DNA of 43,927 nt from an uncultured Verrucomicrobiota bacterium (GTDB lineage: Bacteria; Verrucomicrobiota; Verrucomicrobiia; Limisphaerales; UBA9464), in the NCBI GenBank assembly GCA_903854475.1, contig CAINWP010000232.1:1-43927 (forward strand), written 5' to 3'. Position 1 is the stretch's first letter, and the number at the start of each line of letters is the position of its first letter. This document shows positions 1-43,927 of the stretch, piece after piece. The notes beneath the pieces are model-generated. The model was not told the origin of the DNA. It did not search any database and saw only the letters and a program-made list of their open reading frames with translations. Made by a program: the position numbers and the translations under genes.

Positions 1-129
1 AGGTGCCGGTCCACCACGCGGGACATGCAGTGGTAGAAACCGCTGGAGGCATCTGGATGGGCTTTGAGGCGTCGTGTTCTCATTTAAGCGTCTACCTGAT
101 GATTCGTTGCCTCTGGACGAGTTCTTTCG

Positions 130-204
130 AAAAAAGAGCCTGTCCCTTAAATTGTTTTGACGGAAAAAAGAAAAAAGAGCCTGTCCCTTAAATTGTTTTG
201 ACGG
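130..204 (+). repeat. Two 34-bp direct repeats carrying the GAGCCTGTCCCT element
   Basis: Two identical 34-bp copies occupy 130-163 and 171-204, 41 bp apart start to start. Each has an A-run, then GAGCCTGTCCCTTAA, then ATTGTTTTGACGG. The core AGCCTGTCCCT is at 137-147 and 178-188. An inverted core, AGGGACAGGCT, follows at 206-216, so an RNA read across this region could fold either direct copy against the inverted one. These are members of the dispersed family described in the findings. Confidence 0.9.
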
Positions 205-205
205 G

Positions 206-216
206 AGGGACAGGCT
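206..216 (-). repeat. Dispersed GAGCCTGTCCCT-family element (inverted copy)
   Basis: AGGGACAGGCT sits directly after the second 34-bp direct repeat, in the opposite orientation, about 20 bp before the start of the isomerase gene. Confidence 0.85.
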
Positions 217-236
217 GTTTGTCTATGGGAGCACCG

Positions 237-1109
237 ATGAGACTTACGCGCCGATCCGCCATGACTACTGCAGCCTCACTGGCTGCTACATCCCTCTCTC
301 AGCGTCTAGGGGCCGCTGATGCGGTCAGTGGTCTGCGGGGACGCATTCATCACTCTGTGTGCAAATGGTGCTATCCCAAGGTCTCTCTCGAGGAGTTGGC
401 CATTGCCGGCAAGGCCATGGGGCTCCATTCCATCGAGTTGCTCGGCCCGGGTGAATGGGAGACGGTCAAGAAGCACGGGCTGACTTGCGCAATCACCAGC
501 AACCCGGTGAAGAACGGTCTTGGCGGTATCACCAAGGGTTTTAATCGGTTGGAGCATCACGACACCTTGGTGGCCGCCTATGAGGAATGGATCCCGCTGG
601 CCGCCAAGGCAGGTCTGAAGAATGTGATTTGCTTCTCAGGCAATCGGGCTGGAATGGACGATGCATCCGGGCTCAAAAATTGTGCCACTGGGTTGAAGCG
701 GTTGATGGGGGTCTGTGAGCAAAATCAGGTGACGCTGGTAATGGAACTTTTGAACTCGCGCGTCGATCATGCGGACTACATGTGCGACAAGTCCGCTTGG
801 GGGGTGGCGCTTTGCAAGGAGATCGGCTCCGAGTCATTCAAGCTCCTCTACGATATCTACCACATGCAGATCATGGAGGGGGATGTGATTGCCACGATCC
901 GCAAGCAAAACGCATATTTTGCCCACTATCACACGGGTGGTGTTCCAGGGCGTCATGAGATCGATGAGACGCAGGAACTGAATTATCCTGCTATCCTCAA
1001 AGCCATAGCCGACACGGGCTACAAGGGTTTTGTTGCCCAGGAATTCATACCCGCCCGTACTGATGTGCTGGGATCACTGAGGCAGGCGGTCCGCTTGTGT
1101 GATGTCTGA
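237..1109 (+). CDS. Tat-exported TIM-barrel sugar isomerase/epimerase, hydroxypyruvate isomerase-like
   Basis: The predicted 290-residue protein starts with a twin-arginine signal (TRRSAM, then a hydrophobic Ala/Ser-rich stretch ending near LGAADA), so it should be exported folded. The mature part resembles the hydroxypyruvate isomerase / xylose isomerase-like TIM barrels. Likely metal-binding positions are the Glu in VMELLN, the Asp in LLYDIYHMQ, the His in FAHYHTGG and the Glu in VAQEFIP; GVPGRHEIDETQELNY is typical of the Hyi branch. I chose ATG 237 because GGGAG lies 5 bases upstream and the Tat signal begins there; ATGs at 198 and 225 are in frame but only add unlike residues. Many exported members of this family in PVC bacteria belong to sugar catabolism, and the true substrate is unknown. 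It stands alone on this strand, opposite ribBA. Confidence 0.8.
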   Translation: MRLTRRSAMTTAASLAATSLSQRLGAADAVSGLRGRIHHSVCKWCYPKVSLEELAIAGKAMGLHSIELLGPGEWETVKKHGLTCAITSNPVKNGLGGITKGFNRLEHHDTLVAAYEEWIPLAAKAGLKNVICFSGNRAGMDDASGLKNCATGLKRLMGVCEQNQVTLVMELLNSRVDHADYMCDKSAWGVALCKEIGSESFKLLYDIYHMQIMEGDVIATIRKQNAYFAHYHTGGVPGRHEIDETQELNYPAILKAIADTGYKGFVAQEFIPARTDVLGSLRQAVRLCDV

Positions 1110-1129
1110 GTCAGGCCAAGGCCTGATTC
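1108..1129 (+). terminator. Hairpin at the stop codon of the isomerase gene
   Basis: Ten base pairs (one G-T) can form between 1108-1117 and 1120-1129 around the palindrome TCAGGCCAAGGCCTGA. There is no T-run after it, so it may be a processing or stabilising hairpin rather than an intrinsic terminator. Confidence 0.35.
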
Positions 1130-1347
1130 AAGAAATCGATGTTCTTTAGGTTCGAAGCGGGGGTTGCCGGGGTTGGTTCAACACCACCGGCACAATCCGT
1201 GGTTAAGATAAGCTGTTCGGCAAGTTCGGGTTTTTAATCCTGTGAACGGTTAGTTTATCGTTAACGAATCTGAAAAACGACGGCAGACGATACCATTTTT
1301 CCGAATAGATGGGTCGGAAATTTCCCAGCTGACCGGAGTTAACCCGA

Positions 1348-2553
1348 TCAGAGCAGGTGGCCCATGCGGTCTCGTTTGGTTTTGAGGTAGCGCTCGTTGT
1401 CCGGATTGGGCACCACCCGAATGGGGAGTTGCTCGATGATCTCCAAGCCATGCCCCTGCAAACCCACGACCTTCTTCGGATTGTTGGTCAAAAGGCGGAT
1501 TTTCTTCACTCCCAGATCCGACAGCATTTGTGCCCCAAAGCCGTAATCTCTGAGGTCCATCGGGAAACCGAGCTGCAAATTGGCTTCGACGGTGTCCAAG
1601 CCTTGTTCTTGTAGCTTGTAGGCTTTGATTTTGGCGCCAAGCCCTATGCCTCGCCCCTCCTGCCTCATGTAGAGAATTACCCCGCGACCTTCTTTCTCAA
1701 TTCGCTCCATAGCCGCGTGCAACTGGGGCCCGCAGTCGCATCGGCGTGAACCAAAAACGTCTCCAGTCAGGCATTCGCTGTGCACCCGGACCATGACCCC
1801 TTTTTTGCCGGATACTTCACCTTTCACCAGAGCCAAGTGCTCGGCTCCATCCACTTTGGACAAGTACAGGTGCAGCGTGAAATCACCGTAATCGGTGGGC
1901 ATGCGGATCGATTCAACTCGCTCGATCAGTCTTTCGGAATTTCGGCGGAATTGGATGAGCGATTCGATGGTGCAGATCTTGAGTTTGTGTTTCTTGGCGA
2001 AACGCAGCAGCTGTGGCAGACGGGCCATCGATCCGTCATCGTTCATGATTTCACAGATCACCCCGGCGGGGCGCAGGCCCGCCAGAGTGGCCAGATCAAC
2101 GGCCGCTTCAGTATGTCCGGCTCGGCGCAGGACCCCTCCAGCCTTGGATCGCAAGGGGAAGACATGCCCTGGTTGGACGAGATCAGCGGGTGTGGCCGTT
2201 GGGTCCACCATGACTTGGATGGTCCTAGATCGATCGGCTGCGCTGATGCCGGTGCTGATACCTTTGGCAGCATCGACGCTGACTTGGAAGTCGGTTTTAT
2301 AAGCGTCGCGGTTCTGAACAACCATCTGTTCGATGCCCAGTTGCTTGAGTCGCTCTCCAACGGTCGGAACGCAGATCAGTCCTCGGCCATGTTTGGCCAT
2401 GAAGTTGATCGCATCCGGGGTCACCTTTTCGGCGGCCAATACGAGATCACCCTCGTTTTCACGATCCTCGTCATCCACGACAACCACCATTTTGCCCAGG
2501 CGGATATCGTTGAGGACGGAGGGGATGTCGTGGAATGGGCCGGTCTTCTTCAT
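1348..2553 (-). CDS. ribBA: Bifunctional 3,4-dihydroxy-2-butanone-4-phosphate synthase / GTP cyclohydrolase II
   Basis: This 401-residue cytosolic enzyme supplies both precursors of riboflavin, making the four-carbon unit from ribulose 5-phosphate and opening the ring of GTP. Residues 1-205 are the RibB domain, with the acidic metal-binding motif [10 protein letters not shown] at 27-36, GRGLICVP at 56-63 and [11 protein letters not shown] at 144-154. Residues 210-401 are the RibA domain, with zinc ligands C261, C272 and C274 (SRRCDCG) and the catalytic RQEGRGIGL at 297-305. Length and domain order match RibBA. ATG 2553 starts directly at the conserved N-terminus. The gene follows sufT on the same strand with a 70-bp gap, so both may share a transcript. 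No FMN riboswitch is visible upstream. Confidence 0.97.
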
Positions 2554-2623
2554 GTCAGGCGATCAGTCACGGATGGGGGCGTGGCTTTGGGTGGTAGGGG
2601 TCTTGAGAAACCTGAGATCAGAG

Positions 2624-3166
2624 TTACTCGAGTCCTAGTAAGCGGCGTCCTTCGGCGGTGATCATGCTTTGATGCCAGGGTGGGTCCCAGACGATCTCAA
2701 CTGATGCGTCTTCAACACCAGGCAAGCTGAGGATCTTTTGTTGGGCGTCACCGGCGATGGTGGCTCCCATACCACACCCAGGAGCTGTGAGGGTCATCTT
2801 CACGAAGATCTTTTTGGCGCCGCTGGGGAGAAGCTCGATCCCCATGTCATAGACCAGTCCCAGATCGACGATGTTGACCGGGATTTCCGGATCATAACAG
2901 CTACGGAGGGCTTCCCAGACTGATTTTTCGTCAGTGTCACCGGTGACGGGTGTGGTCGATGCCTCGGCGGAAGGAGTGATTCCCAAAGCGTCTGCATCTT
3001 TGGGCCCGATGCGGAACAGGCCGCCCATGGCGTGTACGGTGTAGGACCCACCGAGGGTCTGGGTGATGTCCACCTCGGTTCCTGCTGGAAGGGTGACGAC
3101 ATTGCCCGCAGGGATTTGGATCGCGTCGCAATCGCGGGAGAGAACGACGGTACTAACGGAATTCAT
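2624..3166 (-). CDS. sufT: SufT-family iron-sulfur cluster assembly/maturation protein (MIP18/DUF59)
   Basis: The 180-residue protein has an N-terminal beta-rich segment (about 1-60) and a C-terminal MIP18/DUF59 domain (about 80-165). Family hallmarks are [17 protein letters not shown] at 92-108, the TAPGCGMG loop at 127-134 with the conserved Cys, and WDPPW at 160-164. The long two-part form is what is called SufT in bacteria, where it helps mature Fe-S proteins under high demand. No other suf genes lie in the window. It is upstream of ribBA on the same strand, a pairing that may be only positional. Start ATG 3166. Confidence 0.9.
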
Positions 3167-3217
3167 GGCGGGTGCAAACTAGCGCGGAGTCCGGGAAAGA
3201 GAAGTCAAAGGTCGATA

Positions 3218-3229
3218 AGGGACAGGCTC
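3218..3229 (-). repeat. Dispersed GAGCCTGTCCCT element
   Basis: An exact 12-mer copy (AGGGACAGGCTC on plus), 52 bp upstream of the sufT start codon. Confidence 0.85.
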
Positions 3230-3345
3230 GTATTCAGCGCCTTGCTGGGGTGATGAGGGGTGGTGGGCCCATGTTGCCTGGGTCCAAGGCGTGTTGTTCT
3301 GCGGTGGGCAGAGACCTGTGAGCTCGAGGAATCTGCGACTTGATT

Positions 3346-3357
3346 AGGGACAGGCTC
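3346..3357 (-). repeat. Dispersed GAGCCTGTCCCT element
   Basis: An exact 12-mer copy, in the context TTAGGGACAGGCTCTT that recurs at 7262. Confidence 0.85.
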
Positions 3358-3498
3358 TTGTTTTGCTCGGAGGTTTGTAAAAGGTTATCGCTGAGGCTTT
3401 CAAGACTTGGGTCCCCAACTCGGTTGCGGCTACGGTTCAGATTCGATGCATTCGATCCGGTGGATCCGATTCAAATGCAGGTTCAAGATAGAAAACTT

Positions 3499-3530
3499 TT
3501 GACAGATTGGGTCCCGCCGCGGATTAACTA
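3499..3530 (+). promoter_or_regulatory. Likely sigma-70 promoter of the riboswitch transcript
   Basis: A perfect TTGACA lies at 3499-3504. GATTAACTA at 3522-3530 offers a weak -10 at 17-18 bp spacing. The predicted start would fall just before the aptamer at 3551, which is the usual geometry for a SAM-I leader. The -10 match is imperfect. Confidence 0.5.
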
Positions 3531-3550
3531 GCACTGCTGCAGGTAACTGT

Positions 3551-3677
3551 AGCGCTCATCCAGAGTGGCAGAGGGTACGGCCCTGTGAAGCCACGGCAAC
3601 CGGTGGAGCTGACGTGCTCGACGGCCAGGTGCCAAATCCGGTCGGAACTACAAAGTTTCGGCGAAGATGAGAAGCGT
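3551..3677 (+). promoter_or_regulatory. SAM-I (S-box) riboswitch aptamer
   Basis: The sequence shows the S-box consensus in order: P1 5' strand CGCTCATC (3553-3560), CAGAGTGGCAGAGGG, GGCCCTGTGAAGCCAC, GGCAACCGG, GGTGCCAAATCC and the P1 3' strand GATGAGAAGCG (3666-3676). P2 pairs GTGGC at 3565-3569 with GCCAC at 3590-3594. SAM-I aptamers bind S-adenosylmethionine and switch off methionine and sulfur genes. The P1 3' strand GAGAAG (3669-3674) can also pair with CTTCTC (3696-3701) in the terminator's 5' arm. That gives the standard switch: SAM bound keeps P1 and lets the terminator form, and no SAM lets GAGAAG act as antiterminator. The controlled gene is the ThrC-like enzyme at 3789. Confidence 0.94.
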
Positions 3678-3692
3678 CGGCTCCCTAGGAGG

Positions 3693-3721
3693 CCCCTTCT
3701 CGCTTTGCGGAAGGGGTTTTT
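3693..3721 (+). terminator. Intrinsic terminator, expression platform of the SAM riboswitch
   Basis: CCCCTTC (3693-3699) pairs with GAAGGGG (3710-3716) and is followed by TTTTTA. It lies 16 bases after the aptamer and 67 bases before the first start codon of the ThrC-like gene. Its 5' arm overlaps the hexamer that can pair with the P1 3' strand. Confidence 0.9.
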
Positions 3722-3788
3722 ATTTGCCCCCCACCGCGTCGGCTTTTTGGATGTGCGCTGATCGGTTGCCGCGGCGGTTATTTTTCTT

Positions 3789-5048
3789 ATGAGCCAGAGC
3801 AACGGATTCATGAAGGCACTGAAGTGCCGGGAGTGCGGACGAGAATACCCCCTGGGGGCCACACATGTTTGCGAGTTCGATTTTGGACCGCTGGAAGTGG
3901 CTTATGACTACGAGCGCATCCGCCAGAGTCTCACCCGGGAAACGATTTGCTCGCGTCCCCAGAACATGTGGCGCTATCGGGAACTCCTCCCGATTGCCGG
4001 CGAACCGACGGTCGGAGCCAAGGTAGGCTACACCCCATTAATTAAGGCAGATCGTCTAGCGGCTCGGCTGGGGATCCGCGAATTGTGGATTAAGAATGAT
4101 GCGGTCAACTACCCGACGCTGTCTTTCAAGGACCGCGTGGTGAGCGTTGCTCTGAGTCGTTCAGTGGAACTCGGATTCAAGACCGTCGCGTGCGCATCCA
4201 CGGGCAATCTGGCTAATTCGGTGGCGGCCAATGCCGCGGCCGCGGGCCTCCAGTGCTACGTTTTCATTCCCTCGGACCTAGAGCAGGGCAAGGTCGTCAA
4301 TTCTCTGGTCTATGGGGCGAATGTCGTCGCGATCCGGGGTCATTATGACGAGGTGAACCGGTTGTGTGCGGAGATCGCTGGCAAGTACGGTTGGGCGTTT
4401 GTGAACGTTAATATGAGGCCCTATTACGCGGAGGGATCCAAGAGCATGGGCTTCGAGATCCAAGAGCAGTTAGGGTGGCAGATTCCGGAACACACGGTGG
4501 TTTGCATGGCTTCCGGTTCCTTGCTGACCAAGATCCATAAGAGCTATCAGGAGTTTTCCAAGCTGGGATTGGTCCAGAGCCATGGGTGGAAAATCCACGG
4601 AGCCCAGGCCACGGGTTGCTCTCCGATAACAACTGCACAGAAAGCGGGGTTGGATTTCTTTAAGCCGGTGAAGCCCAATACCATTGCGAAGTCGTTGGCG
4701 ATTGGGACTCCCGCCGACGGCTTCTATGCACTGAAGGTCATGAAAGAGACCGGCGGCCACAGTGACGATGTCTCGGATGACGAAATTCGTGAGGGCATTC
4801 GGATGCTCGCAGAAACAGAGGGAATCTTCGCAGAGACTGCCGGCGGTGTTACCGTGGGTGTGGCCAAGAAGCTCATCGCTCAAGGCAAAATCCCGGCCGA
4901 TTCCAGCGCAGTGTTGTGCATTACTGGCAACGGCCTCAAGACGTTGGAAGCCATGCTTGGGCATTGTGGTGAGTCCCGAGTTATCAAGCCGAGCCTTCGG
5001 GAATTTGAGGCACTGTTGGCCTCAGATCAGGCTGAGGCGGCGAGTTAA
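3789..5048 (+). CDS. Threonine synthase-like PLP enzyme under SAM riboswitch control
   Basis: The 419-residue protein is a fold-type II PLP enzyme of the branch commonly annotated threonine synthase. An N-terminal zinc-ribbon-like segment has C13, C16 and C28, but the expected fourth Cys is D31 (CEFDFGPLE). The PLP lysine is K114 in LSFKDR, the phosphate and substrate loop is STGNLANS at 137-144, and ITGNGLKT lies near 378-385. The mid-region NVNMRPYYAEGSK and MASGSLLTKI differ from the SVNPxRxEGQK and GNGGN motifs that I associate with classical ThrC. It sits behind a SAM-I riboswitch and 44 bp ahead of a sulfur-carrier gene. I infer a role in methionine/homocysteine formation, perhaps using O-phosphohomoserine; threonine synthesis remains the conservative reading. 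ATG 3810 (MKALKCREC) is an alternative start; neither start has a clear Shine-Dalgarno. Confidence 0.85.
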   Translation: MSQSNGFMKALKCRECGREYPLGATHVCEFDFGPLEVAYDYERIRQSLTRETICSRPQNMWRYRELLPIAGEPTVGAKVGYTPLIKADRLAARLGIRELWIKNDAVNYPTLSFKDRVVSVALSRSVELGFKTVACASTGNLANSVAANAAAAGLQCYVFIPSDLEQGKVVNSLVYGANVVAIRGHYDEVNRLCAEIAGKYGWAFVNVNMRPYYAEGSKSMGFEIQEQLGWQIPEHTVVCMASGSLLTKIHKSYQEFSKLGLVQSHGWKIHGAQATGCSPITTAQKAGLDFFKPVKPNTIAKSLAIGTPADGFYALKVMKETGGHSDDVSDDEIREGIRMLAETEGIFAETAGGVTVGVAKKLIAQGKIPADSSAVLCITGNGLKTLEAMLGHCGESRVIKPSLREFEALLASDQAEAAS

Positions 5049-5092
5049 CGCTAATCGGGCTTCAATTGAGTTTTTTTTGATGATCCAAGGCC

Positions 5093-5365
5093 ATGGTTGA
5101 AGTTTTGATCCCGCCTCAACTCCGTCGACTGTGTGATGGTGAAGAGGCGGTCGAAGTCGGGCCCGGAACCCTTGGGGAGGTGCTCCTGCAATTGCAGGAG
5201 CGCTTCAATGGGATTTATGATCGGCTGTGCCAGCCCGACGGTAAGGTCCGTGGTTCAGTTCTGGTTCTCGTTAATGACGAGGATGTTCGGTTTCTTCGGG
5301 AACTTCAGACGCCTGTGTGCTCCGGAGATTCGGTGCGTCTGATACCCGCCTTTGCAGGCGGTTAA
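5093..5365 (+). CDS. MoaD/ThiS-family sulfur carrier protein
   Basis: A 90-residue beta-grasp protein of normal MoaD/ThiS length ending in FAGG. The free C-terminal Gly-Gly is the site that is adenylated and converted to a thiocarboxylate by MoeB/ThiF-type enzymes. SGDSVRLIPAFAGG is a typical C-terminal strand and tail. No residues follow the diglycine, so no protease would be needed to expose it. It follows the ThrC-like gene by 44 bp and has no own terminator before it, so it should also fall under the SAM riboswitch. No molybdopterin or thiamin genes are near, which argues against MoaD or ThiS proper and for a dedicated carrier, comparable in principle to CysO or HcyS. Its activating enzyme is not in the window. 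Confidence 0.9.
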   Translation: MVEVLIPPQLRRLCDGEEAVEVGPGTLGEVLLQLQERFNGIYDRLCQPDGKVRGSVLVLVNDEDVRFLRELQTPVCSGDSVRLIPAFAGG

Positions 5366-5448
5366 GGCTCGTGGGTCCTGTTCAGAGATCCGCCGTAGGT
5401 TCGCCCGAAATTCACCAAGACTCGCTGTCGGATCTTTCGCTGCCTGAC

Positions 5449-6039
5449 CTACATGTCTTGAAGATACAGGTGGCGGTTTCGCCAAAGGTAAGTGGCGCCG
5501 CTGTAAAGGGTGAGGGTCACGGCAACCCATTGAGTGGCTTGTGCAAATACGATGATCCAGGGCCGACCCAGCACGGGCCAAGCGAAGAGTGCTTCGCCGA
5601 CGGATCCCCATTGCGGGTAGCTCATGGCCAAGAGTGTGGCCAAGATGGTGGTGATTTGGGATACCGTCTTGTGTTTGCCTAGTCGCTCAGCGGCCAAAAC
5701 GACATTCTTGGAGGCCGCCAGTAGGCGCAGTCCAGTGATAGCCAGTTCTCGGCCAACAATCACTGCTACCATCCAGGCTTCGATTTGTCTGAGTTCGATG
5801 AAGGCGATGAAGGCAGAACAGGTGAGAATCTTGTCCGCCAACGGGTCCATGAGCGTTCCGAAGGCAGTGATCAACTTGCGCTCACGGGCAATTTTTCCAT
5901 CCAGGAAGTCGGTGAGACTCGCCAGGCCGAAGAGAACCAAAGCCCAAGAGCGATTTCCTGGAAACGGTGCAAATGCCGCCACCCAAAACAAGCCCGTCAG
6001 CGCGAAACGGGAGACAGTCAATTGGTTGGGGAGATTCAT
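5449..6039 (-). CDS. pgsA: CDP-diacylglycerol--glycerol-3-phosphate 3-phosphatidyltransferase
   Basis: The 196-residue inner-membrane enzyme makes phosphatidylglycerol phosphate, the committed step to phosphatidylglycerol and cardiolipin. The CDP-alcohol phosphatidyltransferase signature is complete: D47-G48-x2-A51-R52-x8-G61-x3-D65-x3-D69. Several hydrophobic segments (about 10-27, 31-46, 72-115, 125-140, 155-180) fit a multi-span protein of usual length. It lies 34 bp downstream of hisC on the same strand, so the two are probably co-transcribed. It converges with the sulfur-carrier gene, with 83 bp between them and no clear terminator. Start ATG 6039. Confidence 0.93.
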   Translation of the reverse strand: MNLPNQLTVSRFALTGLFWVAAFAPFPGNRSWALVLFGLASLTDFLDGKIARERKLITAFGTLMDPLADKILTCSAFIAFIELRQIEAWMVAVIVGRELAITGLRLLAASKNVVLAAERLGKHKTVSQITTILATLLAMSYPQWGSVGEALFAWPVLGRPWIIVFAQATQWVAVTLTLYSGATYLWRNRHLYLQDM

Positions 6040-6073
6040 CGGCGGGGTTAGTGCGTCGTGAGGTTCTATAACC

Positions 6074-7222
6074 TCAGTGAGTAATCTTCAATACTGACAA
6101 GCTGCGGATGGTTTTCAGGAGAGTGTCTATTTCCGAATTGGACCCGATTGTGATCCGCAGAAACGATTCCAGATCGGGAGAGGCGAACCACCGTACCAGG
6201 ATTTTTTTCCGGCGCAGGTCTTCCAGCCACTGGCGCGCCGGCGGACCCGGTGGTCGGGCCAAAATGAAGTTTGTTTGGGAGGGCAGAACTTCCCAACCCA
6301 AACCGGTCAATCCTTCTGCCAATCGACTCCGAGATTCGGTGACACACCGGAAGTTGCGCTGGTAATAAGAAAGGCTTTTCAGTGTGGCGGATGCCGCGAT
6401 TTGGCCCAAACCGTTAACGTTGTAGCTATCTCGAATTCGGTGGAGCGCAGCGATTAATTCGGGATGGCCGACCCAGTAGCCGATCCGTTGGAAGCACAAC
6501 GAATAAGCCTTTGAGAAGGTTCTAGAAATGATCACATGGGGATGCTTGAGGCACAGCTCCAAGGCGTTTTCGTTTGCGAAGTCCACGTAGGCTTCGTCCA
6601 AGACGACCACCCCTTTCATGGCGCTACACAGGGCATCCAGCTCGTGGGTAGAGTATCCGCGACCACTCGGTGCATTCGGGGTGGTGACGAAGGTTAGTGC
6701 AGCCTGAAAGTCCCAACGCTTGCCGCGACGCAGCTGGCGAACCGAGGGGATTCCGAAATCGCCCAATAGCGGGACGGGATGTGGGGTAGCTCCATGCGTT
6801 TCGGCCAGCACGGGGTATAGCGAATAGCTGGGCCAAAAATATTGGACCCGGCTTTTGGAAGACTCACTCGATGCGGAATCTCCGTTGGCAGCTGGCTCCA
6901 CGAAGGCGCGGACACCGAGGGCCAGCAATTCGTCCGAGCCATTTCCGATGATGATCTGATCGGACGAGCACTGGTGCAGGGTAGCCAATTGTTCCCGAAG
7001 CAATTGAGCCGAAGGGTTGGGGTACAACCGCATTCGGCCGTCAATCGCCGCTCGCATGGCCGATAATACCTTGGGTGACGGCGGGTAGGGGTTCTCGTTG
7101 GTATTGAGTTTGATCAACCCCTTCACCTTGGGTTGCTCACCTGGCACATAGGCATGCAGCTCGCGAACCAAAGGGCGAACCAACTTGGCCGGCGATTCGT
7201 TGCGATAGGAATGTTTCGACAC
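6074..7222 (-). CDS. hisC: Histidinol-phosphate aminotransferase
   Basis: The 382-residue class I/II PLP aminotransferase acts in histidine synthesis, converting imidazole acetol phosphate to L-histidinol phosphate. Family marks are LNTNENPYPPSP near 39-50, the LYPNPSAQLLREQLA helix near 66-80, GNGSDELL at 93-100, the cofactor Asp in VVLDEAYVDF (D209) and the PLP lysine K238 in SRTFSKAYSL. FLRITIG holds the C-terminal substrate Arg. After the lysine the usual AGLRIGY reads CFQRIGY, a small departure. Some fold relatives act on tyrosine or phenylalanine, but length and motifs favour HisC. The start is GTG 7222. pgsA follows 34 bp later. Confidence 0.88.
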   Translation of the reverse strand: MSKHSYRNESPAKLVRPLVRELHAYVPGEQPKVKGLIKLNTNENPYPPSPKVLSAMRAAIDGRMRLYPNPSAQLLREQLATLHQCSSDQIIIGNGSDELLALGVRAFVEPAANGDSASSESSKSRVQYFWPSYSLYPVLAETHGATPHPVPLLGDFGIPSVRQLRRGKRWDFQAALTFVTTPNAPSGRGYSTHELDALCSAMKGVVVLDEAYVDFANENALELCLKHPHVIISRTFSKAYSLCFQRIGYWVGHPELIAALHRIRDSYNVNGLGQIAASATLKSLSYYQRNFRCVTESRSRLAEGLTGLGWEVLPSQTNFILARPPGPPARQWLEDLRRKKILVRWFASPDLESFLRITIGSNSEIDTLLKTIRSLSVLKITH

Positions 7223-7541
7223 AGCGATTTGGACCGGAACAGCTGAGCGGCAGCGACCGGCTTAGGGACAGGCTCTTAGCATTCGATCCCGTTCTGCCAA
7301 AGGACAATCTCTGAGGATCCAGCACAATGGAGCAGTTTGTATGGGGTTCTACCGCTCAAGGGACAGGCTCATGAGACTGGCTATTGCGACCGGAAAAGAG
7401 TCGTGGAGCGTGATGTGGTGGTACTCATTGCAAAGGGGAGTCAGACGGACTCCAGAGTTAAGGGACAGGCTCGCGAGTTTTTCAGAAGGATGGAGGCAAG
7501 GTCTCGCTTGCCTGGACGGGGGGCAGACGTAGTTTAGCGCT
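7223..7541. other. Intergenic stretch with three spaced copies of the dispersed element
   Basis: No gene can be supported between the divergent hisC and gcvP. Overlapping short frames exist on both strands but show no motif. The stretch carries three same-orientation copies of AGGGACAGGCTC at 7264-7275, 7359-7370 and 7461-7472, about 95 and 102 bp apart. I see no glycine riboswitch ahead of gcvP. Confidence 0.7.
7264..7472 (-). repeat. Three dispersed elements at roughly 100-bp spacing
   Basis: AGGGACAGGCTC occurs exactly at 7264-7275, 7359-7370 and 7461-7472. Two are preceded by TTA or TTAA. The sequence between copies is not repeated, so this is a cluster of single elements and not a tandem array. 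Confidence 0.85.
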
Positions 7542-7557
7542 CCCCGCTCCGGCGGGG
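7542..7557 (+). promoter_or_regulatory. UNCG-tetraloop hairpin just before gcvP
   Basis: CCCCGC (7542-7547) pairs perfectly with GCGGGG (7552-7557) around TCCG, giving the very stable c(UCCG)g tetraloop. It ends 11 bases before the gcvP start codon. No U-run follows, so it is more likely a 5'-UTR stability or translation-control element than a terminator. Confidence 0.5.
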
Positions 7558-7568
7558 TTCTCCTATCC

Positions 7569-10436
7569 ATGAGCCTTGTGTCACTGTCTCAGCATCCTGA
7601 TTCGTTCGCCCACCGCCATATCGGCCCTCGTCCAGAGGAGTGGGATGCCATGGCTCAAGCCTGTGGTCATGCTTCGTTGGATGCGTTGGTGGGAACCGCT
7701 GTCCCCGCACTGATTCGCCGCAATGACTCAATGAGTCTCCCTCAGCCTTTGGGGGAAACGGCTGCCCTGGGTCGGTTGCGGTCCATCGCCGCCAAAAACC
7801 AAGTCTACAAGTCCTACATTGGACAGGGCTACCACGACACGATCACGCCGGCGGTGATCCAGCGAAATATTTTTGAGAATCCGGGTTGGTACACGCAGTA
7901 CACCCCCTATCAGGCGGAGATCTCACAGGGCCGTTTGGAGGGATTGCTGAATTTCCAGACCATGGTGTGTGATCTGACGGGTCTGGACATTTCCAACGCC
8001 TCACTTCTGGACGAAGCTACAGCATGCGCTGAGGCGATGACCCTGTGCCGTCGTGTCAAAGAGGCGGATGCCGATCGCAATACGTTCTGGATCGCTTCGG
8101 ATTGCCACCCGCAAAATATCGATTTGGTGCGGACACGAGCCGAGGCGTTGGGCTTGCAGGTCGTGGTGGGTGATTGGCGAAAAGCCTCGCTCGGGCCCGA
8201 GGTGTTCGGTGTCTTGATCCAGTACCCAGGGAGTTCGGGCGAGGTGGGAGATTATTCTCAATTGGTCCGGGCTGCCCATGAGGCTGGGGCTCTGGTGGTA
8301 TTTGCTGCAGACCTGCTAGCATTGACGCTGTTGAAAACTCCGGGTGAATGGGGGGCCGATGTTGCTGTCGGGAGCGCTCAGCGCTTTGGAGTCCCGCTGG
8401 GTTTTGGTGGTCCGCATGCGGCTTATTTTGCGACTCGGGATGCGTTCAAACGATCCATGCCGGGGCGCTTGGTGGGTGTCTCTAAAGATTCCCGCGGTCG
8501 TCCCGCCTTGCGGTTGTCGCTCGGGACCCGTGAGCAACATATCCGACGCGAGAAGGCGACCTCGAACATTTGCACAGCTCAGGCACTCCTGGCCAACATG
8601 GCCATGGCTTACGCGGCTTACCATGGGCCCGAGGGACTAATGGCCATTGCCCGCCGGGTTCATGGCCTGACAGGGCTTCTGGCGGCGGGTCTCCAGCGAT
8701 TGGGGTTGCGACTGGCCGCAGACACCTTCTTTGACACGCTCACAGTTCTGGTGCCCGATGCGACGCTCGTGCACAAGGCCGCAGAGGCGCTCCACATCAA
8801 CCTGCGACGTTTGGATTCGCAGCGAATTGGAGTTTCCTTGGATGAAACCACCGGTTTGGAGGAGGTGCTGCAAATTCTCAGGGCATTTCACCGGGGCGAG
8901 ATGTTGCCCTTCGCTTTAGAGGACTTGTCAGCGTGCGCTCCGGTGCTCCCGCAACGGTCCAGCACCTTCCTGACCCATTCAGTCTTCCAGAAGCATCGCA
9001 GCGAGACCGAGATGCTCCGGTATCTTCGGCGTCTGGAATCCAAGGACCTATCGCTGTGTCACAGCATGATCCCTCTGGGGTCCTGCACCATGAAGCTCAA
9101 CGCGTCTGCGGAGATGTTTCCGGTCAGTTGGCCGGAGTTTGGTGCCATTCATCCGTTTGCACCGTTGTCGCAAACCCGCGGTTACCAGCAGTTGTTTGAA
9201 GAGCTGGAAGCTTGGCTGGCTTCGTGCACTGGATTTGCGGGGGTTTCGCTGCAACCGAATTCTGGTTCTCAGGGCGAATATGCCGGACTGCTCATCATCC
9301 GTGCTTGGCACCGCAGTCGGGCAGAAGGGCACCGGAATGTGTGCATCATACCGACCAGCGCTCATGGAACTAACCCCGCCTCAGCGGTGATGGCGGGAAT
9401 GACGGTGGTTCCGGTGGCGTGCGATCTCGAGGGCAATATCGATGTCGCTGATCTCCGGCAGAAGATCGATCAGCATCGGGGCGAACTGGCCGCTCTGATG
9501 ATTACCTACCCCAGCACCCATGGTGTGTTCGAGGTGGCGGTGAAGGATATATGTCAGTGGGTCCATGAGGCCGGTGGCCAAGTCTACATGGATGGAGCGA
9601 ACATGAATGCTCAGGTGGGTCTGACCTCTCCGGGAACGCTCGGGGCCGATGTGTGTCACCTGAACTTGCACAAGACATTTTGTATTCCGCACGGAGGAGG
9701 AGGCCCTGGCGTGGGACCGGTTTGTGTGGCCGCACATCTCGTGGATTTCTTGCCTGGCCATTCGGTGGTGAATTTGGGGGGCGAAGATCCGATTGGTGCG
9801 GTCAGTGCGGCCCCATGGGGCAGTGCATCGATTTGCGTCATTTCGTGGATGTACATCCAGATGATGGGCGAAAAGGGTCTCACCGCAGCCACCCAGGTAG
9901 CCATCCTGAACGCAAATTACATCGCGCAGCGACTGGAGCCCTATTTCCCGACGTTGTACCGGGCCAATGGGTGCGTTGCCCACGAATGCATCTTGGACTT
10001 GCGTCAGTTCAAGAAGGTGACCGCCGAGGACGTGGCTAAGCGATTGATGGACTACGGGTTCCATGCACCCACCCTGAGTTGGCCGGTGGCGGGAACGCTG
10101 ATGGTCGAACCAACCGAGTCGGAACCGCGGGCCGAATTGGATCGGTTCTGCGAGGCGATGATCGCAGTCCACGCCGAAATCGTGGAGGTGGAATCGGGAC
10201 AGGTGGATGCTAAGAACAATTTGCTCAAGAATGCGCCCCATACGGCGGATCAGATTGCTGCCGAGGCTTGGGATCGTCCCTACACCCGGGAACGGGCGGC
10301 GTTCCCGGTGGATGGCCTGAAGGATTTCAAGTTCTGGCCTGCATCGGGTCGGGTCGACAATGTGTTTGGCGACCGAAATCTCGTTTGCTCCTGCGTCGGG
10401 ATGGATGCCTATGGCACACCCGCTTCGGAGCGGTGA
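7569..10436 (+). CDS. gcvP: Glycine dehydrogenase (decarboxylating), P protein of the glycine cleavage system
   Basis: The 955-residue single-chain P protein decarboxylates glycine and passes the aminomethyl group to lipoyl-GcvH. The N-terminal half starts with the typical FAHRHIGP (about 13-20), [49 protein letters not shown] block near 80-120, and [15 protein letters not shown]. The C-terminal half carries the PLP lysine in [20 protein letters not shown] near residue 703. Length matches the one-chain form (about 950), not the split GcvPA/GcvPB. gcvT and gcvH are absent from the window, so the system is encoded in pieces. Start ATG 7569 follows the UNCG hairpin; a strong terminator follows the gene. 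Confidence 0.97.
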
Positions 10437-10474
10437 GATTGTGGTGTCTGGTTTAACTCATCATCGGTTGATGG

Positions 10475-10501
10475 AAAAGACCGCCTTCGGGCGGTCTTTT
10501 T
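10475..10501. terminator. Intrinsic terminator after gcvP
   Basis: GACCGCC (10479-10485) pairs with GGCGGTC (10490-10496) around TTCG, flanked by AAAA upstream and TTTTT downstream. This is a textbook terminator for gcvP and, because of the A-run, possibly bidirectional. Confidence 0.93.
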
Positions 10502-10675
10502 GCGATGATGCGAGGGCTTTTCGGGTAAATGGCAATCTCTGGACCCAATGCGTAGGTTCTAGAAACAAGCGGGAAGGGTTCGGATCGATCGGAGAATCGG
10601 TCGTTCAGTGAACCGACGGATTTTACAAAAATCACCAACTCCCGAAGGGAAGGGGTAGAAATTAGAACCGCTGAG

Positions 10676-10703
10676 ACAAAAGAAACTCTGGGGGTCGAGA
10701 GTT
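10676..10703 (-). terminator. Possible terminator of tRNA-Val
   Basis: On the minus strand AACTCT and AGAGTT (plus 10698-10703 and 10684-10689) form a 6-bp stem followed by TCTTTTG. It begins at the last base of the encoded CCA. The stem is short. Confidence 0.45.
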
Positions 10704-10777
10704 GGTGCGCGATACAGGGTTCGAACCTGTGACCCCTACCGTGTCAAGGTAATGCTCTACCACTGAGCTAACCGCGC
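10703..10777 (-). tRNA. tRNA-Val (anticodon GAC), CCA encoded
   Basis: On the minus strand a full cloverleaf can be drawn. The acceptor GCGCGGT pairs with ATCGCGC, discriminator A is followed by an encoded CCA (10703-10705). The D-arm is TAGCTCAGTGGTAGAGC, the anticodon arm ACCTTGACACGGT has anticodon GAC, and the T-arm contains GGTTCGAACC. GAC reads GUC/GUU valine codons. It sits alone between gcvP and the methyltransferase gene. Confidence 0.96.
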
Positions 10778-10980
10778 AACGTCCGAAGCGCGGTGAAGTT
10801 AGTTTTCGTGCAGTTTAGTGCAAGGTTTTTGTTTCCCCATTTGCTGGCACAGGGCGGGCGCTGGGTTGCTCTAACTGCGAAGGGATGGATTCGCGGAGAC
10901 GTTTGCGGATCCCTATTGATCGTCAACTGGCGCCAGATTCCGTTTTCCCCAAGTGATGAGGGCCTTTAGCCTTCCGCTGC

Positions 10981-11718
10981 ATGAGTGCCTATTCGACCCG
11001 GTATTACGAGGGACTGAAGGAGGATTCCGCAGTTTCGGCGCGGGAGGTTGTCCCGTTGCTGCTGGGACTGGTCCCGGCCAAGTCGGTGGTCGATGTGGGG
11101 TGCGGGTCCGGTACCTGGGCGCAGGCCTATGCCCAGGCGGGTTGCGAGGTGCTTGGTATCGACGGTGATATCGTGCACGTCGACCAACTCCTGATTCCGG
11201 GCGATCGATTCCTCAGGAAAGATCTCGCGCAGCCGCTGCGCTTAGATCGGCGCTTCGACCTCGTCAACTGTCTGGAAGTGGCTGAGCACCTCGACGGATC
11301 GCGTGCGGACAGTTTTGTGGCGGATCTTTGTTCGCTGGGGGACGCGGTGGCCTTCAGTGCTGCGATCCCAGGGCAAGGGGGGACTCACCATGTGAATGAG
11401 CAATTTCAAAGCTATTGGATCGAGCGGTTCCGTTCACAGGGTTTTGTTCCGTTGGACTGTCTCCGTCATCAGATTTGGGGCAATGACCGAGTGGCCTGGT
11501 GGTATGTGCAGAACTTGTTTTTGTTTGTCCGCGAAAGCCGTCTGGCCGATTACCCGAAGGCTCAGGAGGCGTCACGGCCCTGGCCGCAGGATCTCGTTCA
11601 CCCGAGGGCCTATGTGACCGCGACCGTCCCTTCTCAGATGTCGCCGCGAATGCTCAAGGAGGTGTTTTTCGCGTTGCCCTATTTTCCAGGGAAGATTTTC
11701 AAACATCTGCGGAAGTAG
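10981..11718 (+). CDS. Class I SAM-dependent methyltransferase of unknown substrate
   Basis: The 245-residue protein has a Rossmann methyltransferase core. VVDVGCGSGTWAQAYA near 36-51 is the SAM-binding motif I, VLGIDGD is motif II with its acidic residue, and FDLVNCLEVAEHL near 92-104 is the motif IV region. Beyond about residue 170 the sequence is unlike small-molecule methyltransferases and ends in a basic, aromatic tail (FFALPYFPGKIFKHLRK). Similar proteins occur in glycan or polyketide loci, but no such genes surround it here, so the substrate is open. ATG 10981 is chosen because the protein begins SAYSTRYYEGL, typical of this group. No Shine-Dalgarno is evident. Confidence 0.8.
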   Translation: MSAYSTRYYEGLKEDSAVSAREVVPLLLGLVPAKSVVDVGCGSGTWAQAYAQAGCEVLGIDGDIVHVDQLLIPGDRFLRKDLAQPLRLDRRFDLVNCLEVAEHLDGSRADSFVADLCSLGDAVAFSAAIPGQGGTHHVNEQFQSYWIERFRSQGFVPLDCLRHQIWGNDRVAWWYVQNLFLFVRESRLADYPKAQEASRPWPQDLVHPRAYVTATVPSQMSPRMLKEVFFALPYFPGKIFKHLRK

Positions 11719-11829
11719 GTGAATATGGATGCAACGCCGGTTCCGGAAGGGGGCAAAATCGAGGCTCCCGCGGCTCTGGCCCACCCTCTTGAACGGCCCG
11801 AGGCAGAGACTTTTTTTTGGATCAACCGG

Positions 11830-12978
11830 TCAGGGTTTCACAGAGAGCTTGCGGTCGATTTCATTTAGTGTGAATCGCACTGAGATGATGTAGGGCGATT
11901 TGCCTGCATCCCAGTGACCGTAGGTGGTGGCCAACACGGTTCCATCGCCCAGCACCTCAACACCCGGGTAGGCGCAATCCCAGGCATGTTGGTTGTCACC
12001 GAGGCGGATCCGGTACTGCCCCTCACGCCGACTGAGAAGGTCCGAGAATTGGCCCACCCAGGCGATCCAATCTCCGGCGGTGACGGATCCCTTCGCCGTA
12101 TCCCGGAAAGAGATCACCAGTCGTCCATCGCGCGCATACTTAGCGGTGTGCCGGTCTCCGGTGAGGCTCAGCGGCAACTCTTTCGGATCGCTCCAAGTCG
12201 CACCCTCGTCCGTCGAAACGATGAAGTGAGAATTTAGTTTTCGACGATTTTCACGCAACAATAGCACCAAGGTGCGCCCGTCCGGAGAACGAACCGCACC
12301 GGGTTCGCAAAGGTGGATTGCAGAATCGGACCAGAGAACACGCGGTTGCGACCAGGTCAGGCCACCGTCTTCCGAGCGGACTTGATACAGTCGAAAAATG
12401 GACGGATTGGCAGGCTGGGCCCCCTTGGAGATGTATCGCCCATCGTCGTGGAACCATGCCAGATAGTGGCCCGGTTTGTTCCGGACTGCTTCCACCGAGC
12501 CCATCACCACGATGCCACCCCAATCGCCTGCGGCCTTCAGGGGTGACCAGGATGAGCCATCGTCTTCCGAGATGGAGAGTCGAGCCGGCCAGAGTCCGGA
12601 CCAGACGATCAAGCGACGGTGCCCTTGCGCGTCGACCACCCGGTGGATGGTGGGCGTTTCGAGCGAAGTGGCCCAGTTCTCAGGCACAGGTTGCCTCGGG
12701 CTCCAGGTCAGGCCGCCGTCGGTGCTCCGTTTGAGTTGAATGGCCCCCTTGCCGTGACCCTTGGGATACACGCAAAGGACCGTGTGACCATCCTCCAAAA
12801 GCACCGTGGTGGGGTGTCCGAGATATTGTCCATCTTCCCGGTCCACGAGGATTTGGCGCTTCGCGTCGGATGCCAGATCCACCAGAGGGATCTCGCCGAG
12901 GACGCCGAGGCTTAGGGACAGGCTCCAAATCAGGGCGGACAGCACGGAGAAGCCGTGTCGAACGGGCCGAGGGATCAC
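11830..12978 (-). CDS. Exported BNR/Asp-box sialidase-like protein
   Basis: The protein (382 residues from GTG 12978) is a six-bladed beta-propeller of the sialidase superfamily. Four Asp-boxes are visible: STDGGLTWSP, SEDDGSSWSP, SEDGGLTWSQ and STDEGATWSD. Near the mature N-terminus GQYLGHPTTVLLEDG resembles the start of propeller glycosidases of PVC bacteria, which may cleave sialic acid or other sugars or may lack activity. An upstream in-frame TTG (13035) would add 19 residues. GTG 12978 gives a clean signal peptide (basic start, then FSVLSALIWSLSLSLGVLG), so I prefer it. The hydrophobic core of that signal includes a copy of the dispersed GAGCCTGTCCCT element, read as S-L-S-L. No sialic-acid catabolism genes are adjacent. 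Confidence 0.8.
   Translation of the reverse strand: MIPRPVRHGFSVLSALIWSLSLSLGVLGEIPLVDLASDAKRQILVDREDGQYLGHPTTVLLEDGHTVLCVYPKGHGKGAIQLKRSTDGGLTWSPRQPVPENWATSLETPTIHRVVDAQGHRRLIVWSGLWPARLSISEDDGSSWSPLKAAGDWGGIVVMGSVEAVRNKPGHYLAWFHDDGRYISKGAQPANPSIFRLYQVRSEDGGLTWSQPRVLWSDSAIHLCEPGAVRSPDGRTLVLLLRENRRKLNSHFIVSTDEGATWSDPKELPLSLTGDRHTAKYARDGRLVISFRDTAKGSVTAGDWIAWVGQFSDLLSRREGQYRIRLGDNQHAWDCAYPGVEVLGDGTVLATTYGHWDAGKSPYIISVRFTLNEIDRKLSVKP
12914..12925 (-). repeat. Dispersed GAGCCTGTCCCT element inside a signal-peptide coding region
   Basis: The exact 12-mer lies within codons for W-S-L-S-L-S-L-G of the sialidase-like protein's signal peptide, in the coding orientation. Confidence 0.85.
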
Positions 12979-13038
12979 CGGGAAATCAAATACCACCAAT
13001 CTTTCGTCGCCAAGAACCGTTCTCAGAGCGCGCAAGGC

Positions 13039-13050
13039 AGCCTGTCCCTA
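13039..13050 (+). repeat. Dispersed AGCCTGTCCCTA element
   Basis: The core AGCCTGTCCCT (13039-13049) lies just upstream of the sialidase-like gene and in the opposite orientation to the copy at 12914, so the pair forms an inverted repeat about 114 bp apart across the gene's 5' end. Confidence 0.85.
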
Positions 13051-13096
13051 GGTGCGTTCGACGATGGATTCGTTGAGGCTCAGAGCTCGGATTGGT

Positions 13097-13214
13097 TCAC
13101 GCGGAGGCGCAGAGGCGCGGAGGGAGCGGAGATGTTTTTGGAATTCAGGTCCAATGACTCAACTGGAAATAAATTCGGTGTTTCTCCCTCCGCGTTCTCC
13201 GCGCCTCCGCGTGA
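13097..13214. repeat. Imperfect inverted repeat of GGCGCGGAG-type sequence
   Basis: The left arm (13097-13126, TCACGCGGAGGCGCAGAGGC and following) is matched in reverse complement by the right arm (13184-13214), with a 57-bp AT-richer centre between them. Similar 'ACGCGGAGGCGCAGAG' inverted repeats recur between genes in many environmental bacteria; from memory they are MITE-like and not coding. It fills most of the gap between the sialidase-like gene and the RCC1 gene. Confidence 0.75.
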
Positions 13215-13262
13215 GTCTTGGTCCCTGTCCCCGGCAACTGGTTGAAATATAACTCTTCAGCC

Positions 13263-16200
13263 TTACGGGCTGATCAGGCGGAAGAAACGACTCTCTTCCG
13301 GTACCTCCAACGTGAGGGTGCTGAAGCCGTTGACATTGCGGATGGGGTCGCCCGCGTTGGTCCACGTGGAGAGGTTCGTCGAGCTTTGCAGCCGGTAGGT
13401 TTGTGTTCCCAAGGTGAAGCGCACGATGCGCAGGGCGGGTGCCAGGATCACTGTGCCATCCACTGCCTCGGTGGGACGAAGCGGGTTATAACCGAATTGG
13501 AGTTCTTGGGCATCTGGCAGTCCGTCGCCATCGGTGTCGGCAGTTTCGGGTGAAGTGCCGATGAGCAATTCGTAGCGGTCGTCCAGGCCGTCGCTGTCGG
13601 TGTCGCGAGGTTGAAGGGCTGCCACGGTATGGAATCCGCCGGCCGAGAACAGCAGGGCGCCATTGGCTGAATCGGGAATGAGGAGGGATCCGGCAGAATC
13701 TCCACCCCACGAAACAAGTTCACCTGAGTCGCGGAGGGCCACTGTATGATTGTAGCCGGCCTGGATGGCGACCACCCGCTCGAGTCCTGAGGGAATTCGC
13801 AACTGACCATCTCCGTTGCCGCCCCAGGCGACGACCGAGCCGTCGGCGCACAGGACCACCGTGTGGGAGTCGCCCGCAGTGACCGCGACGACGTTTTTCA
13901 AACCCGCCGGAACCACGCATTGACCGGCCCGGTTGTTACCCCAGCAGACGACGGTGCCGCCATCGAGGAGGGCGATGGCATGACTCCAACCAGCGGCGAT
14001 GGCGCGCACGTTTTGAAGTCCGGATGGGACATTGAGCTGCCCGTTGTAGTTGGTTCCCCAGGCCGTGACCGTGCCGTCGGCCAGCAAGGCGAGGCTGTAG
14101 TCGCCGCCGGCTGCGATGGCTGTGACCGGGGCACTGAATACCGGTGCGGTGGCTTGCCCAGACGTATTGCGTCCCCAACCGATGACATGTCCGTCGGCAT
14201 CGAGGGCCAGCGAATGGTTGCCTCCGGCCGCGACGGCCACGACGGATTGCAAGGTGTTGGGAACGGACAACTTACCGTCGGTCGAATCACCCCAGGCCAC
14301 CACGGTGCCGTTGGTTTGCAAGGCCAGCGTGTGCCAAGTTCCGGCGCTGATTTGGCGGAGTACGCCCAATGATTTCGGCACAGAAGTCTGACCGAGACTA
14401 GAGTCGCCCCAGGCCACGACGCTGCCCTTGATGCGGCCCTGGTCGGCGTTGCTGCGGTCAGGCCCCTGGAGACGGTAGAAGGCTTGAGTCGGGAGGGTAT
14501 TGGTGAAGCGGCGGGACCATCCAGCGGTCTCGCGATGGAGTTCTTCTAAATCTCCCCAGACCACGCCGTCTTGGGATCCCTGAAGACGGTAGCCCTCTCC
14601 GCCGAGTGTGAAGCTTCTCAGGGCGATCGACGGTTCGAGGCCCAACCATCCATCGGGTCGCTCTGTGGCGATGGCCGGATCAAAACCGTTTTGCAGTTCA
14701 GTTCGGTCGCCCAGTCCGTCGCCATCGGTGTCTGCGAGGCTCGGGTTAGAGCCGAGTCGATTTTCAATACCATCCTCCAGGCCGTCGTTGTCTGAGTCCG
14801 GGTCGGCAGGGTCGGATCCATTGGCCCGCTCAACGGAATCGGCCAACCCGTCGGTGTCTGCGTCGGGCGACCGTTGAAGAGCCACCAAGTGATGGGCTCC
14901 GGAAGCGAGTTGAACGATGTTTTTCAGCCCTGCAGGCACTCGAGAAACCGGGGCGTTGGTGTTGCCCCAGACCACCACTGATCCATCCGCGGTCACGGCC
15001 GCTCCGACCAAGGTGGTGGCAGCGATGGCCAGCGCAGGCATGGCCTGGGGCGAAGGGGTTCCGGTGGAGCCTGGGGTGGCTGTCACCGCGCCGTTGCGGT
15101 GGAGCAGGAGGCCTTGGTCTTCTCGCGAGGCAAATCCGACGACGCCCGTGAGGTTGGTGAGTCCGGGGCGACCCACCGTCCGGAATTGGCCGGAGGTACT
15201 CATCCAGCCTGAGGCGGTGGCACCGGCTAGGATGCGCGTGCCCGTGCGTCCATTCAGATTGGTTTGACCTGCTGTGGCGTCACCCCAGGCCCAGATTTTG
15301 CCATTTCGGTCGAGAGCCAGAGTGTGCAAGTCGCCGGCGGCGATGGCCATGGCGTTGGTGAGTCCGGCTGGAACGGTAGCCTGTCCCCAAGTGTTGTCGC
15401 CCCAGCAAATCACCTGACCCGCGGCGGTCAGGGCCACTGAATGAGCCGCCCCGGCGGCGATGGCCACCACGGAGCCCAGGTCGGTGGGGATACGAGCCTG
15501 TCCCTGGGAATCTTGTCCCCAGGCCACGACGGTGCCGTTGGTGCGGAGCGCTAGGGAATGGCCAAAACCCGCAGCCACCGCGGTGACGGGGCCAATGTTA
15601 CCGGGGAGCGTCGTTTGGCCGAAGGTGTCGTCGCCCCAGGCCACTACCGTGCCCACGATGCGTTCGGGCGAGGGCGATCGCTGGAATCGCAGGACTTCGA
15701 CCCGCAGATTGCGGCTGGTTTGGATCCGGTTGGTTGTATCGAGAGAGGCTTCCAGTCGGTAGATACCGCCTTCTTCAGGAAGAATGTCGTGCAGAACCAG
15801 GTTGGCGTTGGTCTGGCCTGCCAGGGCCTTGCCGTCGCGGAACCACTGGAATGATGGAGCCTTGGCGGCTACGGCGGGGGGTGTGGGAGGAGAATTTGTG
15901 ATGCTCCCGCCGGTACCCGTTCCCGGATCTGTGCCGGGGTCTGTGCCGGGGTCTGCATTCGGATCCACCGGCGGAGTCGGCGGTAGGACGACGGGTGGTG
16001 TCACCACGGTGGCGGTTGCAGTGGCTGGTTTCAGTGCGACTGCACGCAGGACTAGCCTGTCCCCGGCAAGGATTTGGCGATCGCGTTCCAGCAACTCAAA
16101 GACCGGATAACTCTCGGCTGAAAAAGGATTGGTTCCCGTCGCCAGTTCCGCTCCGTCCGGTGAACCATCGGAGTCGCTGTCCGGGTCCAACGGGTTAAGG

Positions 16201-17894
16201 CCAAGGCGCAGTTCTTCGGTGTCCGGAATGCCATCGCCATCGGAATCGCTGCTCTGAGTGAGTTGAGCCAAATCAGGAACGCCATCACCGTCGGAGTCGG
16301 GGGAGAGCGGATTGAGGAACAGGCGGAGTTCGATGCCGTCCTCCAATCCGTCTTGGTCGGTGTCCGGGACGACGGAATTTAGACCTAATGCAACCTCGGT
16401 GGAATCGTCGATGCCATCTTGGTCGCCATCGATCCGGGCTCGGATTCCCGCCGCGGCCTGGAATCCGGCGGTCAAGGTAAAGAGATTGGTCTGGGGAGTG
16501 GATTGGGCTGCCACGGCCGGGGTACCCCAGCCGACTGCATTGTTGGCAGCCGTTAGAGCCAAGGAATAGCCCGCACCGGCGCTGATCGCCACGGCTGGCG
16601 GCATCCGGGGCGGCGCCGGGACTTGCTTCAAGGCCGTGTCACCCCAGGCCAGAATGGCTCCCTCCCGGGACAGTGCGAGGGTGTGGTAGTCGCCTGCGGC
16701 AATCCGAGCGATGCGAGGAAGGTTGGCGGGAATTGCAGCTTGTCGCCGGTCGTTGGATCCCCAGCAGACCACAGATCCATCCGATTTTAGGGCCACGGTA
16801 TGTGCTGCGCCGGCGGCGATGGCCACCACTCCGGAAAGTCCGGCCGGCACCACCGATTGCAGGCTGCTGTTGTCGCCCCAACAGACGACGGTGCCATCGG
16901 GGCGCAGGGCCACCGAGTGGAAATGACCCGCGGCCACGGCGATGGCTTCCGTCGATTCCGGCGGAACGGCCGATTGTCCATAACGAGTGTCGCCCCAGGC
17001 CCGGACCATTCCATTGGTCAATATCACCAGGGTGTGAAAGGCCCCTGCGGAGATATTCTGAACTGGAGGCAGGCTGTTGGGGGTGCTGAGCTGGCCGAGG
17101 GTGTTGGTTCCCCATCCCCAAAGTTTTCCATTAGAATCGAGGGCATAGCCATGGACGAAGCCCCGGGCGACGGCGACGGCGTTGGTCAATTTCGGGGGAG
17201 TGGAGCCGACTTCTCGTCCCCAAACCGCCAGCTCACCCGACGATCTGGGGAATTCCCTTAAAGGACGGACTCCTAAGACATCAATGCGGGTCCCCTTGGG
17301 TTCGCGCTGAAGGGTGCTCTCCAATTGGGCCTCCAGCGTGTAACGACCGGATTCTGGGCGTTCGACGCCGAAAAAAACCAGGTTCACATTGGTTTGGCCG
17401 GTCAGGGACTTGCCGTCCCGGTACCACTGGTAGGTGGTGTAATTGGTGAGGATGGTGATATTGGTGGTGTAGGTCGGGGCGCTTCCGTCCGGCGGGGGAT
17501 CGTTGGTGACGATCGTGATGTTGGTCTTGAGCGAGAGGGGTTTGAGTGAGAGCGGGCGCAGTCGCAACAAATCACCGCTGAGCAACTGTCGATCCCGGTC
17601 GACGGTCTGAAAGAGGGGGATGCTGGTCTTGTCGCGGGGCAGCGTGTTGGCTGTGAATTCCGCGAGGTCGTTGGCTCCATCGCCATCCGTGTCGGCCACG
17701 AAGGGATCGCTGCCGAAGCGCAGTTCGAGGACATCGCTCAGTCCGTCCCCGTCAGAATCTGGTTCGGGGAACGCCTTCGCCCGGAACGAGTGCGTGGGGT
17801 TCGCACCTAAAAGAGCGAGGCCCACGCAGAACACCCCAAGGAGTGCCGAAAGCAGTTTTATCGAACGGTGAGGAAACAGTGGCAGCAAGCGCAT
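13263..17894 (-). CDS. Giant exported RCC1-repeat protein with thrombospondin type 3 and Ig-like segments
   Basis: This 1543-residue protein has a signal peptide (basic start, then LLSALLGVFCVGLALLGA). Roughly in order: a thrombospondin-3 Ca-binding segment (DSDGDGLSD, DTDGDGAND; about 45-75), an Ig-like region (about 95-210), RCC1-like block 1 (215-485), a TSP3 cluster (490-600), an Asp-Pro-Gly-Thr linker, a second Ig-like region, RCC1 block 2 (750-1030), TSP3, RCC1 block 3 (1170-1420), a last TSP3 pair and a C-terminal module ending FFRLIS. Each RCC1 unit reads like VVAIAAGxxHSLAL..GTVVxWGDN. Such repeats fold as beta-propellers, and the protein is probably secreted or surface-bound. No enzyme motif is seen. 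It is convergent with nothing and sits downstream of the HEAT lipoprotein on the same strand with a 168-bp gap. Confidence 0.88.
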   Translation of the reverse strand: MRLLPLFPHRSIKLLSALLGVFCVGLALLGANPTHSFRAKAFPEPDSDGDGLSDVLELRFGSDPFVADTDGDGANDLAEFTANTLPRDKTSIPLFQTVDRDRQLLSGDLLRLRPLSLKPLSLKTNITIVTNDPPPDGSAPTYTTNITILTNYTTYQWYRDGKSLTGQTNVNLVFFGVERPESGRYTLEAQLESTLQREPKGTRIDVLGVRPLREFPRSSGELAVWGREVGSTPPKLTNAVAVARGFVHGYALDSNGKLWGWGTNTLGQLSTPNSLPPVQNISAGAFHTLVILTNGMVRAWGDTRYGQSAVPPESTEAIAVAAGHFHSVALRPDGTVVCWGDNSSLQSVVPAGLSGVVAIAAGAAHTVALKSDGSVVCWGSNDRRQAAIPANLPRIARIAAGDYHTLALSREGAILAWGDTALKQVPAPPRMPPAVAISAGAGYSLALTAANNAVGWGTPAVAAQSTPQTNLFTLTAGFQAAAGIRARIDGDQDGIDDSTEVALGLNSVVPDTDQDGLEDGIELRLFLNPLSPDSDGDGVPDLAQLTQSSDSDGDGIPDTEELRLGLNPLDPDSDSDGSPDGAELATGTNPFSAESYPVFELLERDRQILAGDRLVLRAVALKPATATATVVTPPVVLPPTPPVDPNADPGTDPGTDPGTGTGGSITNSPPTPPAVAAKAPSFQWFRDGKALAGQTNANLVLHDILPEEGGIYRLEASLDTTNRIQTSRNLRVEVLRFQRSPSPERIVGTVVAWGDDTFGQTTLPGNIGPVTAVAAGFGHSLALRTNGTVVAWGQDSQGQARIPTDLGSVVAIAAGAAHSVALTAAGQVICWGDNTWGQATVPAGLTNAMAIAAGDLHTLALDRNGKIWAWGDATAGQTNLNGRTGTRILAGATASGWMSTSGQFRTVGRPGLTNLTGVVGFASREDQGLLLHRNGAVTATPGSTGTPSPQAMPALAIAATTLVGAAVTADGSVVVWGNTNAPVSRVPAGLKNIVQLASGAHHLVALQRSPDADTDGLADSVERANGSDPADPDSDNDGLEDGIENRLGSNPSLADTDGDGLGDRTELQNGFDPAIATERPDGWLGLEPSIALRSFTLGGEGYRLQGSQDGVVWGDLEELHRETAGWSRRFTNTLPTQAFYRLQGPDRSNADQGRIKGSVVAWGDSSLGQTSVPKSLGVLRQISAGTWHTLALQTNGTVVAWGDSTDGKLSVPNTLQSVVAVAAGGNHSLALDADGHVIGWGRNTSGQATAPVFSAPVTAIAAGGDYSLALLADGTVTAWGTNYNGQLNVPSGLQNVRAIAAGWSHAIALLDGGTVVCWGNNRAGQCVVPAGLKNVVAVTAGDSHTVVLCADGSVVAWGGNGDGQLRIPSGLERVVAIQAGYNHTVALRDSGELVSWGGDSAGSLLIPDSANGALLFSAGGFHTVAALQPRDTDSDGLDDRYELLIGTSPETADTDGDGLPDAQELQFGYNPLRPTEAVDGTVILAPALRIVRFTLGTQTYRLQSSTNLSTWTNAGDPIRNVNGFSTLTLEVPEESRFFRLISP
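15494..15505 (+). repeat. GAGCCTGTCCCT match inside the RCC1 gene
   Basis: An exact 12-mer, but on the coding strand it reads through Gly-Gln-Ala, a normal part of the WGQA unit of these RCC1 repeats. Weaker matches AGCCTGTCCC are at 15378-15387 and 16054-16063. The first of these also encodes Gly-Gln-Ala, so these copies may be chance. Confidence 0.45.
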
Positions 17895-18062
17895 GGGAAT
17901 GGTTCGTAGTTTCGCTTCCTTCCCCTTTCAATGATGTACGAGAGGTCAGCGATGTCTTGGAGATGGGTGCTAGAAGCAGAATGAACGCCGAATGCCACCG
18001 CCCAAAGAAACTTTTGGTGACGATTTTCGGTCCGATGCCGAAGTAGTTGAATGGGTACCTGA

Positions 18063-18485
18063 CTACTGTGTCACGTTCAGCACTTTGACGCCCTCAGTGG
18101 ATGAGGGATCAATGGCGTTCATTGCGTTGATCGCAGTGGTGGCGGTGCTCATGTCCGCATCTTGCATCAGGGCTTTGAGGTCCGGAAGCGCCGCCTTGGC
18201 CGCGGGTCCGATTTGGCAGAGGGCGTAGGCGGCCAGGCGGCGGATCACCGTGTCGTCCGACTTGAGCAGAGGGATAATGTCTTTGACTGCTGAGGCGGAC
18301 TTCGGGCCTCCGGCGGCGAGTTCGCTCAGTGCATTGGCCTGAGCATCGGTGCCACCCTTGAGTTGAGCCACCTGAGCGGGCACATCGACCGCCTTGGCGG
18401 CGTCCTCGGATTTTCCACAGCCAGCAGTGAGCAGAAGCAACGACACCGCAGCAATTGCGCCTTGGCAGGCCAAACGGGAGATCAT
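18063..18485 (-). CDS. Small HEAT-repeat lipoprotein
   Basis: The 140-residue protein begins with a lipoprotein signal (LLLLTAGC, acylated Cys followed by Gly-Lys). About 40-130 form HEAT-like helical repeats (ALSELAAGGPKSASAVKDI, RRLAAYALCQIGPAAKAALPDLKAL), a scaffold for protein contacts. The frame stays open to 18782, but the extra residues run antisense-like over the 3' end of the neighbouring gene and lack sense. ATG 18485 places the lipobox correctly. It follows the CRTAC1 lipoprotein gene by 92 bp on the same strand, so it may belong to the same transcript. Function unknown. Confidence 0.8.
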   Translation of the reverse strand: MISRLACQGAIAAVSLLLLTAGCGKSEDAAKAVDVPAQVAQLKGGTDAQANALSELAAGGPKSASAVKDIIPLLKSDDTVIRRLAAYALCQIGPAAKAALPDLKALMQDADMSTATTAINAMNAIDPSSTEGVKVLNVTQ

Positions 18486-18577
18486 GCCAAGAAGTGTATC
18501 GAGACCGATGAGGGGGTCAAATTCCGTCTTGGGCGTATGTTGACATCCGGCGTATCGCGATAGAGGAATTGAAGGGC

Positions 18578-20326
18578 TCACCATGTGAACGCTCCCGAAG
18601 CCGGTGTGCCTCGGCCGACCTCGATGCGGTGGGTACGATGCGATTCCAGTACACCGAAGTCCTCGGCAGTCCCATCCGGCCACCGGACCCAGAGGTGTCC
18701 TTTCCGCGCCGCGCCCAGACCAAAGTGGACCCGAGGGTCGCCACTGGAGCAGTAGCCCTGGTTGGGTTGGTGACTCCGCCATTGGACTCCGGTCTCGGAC
18801 TCGAGGCGTAGAATCGCGTTGCGCGGGTTCAAGCCGCGTCGTCCGTGCAATTCAATCTGGATCCAAGCCCGGTCGGTCGCGCTGATGTTGCGCAGCAAGT
18901 GCACTGGGCCATCTCGGTTAATCACGACCAAGTCTTGCAAGCCGTCGTTGTCGAGATCGCCTGCGGCCAGTCCGCGGCTGGTGGCTTCCAGCAATGGGGT
19001 TGTCCCTCCTTCGGGCAAGACTGCAGCAAAACGCCCACCTCCCAGGCCTCGATTCAAAGAATTGGCCTCCGCAAACGGGTCGCTGGATGCCGAGAGGGTT
19101 CCAGTTCCCAGTCGGACCCGTCCATTGGCGACGTAGAGGTCTAATTGGCCGTCATTGTCGAAATCGGTGACACTCACACCGAAACCGGTGTGAGGAATGC
19201 TTCCTGCCATCGGTCCATCGTGAGTGACAGCGTCGACGAACAGACCGGCCTGATTGCGGAAGAATCCATTGCCCTCTCCGACCAGGTGGGTCACGAAGAG
19301 ATCAAGCCAACCCCGCTGTTCGAGGTCCACCGCGACGACGCCCATTCCAGCTCGTGGAATACCCATGGAATTGAGCGCGCAGCCGCGCAGCGGGGCATCC
19401 TCTTCAAAGCGCCATTGGCCCCGGTTCAGCCAGAGTTGGTTGGGGGTAGCGTCATTGGCTACGAAGAGGTCTATCCGGCCGTCGTGATCGAAATCGCCCG
19501 TGGCCACGCCGAGTCCATTGCCGTAGGCGCGATCCAGACCGGCGGCAGTGGTGACGTCTTCAAATGTGCCGTCCCCCCGGTTGCGGAAGAGGACTGTTGG
19601 GGTCGCTGCGTTATAGTTGCGAGGTGAGCAGTAGTCCCGTCGGCCGCCGTCGGAGAAACACTCCATTTCGATATTCGGGGACCAGCGCACGTAGTTGACC
19701 ACCATGAGGTCGAGGTCGCCGTCTTGATCGACGTCCACGAACGCCGCACTGGTGCTGAAGCGGTTGACGGCCACCCCGGCTCGAGCCGTGACGTCTTCGA
19801 AGGTTCCGTTGCCGCGATTCCGGTAAAGCCGGTTGGATCCGACTTGGGTGACATAGAGGTCCTCTCGGCCGTCGCCATCGTAATCGCCGACCGTGCAACC
19901 AATCCCGTAGCCGGAGGGACAGGCTAGGCCGGCGGCGGTAGTCACATCCTCAAAACGCCACTGGCCGAGGTTGCGGTAAAGCCGGTGAGCCGGGGCGGCG
20001 GGTCGATCCGGATCCAGCGATCCTCCATCGACGCAAAATACATCCAGAAGACCATCGCCGTCGTAGTCGAGGAGTCCGACACCCCCGCTTTCCATCTCTG
20101 GGAGCCAGAACCGGCCGGAGGCTCCAGAATGGTGGATGAACGAAAGACCGCTGCCGCTGACGATGTTGGTGAACCAAGGGTGGGCCGAGTTCCGGTGGGT
20201 GGACGCCAGTTCGCCAGTCGTTGTGACTGCTCGATTGGCTGGTTCACGAGAGCAACCGAACAACAGAACGATCACAACAGCGATAAGCCCCCAACGCATT
20301 TGACCCAGAAACGGCACGGCATTCAT
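18578..20326 (-). CDS. CRTAC1-family lipoprotein with FG-GAP/VCBS propeller and ASPIC/UnbV domain
   Basis: The 582-residue protein has a lipoprotein signal (IVLLFGC). Repeated Ca-binding propeller motifs follow, such as DYDGDGLLDVF, DYDGDGREDLY, DVDQDGDLDLM, DFDHDGRIDLF, DFDNDGQLDLY and DLDNDGLQDLV. The C-terminal 90 residues (from about DRAWIQIELHG to WPDGTAEDFG) are the ASPIC/UnbV domain. Such proteins are abundant in PVC bacteria and Acidobacteria, often next to TPR proteins, with no firmly known role; surface adhesion or polymer binding are guesses. ATG 20326 overlaps the stop of the TPR gene as ATGA, implying translational coupling, and restores the lipobox, so it is preferred to the upstream in-frame codon at 20359. 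Confidence 0.9.
   Translation of the reverse strand: MNAVPFLGQMRWGLIAVVIVLLFGCSREPANRAVTTTGELASTHRNSAHPWFTNIVSGSGLSFIHHSGASGRFWLPEMESGGVGLLDYDGDGLLDVFCVDGGSLDPDRPAAPAHRLYRNLGQWRFEDVTTAAGLACPSGYGIGCTVGDYDGDGREDLYVTQVGSNRLYRNRGNGTFEDVTARAGVAVNRFSTSAAFVDVDQDGDLDLMVVNYVRWSPNIEMECFSDGGRRDYCSPRNYNAATPTVLFRNRGDGTFEDVTTAAGLDRAYGNGLGVATGDFDHDGRIDLFVANDATPNQLWLNRGQWRFEEDAPLRGCALNSMGIPRAGMGVVAVDLEQRGWLDLFVTHLVGEGNGFFRNQAGLFVDAVTHDGPMAGSIPHTGFGVSVTDFDNDGQLDLYVANGRVRLGTGTLSASSDPFAEANSLNRGLGGGRFAAVLPEGGTTPLLEATSRGLAAGDLDNDGLQDLVVINRDGPVHLLRNISATDRAWIQIELHGRRGLNPRNAILRLESETGVQWRSHQPNQGYCSSGDPRVHFGLGAARKGHLWVRWPDGTAEDFGVLESHRTHRIEVGRGTPASGAFTW
19915..19925 (-). repeat. AGGGACAGGCT core inside the CRTAC1 gene
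   Basis: An exact 11-mer, read in the gene as Ala-Cys-Pro-Ser within AGLACPSGYG. The rlmM copy at 31576 is read in the same frame as Ala-Cys-Pro-Leu. Confidence 0.7.
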
Positions 20327-21762
20327 GGCGCACGTTCTCCGCTTCGGGCCGCCAGCCATCGCAGCACACTCGTCGTGCGCAGCGATCCTTCGGAGTCTCC
20401 GGTCGCACCTTGGATTTCAGCCAAGAGACGCAAGGCTGGAACGAGTGCAGGGTGGATCTCCAGAGCCTTGTTCAACAAGGCCATGGCGGGCGCCTCTTCA
20501 TGCAAATTGCGCCACCGGATGGTGGCTGCTTCGAGCAGGATCTCGGCGTTGGCAGGATCGCAGCGTGAGGCTTCTTCGAGAGCCAGGAGCGCTTCGGAAT
20601 CGTGTTCGGCGGCGAGGTGGGCGTTGGCCAGCGCGAGATAAGATTGGGAGAGTCGCGGAGCCAGGTGAACCGCTTCGCGTGCCTCTGAAAGTGCGGCTTC
20701 CTGGTTGCCCAGTTGTGCGTGGGCGTGGGAGCGGGTGATGCGCAGTGCCACTGCCTTGGGATCTGCAGTCGAGAGCGGGTCCAGCAATGCGAGAGCTTTC
20801 TGGGGTTGGCCGGATCGGTTGAGAGCCACGCCCAGTTGATTGAGCAGTCCCGGGTGATTGGGATGAAAGGGTCTGATGCGCTCCAGCAATGCCACCGCAC
20901 CCTCCGGTCGTCCCAGCGCCGACAGGGCCTCGGCTTGCTGGAAGACTCCCGGCAGCAAACGGACTTGCTCAGGTGCGGTCTCCGCCCAGGGGTCGGACAT
21001 GGGTTGTCGAGCTTCTCCGGTCCCTGCGGCGATGGCCAAACGCGCTTCGTTGGTCCGCCCGAGCGAGCGGAGGATTTGGCCGAGCAAGTAGAAGGCGGGT
21101 TTGGATCCCGGATCCAGACGAAGTGCTTGCTCCGCCAGCGGCAGGGCTAGGTTGGCCTCACCACGCCGAAAATGAATTTCCGCCAGACCGAGGGCCCCTC
21201 GGGATTCCTTGGGAGCCAGTCGAGTCAGGGTGGCAAACGCGTGTTCAGCCGGTTGAAATTCACCGGCTCGAAGGCTGGCTTCTCCGACCCGGTACCAGAT
21301 GGGAGCAAAGCCCGGAAAGCGTTGGGCCAATTCTCGAAATTCCCGCAGAGATCCGGGGCCGTCCGAGAGCTCTTGTAGAGCGGCCGCAGCGTACATGGGG
21401 GCCAGAGGTTCATCCGGATCCAAAACGGCCGTTGCCTGGAAGGCCAATCTGGAGTCGTTCCATAGGCCGTTGGCGGCCAGGGCAATTCCGAGTTGGGCTC
21501 GAGCTGTGGCGTCGCGGGGTTGGGCCTTAGCGGCGGCAACCAAGGTCTGAACGTGGGCACGAACCGCCGGATCTAGGGCTGGGTCCGAAGCAGGATCACC
21601 GACGGCCGGTGGATCCGCTCGACGGCACGCACCCAGCAAAAACAAAACCGACACCACCAGGATCGTAAACCCTGGGCGAAACCCTGGGTTCAGACTTGGG
21701 CTGAGGGTGTCGGTGGGAGAACCCGGAATACGGTCTAAAGGTTGGCCGGAGATTGGATTCAT
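20323..21762 (-). CDS. TPR-repeat lipoprotein
   Basis: The 479-residue protein has an N-terminal hydrophobic segment ending in a lipobox (LFLLGAC). About ten tetratricopeptide repeats follow from near residue 70 to 465, for example ARAQLGIALAANGLWNDSRL, GALGLAEIHFRRGEANLALP and QSYLALANAHLAAEHDSEAL. TPR arrays are protein-binding scaffolds. Its stop overlaps the start of the CRTAC1 gene as ATGA, so the two are made together and probably act together outside the inner membrane. Start ATG 21762 is 72 bp downstream of the end of the pseudopilin gene on the same strand. Confidence 0.88.
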   Translation of the reverse strand: MNPISGQPLDRIPGSPTDTLSPSLNPGFRPGFTILVVSVLFLLGACRRADPPAVGDPASDPALDPAVRAHVQTLVAAAKAQPRDATARAQLGIALAANGLWNDSRLAFQATAVLDPDEPLAPMYAAAALQELSDGPGSLREFRELAQRFPGFAPIWYRVGEASLRAGEFQPAEHAFATLTRLAPKESRGALGLAEIHFRRGEANLALPLAEQALRLDPGSKPAFYLLGQILRSLGRTNEARLAIAAGTGEARQPMSDPWAETAPEQVRLLPGVFQQAEALSALGRPEGAVALLERIRPFHPNHPGLLNQLGVALNRSGQPQKALALLDPLSTADPKAVALRITRSHAHAQLGNQEAALSEAREAVHLAPRLSQSYLALANAHLAAEHDSEALLALEEASRCDPANAEILLEAATIRWRNLHEEAPAMALLNKALEIHPALVPALRLLAEIQGATGDSEGSLRTTSVLRWLAARSGERAP

Positions 21763-21834
21763 TCACCGGTGCCGGAGGCGGTGTGCGCCGCCGGCCCGGG
21801 GTTGAGGTTGCACGAGGGATTGTTCCCGGTGCAA

Positions 21835-22683
21835 TTAGCGGGTCGGATTGATCTCCTTCACGGAGCTGCGTTCCTGGAGCCAGGCCACATCCAAATTGTT
21901 GGGAGACGCGATGCCAAGCGAGAGGGCTTGGCCGAAGCGCAGGATCGGGCGGGTGCGTCCGTCAACCCACTTGCGGATCTCGGAGTGACCATCGATGAAA
22001 GAGAGGCCACCGGCGCCATTGTGGTAACTGGCCGGGAAATCGACAATGGTGAAGGCGGTCCGTTGTTCGGGATCGTAGCCGGCCATATTCACGGCAAACC
22101 ATCCGTCGTTGATGCTGTCTTCGCGTTCATCGAGGAAGATCCAAGTGCCGGAAGCTTTCTGGATCTGGGAGAGCTTCTTGAACTGGGTGTAGCCGCTGGT
22201 GAAAGGTCCGCCTCGTTCGCCCAAATAGCCATTCATGGAGATCGAACGGACCCGTTCATCCCCCGTCTTGCCCTTGGAGCGGCTGCGGTCAGCGGGGCAC
22301 TTGTAAACCCCCGCCGCTCCGGCGTATTTGCCGAGCTGGGAGTTCATGAGCATGACGCGGTTGGTGTTGTCCGCGGTGTAGGCCGTGTTGTTCAGCCAAC
22401 CCACGCACCAGGTGACGTTGGTTTGTGCCAAGGTGGTCCCGCCATCGAGGTTGCCTGGGAGGACATCTCGGTTGTCTCCGCAGTAGAGTTGATAGGCCAA
22501 GGCCATTTGCTTGCCATTGCTCATGCATAGGATGCCTTGAGCCTTGGATTTTGCTTTGGCCAGTGAGGGTAGCAGCATGCCGGCGAGGATCGCGATGATC
22601 GCAATGACAACCAGTAGCTCGATGAGGGTAAATGCCGAAGAGCGCTTCTGGACAGCGCTTCTGGACGGATTGGTGTGACGCAT
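21835..22683 (-). CDS. Type II secretion-type pseudopilin with H-x9-D-G motif
   Basis: The 282-residue protein has a class III prepilin leader. The basic leader is followed by [20 protein letters not shown] from about residue 18, where prepilin peptidase would cut and methylate Phe. The globular part has paired Cys, and [12 protein letters not shown] near 235-246 fits the H-x9-D-G theme of the large PVC pseudopilin family. Members are extremely numerous in Verrucomicrobiota and Planctomycetota genomes and most are orphan genes; the role may be in pseudopilus-like surface fibres or secretion. It stands upstream of the TPR gene on the same strand with a 72-bp gap. Confidence 0.9.
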
Positions 22684-22998
22684 CTGAAGATTCTTTCGGG
22701 GTTCCCAATGTTTTTCTCCGGTTTCCCCATCGGACGCAAGTCCGAGTTTCTTGGGTTTCCCATTCCTTGTCGGCAGGTTCTCTCGCGGGGTGCCGCAAAG
22801 GAGAGTCTGAGGCTTGTAACGGGTGCCGGATGCACGCGCTTCGTCAGATCGATGACGCCGTGAGAATTCTACAAAACCGCCTCGAAATATCTCAACTCAG
22901 TGAGTGCGATGGTCGGTTGTGAGCCGGCAATCGCACTCAGCGTGCGGACTGGGGTTGGACTGCTGCCGGGATCATCAATCCCGATCGGCGTGTTTGTC
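22684..22998. other. Gap between purF and the pseudopilin gene
   Basis: No gene is seen in these 315 bp. The stretch must hold the pseudopilin promoter. It contains the strong hairpin listed at 22901-22939 near the end of purF. Confidence 0.7.
22901..22939. terminator. Stable hairpin about 60 bp after purF
   Basis: TGAGTGCGAT (22901-22910) pairs with ATCGCACTCA (22930-22939), with an inner stem CGGTT/AGCCG and a 3-base loop. There is no T-run on the minus-strand side, so it could be a factor-dependent terminator or an mRNA 3'-end stabiliser. Confidence 0.45.
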
Positions 22999-24525
22999 TC
23001 AGAGCAACCGGGGTTGTCGCAGGGAGGCTTCCAGATCGGAGGTGAGGGCACCGGCTCGGGAACGACGACGTTCGATGATGTGTTTGTCGGTGGCCGGGTC
23101 GTAGTCGACAGGGTAGTTACCGTCGTAGCAGGCCAAACAGAACGCGTTCTTGGGACGCCCCGTGGCTGCGACCATACCGTCAAGGCTCAGGTAGCCCAGG
23201 GAATCGGCATTCAGAAATCGGCGAATTTCGTCTTGCGTGTTGGTGGCCGCCATCAGCTTGCTGCGCTCCGGGAAGTCGATGCCGTACACGCAAGGATTGA
23301 TGTGGGGCGGGCAGCTCACGAGCACGTGAACTTCCTTGGCTCCAGCCTCTTTCAGGGAGGTGACCCGGGCCTTGCTGGTGGTTCCTCGGACAATGGAATC
23401 ATCCACGATCACCACGCTTTTCCCGCGCACCAAGTCGGCGATGAGGTTGAGTTTGACCCGTACGTTGAAGTCACGGATGAACTGCGAGGGTTGCAGGAAG
23501 CTTCGGCCGACGTAGTGATTCCGCACGAAGGCCATTTCGAAGGGGATACCACTTTCCAGCGAGTATCCCAGTGCAGCGCAGTTCCCTGAATCGGGCACCG
23601 GCACGATGACATCGGCCTGGATCTTGTGTTCGCGAGCCAGTTGGCGGCCCATCTCCACACGCACCTTGTAGACGTTGCGGTTGGCGATGTTGGAATCGGG
23701 TCGGGCGAAATAGACGTACTCGAAGACGCAGAAGGCTTCGCGTCGGGGAGTCGGAAAGGCCTGGATGCTGTGAACGCCCTCGGAGTTGATGATGACGATC
23801 TCACCCGGTTCGATGTCCCGGACGTACTTGGCTTGGATCAGGTCAAAAGCGCAGGTCTCTGAAGCCAACACGAAGGCTCCGTTGTCCATACGACCGAGGG
23901 CCAGCGGGCGGAAGCCGTGGGGGTCGCGGGCTCCGATCAGTTCGTTTTCAGTGAGGATGACCAGCGAATAAGCACCTTCGATGCGTCGCATGGTCTCGAT
24001 CAAGGCACTCTCGTGCCCATCGCGGGCGGGTTGGGCGAGGAGATGCAAGATGATCTCGCTGTCCACCGTGGTTTGGAAAATGGATCCGCTGGCCTCGAGT
24101 TCCTCGCGCAGTTTAGCCGCGTTGGTAAGGTTGCCGTTGTGGCCGATGGCGATGCGTCCCTTGGCGCAGTCCACGGTCAGGGGTTGGGCATTGACGATGT
24201 TCGACGAACCGGTGGTCGAATAGCGCGTGTGCCCAATGCCGGTATGGCCTACCAGACGATGTAGAATATCGCTGGTGAAGACCTGTGGCACCAGGCCCAT
24301 GCCTCGGTGGATATTGAAGGTCTTGCCGTCGGTGGTGACGATGCCCGCGCTCTCCTGCCCGCGGTGCTGAAGGGCGTAGAGGCCATAGTAGGTCAGTTCG
24401 GCGGCATTCGGATGCCCATGGATGCCAAAGACCCCGCAGTAATGCTTCGGATGGTGTTGCACGAGACGCTGGGAGAGTCCGGAAGCCGGCGTCGAAGGCA
24501 AAGGGCTTTTTTGCACCATCGTCAT
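22999..24525 (-). CDS. purF: Amidophosphoribosyltransferase
   Basis: The 508-residue enzyme makes phosphoribosylamine from PRPP and glutamine, the first step of purine synthesis. A 29-residue propeptide precedes the N-terminal nucleophile C30 (HYCGVFGI), so self-cleavage is expected as in the Bacillus-type enzyme. The glutaminase domain has HRGQESAG and GHTRYSTTG; the PRPP loop is VVIVDDSIVRGTTS. Cys residues in AFCVFEYV, NPCVYGI and CLAC match the four 4Fe-4S ligands of the oxygen-sensitive Bacillus-type PurF. Start ATG 24525 (ATG 24519 is also possible). It lies about 23 bp after the end of the kinase C-terminal frame on the same strand, so it may be read from the same transcript as the kinase. 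Confidence 0.96.
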   Translation of the reverse strand: MTMVQKSPLPSTPASGLSQRLVQHHPKHYCGVFGIHGHPNAAELTYYGLYALQHRGQESAGIVTTDGKTFNIHRGMGLVPQVFTSDILHRLVGHTGIGHTRYSTTGSSNIVNAQPLTVDCAKGRIAIGHNGNLTNAAKLREELEASGSIFQTTVDSEIILHLLAQPARDGHESALIETMRRIEGAYSLVILTENELIGARDPHGFRPLALGRMDNGAFVLASETCAFDLIQAKYVRDIEPGEIVIINSEGVHSIQAFPTPRREAFCVFEYVYFARPDSNIANRNVYKVRVEMGRQLAREHKIQADVIVPVPDSGNCAALGYSLESGIPFEMAFVRNHYVGRSFLQPSQFIRDFNVRVKLNLIADLVRGKSVVIVDDSIVRGTTSKARVTSLKEAGAKEVHVLVSCPPHINPCVYGIDFPERSKLMAATNTQDEIRRFLNADSLGYLSLDGMVAATGRPKNAFCLACYDGNYPVDYDPATDKHIIERRRSRAGALTSDLEASLRQPRLL

Positions 24526-24548
24526 CCGAGGGGCGTGAGGCGACGGGT

Positions 24549-24752
24549 CTAAGGATCCGTGTCTTTCGCACTGAGGAGTTCGATGACCAGGCTGTAGCTC
24601 TCCCCGAGGGCGTTGGTGACGGCGAAGAGGGTGCGCGGATGACCGTTGGTGACCTGCAGCGGGCCGTTTGCGGCCAGCGCCTCGAGTTGTTTCAGCGCGG
24701 GCGCACTGTCGAAGCCGCTGCCTTTTCGTGGATCCCTTGTATCCAATGACAA
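24549..24752 (-). pseudogene. Out-of-frame C-terminal continuation of the Ser/Thr kinase
   Basis: After the kinase stop at 24692 the -1 frame continues to a stop at 24549. The open frame begins with a TTG right after a TAG and has no ribosome site, so it is unlikely to be a separate gene. From the sequence GAAAAGG (about 24727-24733) onward this frame has strongly GC-rich third positions and sensible residues (ALKQLEALAANGPLQVTN, TLFAVTNALGESY). Joining the frames at GAAAAGG gives HEKGSGFDSAPALKQ. I read this as a one-base deletion in the kinase gene, or a sequence error; the site is not a canonical slippery heptamer. Confidence 0.6.
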
Positions 24753-26656
24753 CCGCTATGGAAGGCGACGGAATCTCGACCCTGGTCCGTTTGCCAATTG
24801 ACGTGGGCGCTTCTCACCTCGCTGCCGCCGACCCGCAGGCCGAGGGCGTGGCCCGGAGGAACGTTGGCGGTCCAATCAGCCGTGATGCTGCTTTCTCCAA
24901 GAGGACGCTGGCTTGCCAACCGAACGGCTGCCACGCCCGGCTCGCGACCCTCGGGCAACGTCCTGCGAAAGGTCAGGCCGCCGGCCAACCAAGATCCGTC
25001 GACGTTGGTCTGCCCGAAGAGGGTCATTGGATGACCCCCTGGGAGCCGGAGGGTGCGCCCCTCAAGCTGGAGCCCGAGTTCCTCGATCAACGCTGGCTTG
25101 GACCCCGTGAAATTCTTGGGAAGGCGGAAAGATATCCCGAGGATTTGGCTGCGTCTCTCGCGATGCAGGAAGGTCGAAGGTTGCTCCTGTTTCGATTCCC
25201 GTTGCCCATCGGAACGCTGCGCCCAGATCTCCACGGATTCCCCGGGCCGAAACGGCGTGTGGGATCGGCAATAAGGATCGAGAGAACCCGTGAGGTTGGT
25301 GAAACCTTCCAGCACGATTTCCTTGAAGATTGTCCGGGCCGCCCCTTCGCCTGGGGTTTGAGCCGGGAGAATTTGGAGTCTGGGCACTATCCCATTTGAA
25401 ACCTGTCCCAGCGTGATGGTCCCCTGAATTGGGGGGCCCAGGACGGGACGCTGCACCTCCGGCGGCAAGGTGCCGGACACGACCGGGGCTTGGTGGAAGA
25501 GTTGGTAGAGCCAGCGAACCAGGTTTCCGGCACCGTCAGAGTTTGGCCATATCGTGACCATCAGGAACCAGACCACGAGGACGACCAGCACCCGGTATGG
25601 GGATGGTACGGACGCCAGTTTTTGAGGCAGCCGTTGGACTGGGGCTGGCGTGGCCGGGGCGGTGAGCGCCTCGACGCGGGTGCGGAACTCGGTGGCGGTC
25701 GGGAAGCGGAGCTCAGGCGCCACGGCCAGGGCCCGTAATACCACCTCGTCGAGTCGGACATCGATCTGGATTTTTCGCGACGGGGCCTCGAGGGAGGTTT
25801 TCGGGGTCTCCCCAGTGAGCAGTTCGTACAGCACCACCCCCAGCGAGTAGATATCAGCGCGGTGGTCGACCGGGCCGCGGGCCCGTTGTTCCGGGGCCAT
25901 GTACTGCGGCGTGCCGGCAGCCGAGGCCCCGAGGGTGTCAGGGCCGACTGCGCCTGCGGGTGGTGCGTTTACGGGCACCGTGTCCGCAGCGGTCGTGCCG
26001 GGGCCTCCCGCCGTCGCAGACCCGAGCAGCTTGGCGATGCCGAAATCGGCCACCTTCACTCGGCCCTGCTGATCGAGCAGCAGGTTCTCGGGCTTGATGT
26101 CGCGGTGCACCACGCCGTGGTCGTGCGCGTACTGGAGCGCTTCGCAGACGGGCGGGACGATGGCCAGCGCCTGTTCCGGGGTGAACCGGCCGGCCGTCAT
26201 CGCCTGGCGCAGGTTGACCCCGTCGACGTATTCCATCACCAGATGGTAGAATCCGCCCGACTCGCCGAAGTCGTGGATGGTGACGATGTTGGGGTGATTC
26301 AACGAGGCCAGCATCCGGGCCTCGGCGGTGAACCGCTCGGCGAAGCCCGGGTCGGTGCTGCGCTCCGGAGCCAGGATTTTTAGCGCTACGAACCGGTTGA
26401 GAGCCTTCTGCCGAGCCTTGTACACCACGCCCATGCCGCCGCGGCCGAGGCACTCAAGGATTTCCAACTGGGGAAAGTGCGGGGCCAGGGCCGCCGGGCT
26501 GAGGGGTTCGGAGGGCGTTGGGGTTGTCCCACCCGGTTGCGTGGGAGCCATCGCCGCCGAGAAGAGGCATCGAGGGCAGGGGTTTTGCGAGGCAGCCGGG
26601 TCAAGGGCCGAGCCGCATCGCGGACAGTGGCTGGCCGAAGGAGTCGAGAGGCTCAT
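24692..26656 (-). CDS. Serine/threonine protein kinase with N-terminal zinc ribbon and a membrane segment
   Basis: The 654-residue protein begins with a zinc ribbon (C11, C14, C27, C30). The Hanks-type kinase domain spans about 64-330: glycine loop GRGGMG 71-76, ATP lysine K93, catalytic HRDIKPEN 184-191 with D186, DFG 204-206 and APEQ near 254. An Ala/Gly/Pro-rich insert of about 35 residues sits in the activation loop. A membrane helix (YRVLVVLVVWFLMVTIW, about 354-370) would place the remaining C-terminal part in the periplasm; that part is unrecognised. All catalytic residues are present. It overlaps the ECF sigma factor gene as ATGA, so the two are coupled, as in PVC ECF groups controlled by phosphorylation. 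The C-terminus looks frameshifted (see 24549-24752). Confidence 0.9.
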   Translation of the reverse strand: MSLSTPSASHCPRCGSALDPAASQNPCPRCLFSAAMAPTQPGGTTPTPSEPLSPAALAPHFPQLEILECLGRGGMGVVYKARQKALNRFVALKILAPERSTDPGFAERFTAEARMLASLNHPNIVTIHDFGESGGFYHLVMEYVDGVNLRQAMTAGRFTPEQALAIVPPVCEALQYAHDHGVVHRDIKPENLLLDQQGRVKVADFGIAKLLGSATAGGPGTTAADTVPVNAPPAGAVGPDTLGASAAGTPQYMAPEQRARGPVDHRADIYSLGVVLYELLTGETPKTSLEAPSRKIQIDVRLDEVVLRALAVAPELRFPTATEFRTRVEALTAPATPAPVQRLPQKLASVPSPYRVLVVLVVWFLMVTIWPNSDGAGNLVRWLYQLFHQAPVVSGTLPPEVQRPVLGPPIQGTITLGQVSNGIVPRLQILPAQTPGEGAARTIFKEIVLEGFTNLTGSLDPYCRSHTPFRPGESVEIWAQRSDGQRESKQEQPSTFLHRERRSQILGISFRLPKNFTGSKPALIEELGLQLEGRTLRLPGGHPMTLFGQTNVDGSWLAGGLTFRRTLPEGREPGVAAVRLASQRPLGESSITADWTANVPPGHALGLRVGGSEVRSAHVNWQTDQGRDSVAFHSGCHWIQGIHEKAAASTVRPR

Positions 26657-27429
26657 GCATCGGTTTCCTGACGGGCAACGGGCGAATGGTTACCGGAATT
26701 CATCGATTTTCTTTCCAGGGCCGCAAAGAGCGCCTGAAGCTCCGATTCAATCCCCTCGGGATGCTCCAGGGTGGCGGCGATCTCGGCACGCAGCTGGTGA
26801 CGGAATCGCCGCCGGAGTCGGTGGATCGCCACCTTGAGGGCCGTCTCGTTCATCCCGGTGCTTCGAGCCAGTGCACTTTGGTCTCCATGCTCGGCGTCCC
26901 CGGTGAGCCACGGTTTGGCGTTTTCAAACAAAAGGCCTTTGCCGTCTTGGATGCATTCTTGTCGCAGGGCTTCCAGGCTTCGTCGGAGCACGGTGAGGGC
27001 CCATTGCCGGTCGTAGGCCTCGTCCGGCGAGAGTTGGTCCGGGTCTGAGATCAATCCGGAGGGGCCGTCGTCGGTCTCATCCAACGGCGTGTGCGGCGCG
27101 CCGCCTCCGCGCTTGAGACGGCAGGCAGCCTCACGCTCATGGGCCAAGAAGTGCTTGAGGGCCGCGAGCAGGTAAGATCGAAAGCGGCCTCGTTCCTCGG
27201 TCGCCTGAGCGATGGTCCCGCCGGCCAGTAGCCGGGCGAAGAATGCGTGCGAAAGATCCAGTGCCGCGTCCGGGTCCGATGCCGGCAGGGTGCGTCGCAA
27301 GAAGGCCGTGACTGGTTCGTAGTATGCGGCGCAGAGCTCCGACAGGGCTCGTTGGCCCTCGGGCGAATCTAGTTTTGCCCGCCTGACCTGTGTCCAACGT
27401 GTCTCGCAGAATGTGGGGTCAAAAATCAT
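26653..27429 (-). CDS. ECF-type RNA polymerase sigma factor linked to a Ser/Thr kinase
   Basis: The 258-residue protein has a sigma-2 region (about 25-105, with FLRRTLPASDPDAALDLSHAFFARL and RGRFRSYLLAALKHFL) and a sigma-4 helix-turn-helix (about 165-225: STGMNETALKVAIHRLRRRFRHQL). The 'TRWTQVRRA' start and the long linker with acidic DETDDGPSG are typical of the large PVC sigma factors found beside protein kinases. No anti-sigma factor is present; phosphorylation by the overlapping kinase is the likely control. It starts 14 bp after the cyclic-nucleotide-binding gene ends, so the three form one operon. Start ATG 27429. Confidence 0.88.
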   Translation of the reverse strand: MIFDPTFCETRWTQVRRAKLDSPEGQRALSELCAAYYEPVTAFLRRTLPASDPDAALDLSHAFFARLLAGGTIAQATEERGRFRSYLLAALKHFLAHEREAACRLKRGGGAPHTPLDETDDGPSGLISDPDQLSPDEAYDRQWALTVLRRSLEALRQECIQDGKGLLFENAKPWLTGDAEHGDQSALARSTGMNETALKVAIHRLRRRFRHQLRAEIAATLEHPEGIESELQALFAALERKSMNSGNHSPVARQETDA

Positions 27430-27443
27430 CTGCGAACACGGAT

Positions 27444-27935
27444 TCAGGCCAGGTGCTCCGCCAACTGGCCGGTGGTCTCCCGCAGTCGCTGGCTCAGGAG
27501 TCGTGCAATCCTCAGTAAAAATTTTGCCGCCACCTTCGGTTGGTTGTCGAGCAGTCGATCGAACTCGCTGCGTTGCAGGATGAGCAGCCGGACGTCGGTA
27601 TCGGCCACCACCGTTGCCGAGCGAGGTTCTCGGTTAAGGACCGACATCTCGCCGAACGATTTATCCTTGCCGAGTCGACCCACGACAGACTCTGACCCAT
27701 CCGAGGAGGTCTTTAGGACGGTCATCCTACCCTCGATGAGAATCCCCATGAAGGACTCATTGTCGCCCTCCTTGCACAGGAGGGTTCCCGGGCTGCCAGT
27801 GCAGGCTTTCATGAATTCCGCTAGGATCATTAGATCGGCTCGGTTGAAACCGAGTGACCATGCGGACTGCTCCAACAAATCGGCTCGTTGCTGGTCGGTC
27901 CATAAGAGAATTTTAATGGTTTTTGTGGGTTGCAT
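27444..27935 (-). CDS. Stand-alone cyclic nucleotide-binding protein
   Basis: The 163-residue protein is one CNB domain (about 25-150) with an intact phosphate-binding cassette, FGEMSVLNREPRSATV at 94-109, including the Glu and Arg that hold ribose and phosphate of cAMP or cGMP. There is no Crp-type helix-turn-helix, so it does not regulate DNA directly. It precedes the ECF sigma and kinase genes by 14 bp in the same operon and may feed a cyclic-nucleotide signal into them. Upstream, on the other strand, lies a relic of a class III cyclase. Start ATG 27935; the upstream DNA is very AT-rich. Confidence 0.9.
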   Translation of the reverse strand: MQPTKTIKILLWTDQQRADLLEQSAWSLGFNRADLMILAEFMKACTGSPGTLLCKEGDNESFMGILIEGRMTVLKTSSDGSESVVGRLGKDKSFGEMSVLNREPRSATVVADTDVRLLILQRSEFDRLLDNQPKVAAKFLLRIARLLSQRLRETTGQLAEHLA

Positions 27936-28020
27936 AAATTATTTATCAATTATTTTAAACATTAAAAAATTAAAAAGTAGTTTTATTTAGTGTTAAAATT
28001 ACTTTTTATACAACTGTTGA
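27936..28020 (-). promoter_or_regulatory. AT-rich promoter region of the cNMP/ECF/kinase operon
   Basis: About 85 bp of very AT-rich DNA (many A and T runs) directly precede the cNMP-binding gene in an otherwise GC-rich window. I cannot assign a clear -35/-10 pair; TATAAA-like strings occur on the minus strand. The ECF sigma factor may recognise its own site here. Confidence 0.5.
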
Positions 28021-28112
28021 TGGGTTCGTTGAGGGATGATGCAGGATGACTGACGGTTATCGTCGTTACTGACAATCGCTGAAGTAAAGAATGACGTAAC
28101 GTGGATAGAATC

Positions 28113-28208
28113 ATGGCTTTCAGCCGAAATTTTTCTACCCGGTTGGTGACCTTGATGCTCACCGATCAGATCGGTTCTACCCAGTTCCAGCGTCGCAGCG
28201 AGGAGTGA
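28113..28208 (+). pseudogene. Relic of a class III adenylate/guanylate cyclase N-terminus
   Basis: A 31-codon frame reads MAFSRNFSTR, then LVTLMLTDQIGSTQFQRRSEE region, ending in TGA. TLMLTDxxGST is the first strand and metal-binding Asp motif of class III cyclase domains of the kind found in PVC bacteria. Nothing cyclase-like follows in any frame before the cytochrome gene at 28404. I read it as the stump of a deleted or truncated cyclase gene; a genuine small protein is less likely. Confidence 0.5.
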
Positions 28209-28403
28209 AGGACACCTCAGACGTACCCTTTCTGTTCATTCCCAGCTCAGACTGCCAGGAACCTCAAGTAAGACGCGCTCAAGGTCGCATGGTAATTCGG
28301 TGCCCGACGGTCGGTGCGGGTTCTGTTTTTTCTGTTGGGCAGCCGACGGTCCTGCTGGCGAACGCGCGGTCCTTCGGGCAGTCTTGGCCTGAACCACTTG
28401 ACT
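28209..28403. other. Gap between the cyclase relic and the PVC cytochrome gene
   Basis: Frames are open here (the cytochrome frame opens at 28314 and another at 28205) but neither shows conserved sequence before MKSHYRL at 28404. No repeat or promoter match stands out. Confidence 0.5.
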
Positions 28404-31061
28404 ATGAAGTCTCACTATCGCCTTGCCGTGCTCCTGGCCCTGGCCGGACGGGCCCTCGCCGCCGAGACGGCCGTACCCACCGACCTGCTAAAGGTGGCCG
28501 ATCCTAACCTCGAGGTCACCGTCTGGGCCTCGACTCCAATGCTCAAGAACCCGACGAACCTCGACTTCGACCCCCAGGGGCGAATTTGGGTGGCCGAAGG
28601 GGTCAATTATCGCGGTCACTACAACCGTCAGCCCGCCGGTGATCGCATCGTCATCCTGGAAGATTCAGACGGGGACGGTGTGGCCGACAAGCAGAGCGTC
28701 TTTGTTCAGGAACCGGCGCTTCGAGCCCCCATGGGTGTGGCCGTGATTGGCAACAAGGTGGTCGTCTCCATGGCCCCGGACGTCATCGTTTACACCGACG
28801 TGAACGGCGATCGGAAGTTCGATCCCGCGGTCGATAAGCGTGAGGTGATTCTCACCGGGTTCCACGGCAAGAGCCACGATCACACCATTCACAGCGTCAC
28901 CGTGGGCCCCGATGGACAGTGGTACTGGAACGCCGGCAACTGCGGAGCGATGTTCACCGATCGTTCTGGGAAGACCTTCCGCATTGGCAGCGCCTACAGC
29001 CCAGGAAATGCGGAGTTGGGCTGGCACCCGACGCAAATTGCGGGACAAAGGAGCGACGACGGCCATGTGTGGATCGGGGGCTTCGCTGCCCGCATGAATC
29101 CCGATGGATCGGGCGTCCACATTATCGGGCACAATTTCCGTAACAGCTACGAGCAGACGGTCAGCTCCTACGGCGATGTCTTCCAGAATGACAACGATGA
29201 TCCTCCGGCGTGCCGCACGGCTTTCTTGATGGAGTATGGCAATGCGGGTTTCTGCTCGCTGGATGGTCAGCGCTCCTGGGGTGCTGATCGGCGTCCGGGC
29301 CAGAGCACGCCGGTGGCCGAGTGGCGTCAGGAAGATCCGGGTTCGATGCCTTCGGGGGATGTCTACGGGGGCGGATCGCCCACGGGCATCGCCTTTTACG
29401 AGGAGGGTGCCTTGGGCCAGAAATACCGGGGCTTGCTGCTGAGCTGCGAACCCGGGCGCAATGTGGTCTTCGGCTACTTGCCCAAACCCGATGGAGCTAA
29501 TTTCAAGCTCGAGCGCTTCAACTTCCTCACCAGCAATTCGGAGGAGGCTTTTTCTGGTACCGATTTCAAGGGCGGCAGCCGCGGTGAGCAGACCCTCAAG
29601 GTCATGTTCCGCCCGAGCGATGTGGCCGTCGGACCCGATGGAGCCATTTACGTGACCGACTGGTTTGATGCGCGTGTTGGCGGTCATGCGGACTGGGACG
29701 ACACCACCTCTGGAACGATTTACCGCATCGCGCCGAAAGGGTTCCGTTCTAAGGTTCCGCCGGCCCAGTTCGACACGCTCGACGGGGCTTTGGCTGCCTT
29801 AAAGAGCCCGTCAGTCAACATCCGGGGCACGGCTCAAGAAGCCGTCCTCAAACACGGCGACAAGGCCATTAAACCGCTGGTGCGACTGCTGAAGGATGAG
29901 AACGCCTTCGTTCGTGCTCGTGCCGTCTGGTTGCTGGCTCGCCTCGGAAAGTCGGGTCAGAAACCCGTCGAGGCCTTGCTCAAGGATTCTGATCCTCAGA
30001 TGCGCATCGTGGCGTTCCGCGCCTTGCACCGGACCCGTAAGGCCCTGCCGGCTCAGGCTGAAACCTTGGCGAAGGATGCCTCTCCGGCGGTGCGTCGCGA
30101 GGTAGCGCTGGCCCTTCGGGACCTGCCCCTCGAACAAACCCAAGGTCTCTTTCTGACACTGGCCAAGGGTATTGATGGGACCGACCGTACCCTGCTCGAG
30201 GCTTGGGGTGCTGGTGCTGATGGGCGCGAGTCGGCTCTGTACGATCAGGTCAAACCGGTGCTCAACAATCCCGATCCTCTGCGCTGGTCGCCCGCCTTCG
30301 CCGCCATCGCTTGGCGTCTGCATCCGCCGCAATCCATCGGAGATTTCCGCACCCGCGCCCTGTCCACGAACCTGGACTTGGCCGCCCGCAAATCAGCGCT
30401 GACGGCCATCGGCTTCAACACCGTTCCGGCCGCCTCGGCTGCCATGTTGGACGTCGCAGCCCAGTCCGAGGGTGTGGTCAAGGCCGAGGCCATTTGGTGG
30501 CTTATGAATCGGAAAGACTCTGTCTGGAAGGAGCACGGATTGGCCGCCCCGCTCAAGGCCCGGGGTATTTATGATCCGGAGGCCTTTGAACTCCTCTCGG
30601 CGACCATTCCCGCAGCCGATAAGCCGGCCTATTCGGTGGCGGAGGTAGCGGCACTGAGTGGTTCGGCCGCGCGCGGGCAGGAACGCTTCAATGCGGTCTG
30701 CGCCAGTTGCCATCGGGTCGGAACTGTGGGTGTGGAATACGCTCCCAATCTCACCGGTTGGGCCAAGCGGCAGACGGCGGAGGTGTTCTTTAACTCGGTC
30801 ATCAATCCCAGCGCGGACATCGCCAGCGGCTTCAACGGCACCTTGCTCAAGACGAAGGACGGCACGGAGATTCATGGCGTCGTGATTAGCGAGGGAGACC
30901 CGGTGGTTATCCAAAGCGCGGCAGGTCTGGTGCAGTCGGTGCCCAAGAACCGGATCGCCGAACGCAAGGGGTTGGGCCGCTCCTTGATGATGAGTGCCGA
31001 TCAGTTGGGGCTGAAGGCTCAGGATCTGGCCGACTTGCAGGCCTTCCTGAAGACCCAATAG
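28404..31061 (+). CDS. PVC-type membrane-bound dehydrogenase/HEAT/cytochrome c protein
   Basis: The 885-residue protein has a signal peptide ending RALAAE. Residues about 20-440 are a beta-propeller of the 'putative membrane-bound dehydrogenase' (Pirellula/Verrucomicrobium) type, with NPTNLDFDPQGRIWVAEGVN and VILEDSDGDGVADK. About 470-720 are HEAT-like repeats. A C-terminal cytochrome c domain has the heme site CASCH near residue 763 (FNAVCASCHRVG) and a typical NPSADIASGF loop. Such fusions are near-exclusive to PVC bacteria, occur in many copies and are thought to oxidise sugars or other compounds outside the cell. The frame opens earlier (28314), but ATG 28404 gives the signal peptide. A strong terminator follows. 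Confidence 0.9.
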   Translation: MKSHYRLAVLLALAGRALAAETAVPTDLLKVADPNLEVTVWASTPMLKNPTNLDFDPQGRIWVAEGVNYRGHYNRQPAGDRIVILEDSDGDGVADKQSVFVQEPALRAPMGVAVIGNKVVVSMAPDVIVYTDVNGDRKFDPAVDKREVILTGFHGKSHDHTIHSVTVGPDGQWYWNAGNCGAMFTDRSGKTFRIGSAYSPGNAELGWHPTQIAGQRSDDGHVWIGGFAARMNPDGSGVHIIGHNFRNSYEQTVSSYGDVFQNDNDDPPACRTAFLMEYGNAGFCSLDGQRSWGADRRPGQSTPVAEWRQEDPGSMPSGDVYGGGSPTGIAFYEEGALGQKYRGLLLSCEPGRNVVFGYLPKPDGANFKLERFNFLTSNSEEAFSGTDFKGGSRGEQTLKVMFRPSDVAVGPDGAIYVTDWFDARVGGHADWDDTTSGTIYRIAPKGFRSKVPPAQFDTLDGALAALKSPSVNIRGTAQEAVLKHGDKAIKPLVRLLKDENAFVRARAVWLLARLGKSGQKPVEALLKDSDPQMRIVAFRALHRTRKALPAQAETLAKDASPAVRREVALALRDLPLEQTQGLFLTLAKGIDGTDRTLLEAWGAGADGRESALYDQVKPVLNNPDPLRWSPAFAAIAWRLHPPQSIGDFRTRALSTNLDLAARKSALTAIGFNTVPAASAAMLDVAAQSEGVVKAEAIWWLMNRKDSVWKEHGLAAPLKARGIYDPEAFELLSATIPAADKPAYSVAEVAALSGSAARGQERFNAVCASCHRVGTVGVEYAPNLTGWAKRQTAEVFFNSVINPSADIASGFNGTLLKTKDGTEIHGVVISEGDPVVIQSAAGLVQSVPKNRIAERKGLGRSLMMSADQLGLKAQDLADLQAFLKTQ

Positions 31062-31077
31062 TCGTTTTTGGTTTCAG

Positions 31078-31111
31078 ACCGCCGTCGCCGGACTCCTCTG
31101 GCGACGGCGGT
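31078..31111 (+). terminator. Strong hairpin after the PVC cytochrome gene
   Basis: A perfect 12-bp stem, ACCGCCGTCGCC (31078-31089) with GGCGACGGCGGT (31100-31111), is followed by TCTCTTTTC. It ends 25 bases before the next start codon, so it may also affect translation of the rlmM-like gene. Confidence 0.75.
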
Positions 31112-31136
31112 TCTCTTTTCCGGCAGACTCTCCTAC

Positions 31137-32243
31137 ATGCATCTCATCCTGAGTGCTCCTGAAAACCGACCCTTCCTTGAGCAGGAGTTGCTCCGTGCTC
31201 TACCGACGTCGGTCTTGGAGCCGTTGGGAGACTCGATGCTGGCACTGAAAGCGCCGGGGTCTTGGTCAGAGATCCGTGCCGCGGTGGGCCAGACAGTCTT
31301 CGCCCGCCAGTGGTTGCCCGAGGCTCGGTCGTTTCCCGTGCCATCCATCCGAGCGGCCGCCGAGACGCTGGTGACTGAACTCATCGGATGCCTGCCCGAG
31401 GGAGCCCCGTGGCGTCTGCAAGTTGAACCTCGCTTCGGAGTCGCCGATGCGGGCCGGCACCGCTGCGAGTTGATCCGTGATTCGGTCATCGAACAGTTGC
31501 GCAAACGCCGCCGCTCTCTGCTCAAAGGGCTAGATGCCGTGCCCAAGGCCGCCTTGGGAGATCCCAACCTCAACCGAGCCTGTCCCTTATTTCAGCCGGA
31601 GGAGTCGCTGGTCCAGTTGCTCTTGACCTCCCTGGAGGTGGGTTTTCTGTCCATTTTGCCGGCTCCGGGTCCGTTTACCTCGATGGGCTGTGTGAGCCCG
31701 TTTCCGTTGGGAGAGGTTCCGGTGGCCGTGGACAAGGCCGCACCCAGTCGGGCTTTTGCCAAGCTGGCGGAGTCGGAACAGCGGATGGGCCGGGCCATTG
31801 TCGCCGGTGAGACGTGCGTGGACCTGGGAGCAGCCCCTGGCAGCTGGACCTACCAGCCGGTGCAGCGCGGCGCTCGGGTGATTGCTGTGGACCGATCGCC
31901 GCTGCGGGACGACCTCATGCGCAGTCCGCGGGTCACCTTCCATCAAGGCGATGCGTTCCGGTTTGTGCCCGAGGCTCCGGTGGATTGGCTGCTGTGTGAC
32001 GTTATCGCTGCGCCGGAGCGCAGCATCGGCCTAGTGCTGGAGTGGGTGCGTGAGCGCCGCTGCCGGTACTTCGTGGTGACCATCAAGTTCAAAGGGCAGG
32101 AGGACTACGCTCAACTCGACGTTCTGAAGCGTGAGATGCCCCGTTGGGTCGAGTCCTTCCAAGTGTTGCACCTCTGTGCCAATAAAAACGAAGCCTGCGT
32201 CTTCGGGACCGTGGGGGACGGTCCACTGAAGAACGCAGGCTGA
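31137..32243 (+). CDS. rlmM: RlmM-like 23S rRNA 2'-O-ribose methyltransferase
   Basis: The 368-residue protein ends in an FtsJ/RlmM methyltransferase domain: VDLGAAPGSWTYQPV is the SAM site, CDVIAAP holds the catalytic Asp, and TIKFKG and NKNEACVFG supply Lys and Glu of the K-D-K-E tetrad. The N-terminal 150 residues correspond to the THUMP-like RNA-binding part of RlmM. E. coli RlmM methylates C2498 of 23S rRNA; the exact target here is inferred. ATG 31137 (MHLILSAPEN) is preferred to the open frame from 31068, which runs through the terminator hairpin. A dispersed element at 31576-31589 is read in frame as Arg-Ala-Cys-Pro-Leu. The last residues are coded by a large hairpin (32193-32240). 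Confidence 0.82.
   Translation: MHLILSAPENRPFLEQELLRALPTSVLEPLGDSMLALKAPGSWSEIRAAVGQTVFARQWLPEARSFPVPSIRAAAETLVTELIGCLPEGAPWRLQVEPRFGVADAGRHRCELIRDSVIEQLRKRRRSLLKGLDAVPKAALGDPNLNRACPLFQPEESLVQLLLTSLEVGFLSILPAPGPFTSMGCVSPFPLGEVPVAVDKAAPSRAFAKLAESEQRMGRAIVAGETCVDLGAAPGSWTYQPVQRGARVIAVDRSPLRDDLMRSPRVTFHQGDAFRFVPEAPVDWLLCDVIAAPERSIGLVLEWVRERRCRYFVVTIKFKGQEDYAQLDVLKREMPRWVESFQVLHLCANKNEACVFGTVGDGPLKNAG
31576..31589 (+). repeat. Dispersed GAGCCTGTCCCTTA element inside rlmM
   Basis: A 14-base match including the TTA end seen in the copies at 136-149 and 177-190. It is translated in frame as part of NRACPLFQ, between the N-terminal RNA-binding part and the methyltransferase core. Confidence 0.85.
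32193..32240. terminator. Large hairpin at the 3' end of rlmM
   Basis: GCCTGCGTCTTC pairs with GAAGAACGCAGGC (one bulged A), and GGACCGT with ACGGTCC inside, around a GGGG loop. It lies within the last 17 codons and reaches three bases before the stop. A seven-T run comes only 23 bases later (32264-32270). It may end both rlmM and the converging pyc transcript. Confidence 0.5.
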
Positions 32244-32286
32244 GGCGCGAGCAGGCTGGCTGGTTTTTTTGAGTTTCTGGACAAAC

Positions 32287-35200
32287 TTAGGCCCGCAATC
32301 GGACGAGCAAATCTTTGCTTTCGACCGTTTCTCCAACCACGCAGAGCAGTTCGGCGACGACCCCATCGACGGGCGCCGTGACCGTGGTTTGCATCTTCAT
32401 GGCCTCCATCATCATGAGGCGGTCTCCCCTGGACACTTTCTGGCCCACGGTGACGGCAATGCTGGTTACCAGGCCGGGAATAGGGGCGCCAATTTGCAGG
32501 GTATCGGCGAGGTCTGCTTTCGGCCGGGTCTTGGTCTGTGGAGTGATCTTCTTGTCGACGATAGAGGCCTCGCGGGTCATGCCGTTGAGTTCAAAGATGA
32601 TGGTCCGGCGACCGTCCTTGTCGGGCTCGCTCACGTTGATCAGGCGGATCACCAGGGATTTACCCGACTCGATTTCCACGCTGATTTCTTCGCCGCGGCG
32701 CAATCCGTAGAAGAAGGCCGGCGTGGGCAGAACACTCACGTCGCTGTACTGCGTAAGATGCTTGGCGAACTCGGCAAAGACGGCCGGGTACATCAGGTGT
32801 GAGTACAAGTCGTTGTCGGTCGCTTCCCGGCGCAACTTGTCGGTGAGTTCTTTGCGCAGCTTGTCCAGATGGACCGGTTCGGCGCGGTTCCCGGCGCGTC
32901 CAGCTTTGAACGCGGCCTGAGCTTCCTTGAAGCGCTTCTCGCCCAAGACGACTTTTTGTACACCTTCCGGAAAACCATTCTGAGGCCAGCCGAGCCCGCC
33001 ACCGAGCATGTCGATGACACTCTCAGGGAAGGAGGTGGAATCAGGCTCGAGATTCACGATGTCCGCTGGGCGAATGCCTTTGCTGAAGCAGAACAAGGCC
33101 ATGTCACCGACCACCTTGCTCGAGGGCGTCACCTTCACGATGTCGCCGAAGAGTTTATTCACCTCGGCGTAAGTCCGGGCGATTTCCGGCCATCGATGCG
33201 AAACCCCCATGCTCGCGGCCTGCTCCTTCAGGTTGGTGTACTGGCCGCCGGGCATCTCATGAATATACACCTCGGCTGAGCCAGTCTTCGGTGCGGTGTC
33301 GAAGGGCGCATAGTATTCGCGGACCTTCTCCCAGTAGTCGGAGAACCCGTTGAGGGCCTCGAGATCCAGACGGGTGTCGCGCGGCGTGTTCTGCAGCGCG
33401 GCCACCACCGAGTTGAGGTTGGGCTGCGAGGTGCTGCCACTCATGGAAGCCAATGCCAAGTCCACCACATCGACTCCGGCGTCGCTCGCTCGCAAGATGC
33501 TGGCGGCATTAATGCCGCTGGTGTCGTGGGTGTGGAAATGGATGGGGATACTGACTTCACCCTTCAGCGCCTTGACCAGTTTCTGGGCAGCGTAAGGACG
33601 GCAGAGACCGGCCATGTCCTTGATGGCCAAGATGTGTGCGCCCATGCGCTCCAATTCTTTAGCCAGCTTGATGTAGTACTTGAGCGAGAAGGTGTCGCGC
33701 CGGCTGTCAAGGATGTCGCCGGTGTAGCACAGGGCTCCCTCGCACAGGGCATGAGTATCCTGCACGGCGTCCATGGCCACGCGCAGGTTGGGCAGGTAGT
33801 TGAGTGAGTCGAAGATGCGGAAGATATCCATGCCCGAGGCCGCTGCGTGCTTCACGAAGCCGGCGACCACATGGTCGGGGTAGTTGGAGTAACCCACGGC
33901 GTTCGAACCCCGGAAGAGCATCTGGAAGCAGATGTTCGGGATCTTCTCGCGCAACTGCCGCAGGCGTTCCCAGGGGTCTTCGTTGAGGAAGCGCATGGCG
34001 GTGTCGAAGGTGGCACCTCCCCACATTTCCAAAGAAAACAGGCCGCTCTTGGCATCACCCATACTGCGCGCCAAGGCGTCGGAGCAGGCGAGCATATCGA
34101 AGCTCCGCACGCGTGTGGCCATGAGCGACTGGTGAGCGTCGCGGAAGGTCGTGTCGGTGATGAGCAGTCGCTTTTGCTTGAGAGTCCATTCGGCGAACTT
34201 CTTCGGCCCGAGTTCGATGAGAAGGTCTCGGGTACCCTTGGGAAAGGGTGCGGCCAGATCGGTCTTGGGCAGCGGGGCTGGGTCGAAGGCCTTGGTCGGC
34301 CGGTACCCCTTGGAATGCGGGTTGCCGTTGACGATGACGTTGCCCAGAAAATTAAGCAGTTTGGTGGCCCGGTCTTTGCGGCTGCGGAAAGCGAAGAGTT
34401 CGGGCGTGGTGTCTATCAGCGTCGTTGTCGCCTGTCCGCTGCGGAACTGCGGATGGAGAATGACGTTTTCGAGGAAGGGAATATTGGTTTTGACCCCGCG
34501 AATTCGGAATTCCGAGAGAGCCCGATCCATGCGGTCCATGGTGATCTCGTAGGACTGCCCGGACGCGATCACCTTGACCAACATCGAATCGTAGAACGGC
34601 GTGATGACCGAACCCGAATAGCCCATGCCACCATCGAGACGGATGCCGAAACCACCGGGCGAGCGGTAGGCGAGGATCTTGCCGTAATCGGGAGTGAACT
34701 TGTTCTCCGGATCCTCAGTGGTGACCCGGCACTGGATGGCGTAGCCATTGCGAGGAACCTGATTTTGCACCGGCATTCCAACCTCCTTGGAATGCAGCGC
34801 ATGACCTTGGGCAATGAGGATCTGGGCCCGCACGAGGTCCAGGCCGGTGATGACCTCGGTCACCGTGTGCTCGACCTGAATGCGGGGGTTCATCTCGATG
34901 AAGAACCACTCGTGGCGGTCGAGGTCGTAGAGGAACTCCACCGTGCCTGCGTTGTTGTAGCGGATTTCTCGAGCCAGTCGGGCCGCCGCATCGCAAAGTT
35001 CCTGGACGACATTCTCGGGTAGTCCGAAAGACGGGGCCACTTCGATCACCTTCTGGTGGCGGCGCTGCACGGAGCAGTCTCGTTCGAAGAGGTGGATGAC
35101 GTTGCCGTGGCTGTCTCCGAGGATCTGAACCTCGATGTGTTTGGCTCTGGGGATGTATTTTTCGAGGAATACGGCCGCGTTGCCGAAAGCGCGCTCGGCC

Positions 35201-35808
35201 TCGCCTTGGGCTTCATCGAGCAGACCGGACAGTTCCGACTCCTTCTTGACCACCCGCATGCCTCGACCGCCGCCGCCGAAGGCCGCCTTGATGATGAGAG
35301 GGAAGCCGATCTTGCGTGCGGCCTTCATGGCCTCATCCCGATCGGAAATGGGCTCATCGGTGCCGGGCAGGGTGGGCACGCCAATGCGCTGAGCCACGGC
35401 CCGTGCAGCGGTCTTGTCGCCCATCATGTCCAGAAGCTCTGGGCTCGGTCCCACGAAGGTGATGCCCGCCTTGGCGCAGGCGCGGGCGAAGGCCGGATTT
35501 TCGCTCAAAAATCCGTAGCCCGGATGGATGGCATCGACCCCCTTCGCCTTGGCGGTGGCCACGATGCTCTCGATGTCCAGGTAGGCGGCGACCGGGCCCT
35601 TACCTTGACCGATCAGGTAGGACTCATCGGCCTTGAAGCGGTGAATGCAGAAGCGGTCCTCCTGCGCATAGACGGCCACAGTGCGCAAATTGAGTTCAGT
35701 CGCCGCCCGGAAGATGCGGACCGCGATTTCGGAACGGTTGGCCGCCAGGAGCTTCCGGAATGGACGAGCGGTCGGCGGGACGATATCGGGGTGATTTCGG
35801 GACGGCAT
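32287..35808 (-). CDS. pyc: Pyruvate carboxylase
   Basis: The 1173-residue single-chain enzyme carboxylates pyruvate to oxaloacetate using ATP, bicarbonate and biotin, refilling the TCA cycle. Order: biotin carboxylase (about 15-475; GGGGRGMRVV ATP loop, RRHQKVIE, EMNPRIQVEHTVTE), carboxyltransferase barrel (about 545-830; TDTTFRDAHQS, KDMAGL with the carbamylated-type Lys region, HFHTHDTSG metal His pair), PC-specific allosteric/tetramer region, and a C-terminal biotinyl domain with MEAMKM near residue 1138. All core residues are present and the length is normal. ATG 35808 has GGGGAAG six bases upstream; the upstream in-frame TTG 35823 is less likely. An AraC-type regulator is divergent. Confidence 0.97.
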   Translation of the reverse strand: MPSRNHPDIVPPTARPFRKLLAANRSEIAVRIFRAATELNLRTVAVYAQEDRFCIHRFKADESYLIGQGKGPVAAYLDIESIVATAKAKGVDAIHPGYGFLSENPAFARACAKAGITFVGPSPELLDMMGDKTAARAVAQRIGVPTLPGTDEPISDRDEAMKAARKIGFPLIIKAAFGGGGRGMRVVKKESELSGLLDEAQGEAERAFGNAAVFLEKYIPRAKHIEVQILGDSHGNVIHLFERDCSVQRRHQKVIEVAPSFGLPENVVQELCDAAARLAREIRYNNAGTVEFLYDLDRHEWFFIEMNPRIQVEHTVTEVITGLDLVRAQILIAQGHALHSKEVGMPVQNQVPRNGYAIQCRVTTEDPENKFTPDYGKILAYRSPGGFGIRLDGGMGYSGSVITPFYDSMLVKVIASGQSYEITMDRMDRALSEFRIRGVKTNIPFLENVILHPQFRSGQATTTLIDTTPELFAFRSRKDRATKLLNFLGNVIVNGNPHSKGYRPTKAFDPAPLPKTDLAAPFPKGTRDLLIELGPKKFAEWTLKQKRLLITDTTFRDAHQSLMATRVRSFDMLACSDALARSMGDAKSGLFSLEMWGGATFDTAMRFLNEDPWERLRQLREKIPNICFQMLFRGSNAVGYSNYPDHVVAGFVKHAAASGMDIFRIFDSLNYLPNLRVAMDAVQDTHALCEGALCYTGDILDSRRDTFSLKYYIKLAKELERMGAHILAIKDMAGLCRPYAAQKLVKALKGEVSIPIHFHTHDTSGINAASILRASDAGVDVVDLALASMSGSTSQPNLNSVVAALQNTPRDTRLDLEALNGFSDYWEKVREYYAPFDTAPKTGSAEVYIHEMPGGQYTNLKEQAASMGVSHRWPEIARTYAEVNKLFGDIVKVTPSSKVVGDMALFCFSKGIRPADIVNLEPDSTSFPESVIDMLGGGLGWPQNGFPEGVQKVVLGEKRFKEAQAAFKAGRAGNRAEPVHLDKLRKELTDKLRREATDNDLYSHLMYPAVFAEFAKHLTQYSDVSVLPTPAFFYGLRRGEEISVEIESGKSLVIRLINVSEPDKDGRRTIIFELNGMTREASIVDKKITPQTKTRPKADLADTLQIGAPIPGLVTSIAVTVGQKVSRGDRLMMMEAMKMQTTVTAPVDGVVAELLCVVGETVESKDLLVRLRA

Positions 35809-35986
35809 GGTTGGCTTCCCCAATGGTTACGTAAAACTAGGGCGACCTGACAAAGAAAACTCATGGCAGCTTTTGAGACTCAGGAACCCTCCAAGGTGGG
35901 TTCCCGCAGCCTAGAGGTGGGTTTGAGGACCACGTGGTTTTCATTATTCAGTTTTGAAGACCGGTGCCGCAGGATCAAAGAGGACC

Positions 35987-36913
35987 ATGCGCCACCCACC
36001 TTTGGTTGAAACGCACACACCGGGACCGGGTACCCAGGAGAGAATCTTGCGGGCGGCGGGTTGCCCGTCCCTGGTGCCGTATCAGATCGCCCACGTGGGC
36101 CTGGCCGAGGCGATCGAGCCTTACACCATGGTGCGGACCGACCTGCCGGGCAGCTACTTCCTGGCATGCTTTGGGGGTGAAGGGCGTATCTGGCTCGACG
36201 GTCGCTGGCAGCGCTGCCGCGCCGGTCAGGCGTGTCTCTCGCCGGCCCACGTGCTTTGCGCGTTTCACGCAGTTCCCGGACATCGGTGGGATTTTGTCTG
36301 GGTCCGATACGAGTCCTCGGCCGGTCGGGGGCCCCTTGGAGCCGCCAGTGCGCCGGTATTGGCCGAATTTCCTTCGGAGGTCTTCCGGCATGCGGTCGAG
36401 GGTCTCATGGCTGAACAGTCTGGCGATGGACGTCTGGCCGCGCTCCATCATTGGGTGGAACTCGTCCAAGGCTATATTTCGCGCTTTGCTCAGCCCTGGC
36501 ACATCGACGACCGATTGAGTCAATTGTGGGAAGCGGTGGCGGCGAAGCCCGCCCATGCGTGGACTCTCACGGAGTTGGCGCGTCGTGCTCATTGCAGCGG
36601 TGAGCATTTGCGACGGTTGTGTCGCCGTCAGTTGGGGCGTTCTCCCATGCAGCAGGTAACCTACTTACGTATCCGACATGGGGCCGGCCTATTGGCCGAA
36701 ACGGACCTGAAGCTCGAGGTCATTGCCGAGCGGGTGGGTTATGCCAATCCCTTTGTGTTCTCCAATACCTTCAAGCGTTGGACGGGGTGGCGGCCCAGCC
36801 TCTATCGGAACCGTCAGCAGGAAGCGAGATCCTCTCCGGAAGCCAGACCCTTTCCGGAGGTGAGACTTTATCCAGAAGTGGAACCCTATCCGGGGCCGGT
36901 CGGCATGGGATAA
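35987..36913 (+). CDS. AraC-family transcriptional regulator
   Basis: The 308-residue protein has an N-terminal cupin-like sensing domain (about 25-150; LACFGGEGRIWLDGRW, AGQACLSPAHV) and a C-terminal double helix-turn-helix (about 185-285). The DNA-binding part shows WTLTELARRAHCSGEHLRRLCRRQ and the AraC signature LEVIAERVGYANPFVFSNTFKRWTG-type block. Such regulators in PVC bacteria often respond to sugars; the effector is unknown. It is divergent from pyc, 178 bp away, but nothing shows that it controls pyc. ATG 35987 has AAGAGG close upstream. The tail after residue 278 is built from four 18-bp repeats and is probably disordered. Confidence 0.88.
   Translation: MRHPPLVETHTPGPGTQERILRAAGCPSLVPYQIAHVGLAEAIEPYTMVRTDLPGSYFLACFGGEGRIWLDGRWQRCRAGQACLSPAHVLCAFHAVPGHRWDFVWVRYESSAGRGPLGAASAPVLAEFPSEVFRHAVEGLMAEQSGDGRLAALHHWVELVQGYISRFAQPWHIDDRLSQLWEAVAAKPAHAWTLTELARRAHCSGEHLRRLCRRQLGRSPMQQVTYLRIRHGAGLLAETDLKLEVIAERVGYANPFVFSNTFKRWTGWRPSLYRNRQQEARSSPEARPFPEVRLYPEVEPYPGPVGMG
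36820..36891 (+). repeat. Four degenerate 18-bp tandem repeats at the end of the AraC-type gene
   Basis: Units at 36820, 36838, 36856 and 36874 follow the pattern GGAAGYGAGACCCTWTCC and encode E-A-R-S-S-P, E-A-R-P-F-P, E-V-R-L-Y-P and E-V-E-P-Y-P. The period is exactly six codons. Confidence 0.8.
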
Positions 36914-37049
36914 CGTCGGCCGGCCCCTTCGATCCGTCCACAAGAACGGACCTGAAATAGGTTCGGGTGGGTTATCGGAAGAATCGCCCGGGCCTTGAGT
37001 ATTGCGATGAGTTACGGGCGCCGGGACCGGTTGCCGGCGTGAGACTCGC

Positions 37050-37607
37050 TCAGCGGGGGGGCGCGTTTCGATGGGGCGGCTGGCGCAGTAATCGGAAGCT
37101 GTTTGTGATGTACTGTGCGGTCTCCTGCGGACTACGGAAATCGACCCCCACGAGAATGTCGGCTTGCTGGTAAGAGGGTTTCCGTTGCTCCAGTAATTCG
37201 GCGATGCGGGCCTGAGGATCCGGCGTATGCAGGAGGGGGCGATGCCCCTGATAACGGACGCGCTCGTAAATGACGGCCGGTGAAGCCCAAAGGCAGACGA
37301 TCAGGGCGTGGGTCTGCAGTGAGGCGAGGTTTTCGCGCCGCACCACCAGTCCGCCACCGGTGGACAAGATGAGGCCCTGCCGCACCTCGTATTCCCGGAT
37401 GAGGCTCGTTTCCAAGTCACGAAAGCGGGTTTCCCCTTCTTGGGCGAAGATCTCTGAGATTCGCCGGCCTTCGCGAGTCTCGATCACTCGGTCGGTGTCG
37501 ATGAATTCGAAGTCGAGCATCCCTGCCAAGATTTGTCCGACCGTGGACTTCCCAACGCCCATGAAACCGACGAGGGCGATGTTGTGATACGGGCGCGGCG
37601 GCTGCAC
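37050..37607 (-). CDS. aroK: Shikimate kinase
   Basis: The 185-residue enzyme phosphorylates shikimate at O3 in the aromatic amino acid pathway. The Walker A loop is GFMGVGKST near residues 13-21; DTD near 40-42 holds shikimate and magnesium, RDLETSLI lies in the shikimate-binding region, and STGGGLVVRREN is the conserved GGG motif. Length fits AroK/AroL. The frame is open for another 107 residues upstream, but these have no similarity to any known domain. GTG 37607 (VQPPRPYHNIALVGFMG) sits just before the first strand. It is divergent from the methyltransferase gene, with 141 bp between. Confidence 0.9.
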   Translation of the reverse strand: MQPPRPYHNIALVGFMGVGKSTVGQILAGMLDFEFIDTDRVIETREGRRISEIFAQEGETRFRDLETSLIREYEVRQGLILSTGGGLVVRRENLASLQTHALIVCLWASPAVIYERVRYQGHRPLLHTPDPQARIAELLEQRKPSYQQADILVGVDFRSPQETAQYITNSFRLLRQPPHRNAPPR

Positions 37608-37748
37608 GAGGTGGAGTGAAGCGGTTTGCTGTCTGCGTTGAAATCCCGGAATGGGGCCCCTAGAAGTCGAGGGCAAGGTCTTAAGTCCACCGACCTTACA
37701 GACTTGTTGCCGGGGCCGAGAGCCCGCAGGCTGAGTTTCACATCGCCT

Positions 37749-38486
37749 ATGTTGCCCAGAATTTTTCAGCGATTGCGTCACCGTCTTTTCGGCGGGGATA
37801 CCAGCTACGACGCGGGGCTTGAAAATGAAGCCCTGTTTTGGCGAAAGGCCTTGGCAGATGAAGGTAAGCGGTGGAGTCCCGAAGCGTTCCGTCAACGGAT
37901 GGATCCGGAGTTTGCCTTCCCCCCCCATTTACAGGAACTAGTAGCCGCCTCACCGGCCGCCAATCGGGATCCGATCCAGGTGCTGGATGTGGGGGCCGGT
38001 CCGCTGACCGCCGTGGGTTTCCACTGGCCGGGGCGGCAAGTAGACCTGAGCGCCGTGGACCCCTTGGCCGATGTCTTCGACTCCATCCTCGACGATCTTC
38101 AGTTGGCTCCGCCCACACGCACCCGCAAGGCGGCCGGTGAAGATCTCCTCTCGGTATTCCCTGCCGACAGTTTCGATATCGTCGTCTGCTCCAATGCGCT
38201 GGACCATAGCCGCGATCCCCTCCAATGCGTGCGTCAGATGTTTGCTGTGACGCGACCTGGCGGATGGGTCTTCCTTTGGCATTATCGCAACGAGGCCGAG
38301 GAGGAAGGCTACGCCGGGTTGCATCAGTGGAATCTCGATGAATCGGCTGGCGACATGATCCTCTGGAATCGCAAGGCTCGGCATTCCTGCAGGATGGAAC
38401 TCGGGAGCCAGGCCTTGGTAGATACCCGGCCTGATTCGCAGGTGTCGCGGGCGATCGTGACCCGGATCCAAAAACGGGTAGCCTAG
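37749..38486 (+). CDS. Class I SAM-dependent methyltransferase
   Basis: The 245-residue protein has the methyltransferase core: QVLDVGAGPLTAVGF near 77-91 (motif I), LSAVDPLAD (motif II), and FDIVVCSNALDHSRDPLQCV near 140-159, which matches methyltransferase type 11. Its N-terminal ARG-rich helix and ALFWRKALADEG resemble putative glycan/lipid-modifying methyltransferases, but the substrate cannot be read from the sequence. The next gene, a phosphodiesterase-like enzyme, starts 25 bp later on the same strand, so the two are likely co-transcribed. ATG 37749 begins the conserved part; the open frame from 37626 adds unlike sequence. Confidence 0.82.
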   Translation: MLPRIFQRLRHRLFGGDTSYDAGLENEALFWRKALADEGKRWSPEAFRQRMDPEFAFPPHLQELVAASPAANRDPIQVLDVGAGPLTAVGFHWPGRQVDLSAVDPLADVFDSILDDLQLAPPTRTRKAAGEDLLSVFPADSFDIVVCSNALDHSRDPLQCVRQMFAVTRPGGWVFLWHYRNEAEEEGYAGLHQWNLDESAGDMILWNRKARHSCRMELGSQALVDTRPDSQVSRAIVTRIQKRVA

Positions 38487-38511
38487 GTAGTTTTCAATTC
38501 CCCCTCTTTCC

Positions 38512-39903
38512 GTGAATCGCATTGCTGTCCTCAACGTGGTTGGTCTCAGTGACCGACACATCGGTCCCCACACGCCGCGGTTGTCCGCGCTGCGCCAGCG
38601 GTGGAACCACGCCTCCATCGATCCAGCCATACCTGCGGTGACCTGTACCGCCCAGTCCGACTACCTCACTGGCCGACGCCCCTCGGAGCATGGGATCGTG
38701 GCCAATGGCTGGTACGACCGTTCGCTCTCGGAGGTTCATTTTTGGAAGCAGTCCAATCACCTGGTTCAAGCTCCCAAGATCTGGGACGAGTTGAAGGCCC
38801 GGGACCCGCGTTTCACCTGCGCGAAGATGTTCTGGTGGTACAACATGTATTCCGGCGCGGACTGGTCGGTGACGCCCCGGCCGATGTACCCGGCCGATGG
38901 ACGCAAGTTCTTCGATGTCTACACTTGGCCATACGATTTGCGCCCGGCCTTGAAGCAGGCCTTGGGTGACTTTCCGTTCGCAACCTTCTGGGGGCCCGCT
39001 GCCGGCGTGAAGTCTCCGCAGGGCTCGCCCGATGCGGCCACTCGGTGGATTGCCGGGTCGGCCAAGTGGATTGAGGAGAAGCACTCTCCGACGCTCAACC
39101 TCGTCTACCTGCCGCACCTCGACTACAACCTTCAACGGTTGGGCCCGCAGCATCCCGCAGTGGCCGATGACCTGCGTCGTATCGATGCGATCGTGGGTGA
39201 TCTCTTGGACTTCTTTGCAGCGCGAGGGGTCTGCCCCATTCTTCTCAGCGAGTACGGCATTACCCCAGTGTCTCGCCCGGTACACCTCAACCGAATTTTC
39301 CGCGAGCGCGGGTGGATCACCATCAAGGAAGAGTTGGGACTCGAACTCCCCGACATCGGAAACTCCAAGGCGTTCGCTGTGGCCGACCATCAGGTGGCCC
39401 ACATCGTGGTCAACGATCCTTCGATCGAAGATAAAGTCCGCAAGGTGGTTTTGGAAACCCCTGGTGTGGCGGAGGTGTATGGTCCGGCGGACAAGCATAT
39501 TCTAGGTCTGGATCACAGCCGCTCCGGAGACCTGATCGCCGTTGCCCAGGAGGATTCCTGGTTCACCTACTACTATTGGCTCGACGAGGCCAAGGCACCG
39601 GATTTTGCACGCTGCGTGGATATCCACCGCAAGCCCGGATACGACCCGGTGGAACTCTTCCTGGACCCGGCGATTCCCGCTGTGAAGCTGAAGATTTTGG
39701 GGCGACTGCTGCAGAAGAAGCTCGGATTCCGCATGCTCATGGATGTCATCCCCTTGGATGCCAGCTTGGTGAAGGGGTCTCACGGCGCGCGTCCGTCGTC
39801 GCCGCTGGATTGGCCAATAATTCTCTCCGAGCAGCGCCTGCCGGCAGACACGCTCCGATCGACCGATATTTACGGTGTTCTGAAATCGGCCGTCCTGGGC
39901 TGA
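38512..39903 (+). CDS. Alkaline phosphatase superfamily protein (nucleotide pyrophosphatase/phosphodiesterase type)
   Basis: The 463-residue protein belongs to the type I phosphodiesterase/nucleotide pyrophosphatase branch. Likely residues are the nucleophile Thr in AVTCTAQSDYLTG near 43-55, NLVYLPHLDYNLQRLGPQH (metal Asp and His), SEYGI and the His of VADHQVAH. No signal peptide is seen, so it should be cytosolic. The start is GTG 38512, matching the IAVLNVVGLS N-terminus of the family. Related proteins occur in the ebo/edb transport clusters (EboF-like), but no eboA-E gene is in the window, so that link is only possible. It shares a transcript with the methyltransferase gene 25 bp upstream. 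Confidence 0.82.
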   Translation: MNRIAVLNVVGLSDRHIGPHTPRLSALRQRWNHASIDPAIPAVTCTAQSDYLTGRRPSEHGIVANGWYDRSLSEVHFWKQSNHLVQAPKIWDELKARDPRFTCAKMFWWYNMYSGADWSVTPRPMYPADGRKFFDVYTWPYDLRPALKQALGDFPFATFWGPAAGVKSPQGSPDAATRWIAGSAKWIEEKHSPTLNLVYLPHLDYNLQRLGPQHPAVADDLRRIDAIVGDLLDFFAARGVCPILLSEYGITPVSRPVHLNRIFRERGWITIKEELGLELPDIGNSKAFAVADHQVAHIVVNDPSIEDKVRKVVLETPGVAEVYGPADKHILGLDHSRSGDLIAVAQEDSWFTYYYWLDEAKAPDFARCVDIHRKPGYDPVELFLDPAIPAVKLKILGRLLQKKLGFRMLMDVIPLDASLVKGSHGARPSSPLDWPIILSEQRLPADTLRSTDIYGVLKSAVLG

Positions 39904-39983
39904 AACCTCGGTTCAACGCAGTCTCTGCAAAGACCAAATTTCGATGAGTATCGCGAATTGGGGGAGCGTCTACTTGTGCATCC

Positions 39984-40898
39984 ATGAAGCCCTTAGGGAA
40001 TCCTCGCCTCAAAGCGATACCGCTGATTTTGCTAAGCTGCCTGGGGGGCATGCTGCATGCGGGCGCCTCCGATGCAGCGGCGGCGGTCGTTGGTGCCGGG
40101 CAACCTCCGGGCGCTGCGTTCTTGGGGCCGTTCCACATGGTGGTGCTTCATCTCCCTATCGGTCTCTTTAGCTTCGCAGTCCTCCTGGAATTGGTGGCGT
40201 GGTTCCGGCCCTTTGAAGGGTTGCGTCGAGTCTTGGGGGCCAGTTTGGGATTGGGCGTGCTCATGGCCATCGTCACCACAGTGCTAGGCCTGTATCGCTC
40301 CTCGGGAGGCGATTATTTGCAGGAACTCTTGATGCTGCATCGCAATACCGGGATTGCCATGACGGTCGTGGCCGGAGTGACCCTGGTGCTTCATTCGGCG
40401 GTGCTTCAGGCAGGAAACCGATGGCTTTGGTGGTATCGGGGTTCTTTGGGGACCACGCTCGCTCTCCTGATGGCGGCCAGTCACTACGGGGGCAGCCTGA
40501 CCCATGGACAGGGGTTCCTGACCCAGAATGCTCCGCAGGTCATCCGCAATTGGATAACCCGCTGGGATCCTCCGCACACCAACGGTATTGTTTCTCGAGC
40601 GGACGGCGACACCAACGCCGTCGTCGTCGCCCGGTTGTTCGAAGCCAAATGCCTTTCCTGTCACGGTCCTGAAAAACAGAAGGGCCAGTTCCGCATCGAC
40701 CAACGCGCGTTATTGCTCAAGGGCGGCGAGAGCGGGGTGGCTGCCGTGGTGCCGGGAGATCCGGCGAAGTCAGGGCTTTTTCGGATGATTCTCCTGCCGA
40801 CTACGCATGATCAGGTCATGCCTCCAGCGGGCAAACCGCGCCTCGCTGATGCGGATATCCTGGCGGTGTTTCGGTGGATTCAGGCGGGCGCGCCCTGA
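39984..40898 (+). CDS. DUF2231 membrane protein fused to a planctomycete-type cytochrome c
   Basis: The 304-residue protein has a signal peptide (LILLSCLGGMLHAGA) and about four membrane helices between 45 and 175 (DUF2231-like: HMVVLHLPIGLFSFAVLLE). A C-terminal cytochrome c domain of the PSCyt1 type has heme site CLSCH near 222-226 and the family text KCLSCHGPEKQKGQFRIDQ, ending in VMPPxGKPRL with the distal Met. In PVC bacteria such proteins usually precede PSD1/DUF1501 genes of polysaccharide (sulfatase-rich) loci; here the next gene is on the opposite strand, so it stands alone. Likely function is periplasmic electron transfer. Confidence 0.87.
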   Translation: MKPLGNPRLKAIPLILLSCLGGMLHAGASDAAAAVVGAGQPPGAAFLGPFHMVVLHLPIGLFSFAVLLELVAWFRPFEGLRRVLGASLGLGVLMAIVTTVLGLYRSSGGDYLQELLMLHRNTGIAMTVVAGVTLVLHSAVLQAGNRWLWWYRGSLGTTLALLMAASHYGGSLTHGQGFLTQNAPQVIRNWITRWDPPHTNGIVSRADGDTNAVVVARLFEAKCLSCHGPEKQKGQFRIDQRALLLKGGESGVAAVVPGDPAKSGLFRMILLPTTHDQVMPPAGKPRLADADILAVFRWIQAGAP

Positions 40899-41016
40899 GC
40901 CTGAACGATAGCTGTTGGATGGGTTGAGTTGGCCGCGCTGTCTTCCGTAAGAGCGTCGTTGTTCGCCCAGCAGGGGTCTCAATCCGGCCCGTTCCTTAGG
41001 AGAGCATCGTCACCCT

Positions 41017-42255
41017 TCAGGGTTTTGACGGGGTTGTGCCGGTCGGAGGAAATACCCCTTCCCAGCGAGCAACAACAGCGGTGGCGAGGCAGTTACCCAC
41101 GAGGTTTACTGTGGTGCGGGCCATGTCCATGAGTTCGTCCACGCCGATGATGAGCAGTACTCCCTCCAGCGGCAGGTCGAAGCTCACCAAAGTGCCTGCC
41201 AGAATGACTTGCGAGGCCCGCGGGATGCCGGCCATGCCCTTGCTGGTCAACATTAGGGTCAGCAAGATAACCACTTGCTGGGAGATCGTGAGGTGGACCC
41301 CAGCAGCCTGCGCCACGAAGACGGAGGCGACCGCGAGATAGAGCGTGGACCCGTCGAGATTGAACGAATAACCCAGCGGCATCACGAAGCTCACGATGCG
41401 CTTGGGCACCCCGAGGGTGGTGAGTCGTTTCATCGCATCCGGCATGGCGGCGTCGGAGGAGGTGGTGGTGAAGGCCAGAAGGATGGGTTCGCGGAGTTCA
41501 GTGAGGAATCGTCGCACCGGCACCCGGGCCCAGAGCGCCATCGGCAGCAGGACCGTGACGGCGAAGACGGCCAGCGCCAGGTAGAGCGTTCCGATGAGTT
41601 TGGCCAAATTGGCCAACACCCCGAGGCCGCTGTGACCGACCGTGTAGGCCATGGCCGCGCCGATGCCGATGGGAGCGAACTTCATAACCACCCCGGTGAA
41701 CTTGAACATCACTTCGGTGAGCGACTCGCAGAAGTGGAGCATGGGCTTGCGCTGGGCTTCGGGTGTCTGAGCCAGTGCGATTCCAAAGAAAACTGCGAAG
41801 AAGACCACCTGAAGCACGTCGTTGGCGGCAGCGGCCTCAAAGAAGCTTTTAGGCACGATGTGTTCGAGGATGCCGCTGAAGGTGATCTTGGTGGCCGCGA
41901 CACCGGTGTTTGCTGAGTTGGCGGTCGGCAGCACTACTCCCACTCCCGGTTCGAAGACATTGACGGCCACAAGACCGATGACCAAAGCCAGGGTAGTGAC
42001 GACTTCAAAGTAGAGAATGGATTTCCACGCAAGTCGGCCGACGGATTTCAGGTCTTCGCTATGGCCAGCGATACCAACGACCAGAGTTCCGAAGACCAAG
42101 GGCACGAGGATGCACTTGATCATCTTCAGGAACATGTTGGAGACGACCTTCAAGTTCTGGGACTCGGCCGGGAAAGCCCACCCCAGCGCGAGTCCGCCGA
42201 GCATGGCGATGAAGATCCAATGGGTGAGGGAGATGCTCCGCAGAAATCGGGTCAT
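41017..42255 (-). CDS. Dicarboxylate/amino acid:cation symporter (DAACS family)
   Basis: The 412-residue inner-membrane carrier is of the GltP/DctA fold. Typical elements are MIKCILVPLVFGTLVVGI, the re-entrant hairpin 1 serine-rich motif AFTTTSSDAAMP (usually TSSSxATLP), MPLGYSFNLDGSTLY in TM7 and VNLVGNCLATAVVARWE in TM8. The motif's TTSS in place of TSSS and Asp-Ala-Ala-Met fits the broad acidic amino acid or C4-dicarboxylate group; the exact substrate is open. An open frame reaches 42684 but overlaps the SpmAB gene and has no matching sequence. ATG 42255 (MTRFLRSISLTHWIFIAM) starts at the first helix. It follows the SpmA-SpmB gene by 80 bp; a dispersed element lies in the gap. Confidence 0.9.
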   Translation of the reverse strand: MTRFLRSISLTHWIFIAMLGGLALGWAFPAESQNLKVVSNMFLKMIKCILVPLVFGTLVVGIAGHSEDLKSVGRLAWKSILYFEVVTTLALVIGLVAVNVFEPGVGVVLPTANSANTGVAATKITFSGILEHIVPKSFFEAAAANDVLQVVFFAVFFGIALAQTPEAQRKPMLHFCESLTEVMFKFTGVVMKFAPIGIGAAMAYTVGHSGLGVLANLAKLIGTLYLALAVFAVTVLLPMALWARVPVRRFLTELREPILLAFTTTSSDAAMPDAMKRLTTLGVPKRIVSFVMPLGYSFNLDGSTLYLAVASVFVAQAAGVHLTISQQVVILLTLMLTSKGMAGIPRASQVILAGTLVSFDLPLEGVLLIIGVDELMDMARTTVNLVGNCLATAVVARWEGVFPPTGTTPSKP

Positions 42256-42309
42256 GCTGATCGGAGCATCAGCCGACCCGGGCTTGGGAAACAAGGGCGG
42301 AGCGGAGGG

Positions 42310-42320
42310 AGGGACAGGCT
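42310..42320 (-). repeat. Dispersed element between the SpmAB and symporter genes
   Basis: The exact core AGGGACAGGCT lies in the 80-bp gap (within the longer AGGGAGGGACAGGCTGT). Its flank GGAGGGACAGGCTGTxT is shared with the inverted copy at 206. Confidence 0.85.
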
Positions 42321-42335
42321 GTGTTTGGTTTCTTT

Positions 42336-43664
42336 TCAGACCATGGCCCGGCAAATGGCGACGGCGGCGATCGCTCCGGCCGCATCGGCTGCCAAGCCAG
42401 CGAGGATCGCATGTCGGGTGCGGCGGATGCCGATGGAGCCGAAGTAGACCGCGATGACGTAGAAGGTGGTTTCGGTGCTGCCGAAGAGGGTTCCACCCAT
42501 ACGGGCTAGGAGGCTGTCCGCACCGTGGGTCTTCACCAGATCGGTGAACGCCGCCAGCGTGCCGCTGCCAGTCAGCGGGCGGAGGAGCGTCATGGGCACT
42601 AGTTCGGGTGGATAGCCCACCGAATTGAGCAGCGGTTCGAGCCATCGAGTGAATCCCTCGATGCCCCCGGCTCCCCGGAGGCATCCGATGGCAACGAGCA
42701 TGGCGACGAGGTAGGGAATGATTCGGATGGCTGTTTCGAAGCCCTCCTTGGCTCCACTCACGAACTGCTCATGAACCGCCAAGCCTCGAAGTGCCGCGTA
42801 GATCGGGATCGCCACTAAGAGGAATGGCAGGGCCACCAGTGATAAGGCATTGAGTGCTCGCAAGGCAACGGGGGCTGTCTCGAGGGTGGCTTCGGATCCG
42901 GCTGGAGGATGCAAGGTGGCTTCGACGGCAAATCCCGCGAAGCAAATGAGCAGCAGCAGCAATGCACAACGACCAGCCCACCCCAAAGGACGTGGTGCGC
43001 TGGGAGGAAAAGCCTCATCCGATTCTTTGGGTTCTTCTGCGGGGCGGGGTGGGGTGGGTGACGCAGTCCGGCTCTCCGATATGCGGAACCAACGCAACCT
43101 TTGTGCGATTTTAACCACCACCAGTCCGGTCAGCGAAGAGCATAGGGTAGCCAACAGCGTGGTGCCGACGATCCAGGTGGGGTTCTTGGAACCATTGGCT
43201 GCCAAAACTGCGATGGCCGTCACCGGGATCAACTGAACCGAACCGGTATTAATCGCCAGGAAGGTGCACATGGCATTGGAAGCCGTATCGGGTTGGAGGT
43301 TCAGCCGTTGCAAATCCCGCATAGCCCGAAGGCCCATCGGTGTCGCCGCGTTGGTGAGGCCTAGAGCGTTGGCGGTAACATTGAGGACTATTGAACCGAG
43401 AGCCGGGTGTCCGGGCGGGACTTCGGGAAAGAGACGGACTAAGACTGGTTGAAGAATTCGAGCTAAAGTCGTCACCAAACCGGCCTGCTCGGCCAAGCGA
43501 AGGATGCCCAACCACAGCGCCATGATCCCGATTAAACCCAGAGATACCGTCACGGCTGTATTGGCTCCCTGAATGGCCCCATCGGTCATTCCACCCAGGC
43601 GGCCAGTTATCCCGGCCAACAGTGCCGCGACTGTCAATAGTCCGAGCCATATCCCGTTCAGCAT
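42336..43664 (-). CDS. SpmA-SpmB fusion (nucleoside-recognition/Gate-domain membrane protein)
   Basis: The 442-residue protein joins two Gate-domain halves: about 1-190 (SpmA-like, with NVTANALGLTNAATPMGLRAM) and about 225-442 (SpmB-like, with TLLRPLTGSGTLAAFTDL, GGTLFGSTETTFYVIAVYFG). About eight or nine membrane helices are seen, with a charged Pro/Glu linker near 195-222. The two are separate genes in spore formers, but the fused form is common in Gram-negative Bacteroidota and Verrucomicrobiota. The role there is unknown and probably concerns transport. ATG 43664 begins at the first helix. The 18-bp tandem repeat lies directly upstream. Confidence 0.9.
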   Translation of the reverse strand: MLNGIWLGLLTVAALLAGITGRLGGMTDGAIQGANTAVTVSLGLIGIMALWLGILRLAEQAGLVTTLARILQPVLVRLFPEVPPGHPALGSIVLNVTANALGLTNAATPMGLRAMRDLQRLNLQPDTASNAMCTFLAINTGSVQLIPVTAIAVLAANGSKNPTWIVGTTLLATLCSSLTGLVVVKIAQRLRWFRISESRTASPTPPRPAEEPKESDEAFPPSAPRPLGWAGRCALLLLLICFAGFAVEATLHPPAGSEATLETAPVALRALNALSLVALPFLLVAIPIYAALRGLAVHEQFVSGAKEGFETAIRIIPYLVAMLVAIGCLRGAGGIEGFTRWLEPLLNSVGYPPELVPMTLLRPLTGSGTLAAFTDLVKTHGADSLLARMGGTLFGSTETTFYVIAVYFGSIGIRRTRHAILAGLAADAAGAIAAVAICRAMV

Positions 43665-43730
43665 TGAGGTTTAACATGGAGACTCCACATCTCTATTTCG
43701 ATGCCGGAGTTGGGTTTCTTTCAGTAAATC

Positions 43731-43927
43731 GAGCCTGTCCCTTGGATGGAGCCTGTCCCTTGGATGGAGCCAGTCCCTTGGAAGGAGCCTGTCCCTTGGA
43801 AGGAGCCTGTCCCTTGGATGGAGCCTGTCCCTTGGAAGGAGCCTGTCCCTTGGATGGAGCCTGTCCCTTGGAAGGAGCCTGTCCCTTGGATGGAGCCTGT
43901 CCCTTGGATGGAGCCTGTCCCTTGGAT
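43731..43927 (+). repeat. 18-bp tandem array of the GAGCCTGTCCCT element
   Basis: Eleven copies of GAGCCTGTCCCTTGGA(T/A)G start every 18 bp at 43731, 43749, 43767, 43785, 43803, 43821, 43839, 43857, 43875, 43893 and 43911 and run off the right end of the window. Copies differ mainly at one base (GGATGG or GGAAGG); the third copy has GAGCCAGTCCCT. The period is six codons and the unit has no stop in any of the six frames. There are no spacers, so it is not a CRISPR array. It ends 67 bp upstream of the SpmAB start. Confidence 0.97.

Follow-up and report, generated by a model that had tools for sequence, protein, structure and literature searches.

A SAM-I riboswitch operon of an uncultured Verrucomicrobiota bacterium is very probably a homocysteine synthase operon of the MetM/MetO type

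In the CysM/CysO/Mec+ system of Mycobacterium tuberculosis the thiocarboxylate of a Gly-Gly carrier feeds a PLP enzyme. The HcyS/HcyD/MetY system of Wolinella succinogenes makes homocysteine from a protein thiocarboxylate, and its enzyme, MetY, belongs to PF01053, the family of MetB, MetC, MetY and MetZ. Closest to the locus discussed here is MetM/MetO of Streptomyces albulus, which makes homocysteine via O-phospho-L-homoserine with MetO as the carrier, according to the part of the account available to us (PMC12172450). That account cites Hasebe et al. 2024 (Appl Environ Microbiol 90:e01247-24) for MetM as a homocysteine synthase of Streptomyces, for a SAM riboswitch ahead of the metM gene and for MetM homologs in cyanobacteria. 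The idea of a thiocarboxylate-dependent, ThrC-like homocysteine synthase is not new, since MetM/MetO was published in 2024. What we add is a genome-scale test of replacement, a wide spread over phyla, a branch free of JAMM proteases, a NIL-domain neighbour and a split among the carriers.

The same source, as far as we could see it, also supplies the strongest argument against an enzyme that makes homocysteine alone. The ThrC of Microcystis, with 51.6% identity to MetM and a metO-like carrier gene beside it, is reported to turn O-phosphohomoserine into threonine and to have threonine deaminase activity as well. A second copy, thrC2, is mentioned, and the authors doubt that the enzyme has full MetM function in the cell. 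They also report that MetM activity was mimicked with sulfide (PMC12172450). In the accessible part of their paper, Price et al. 2018 state that at least one further route to homocysteine is undiscovered in other prokaryotes (PMC5764234). Our own partial search of the literature, in which subscription journals are under-covered, returned no account of such a system in Verrucomicrobiota, of a NIL link or of the carrier-tail pattern described below.

The window is a stretch of 43,927 nucleotides, the forward strand of contig CAINWP010000232.1 (assembly GCA_903854475.1), and the unit in question has four parts.
3553 to 3673, forward strand: SAM-I (S-box) riboswitch aptamer (RF00162, 70.7 bits, gathering score 44.4).
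3691 to 3725, forward strand: terminator hairpin with T-run, the proposed expression platform of the riboswitch (sequence reading, predicted fold).
3789 to 5048, forward strand: MetM-like (ThrC-like) PLP enzyme of 419 aa, proposed to be an O-phosphohomoserine-dependent homocysteine synthase (PF00291, TIGR00260, clade position).
5093 to 5365, forward strand: ThiS/MoaD-type sulfur carrier of 90 aa, MetO-like, a derived 'AFAGG' paralog (PF02597, 47.7 bits).
The initial annotation had described this arrangement as a SAM-I aptamer with a terminator, a PLP enzyme of the threonine-synthase type and, 44 bp past it, a ThiS/MoaD-like carrier ending in FAGG, and the profile searches bear out the aptamer, the enzyme and the carrier. 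The hairpin was read at about 3691-3716, followed by TTTTTATTT, and the predicted minimum-energy fold of 3545-3730 contains it and is otherwise without the aptamer. A pattern scan of the leader did not have this hairpin among its matches and listed no sigma-70 promoter. The letters TTGACA are present at 3499-3504.

The enzyme scores 275.2 bits against TIGR00260 (thrC, cut-off 167.1), 225.7 bits against PF00291 and 286.8 bits against NF006050, which is under that model's cut-off of 303. Its best solved relatives are threonine synthases, in the profile search as well, with 185.8 bits for 2zsj. It shares with ThrC (2zsj, 1uim) the fold family, the SFKDR motif and the proposed substrate. It differs in having the loop RPYYAEGSK where ThrC has NPxRxEGQKT or EGKKT, and many of its relatives, the Nonomuraea member excepted, have one extra residue ahead of PTLSFKDR. 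The carrier ends in IPAFAGG and stops exactly at the GG. Its top PDB match is 3dwg (E 2.3e-15), titled '9.5 kDa culture filtrate antigen', which we take to be CysO of M. tuberculosis.

The likeness to MetM/MetO of S. albulus, judged from the part of its description that we saw, lies in the ThrC-like enzyme, the sulfur carrier and the SAM riboswitch upstream, and an actinomycete relative of matching layout falls in the window enzyme's clade. The window's system differs in belonging to Verrucomicrobiota, with an enzyme 52-55% identical to that Nonomuraea member, and in having a derived carrier paralog. Its genome also has a canonical carrier and a NIL gene that are unlinked to the operon and no JAMM protease that we could find, which may be further differences. 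With CysM/CysO/Mec+ it would share a PLP enzyme that a Gly-Gly carrier thiocarboxylate feeds, and its carrier is most like CysO, but the enzyme is ThrC-like rather than CysM-like, the proposed substrate is O-phosphohomoserine and a JAMM protease is missing from the matches in its genome. With HcyS/HcyD/MetY it would share homocysteine made from a protein thiocarboxylate, and tailed carriers at related loci go with JAMM proteases. However, the window's genome has neither a PF01053 match over the cut-off nor a JAMM protease, and the window's carrier ends exactly at GG.

Relatives of the enzyme were sought by scanning genome contigs with a six-row alignment, and the best 80 loci of a longer list are called the named loci here. 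These come from Verrucomicrobiota, Cyanobacteriota, Nitrospirota, Nitrospinota, Planctomycetota, Omnitrophota, Elusimicrobiota, Mariprofundaceae, Myxococcota, Thermodesulfobacteriota and others. Ten rows from Verrucomicrobiota and one from an actinomycete, Nonomuraea, bring the total to 91 clade rows. A single branch with an SH-aLRT of 99 splits these from 21 ordinary ThrC rows, so the placement on a ThrC tree that the initial annotation had called for puts the enzyme in a clade apart from ordinary ThrC. The tree is a quick search with SH-aLRT only and no bootstrap, and it drew long-branch warnings that include Nonomuraea and L002. The closest row to the window enzyme among the best 80 loci listed is L039, at 96% identity, a metagenome contig labelled Akkermansia that sits among Pedosphaera-like rows. 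A plasmid collection held one actinomycete relative, from Nonomuraea (L119), at 52% identity, and its other 35 records were at 30-37%. The Nonomuraea locus was chosen by its layout to stand in for the S. albulus MetM and consists of a SAM-I riboswitch, the enzyme and a carrier ending in AVAGG, a gene order that presumably resembles that of Streptomyces coelicolor. By eye, a groEL-like frame lies further along.

Unusual letters in the substrate loop had also been pointed out at the start, and the difference from classical ThrC is real. The loop RP[YF]YAEGSK is found in 77 of the 91 clade rows against 0/21 ordinary ThrC rows, and 12 of the 14 clade rows without it carry RPYYSEGSK or RPYYGEGSK instead. 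An SGSLL-like motif (76/91) and VNxP[TS]LSFKDR (71/91) are each absent from all 21 ordinary rows. The Nonomuraea member has the loop only, without the insert or the SGSLL-like motif.

The arrangement recurs across phyla, so the neighbourhood in the window is not there by chance. The carrier motif was found at 10/10 Verrucomicrobiota clade loci and at 74 of the best 80 named loci (each of two patterns found 72, and the two combined 74) versus 0/21 ordinary ThrC loci, a control that sees less because it covers about 1.5 kb of flank per side, compared with as much as 4 kb for the named MetM loci. Three of the six named loci without it lie at contig ends (L054, L082, L093), one appears to be broken (L039) and two showed none (L084, L101). 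A SAM-I riboswitch lies upstream at 7/10 Verrucomicrobiota clade loci, the other three having none over the threshold, and at 40 of 71 loci in the wider scan (17/19, 17/18, 2/17 and 4/17 by batch). In 39 of these 40 no more than 165 bp separate it from the start of the enzyme match, and in the other (L076) the distance is 1008 bp. The scan left out L044, L060, L062 and L109, with fewer than 300 bases upstream, and also L080, L082, L083, L093, L101 and L117. Among the 21 ordinary ThrC loci the scan covered eight, and a SAM-I riboswitch was found at none of these. The riboswitch is present at 28 of 30 scanned named loci in the Verrucomicrobiota clade and at 0/7 scanned cyanobacterial loci. Other matches near MetM, over 81 loci, are to ThiF (23), CysM-like proteins (24, counted at E 1e-5 or better), JAMM proteases (12) and ATP sulfurylase (2).

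The window's own genome (4.44 Mb in 340 contigs, 97.3% complete) is where two checks proposed by the initial annotation could be made, for a second, classical thrC and for metB, metY and metZ. A second ThrC is present on contig C145, 35% identical to the window enzyme and with the ordinary loop NPVRIEGQKT, so the window enzyme is not the sole ThrC. There is no match to PF01053 over the cut-off, whereas all 14 control genomes match. MetX (TIGR01392) gave no match either, an absence of similarity only, since 9 of 14 control genomes match this model and 0 pass its 500-bit cut-off. The combination that would speak for an ordinary threonine synthase, a sole thrC beside a full sulfhydrylation or transsulfuration route, is therefore not what this genome holds. 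DUF39 (PF01837) has no match, and a route to homocysteine based on MetY or DUF39 was rejected on the strength of the PF01053 and DUF39 searches. A 302-bit PF02574 match lies in a frame of 1269 aa, the size of MetH, and this methyltransferase could in principle use homocysteine. The candidate activator of the carrier, at C192:4829-5536, joins a ThiF domain (280 bits) to a rhodanese domain (52.5 bits) as in MoeZ/Uba4 (MoeB-rhodanese). The sole JAB match in the genome is weak (24.9 bits, over the cut-off together with its neighbours by the tool's count) and was rejected as a JAMM protease because it is RadC.

The replacement argument can be carried to a sample of 193 Verrucomicrobiota genomes, each at least 90% complete. 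The clade is present in 10 of them, at 588 bits or more and at least 63% identity, and the best match elsewhere reaches 243 bits (37% identity), with a top identity of 41% among the rest. All ten have a second ThrC-like match, whose ordinary loop was confirmed for the window's genome only, and all ten have a strong ThiF match. Strong PF01053 matches are absent from 10/10 clade genomes versus 4/183 others (G077, G106, G110, G170; Fisher p 6e-14), although the ten are kin, from 5 families and 6 genera, and the effective number is smaller. Strong here means E <1e-30, and no best match in the 193 genomes falls between 1.9e-10 and 2.5e-33. It is important to realize that the contrast rests on this wide gap in E-values and vanishes by the curated cut-off alone, which 190 of the 193 genomes pass, as do 42 of 50 named genomes. 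Among the best 80 named genomes, 50 of undefined completeness were covered by the PF01053 and JAMM searches. A strong PF01053 match is absent from 35 of these MetM-bearing genomes and present in 15, including four of the six cyanobacteria. The presence of the clade goes with the loss of strong PF01053 matches.

The window's genome holds four ThiS-family genes: the one in the operon, one on contig C313 that ends in AIAGG and is followed by a NIL-domain gene, and two others. By eye, one of these two lies beside an apparent MoaE gene and the other is ThiS-like. The window's carrier is of the AFAGG type, as are its relatives in L040-L043. Two of these, L040 and L041, have tandem carriers, AFAGG then AIAGG (L051 has SIAGG then AIAGG), and in L042, with 828 bp of room, and L043 the AFAGG carrier was found alone. 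The AFAGG type evolves faster than the AIAGG type, with dN between L040 and L041 of 0.29 for the former and 0.12 for the latter. The window's carrier is at dN 0.29-0.41 from those of L040-L043, with dS saturated, and the C313 carrier is at 0.22-0.24 from the AIAGG carriers at L040 and L041. The adjacent carrier region of L039 has indels and a stop, so this carrier appears to have decayed, with sequencing errors possible in a metagenome contig. Because the AFAGG carrier is fast-evolving and apparently decayed in L039, the canonical C313 carrier may be the main sulfur donor, and we are unsure of giving that role to the adjacent one.

The carrier tails show a pattern that fits a tail-trimming protease. 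Just one of the ten Verrucomicrobiota genomes, G121, has a carrier with residues past the GG (GG-ITEKFQI), and it is also the only one with a strong JAMM match. In 49 named genomes a JAMM match accompanies tailed carriers in 24/24 cases and exact-GG carriers in 7/25; pooled with the ten Verrucomicrobiota this becomes 25/25 versus 7/34 (Fisher p 1e-10, a value inflated by shared ancestry). Matches were counted at E <1e-12, so the exact-GG genomes G193 (5.4e-10) and G237 (1.1e-8) score as having none, and including both gives 9/34. Carrier-NIL fusions in four genomes count as tailed, and G232, in which no carrier was seen, was omitted from the 50.

At 49 of the best 80 named loci a NIL-domain match follows in the same orientation, no more than 2.5 kb downstream. 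Of the 69 loci that offer 1.5 kb of room 45 have one, and a NIL match is present at 6/10 Verrucomicrobiota loci, the window's not among them, versus 0/21 ordinary ThrC loci. In L081 the carrier is fused to NIL (PF02597 and PF09383); by eye L077, L104, L105 and L111 look like such fusions too. The NIL domain occurs in the DUF39 route to homocysteine, by the part of that report which we saw (PMC5764234), and among the top-ranked literature matches that our search reached no paper links NIL with these carriers. A tentative proposal, and one we think less likely than not, is that this branch is a system without a JAMM protease in which the NIL-domain protein is a third component. Homocysteine would be freed directly or cut from the carrier by a non-JAMM factor, and NIL would dock to the carrier or regulate it. 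The window's lineage would have further split its carriers and kept the fast-evolving copy in the riboswitch operon.

How should the operon be read? One could argue for a second threonine synthase that has come by chance to lie under a SAM-I riboswitch, with a carrier that serves another pathway. The TIGR00260 score over the cut-off and the closest solved relatives, which are threonine synthases, favor this, as does the Microcystis relative that is reported to make and deaminate threonine, in the portion of the study open to us (PMC12172450). But another ThrC is present in 10/10 genomes, SAM-I control recurs across loci, strong PF01053 matches are absent, the substrate-loop motifs differ and the carrier is linked at 74/80 best loci versus 0/21 ordinary ones. 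We rejected a threonine synthase under a stray riboswitch on the presence of the other ThrC and the absence of strong PF01053 matches, and consider it highly unlikely. A cysteine synthase that works with its carrier as CysM does with CysO, from O-phosphoserine, seems to us extremely unlikely. In its favor, CysO is the nearest solved structure to the carrier, and CysM-like matches occur near MetM at 24/81 loci (E 1e-5 or better). However, the enzyme matches ThrC structures best, at 109-186 bits with 2zsj at 185.8, and scores 35.6 bits or less with cysteine synthase B and with 1wkv, a CysO-type synthase, and it is on this comparison that we rejected the idea. The SAM-I riboswitch senses methionine supply, and a cysteine product would leave the PF01053 loss unexplained.

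A closer rival, which overlaps with the MetM reading and has the same product, is an O-phosphohomoserine sulfhydrylase that uses free sulfide, its carrier being accessory or raising the local sulfide level. Sulfide was used to mimic MetM activity, by the part of the source we saw (PMC12172450), the adjacent carrier appears decayed in the sister locus L039 and the window's genome is without a JAMM protease, its one weak match being RadC. Yet almost all loci of the clade have a linked carrier, 10/10 genomes have a strong ThiF match and a canonical carrier is retained on C313, and we judge the free-sulfide version unlikely. Some observations count against the MetM reading itself: strong PF01053 matches persist in 15 of 50 named genomes, three of ten Verrucomicrobiota loci have no SAM-I over the threshold, the L039 carrier has apparently decayed and Nonomuraea combines partial motifs with a long branch. 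Even so, the original proposal that the ThrC-like enzyme and its carrier form a homocysteine synthase is supported by the clade, the second ThrC, the PF01053 loss and the linkage. On this comparison of sequences we believe that the window's unit is very probably a MetM/MetO-type homocysteine synthase operon, the chemistry of which we infer.

The MetM/MetO reading suggests the following mechanism. When SAM is scarce the riboswitch would let transcription pass, as the known SAM-I mechanism has it. The enzyme would take O-phosphohomoserine to a vinylglycine intermediate as threonine synthase does, and this intermediate would accept sulfur instead of water to give homocysteine. The putative sulfur source is the C-terminal thiocarboxylate of a Gly-Gly carrier, probably loaded by the MoeB-rhodanese protein of C192, and the donor could be the adjacent carrier, the canonical C313 carrier or both. 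Homocysteine would then be methylated by MetH, going by the role of that family, and the other ThrC, encoded on C145, would supply threonine.

A system of this kind offers a route to homocysteine for Verrucomicrobiota without strong PF01053 matches, such as the Methylacidimicrobium tartarophylax genome (L075). The pattern of tails and JAMM proteases, together with the NIL neighbour, gives handles for testing how the product is released. The system also suggests that many genes named threonine synthase by profile are homocysteine synthases. Gap-filling tools unaware of the clade would probably predict methionine auxotrophy for organisms of this kind.

The window's genome encodes a second sulfur carrier on another contig, C313 (locus L129), where it is unlinked from the gene for the MetM-like enzyme, the proposed homocysteine synthase, and is accompanied by a NIL-domain gene:

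L129 (C313), 1453-1764: canonical carrier, AIAGG end
L129 (C313), 1737-2147: NIL-domain gene, next after the AIAGG carrier

At locus L081 Pfam matches place the two domains in one protein, with NIL fused to the sulfur carrier. By eye, L077, L104, L105 and L111 appear to encode such fusions too; the Pfam comparison covered L081 only. A NIL domain otherwise occurs in MetN transporters. PMC5764234 places this domain in the DUF39 homocysteine route.

Among the ten Verrucomicrobiota genomes with the enzyme clade, only G121 (L010, L120, L130, L149, L160) has a carrier with a tail after GG, and it alone has a strong match (E < 1e-12) to JAMM, a protease that may trim such tails. A 480-aa frame there matches ThiS and ThiF together, with the JAMM match immediately upstream.

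Two genomes, G057 (L009) and G036 (L011), are strongly reduced (0.9 Mb) and retain both enzyme and carrier; neither has a SAM-I riboswitch above threshold upstream of the enzyme or any match to the PF02574 methyltransferase. Four other Verrucomicrobiota genomes (G077, G106, G110, G170) have neither a strong PF01053 match (MetB/MetC/MetY/MetZ) nor the enzyme clade, and may be incomplete, auxotrophic or users of a different route.

Elsewhere in the window, one frame was noted by eye:

13263-17894, minus strand: 1543-aa ORF with numerous RCC1-like repeats

The nearest relative of the window's enzyme, at L039, adjoins a carrier that looks broken. Its contig is labelled Akkermansia muciniphila; the enzyme clusters with Pedosphaera-like rows, and the bin is likely mislabelled.
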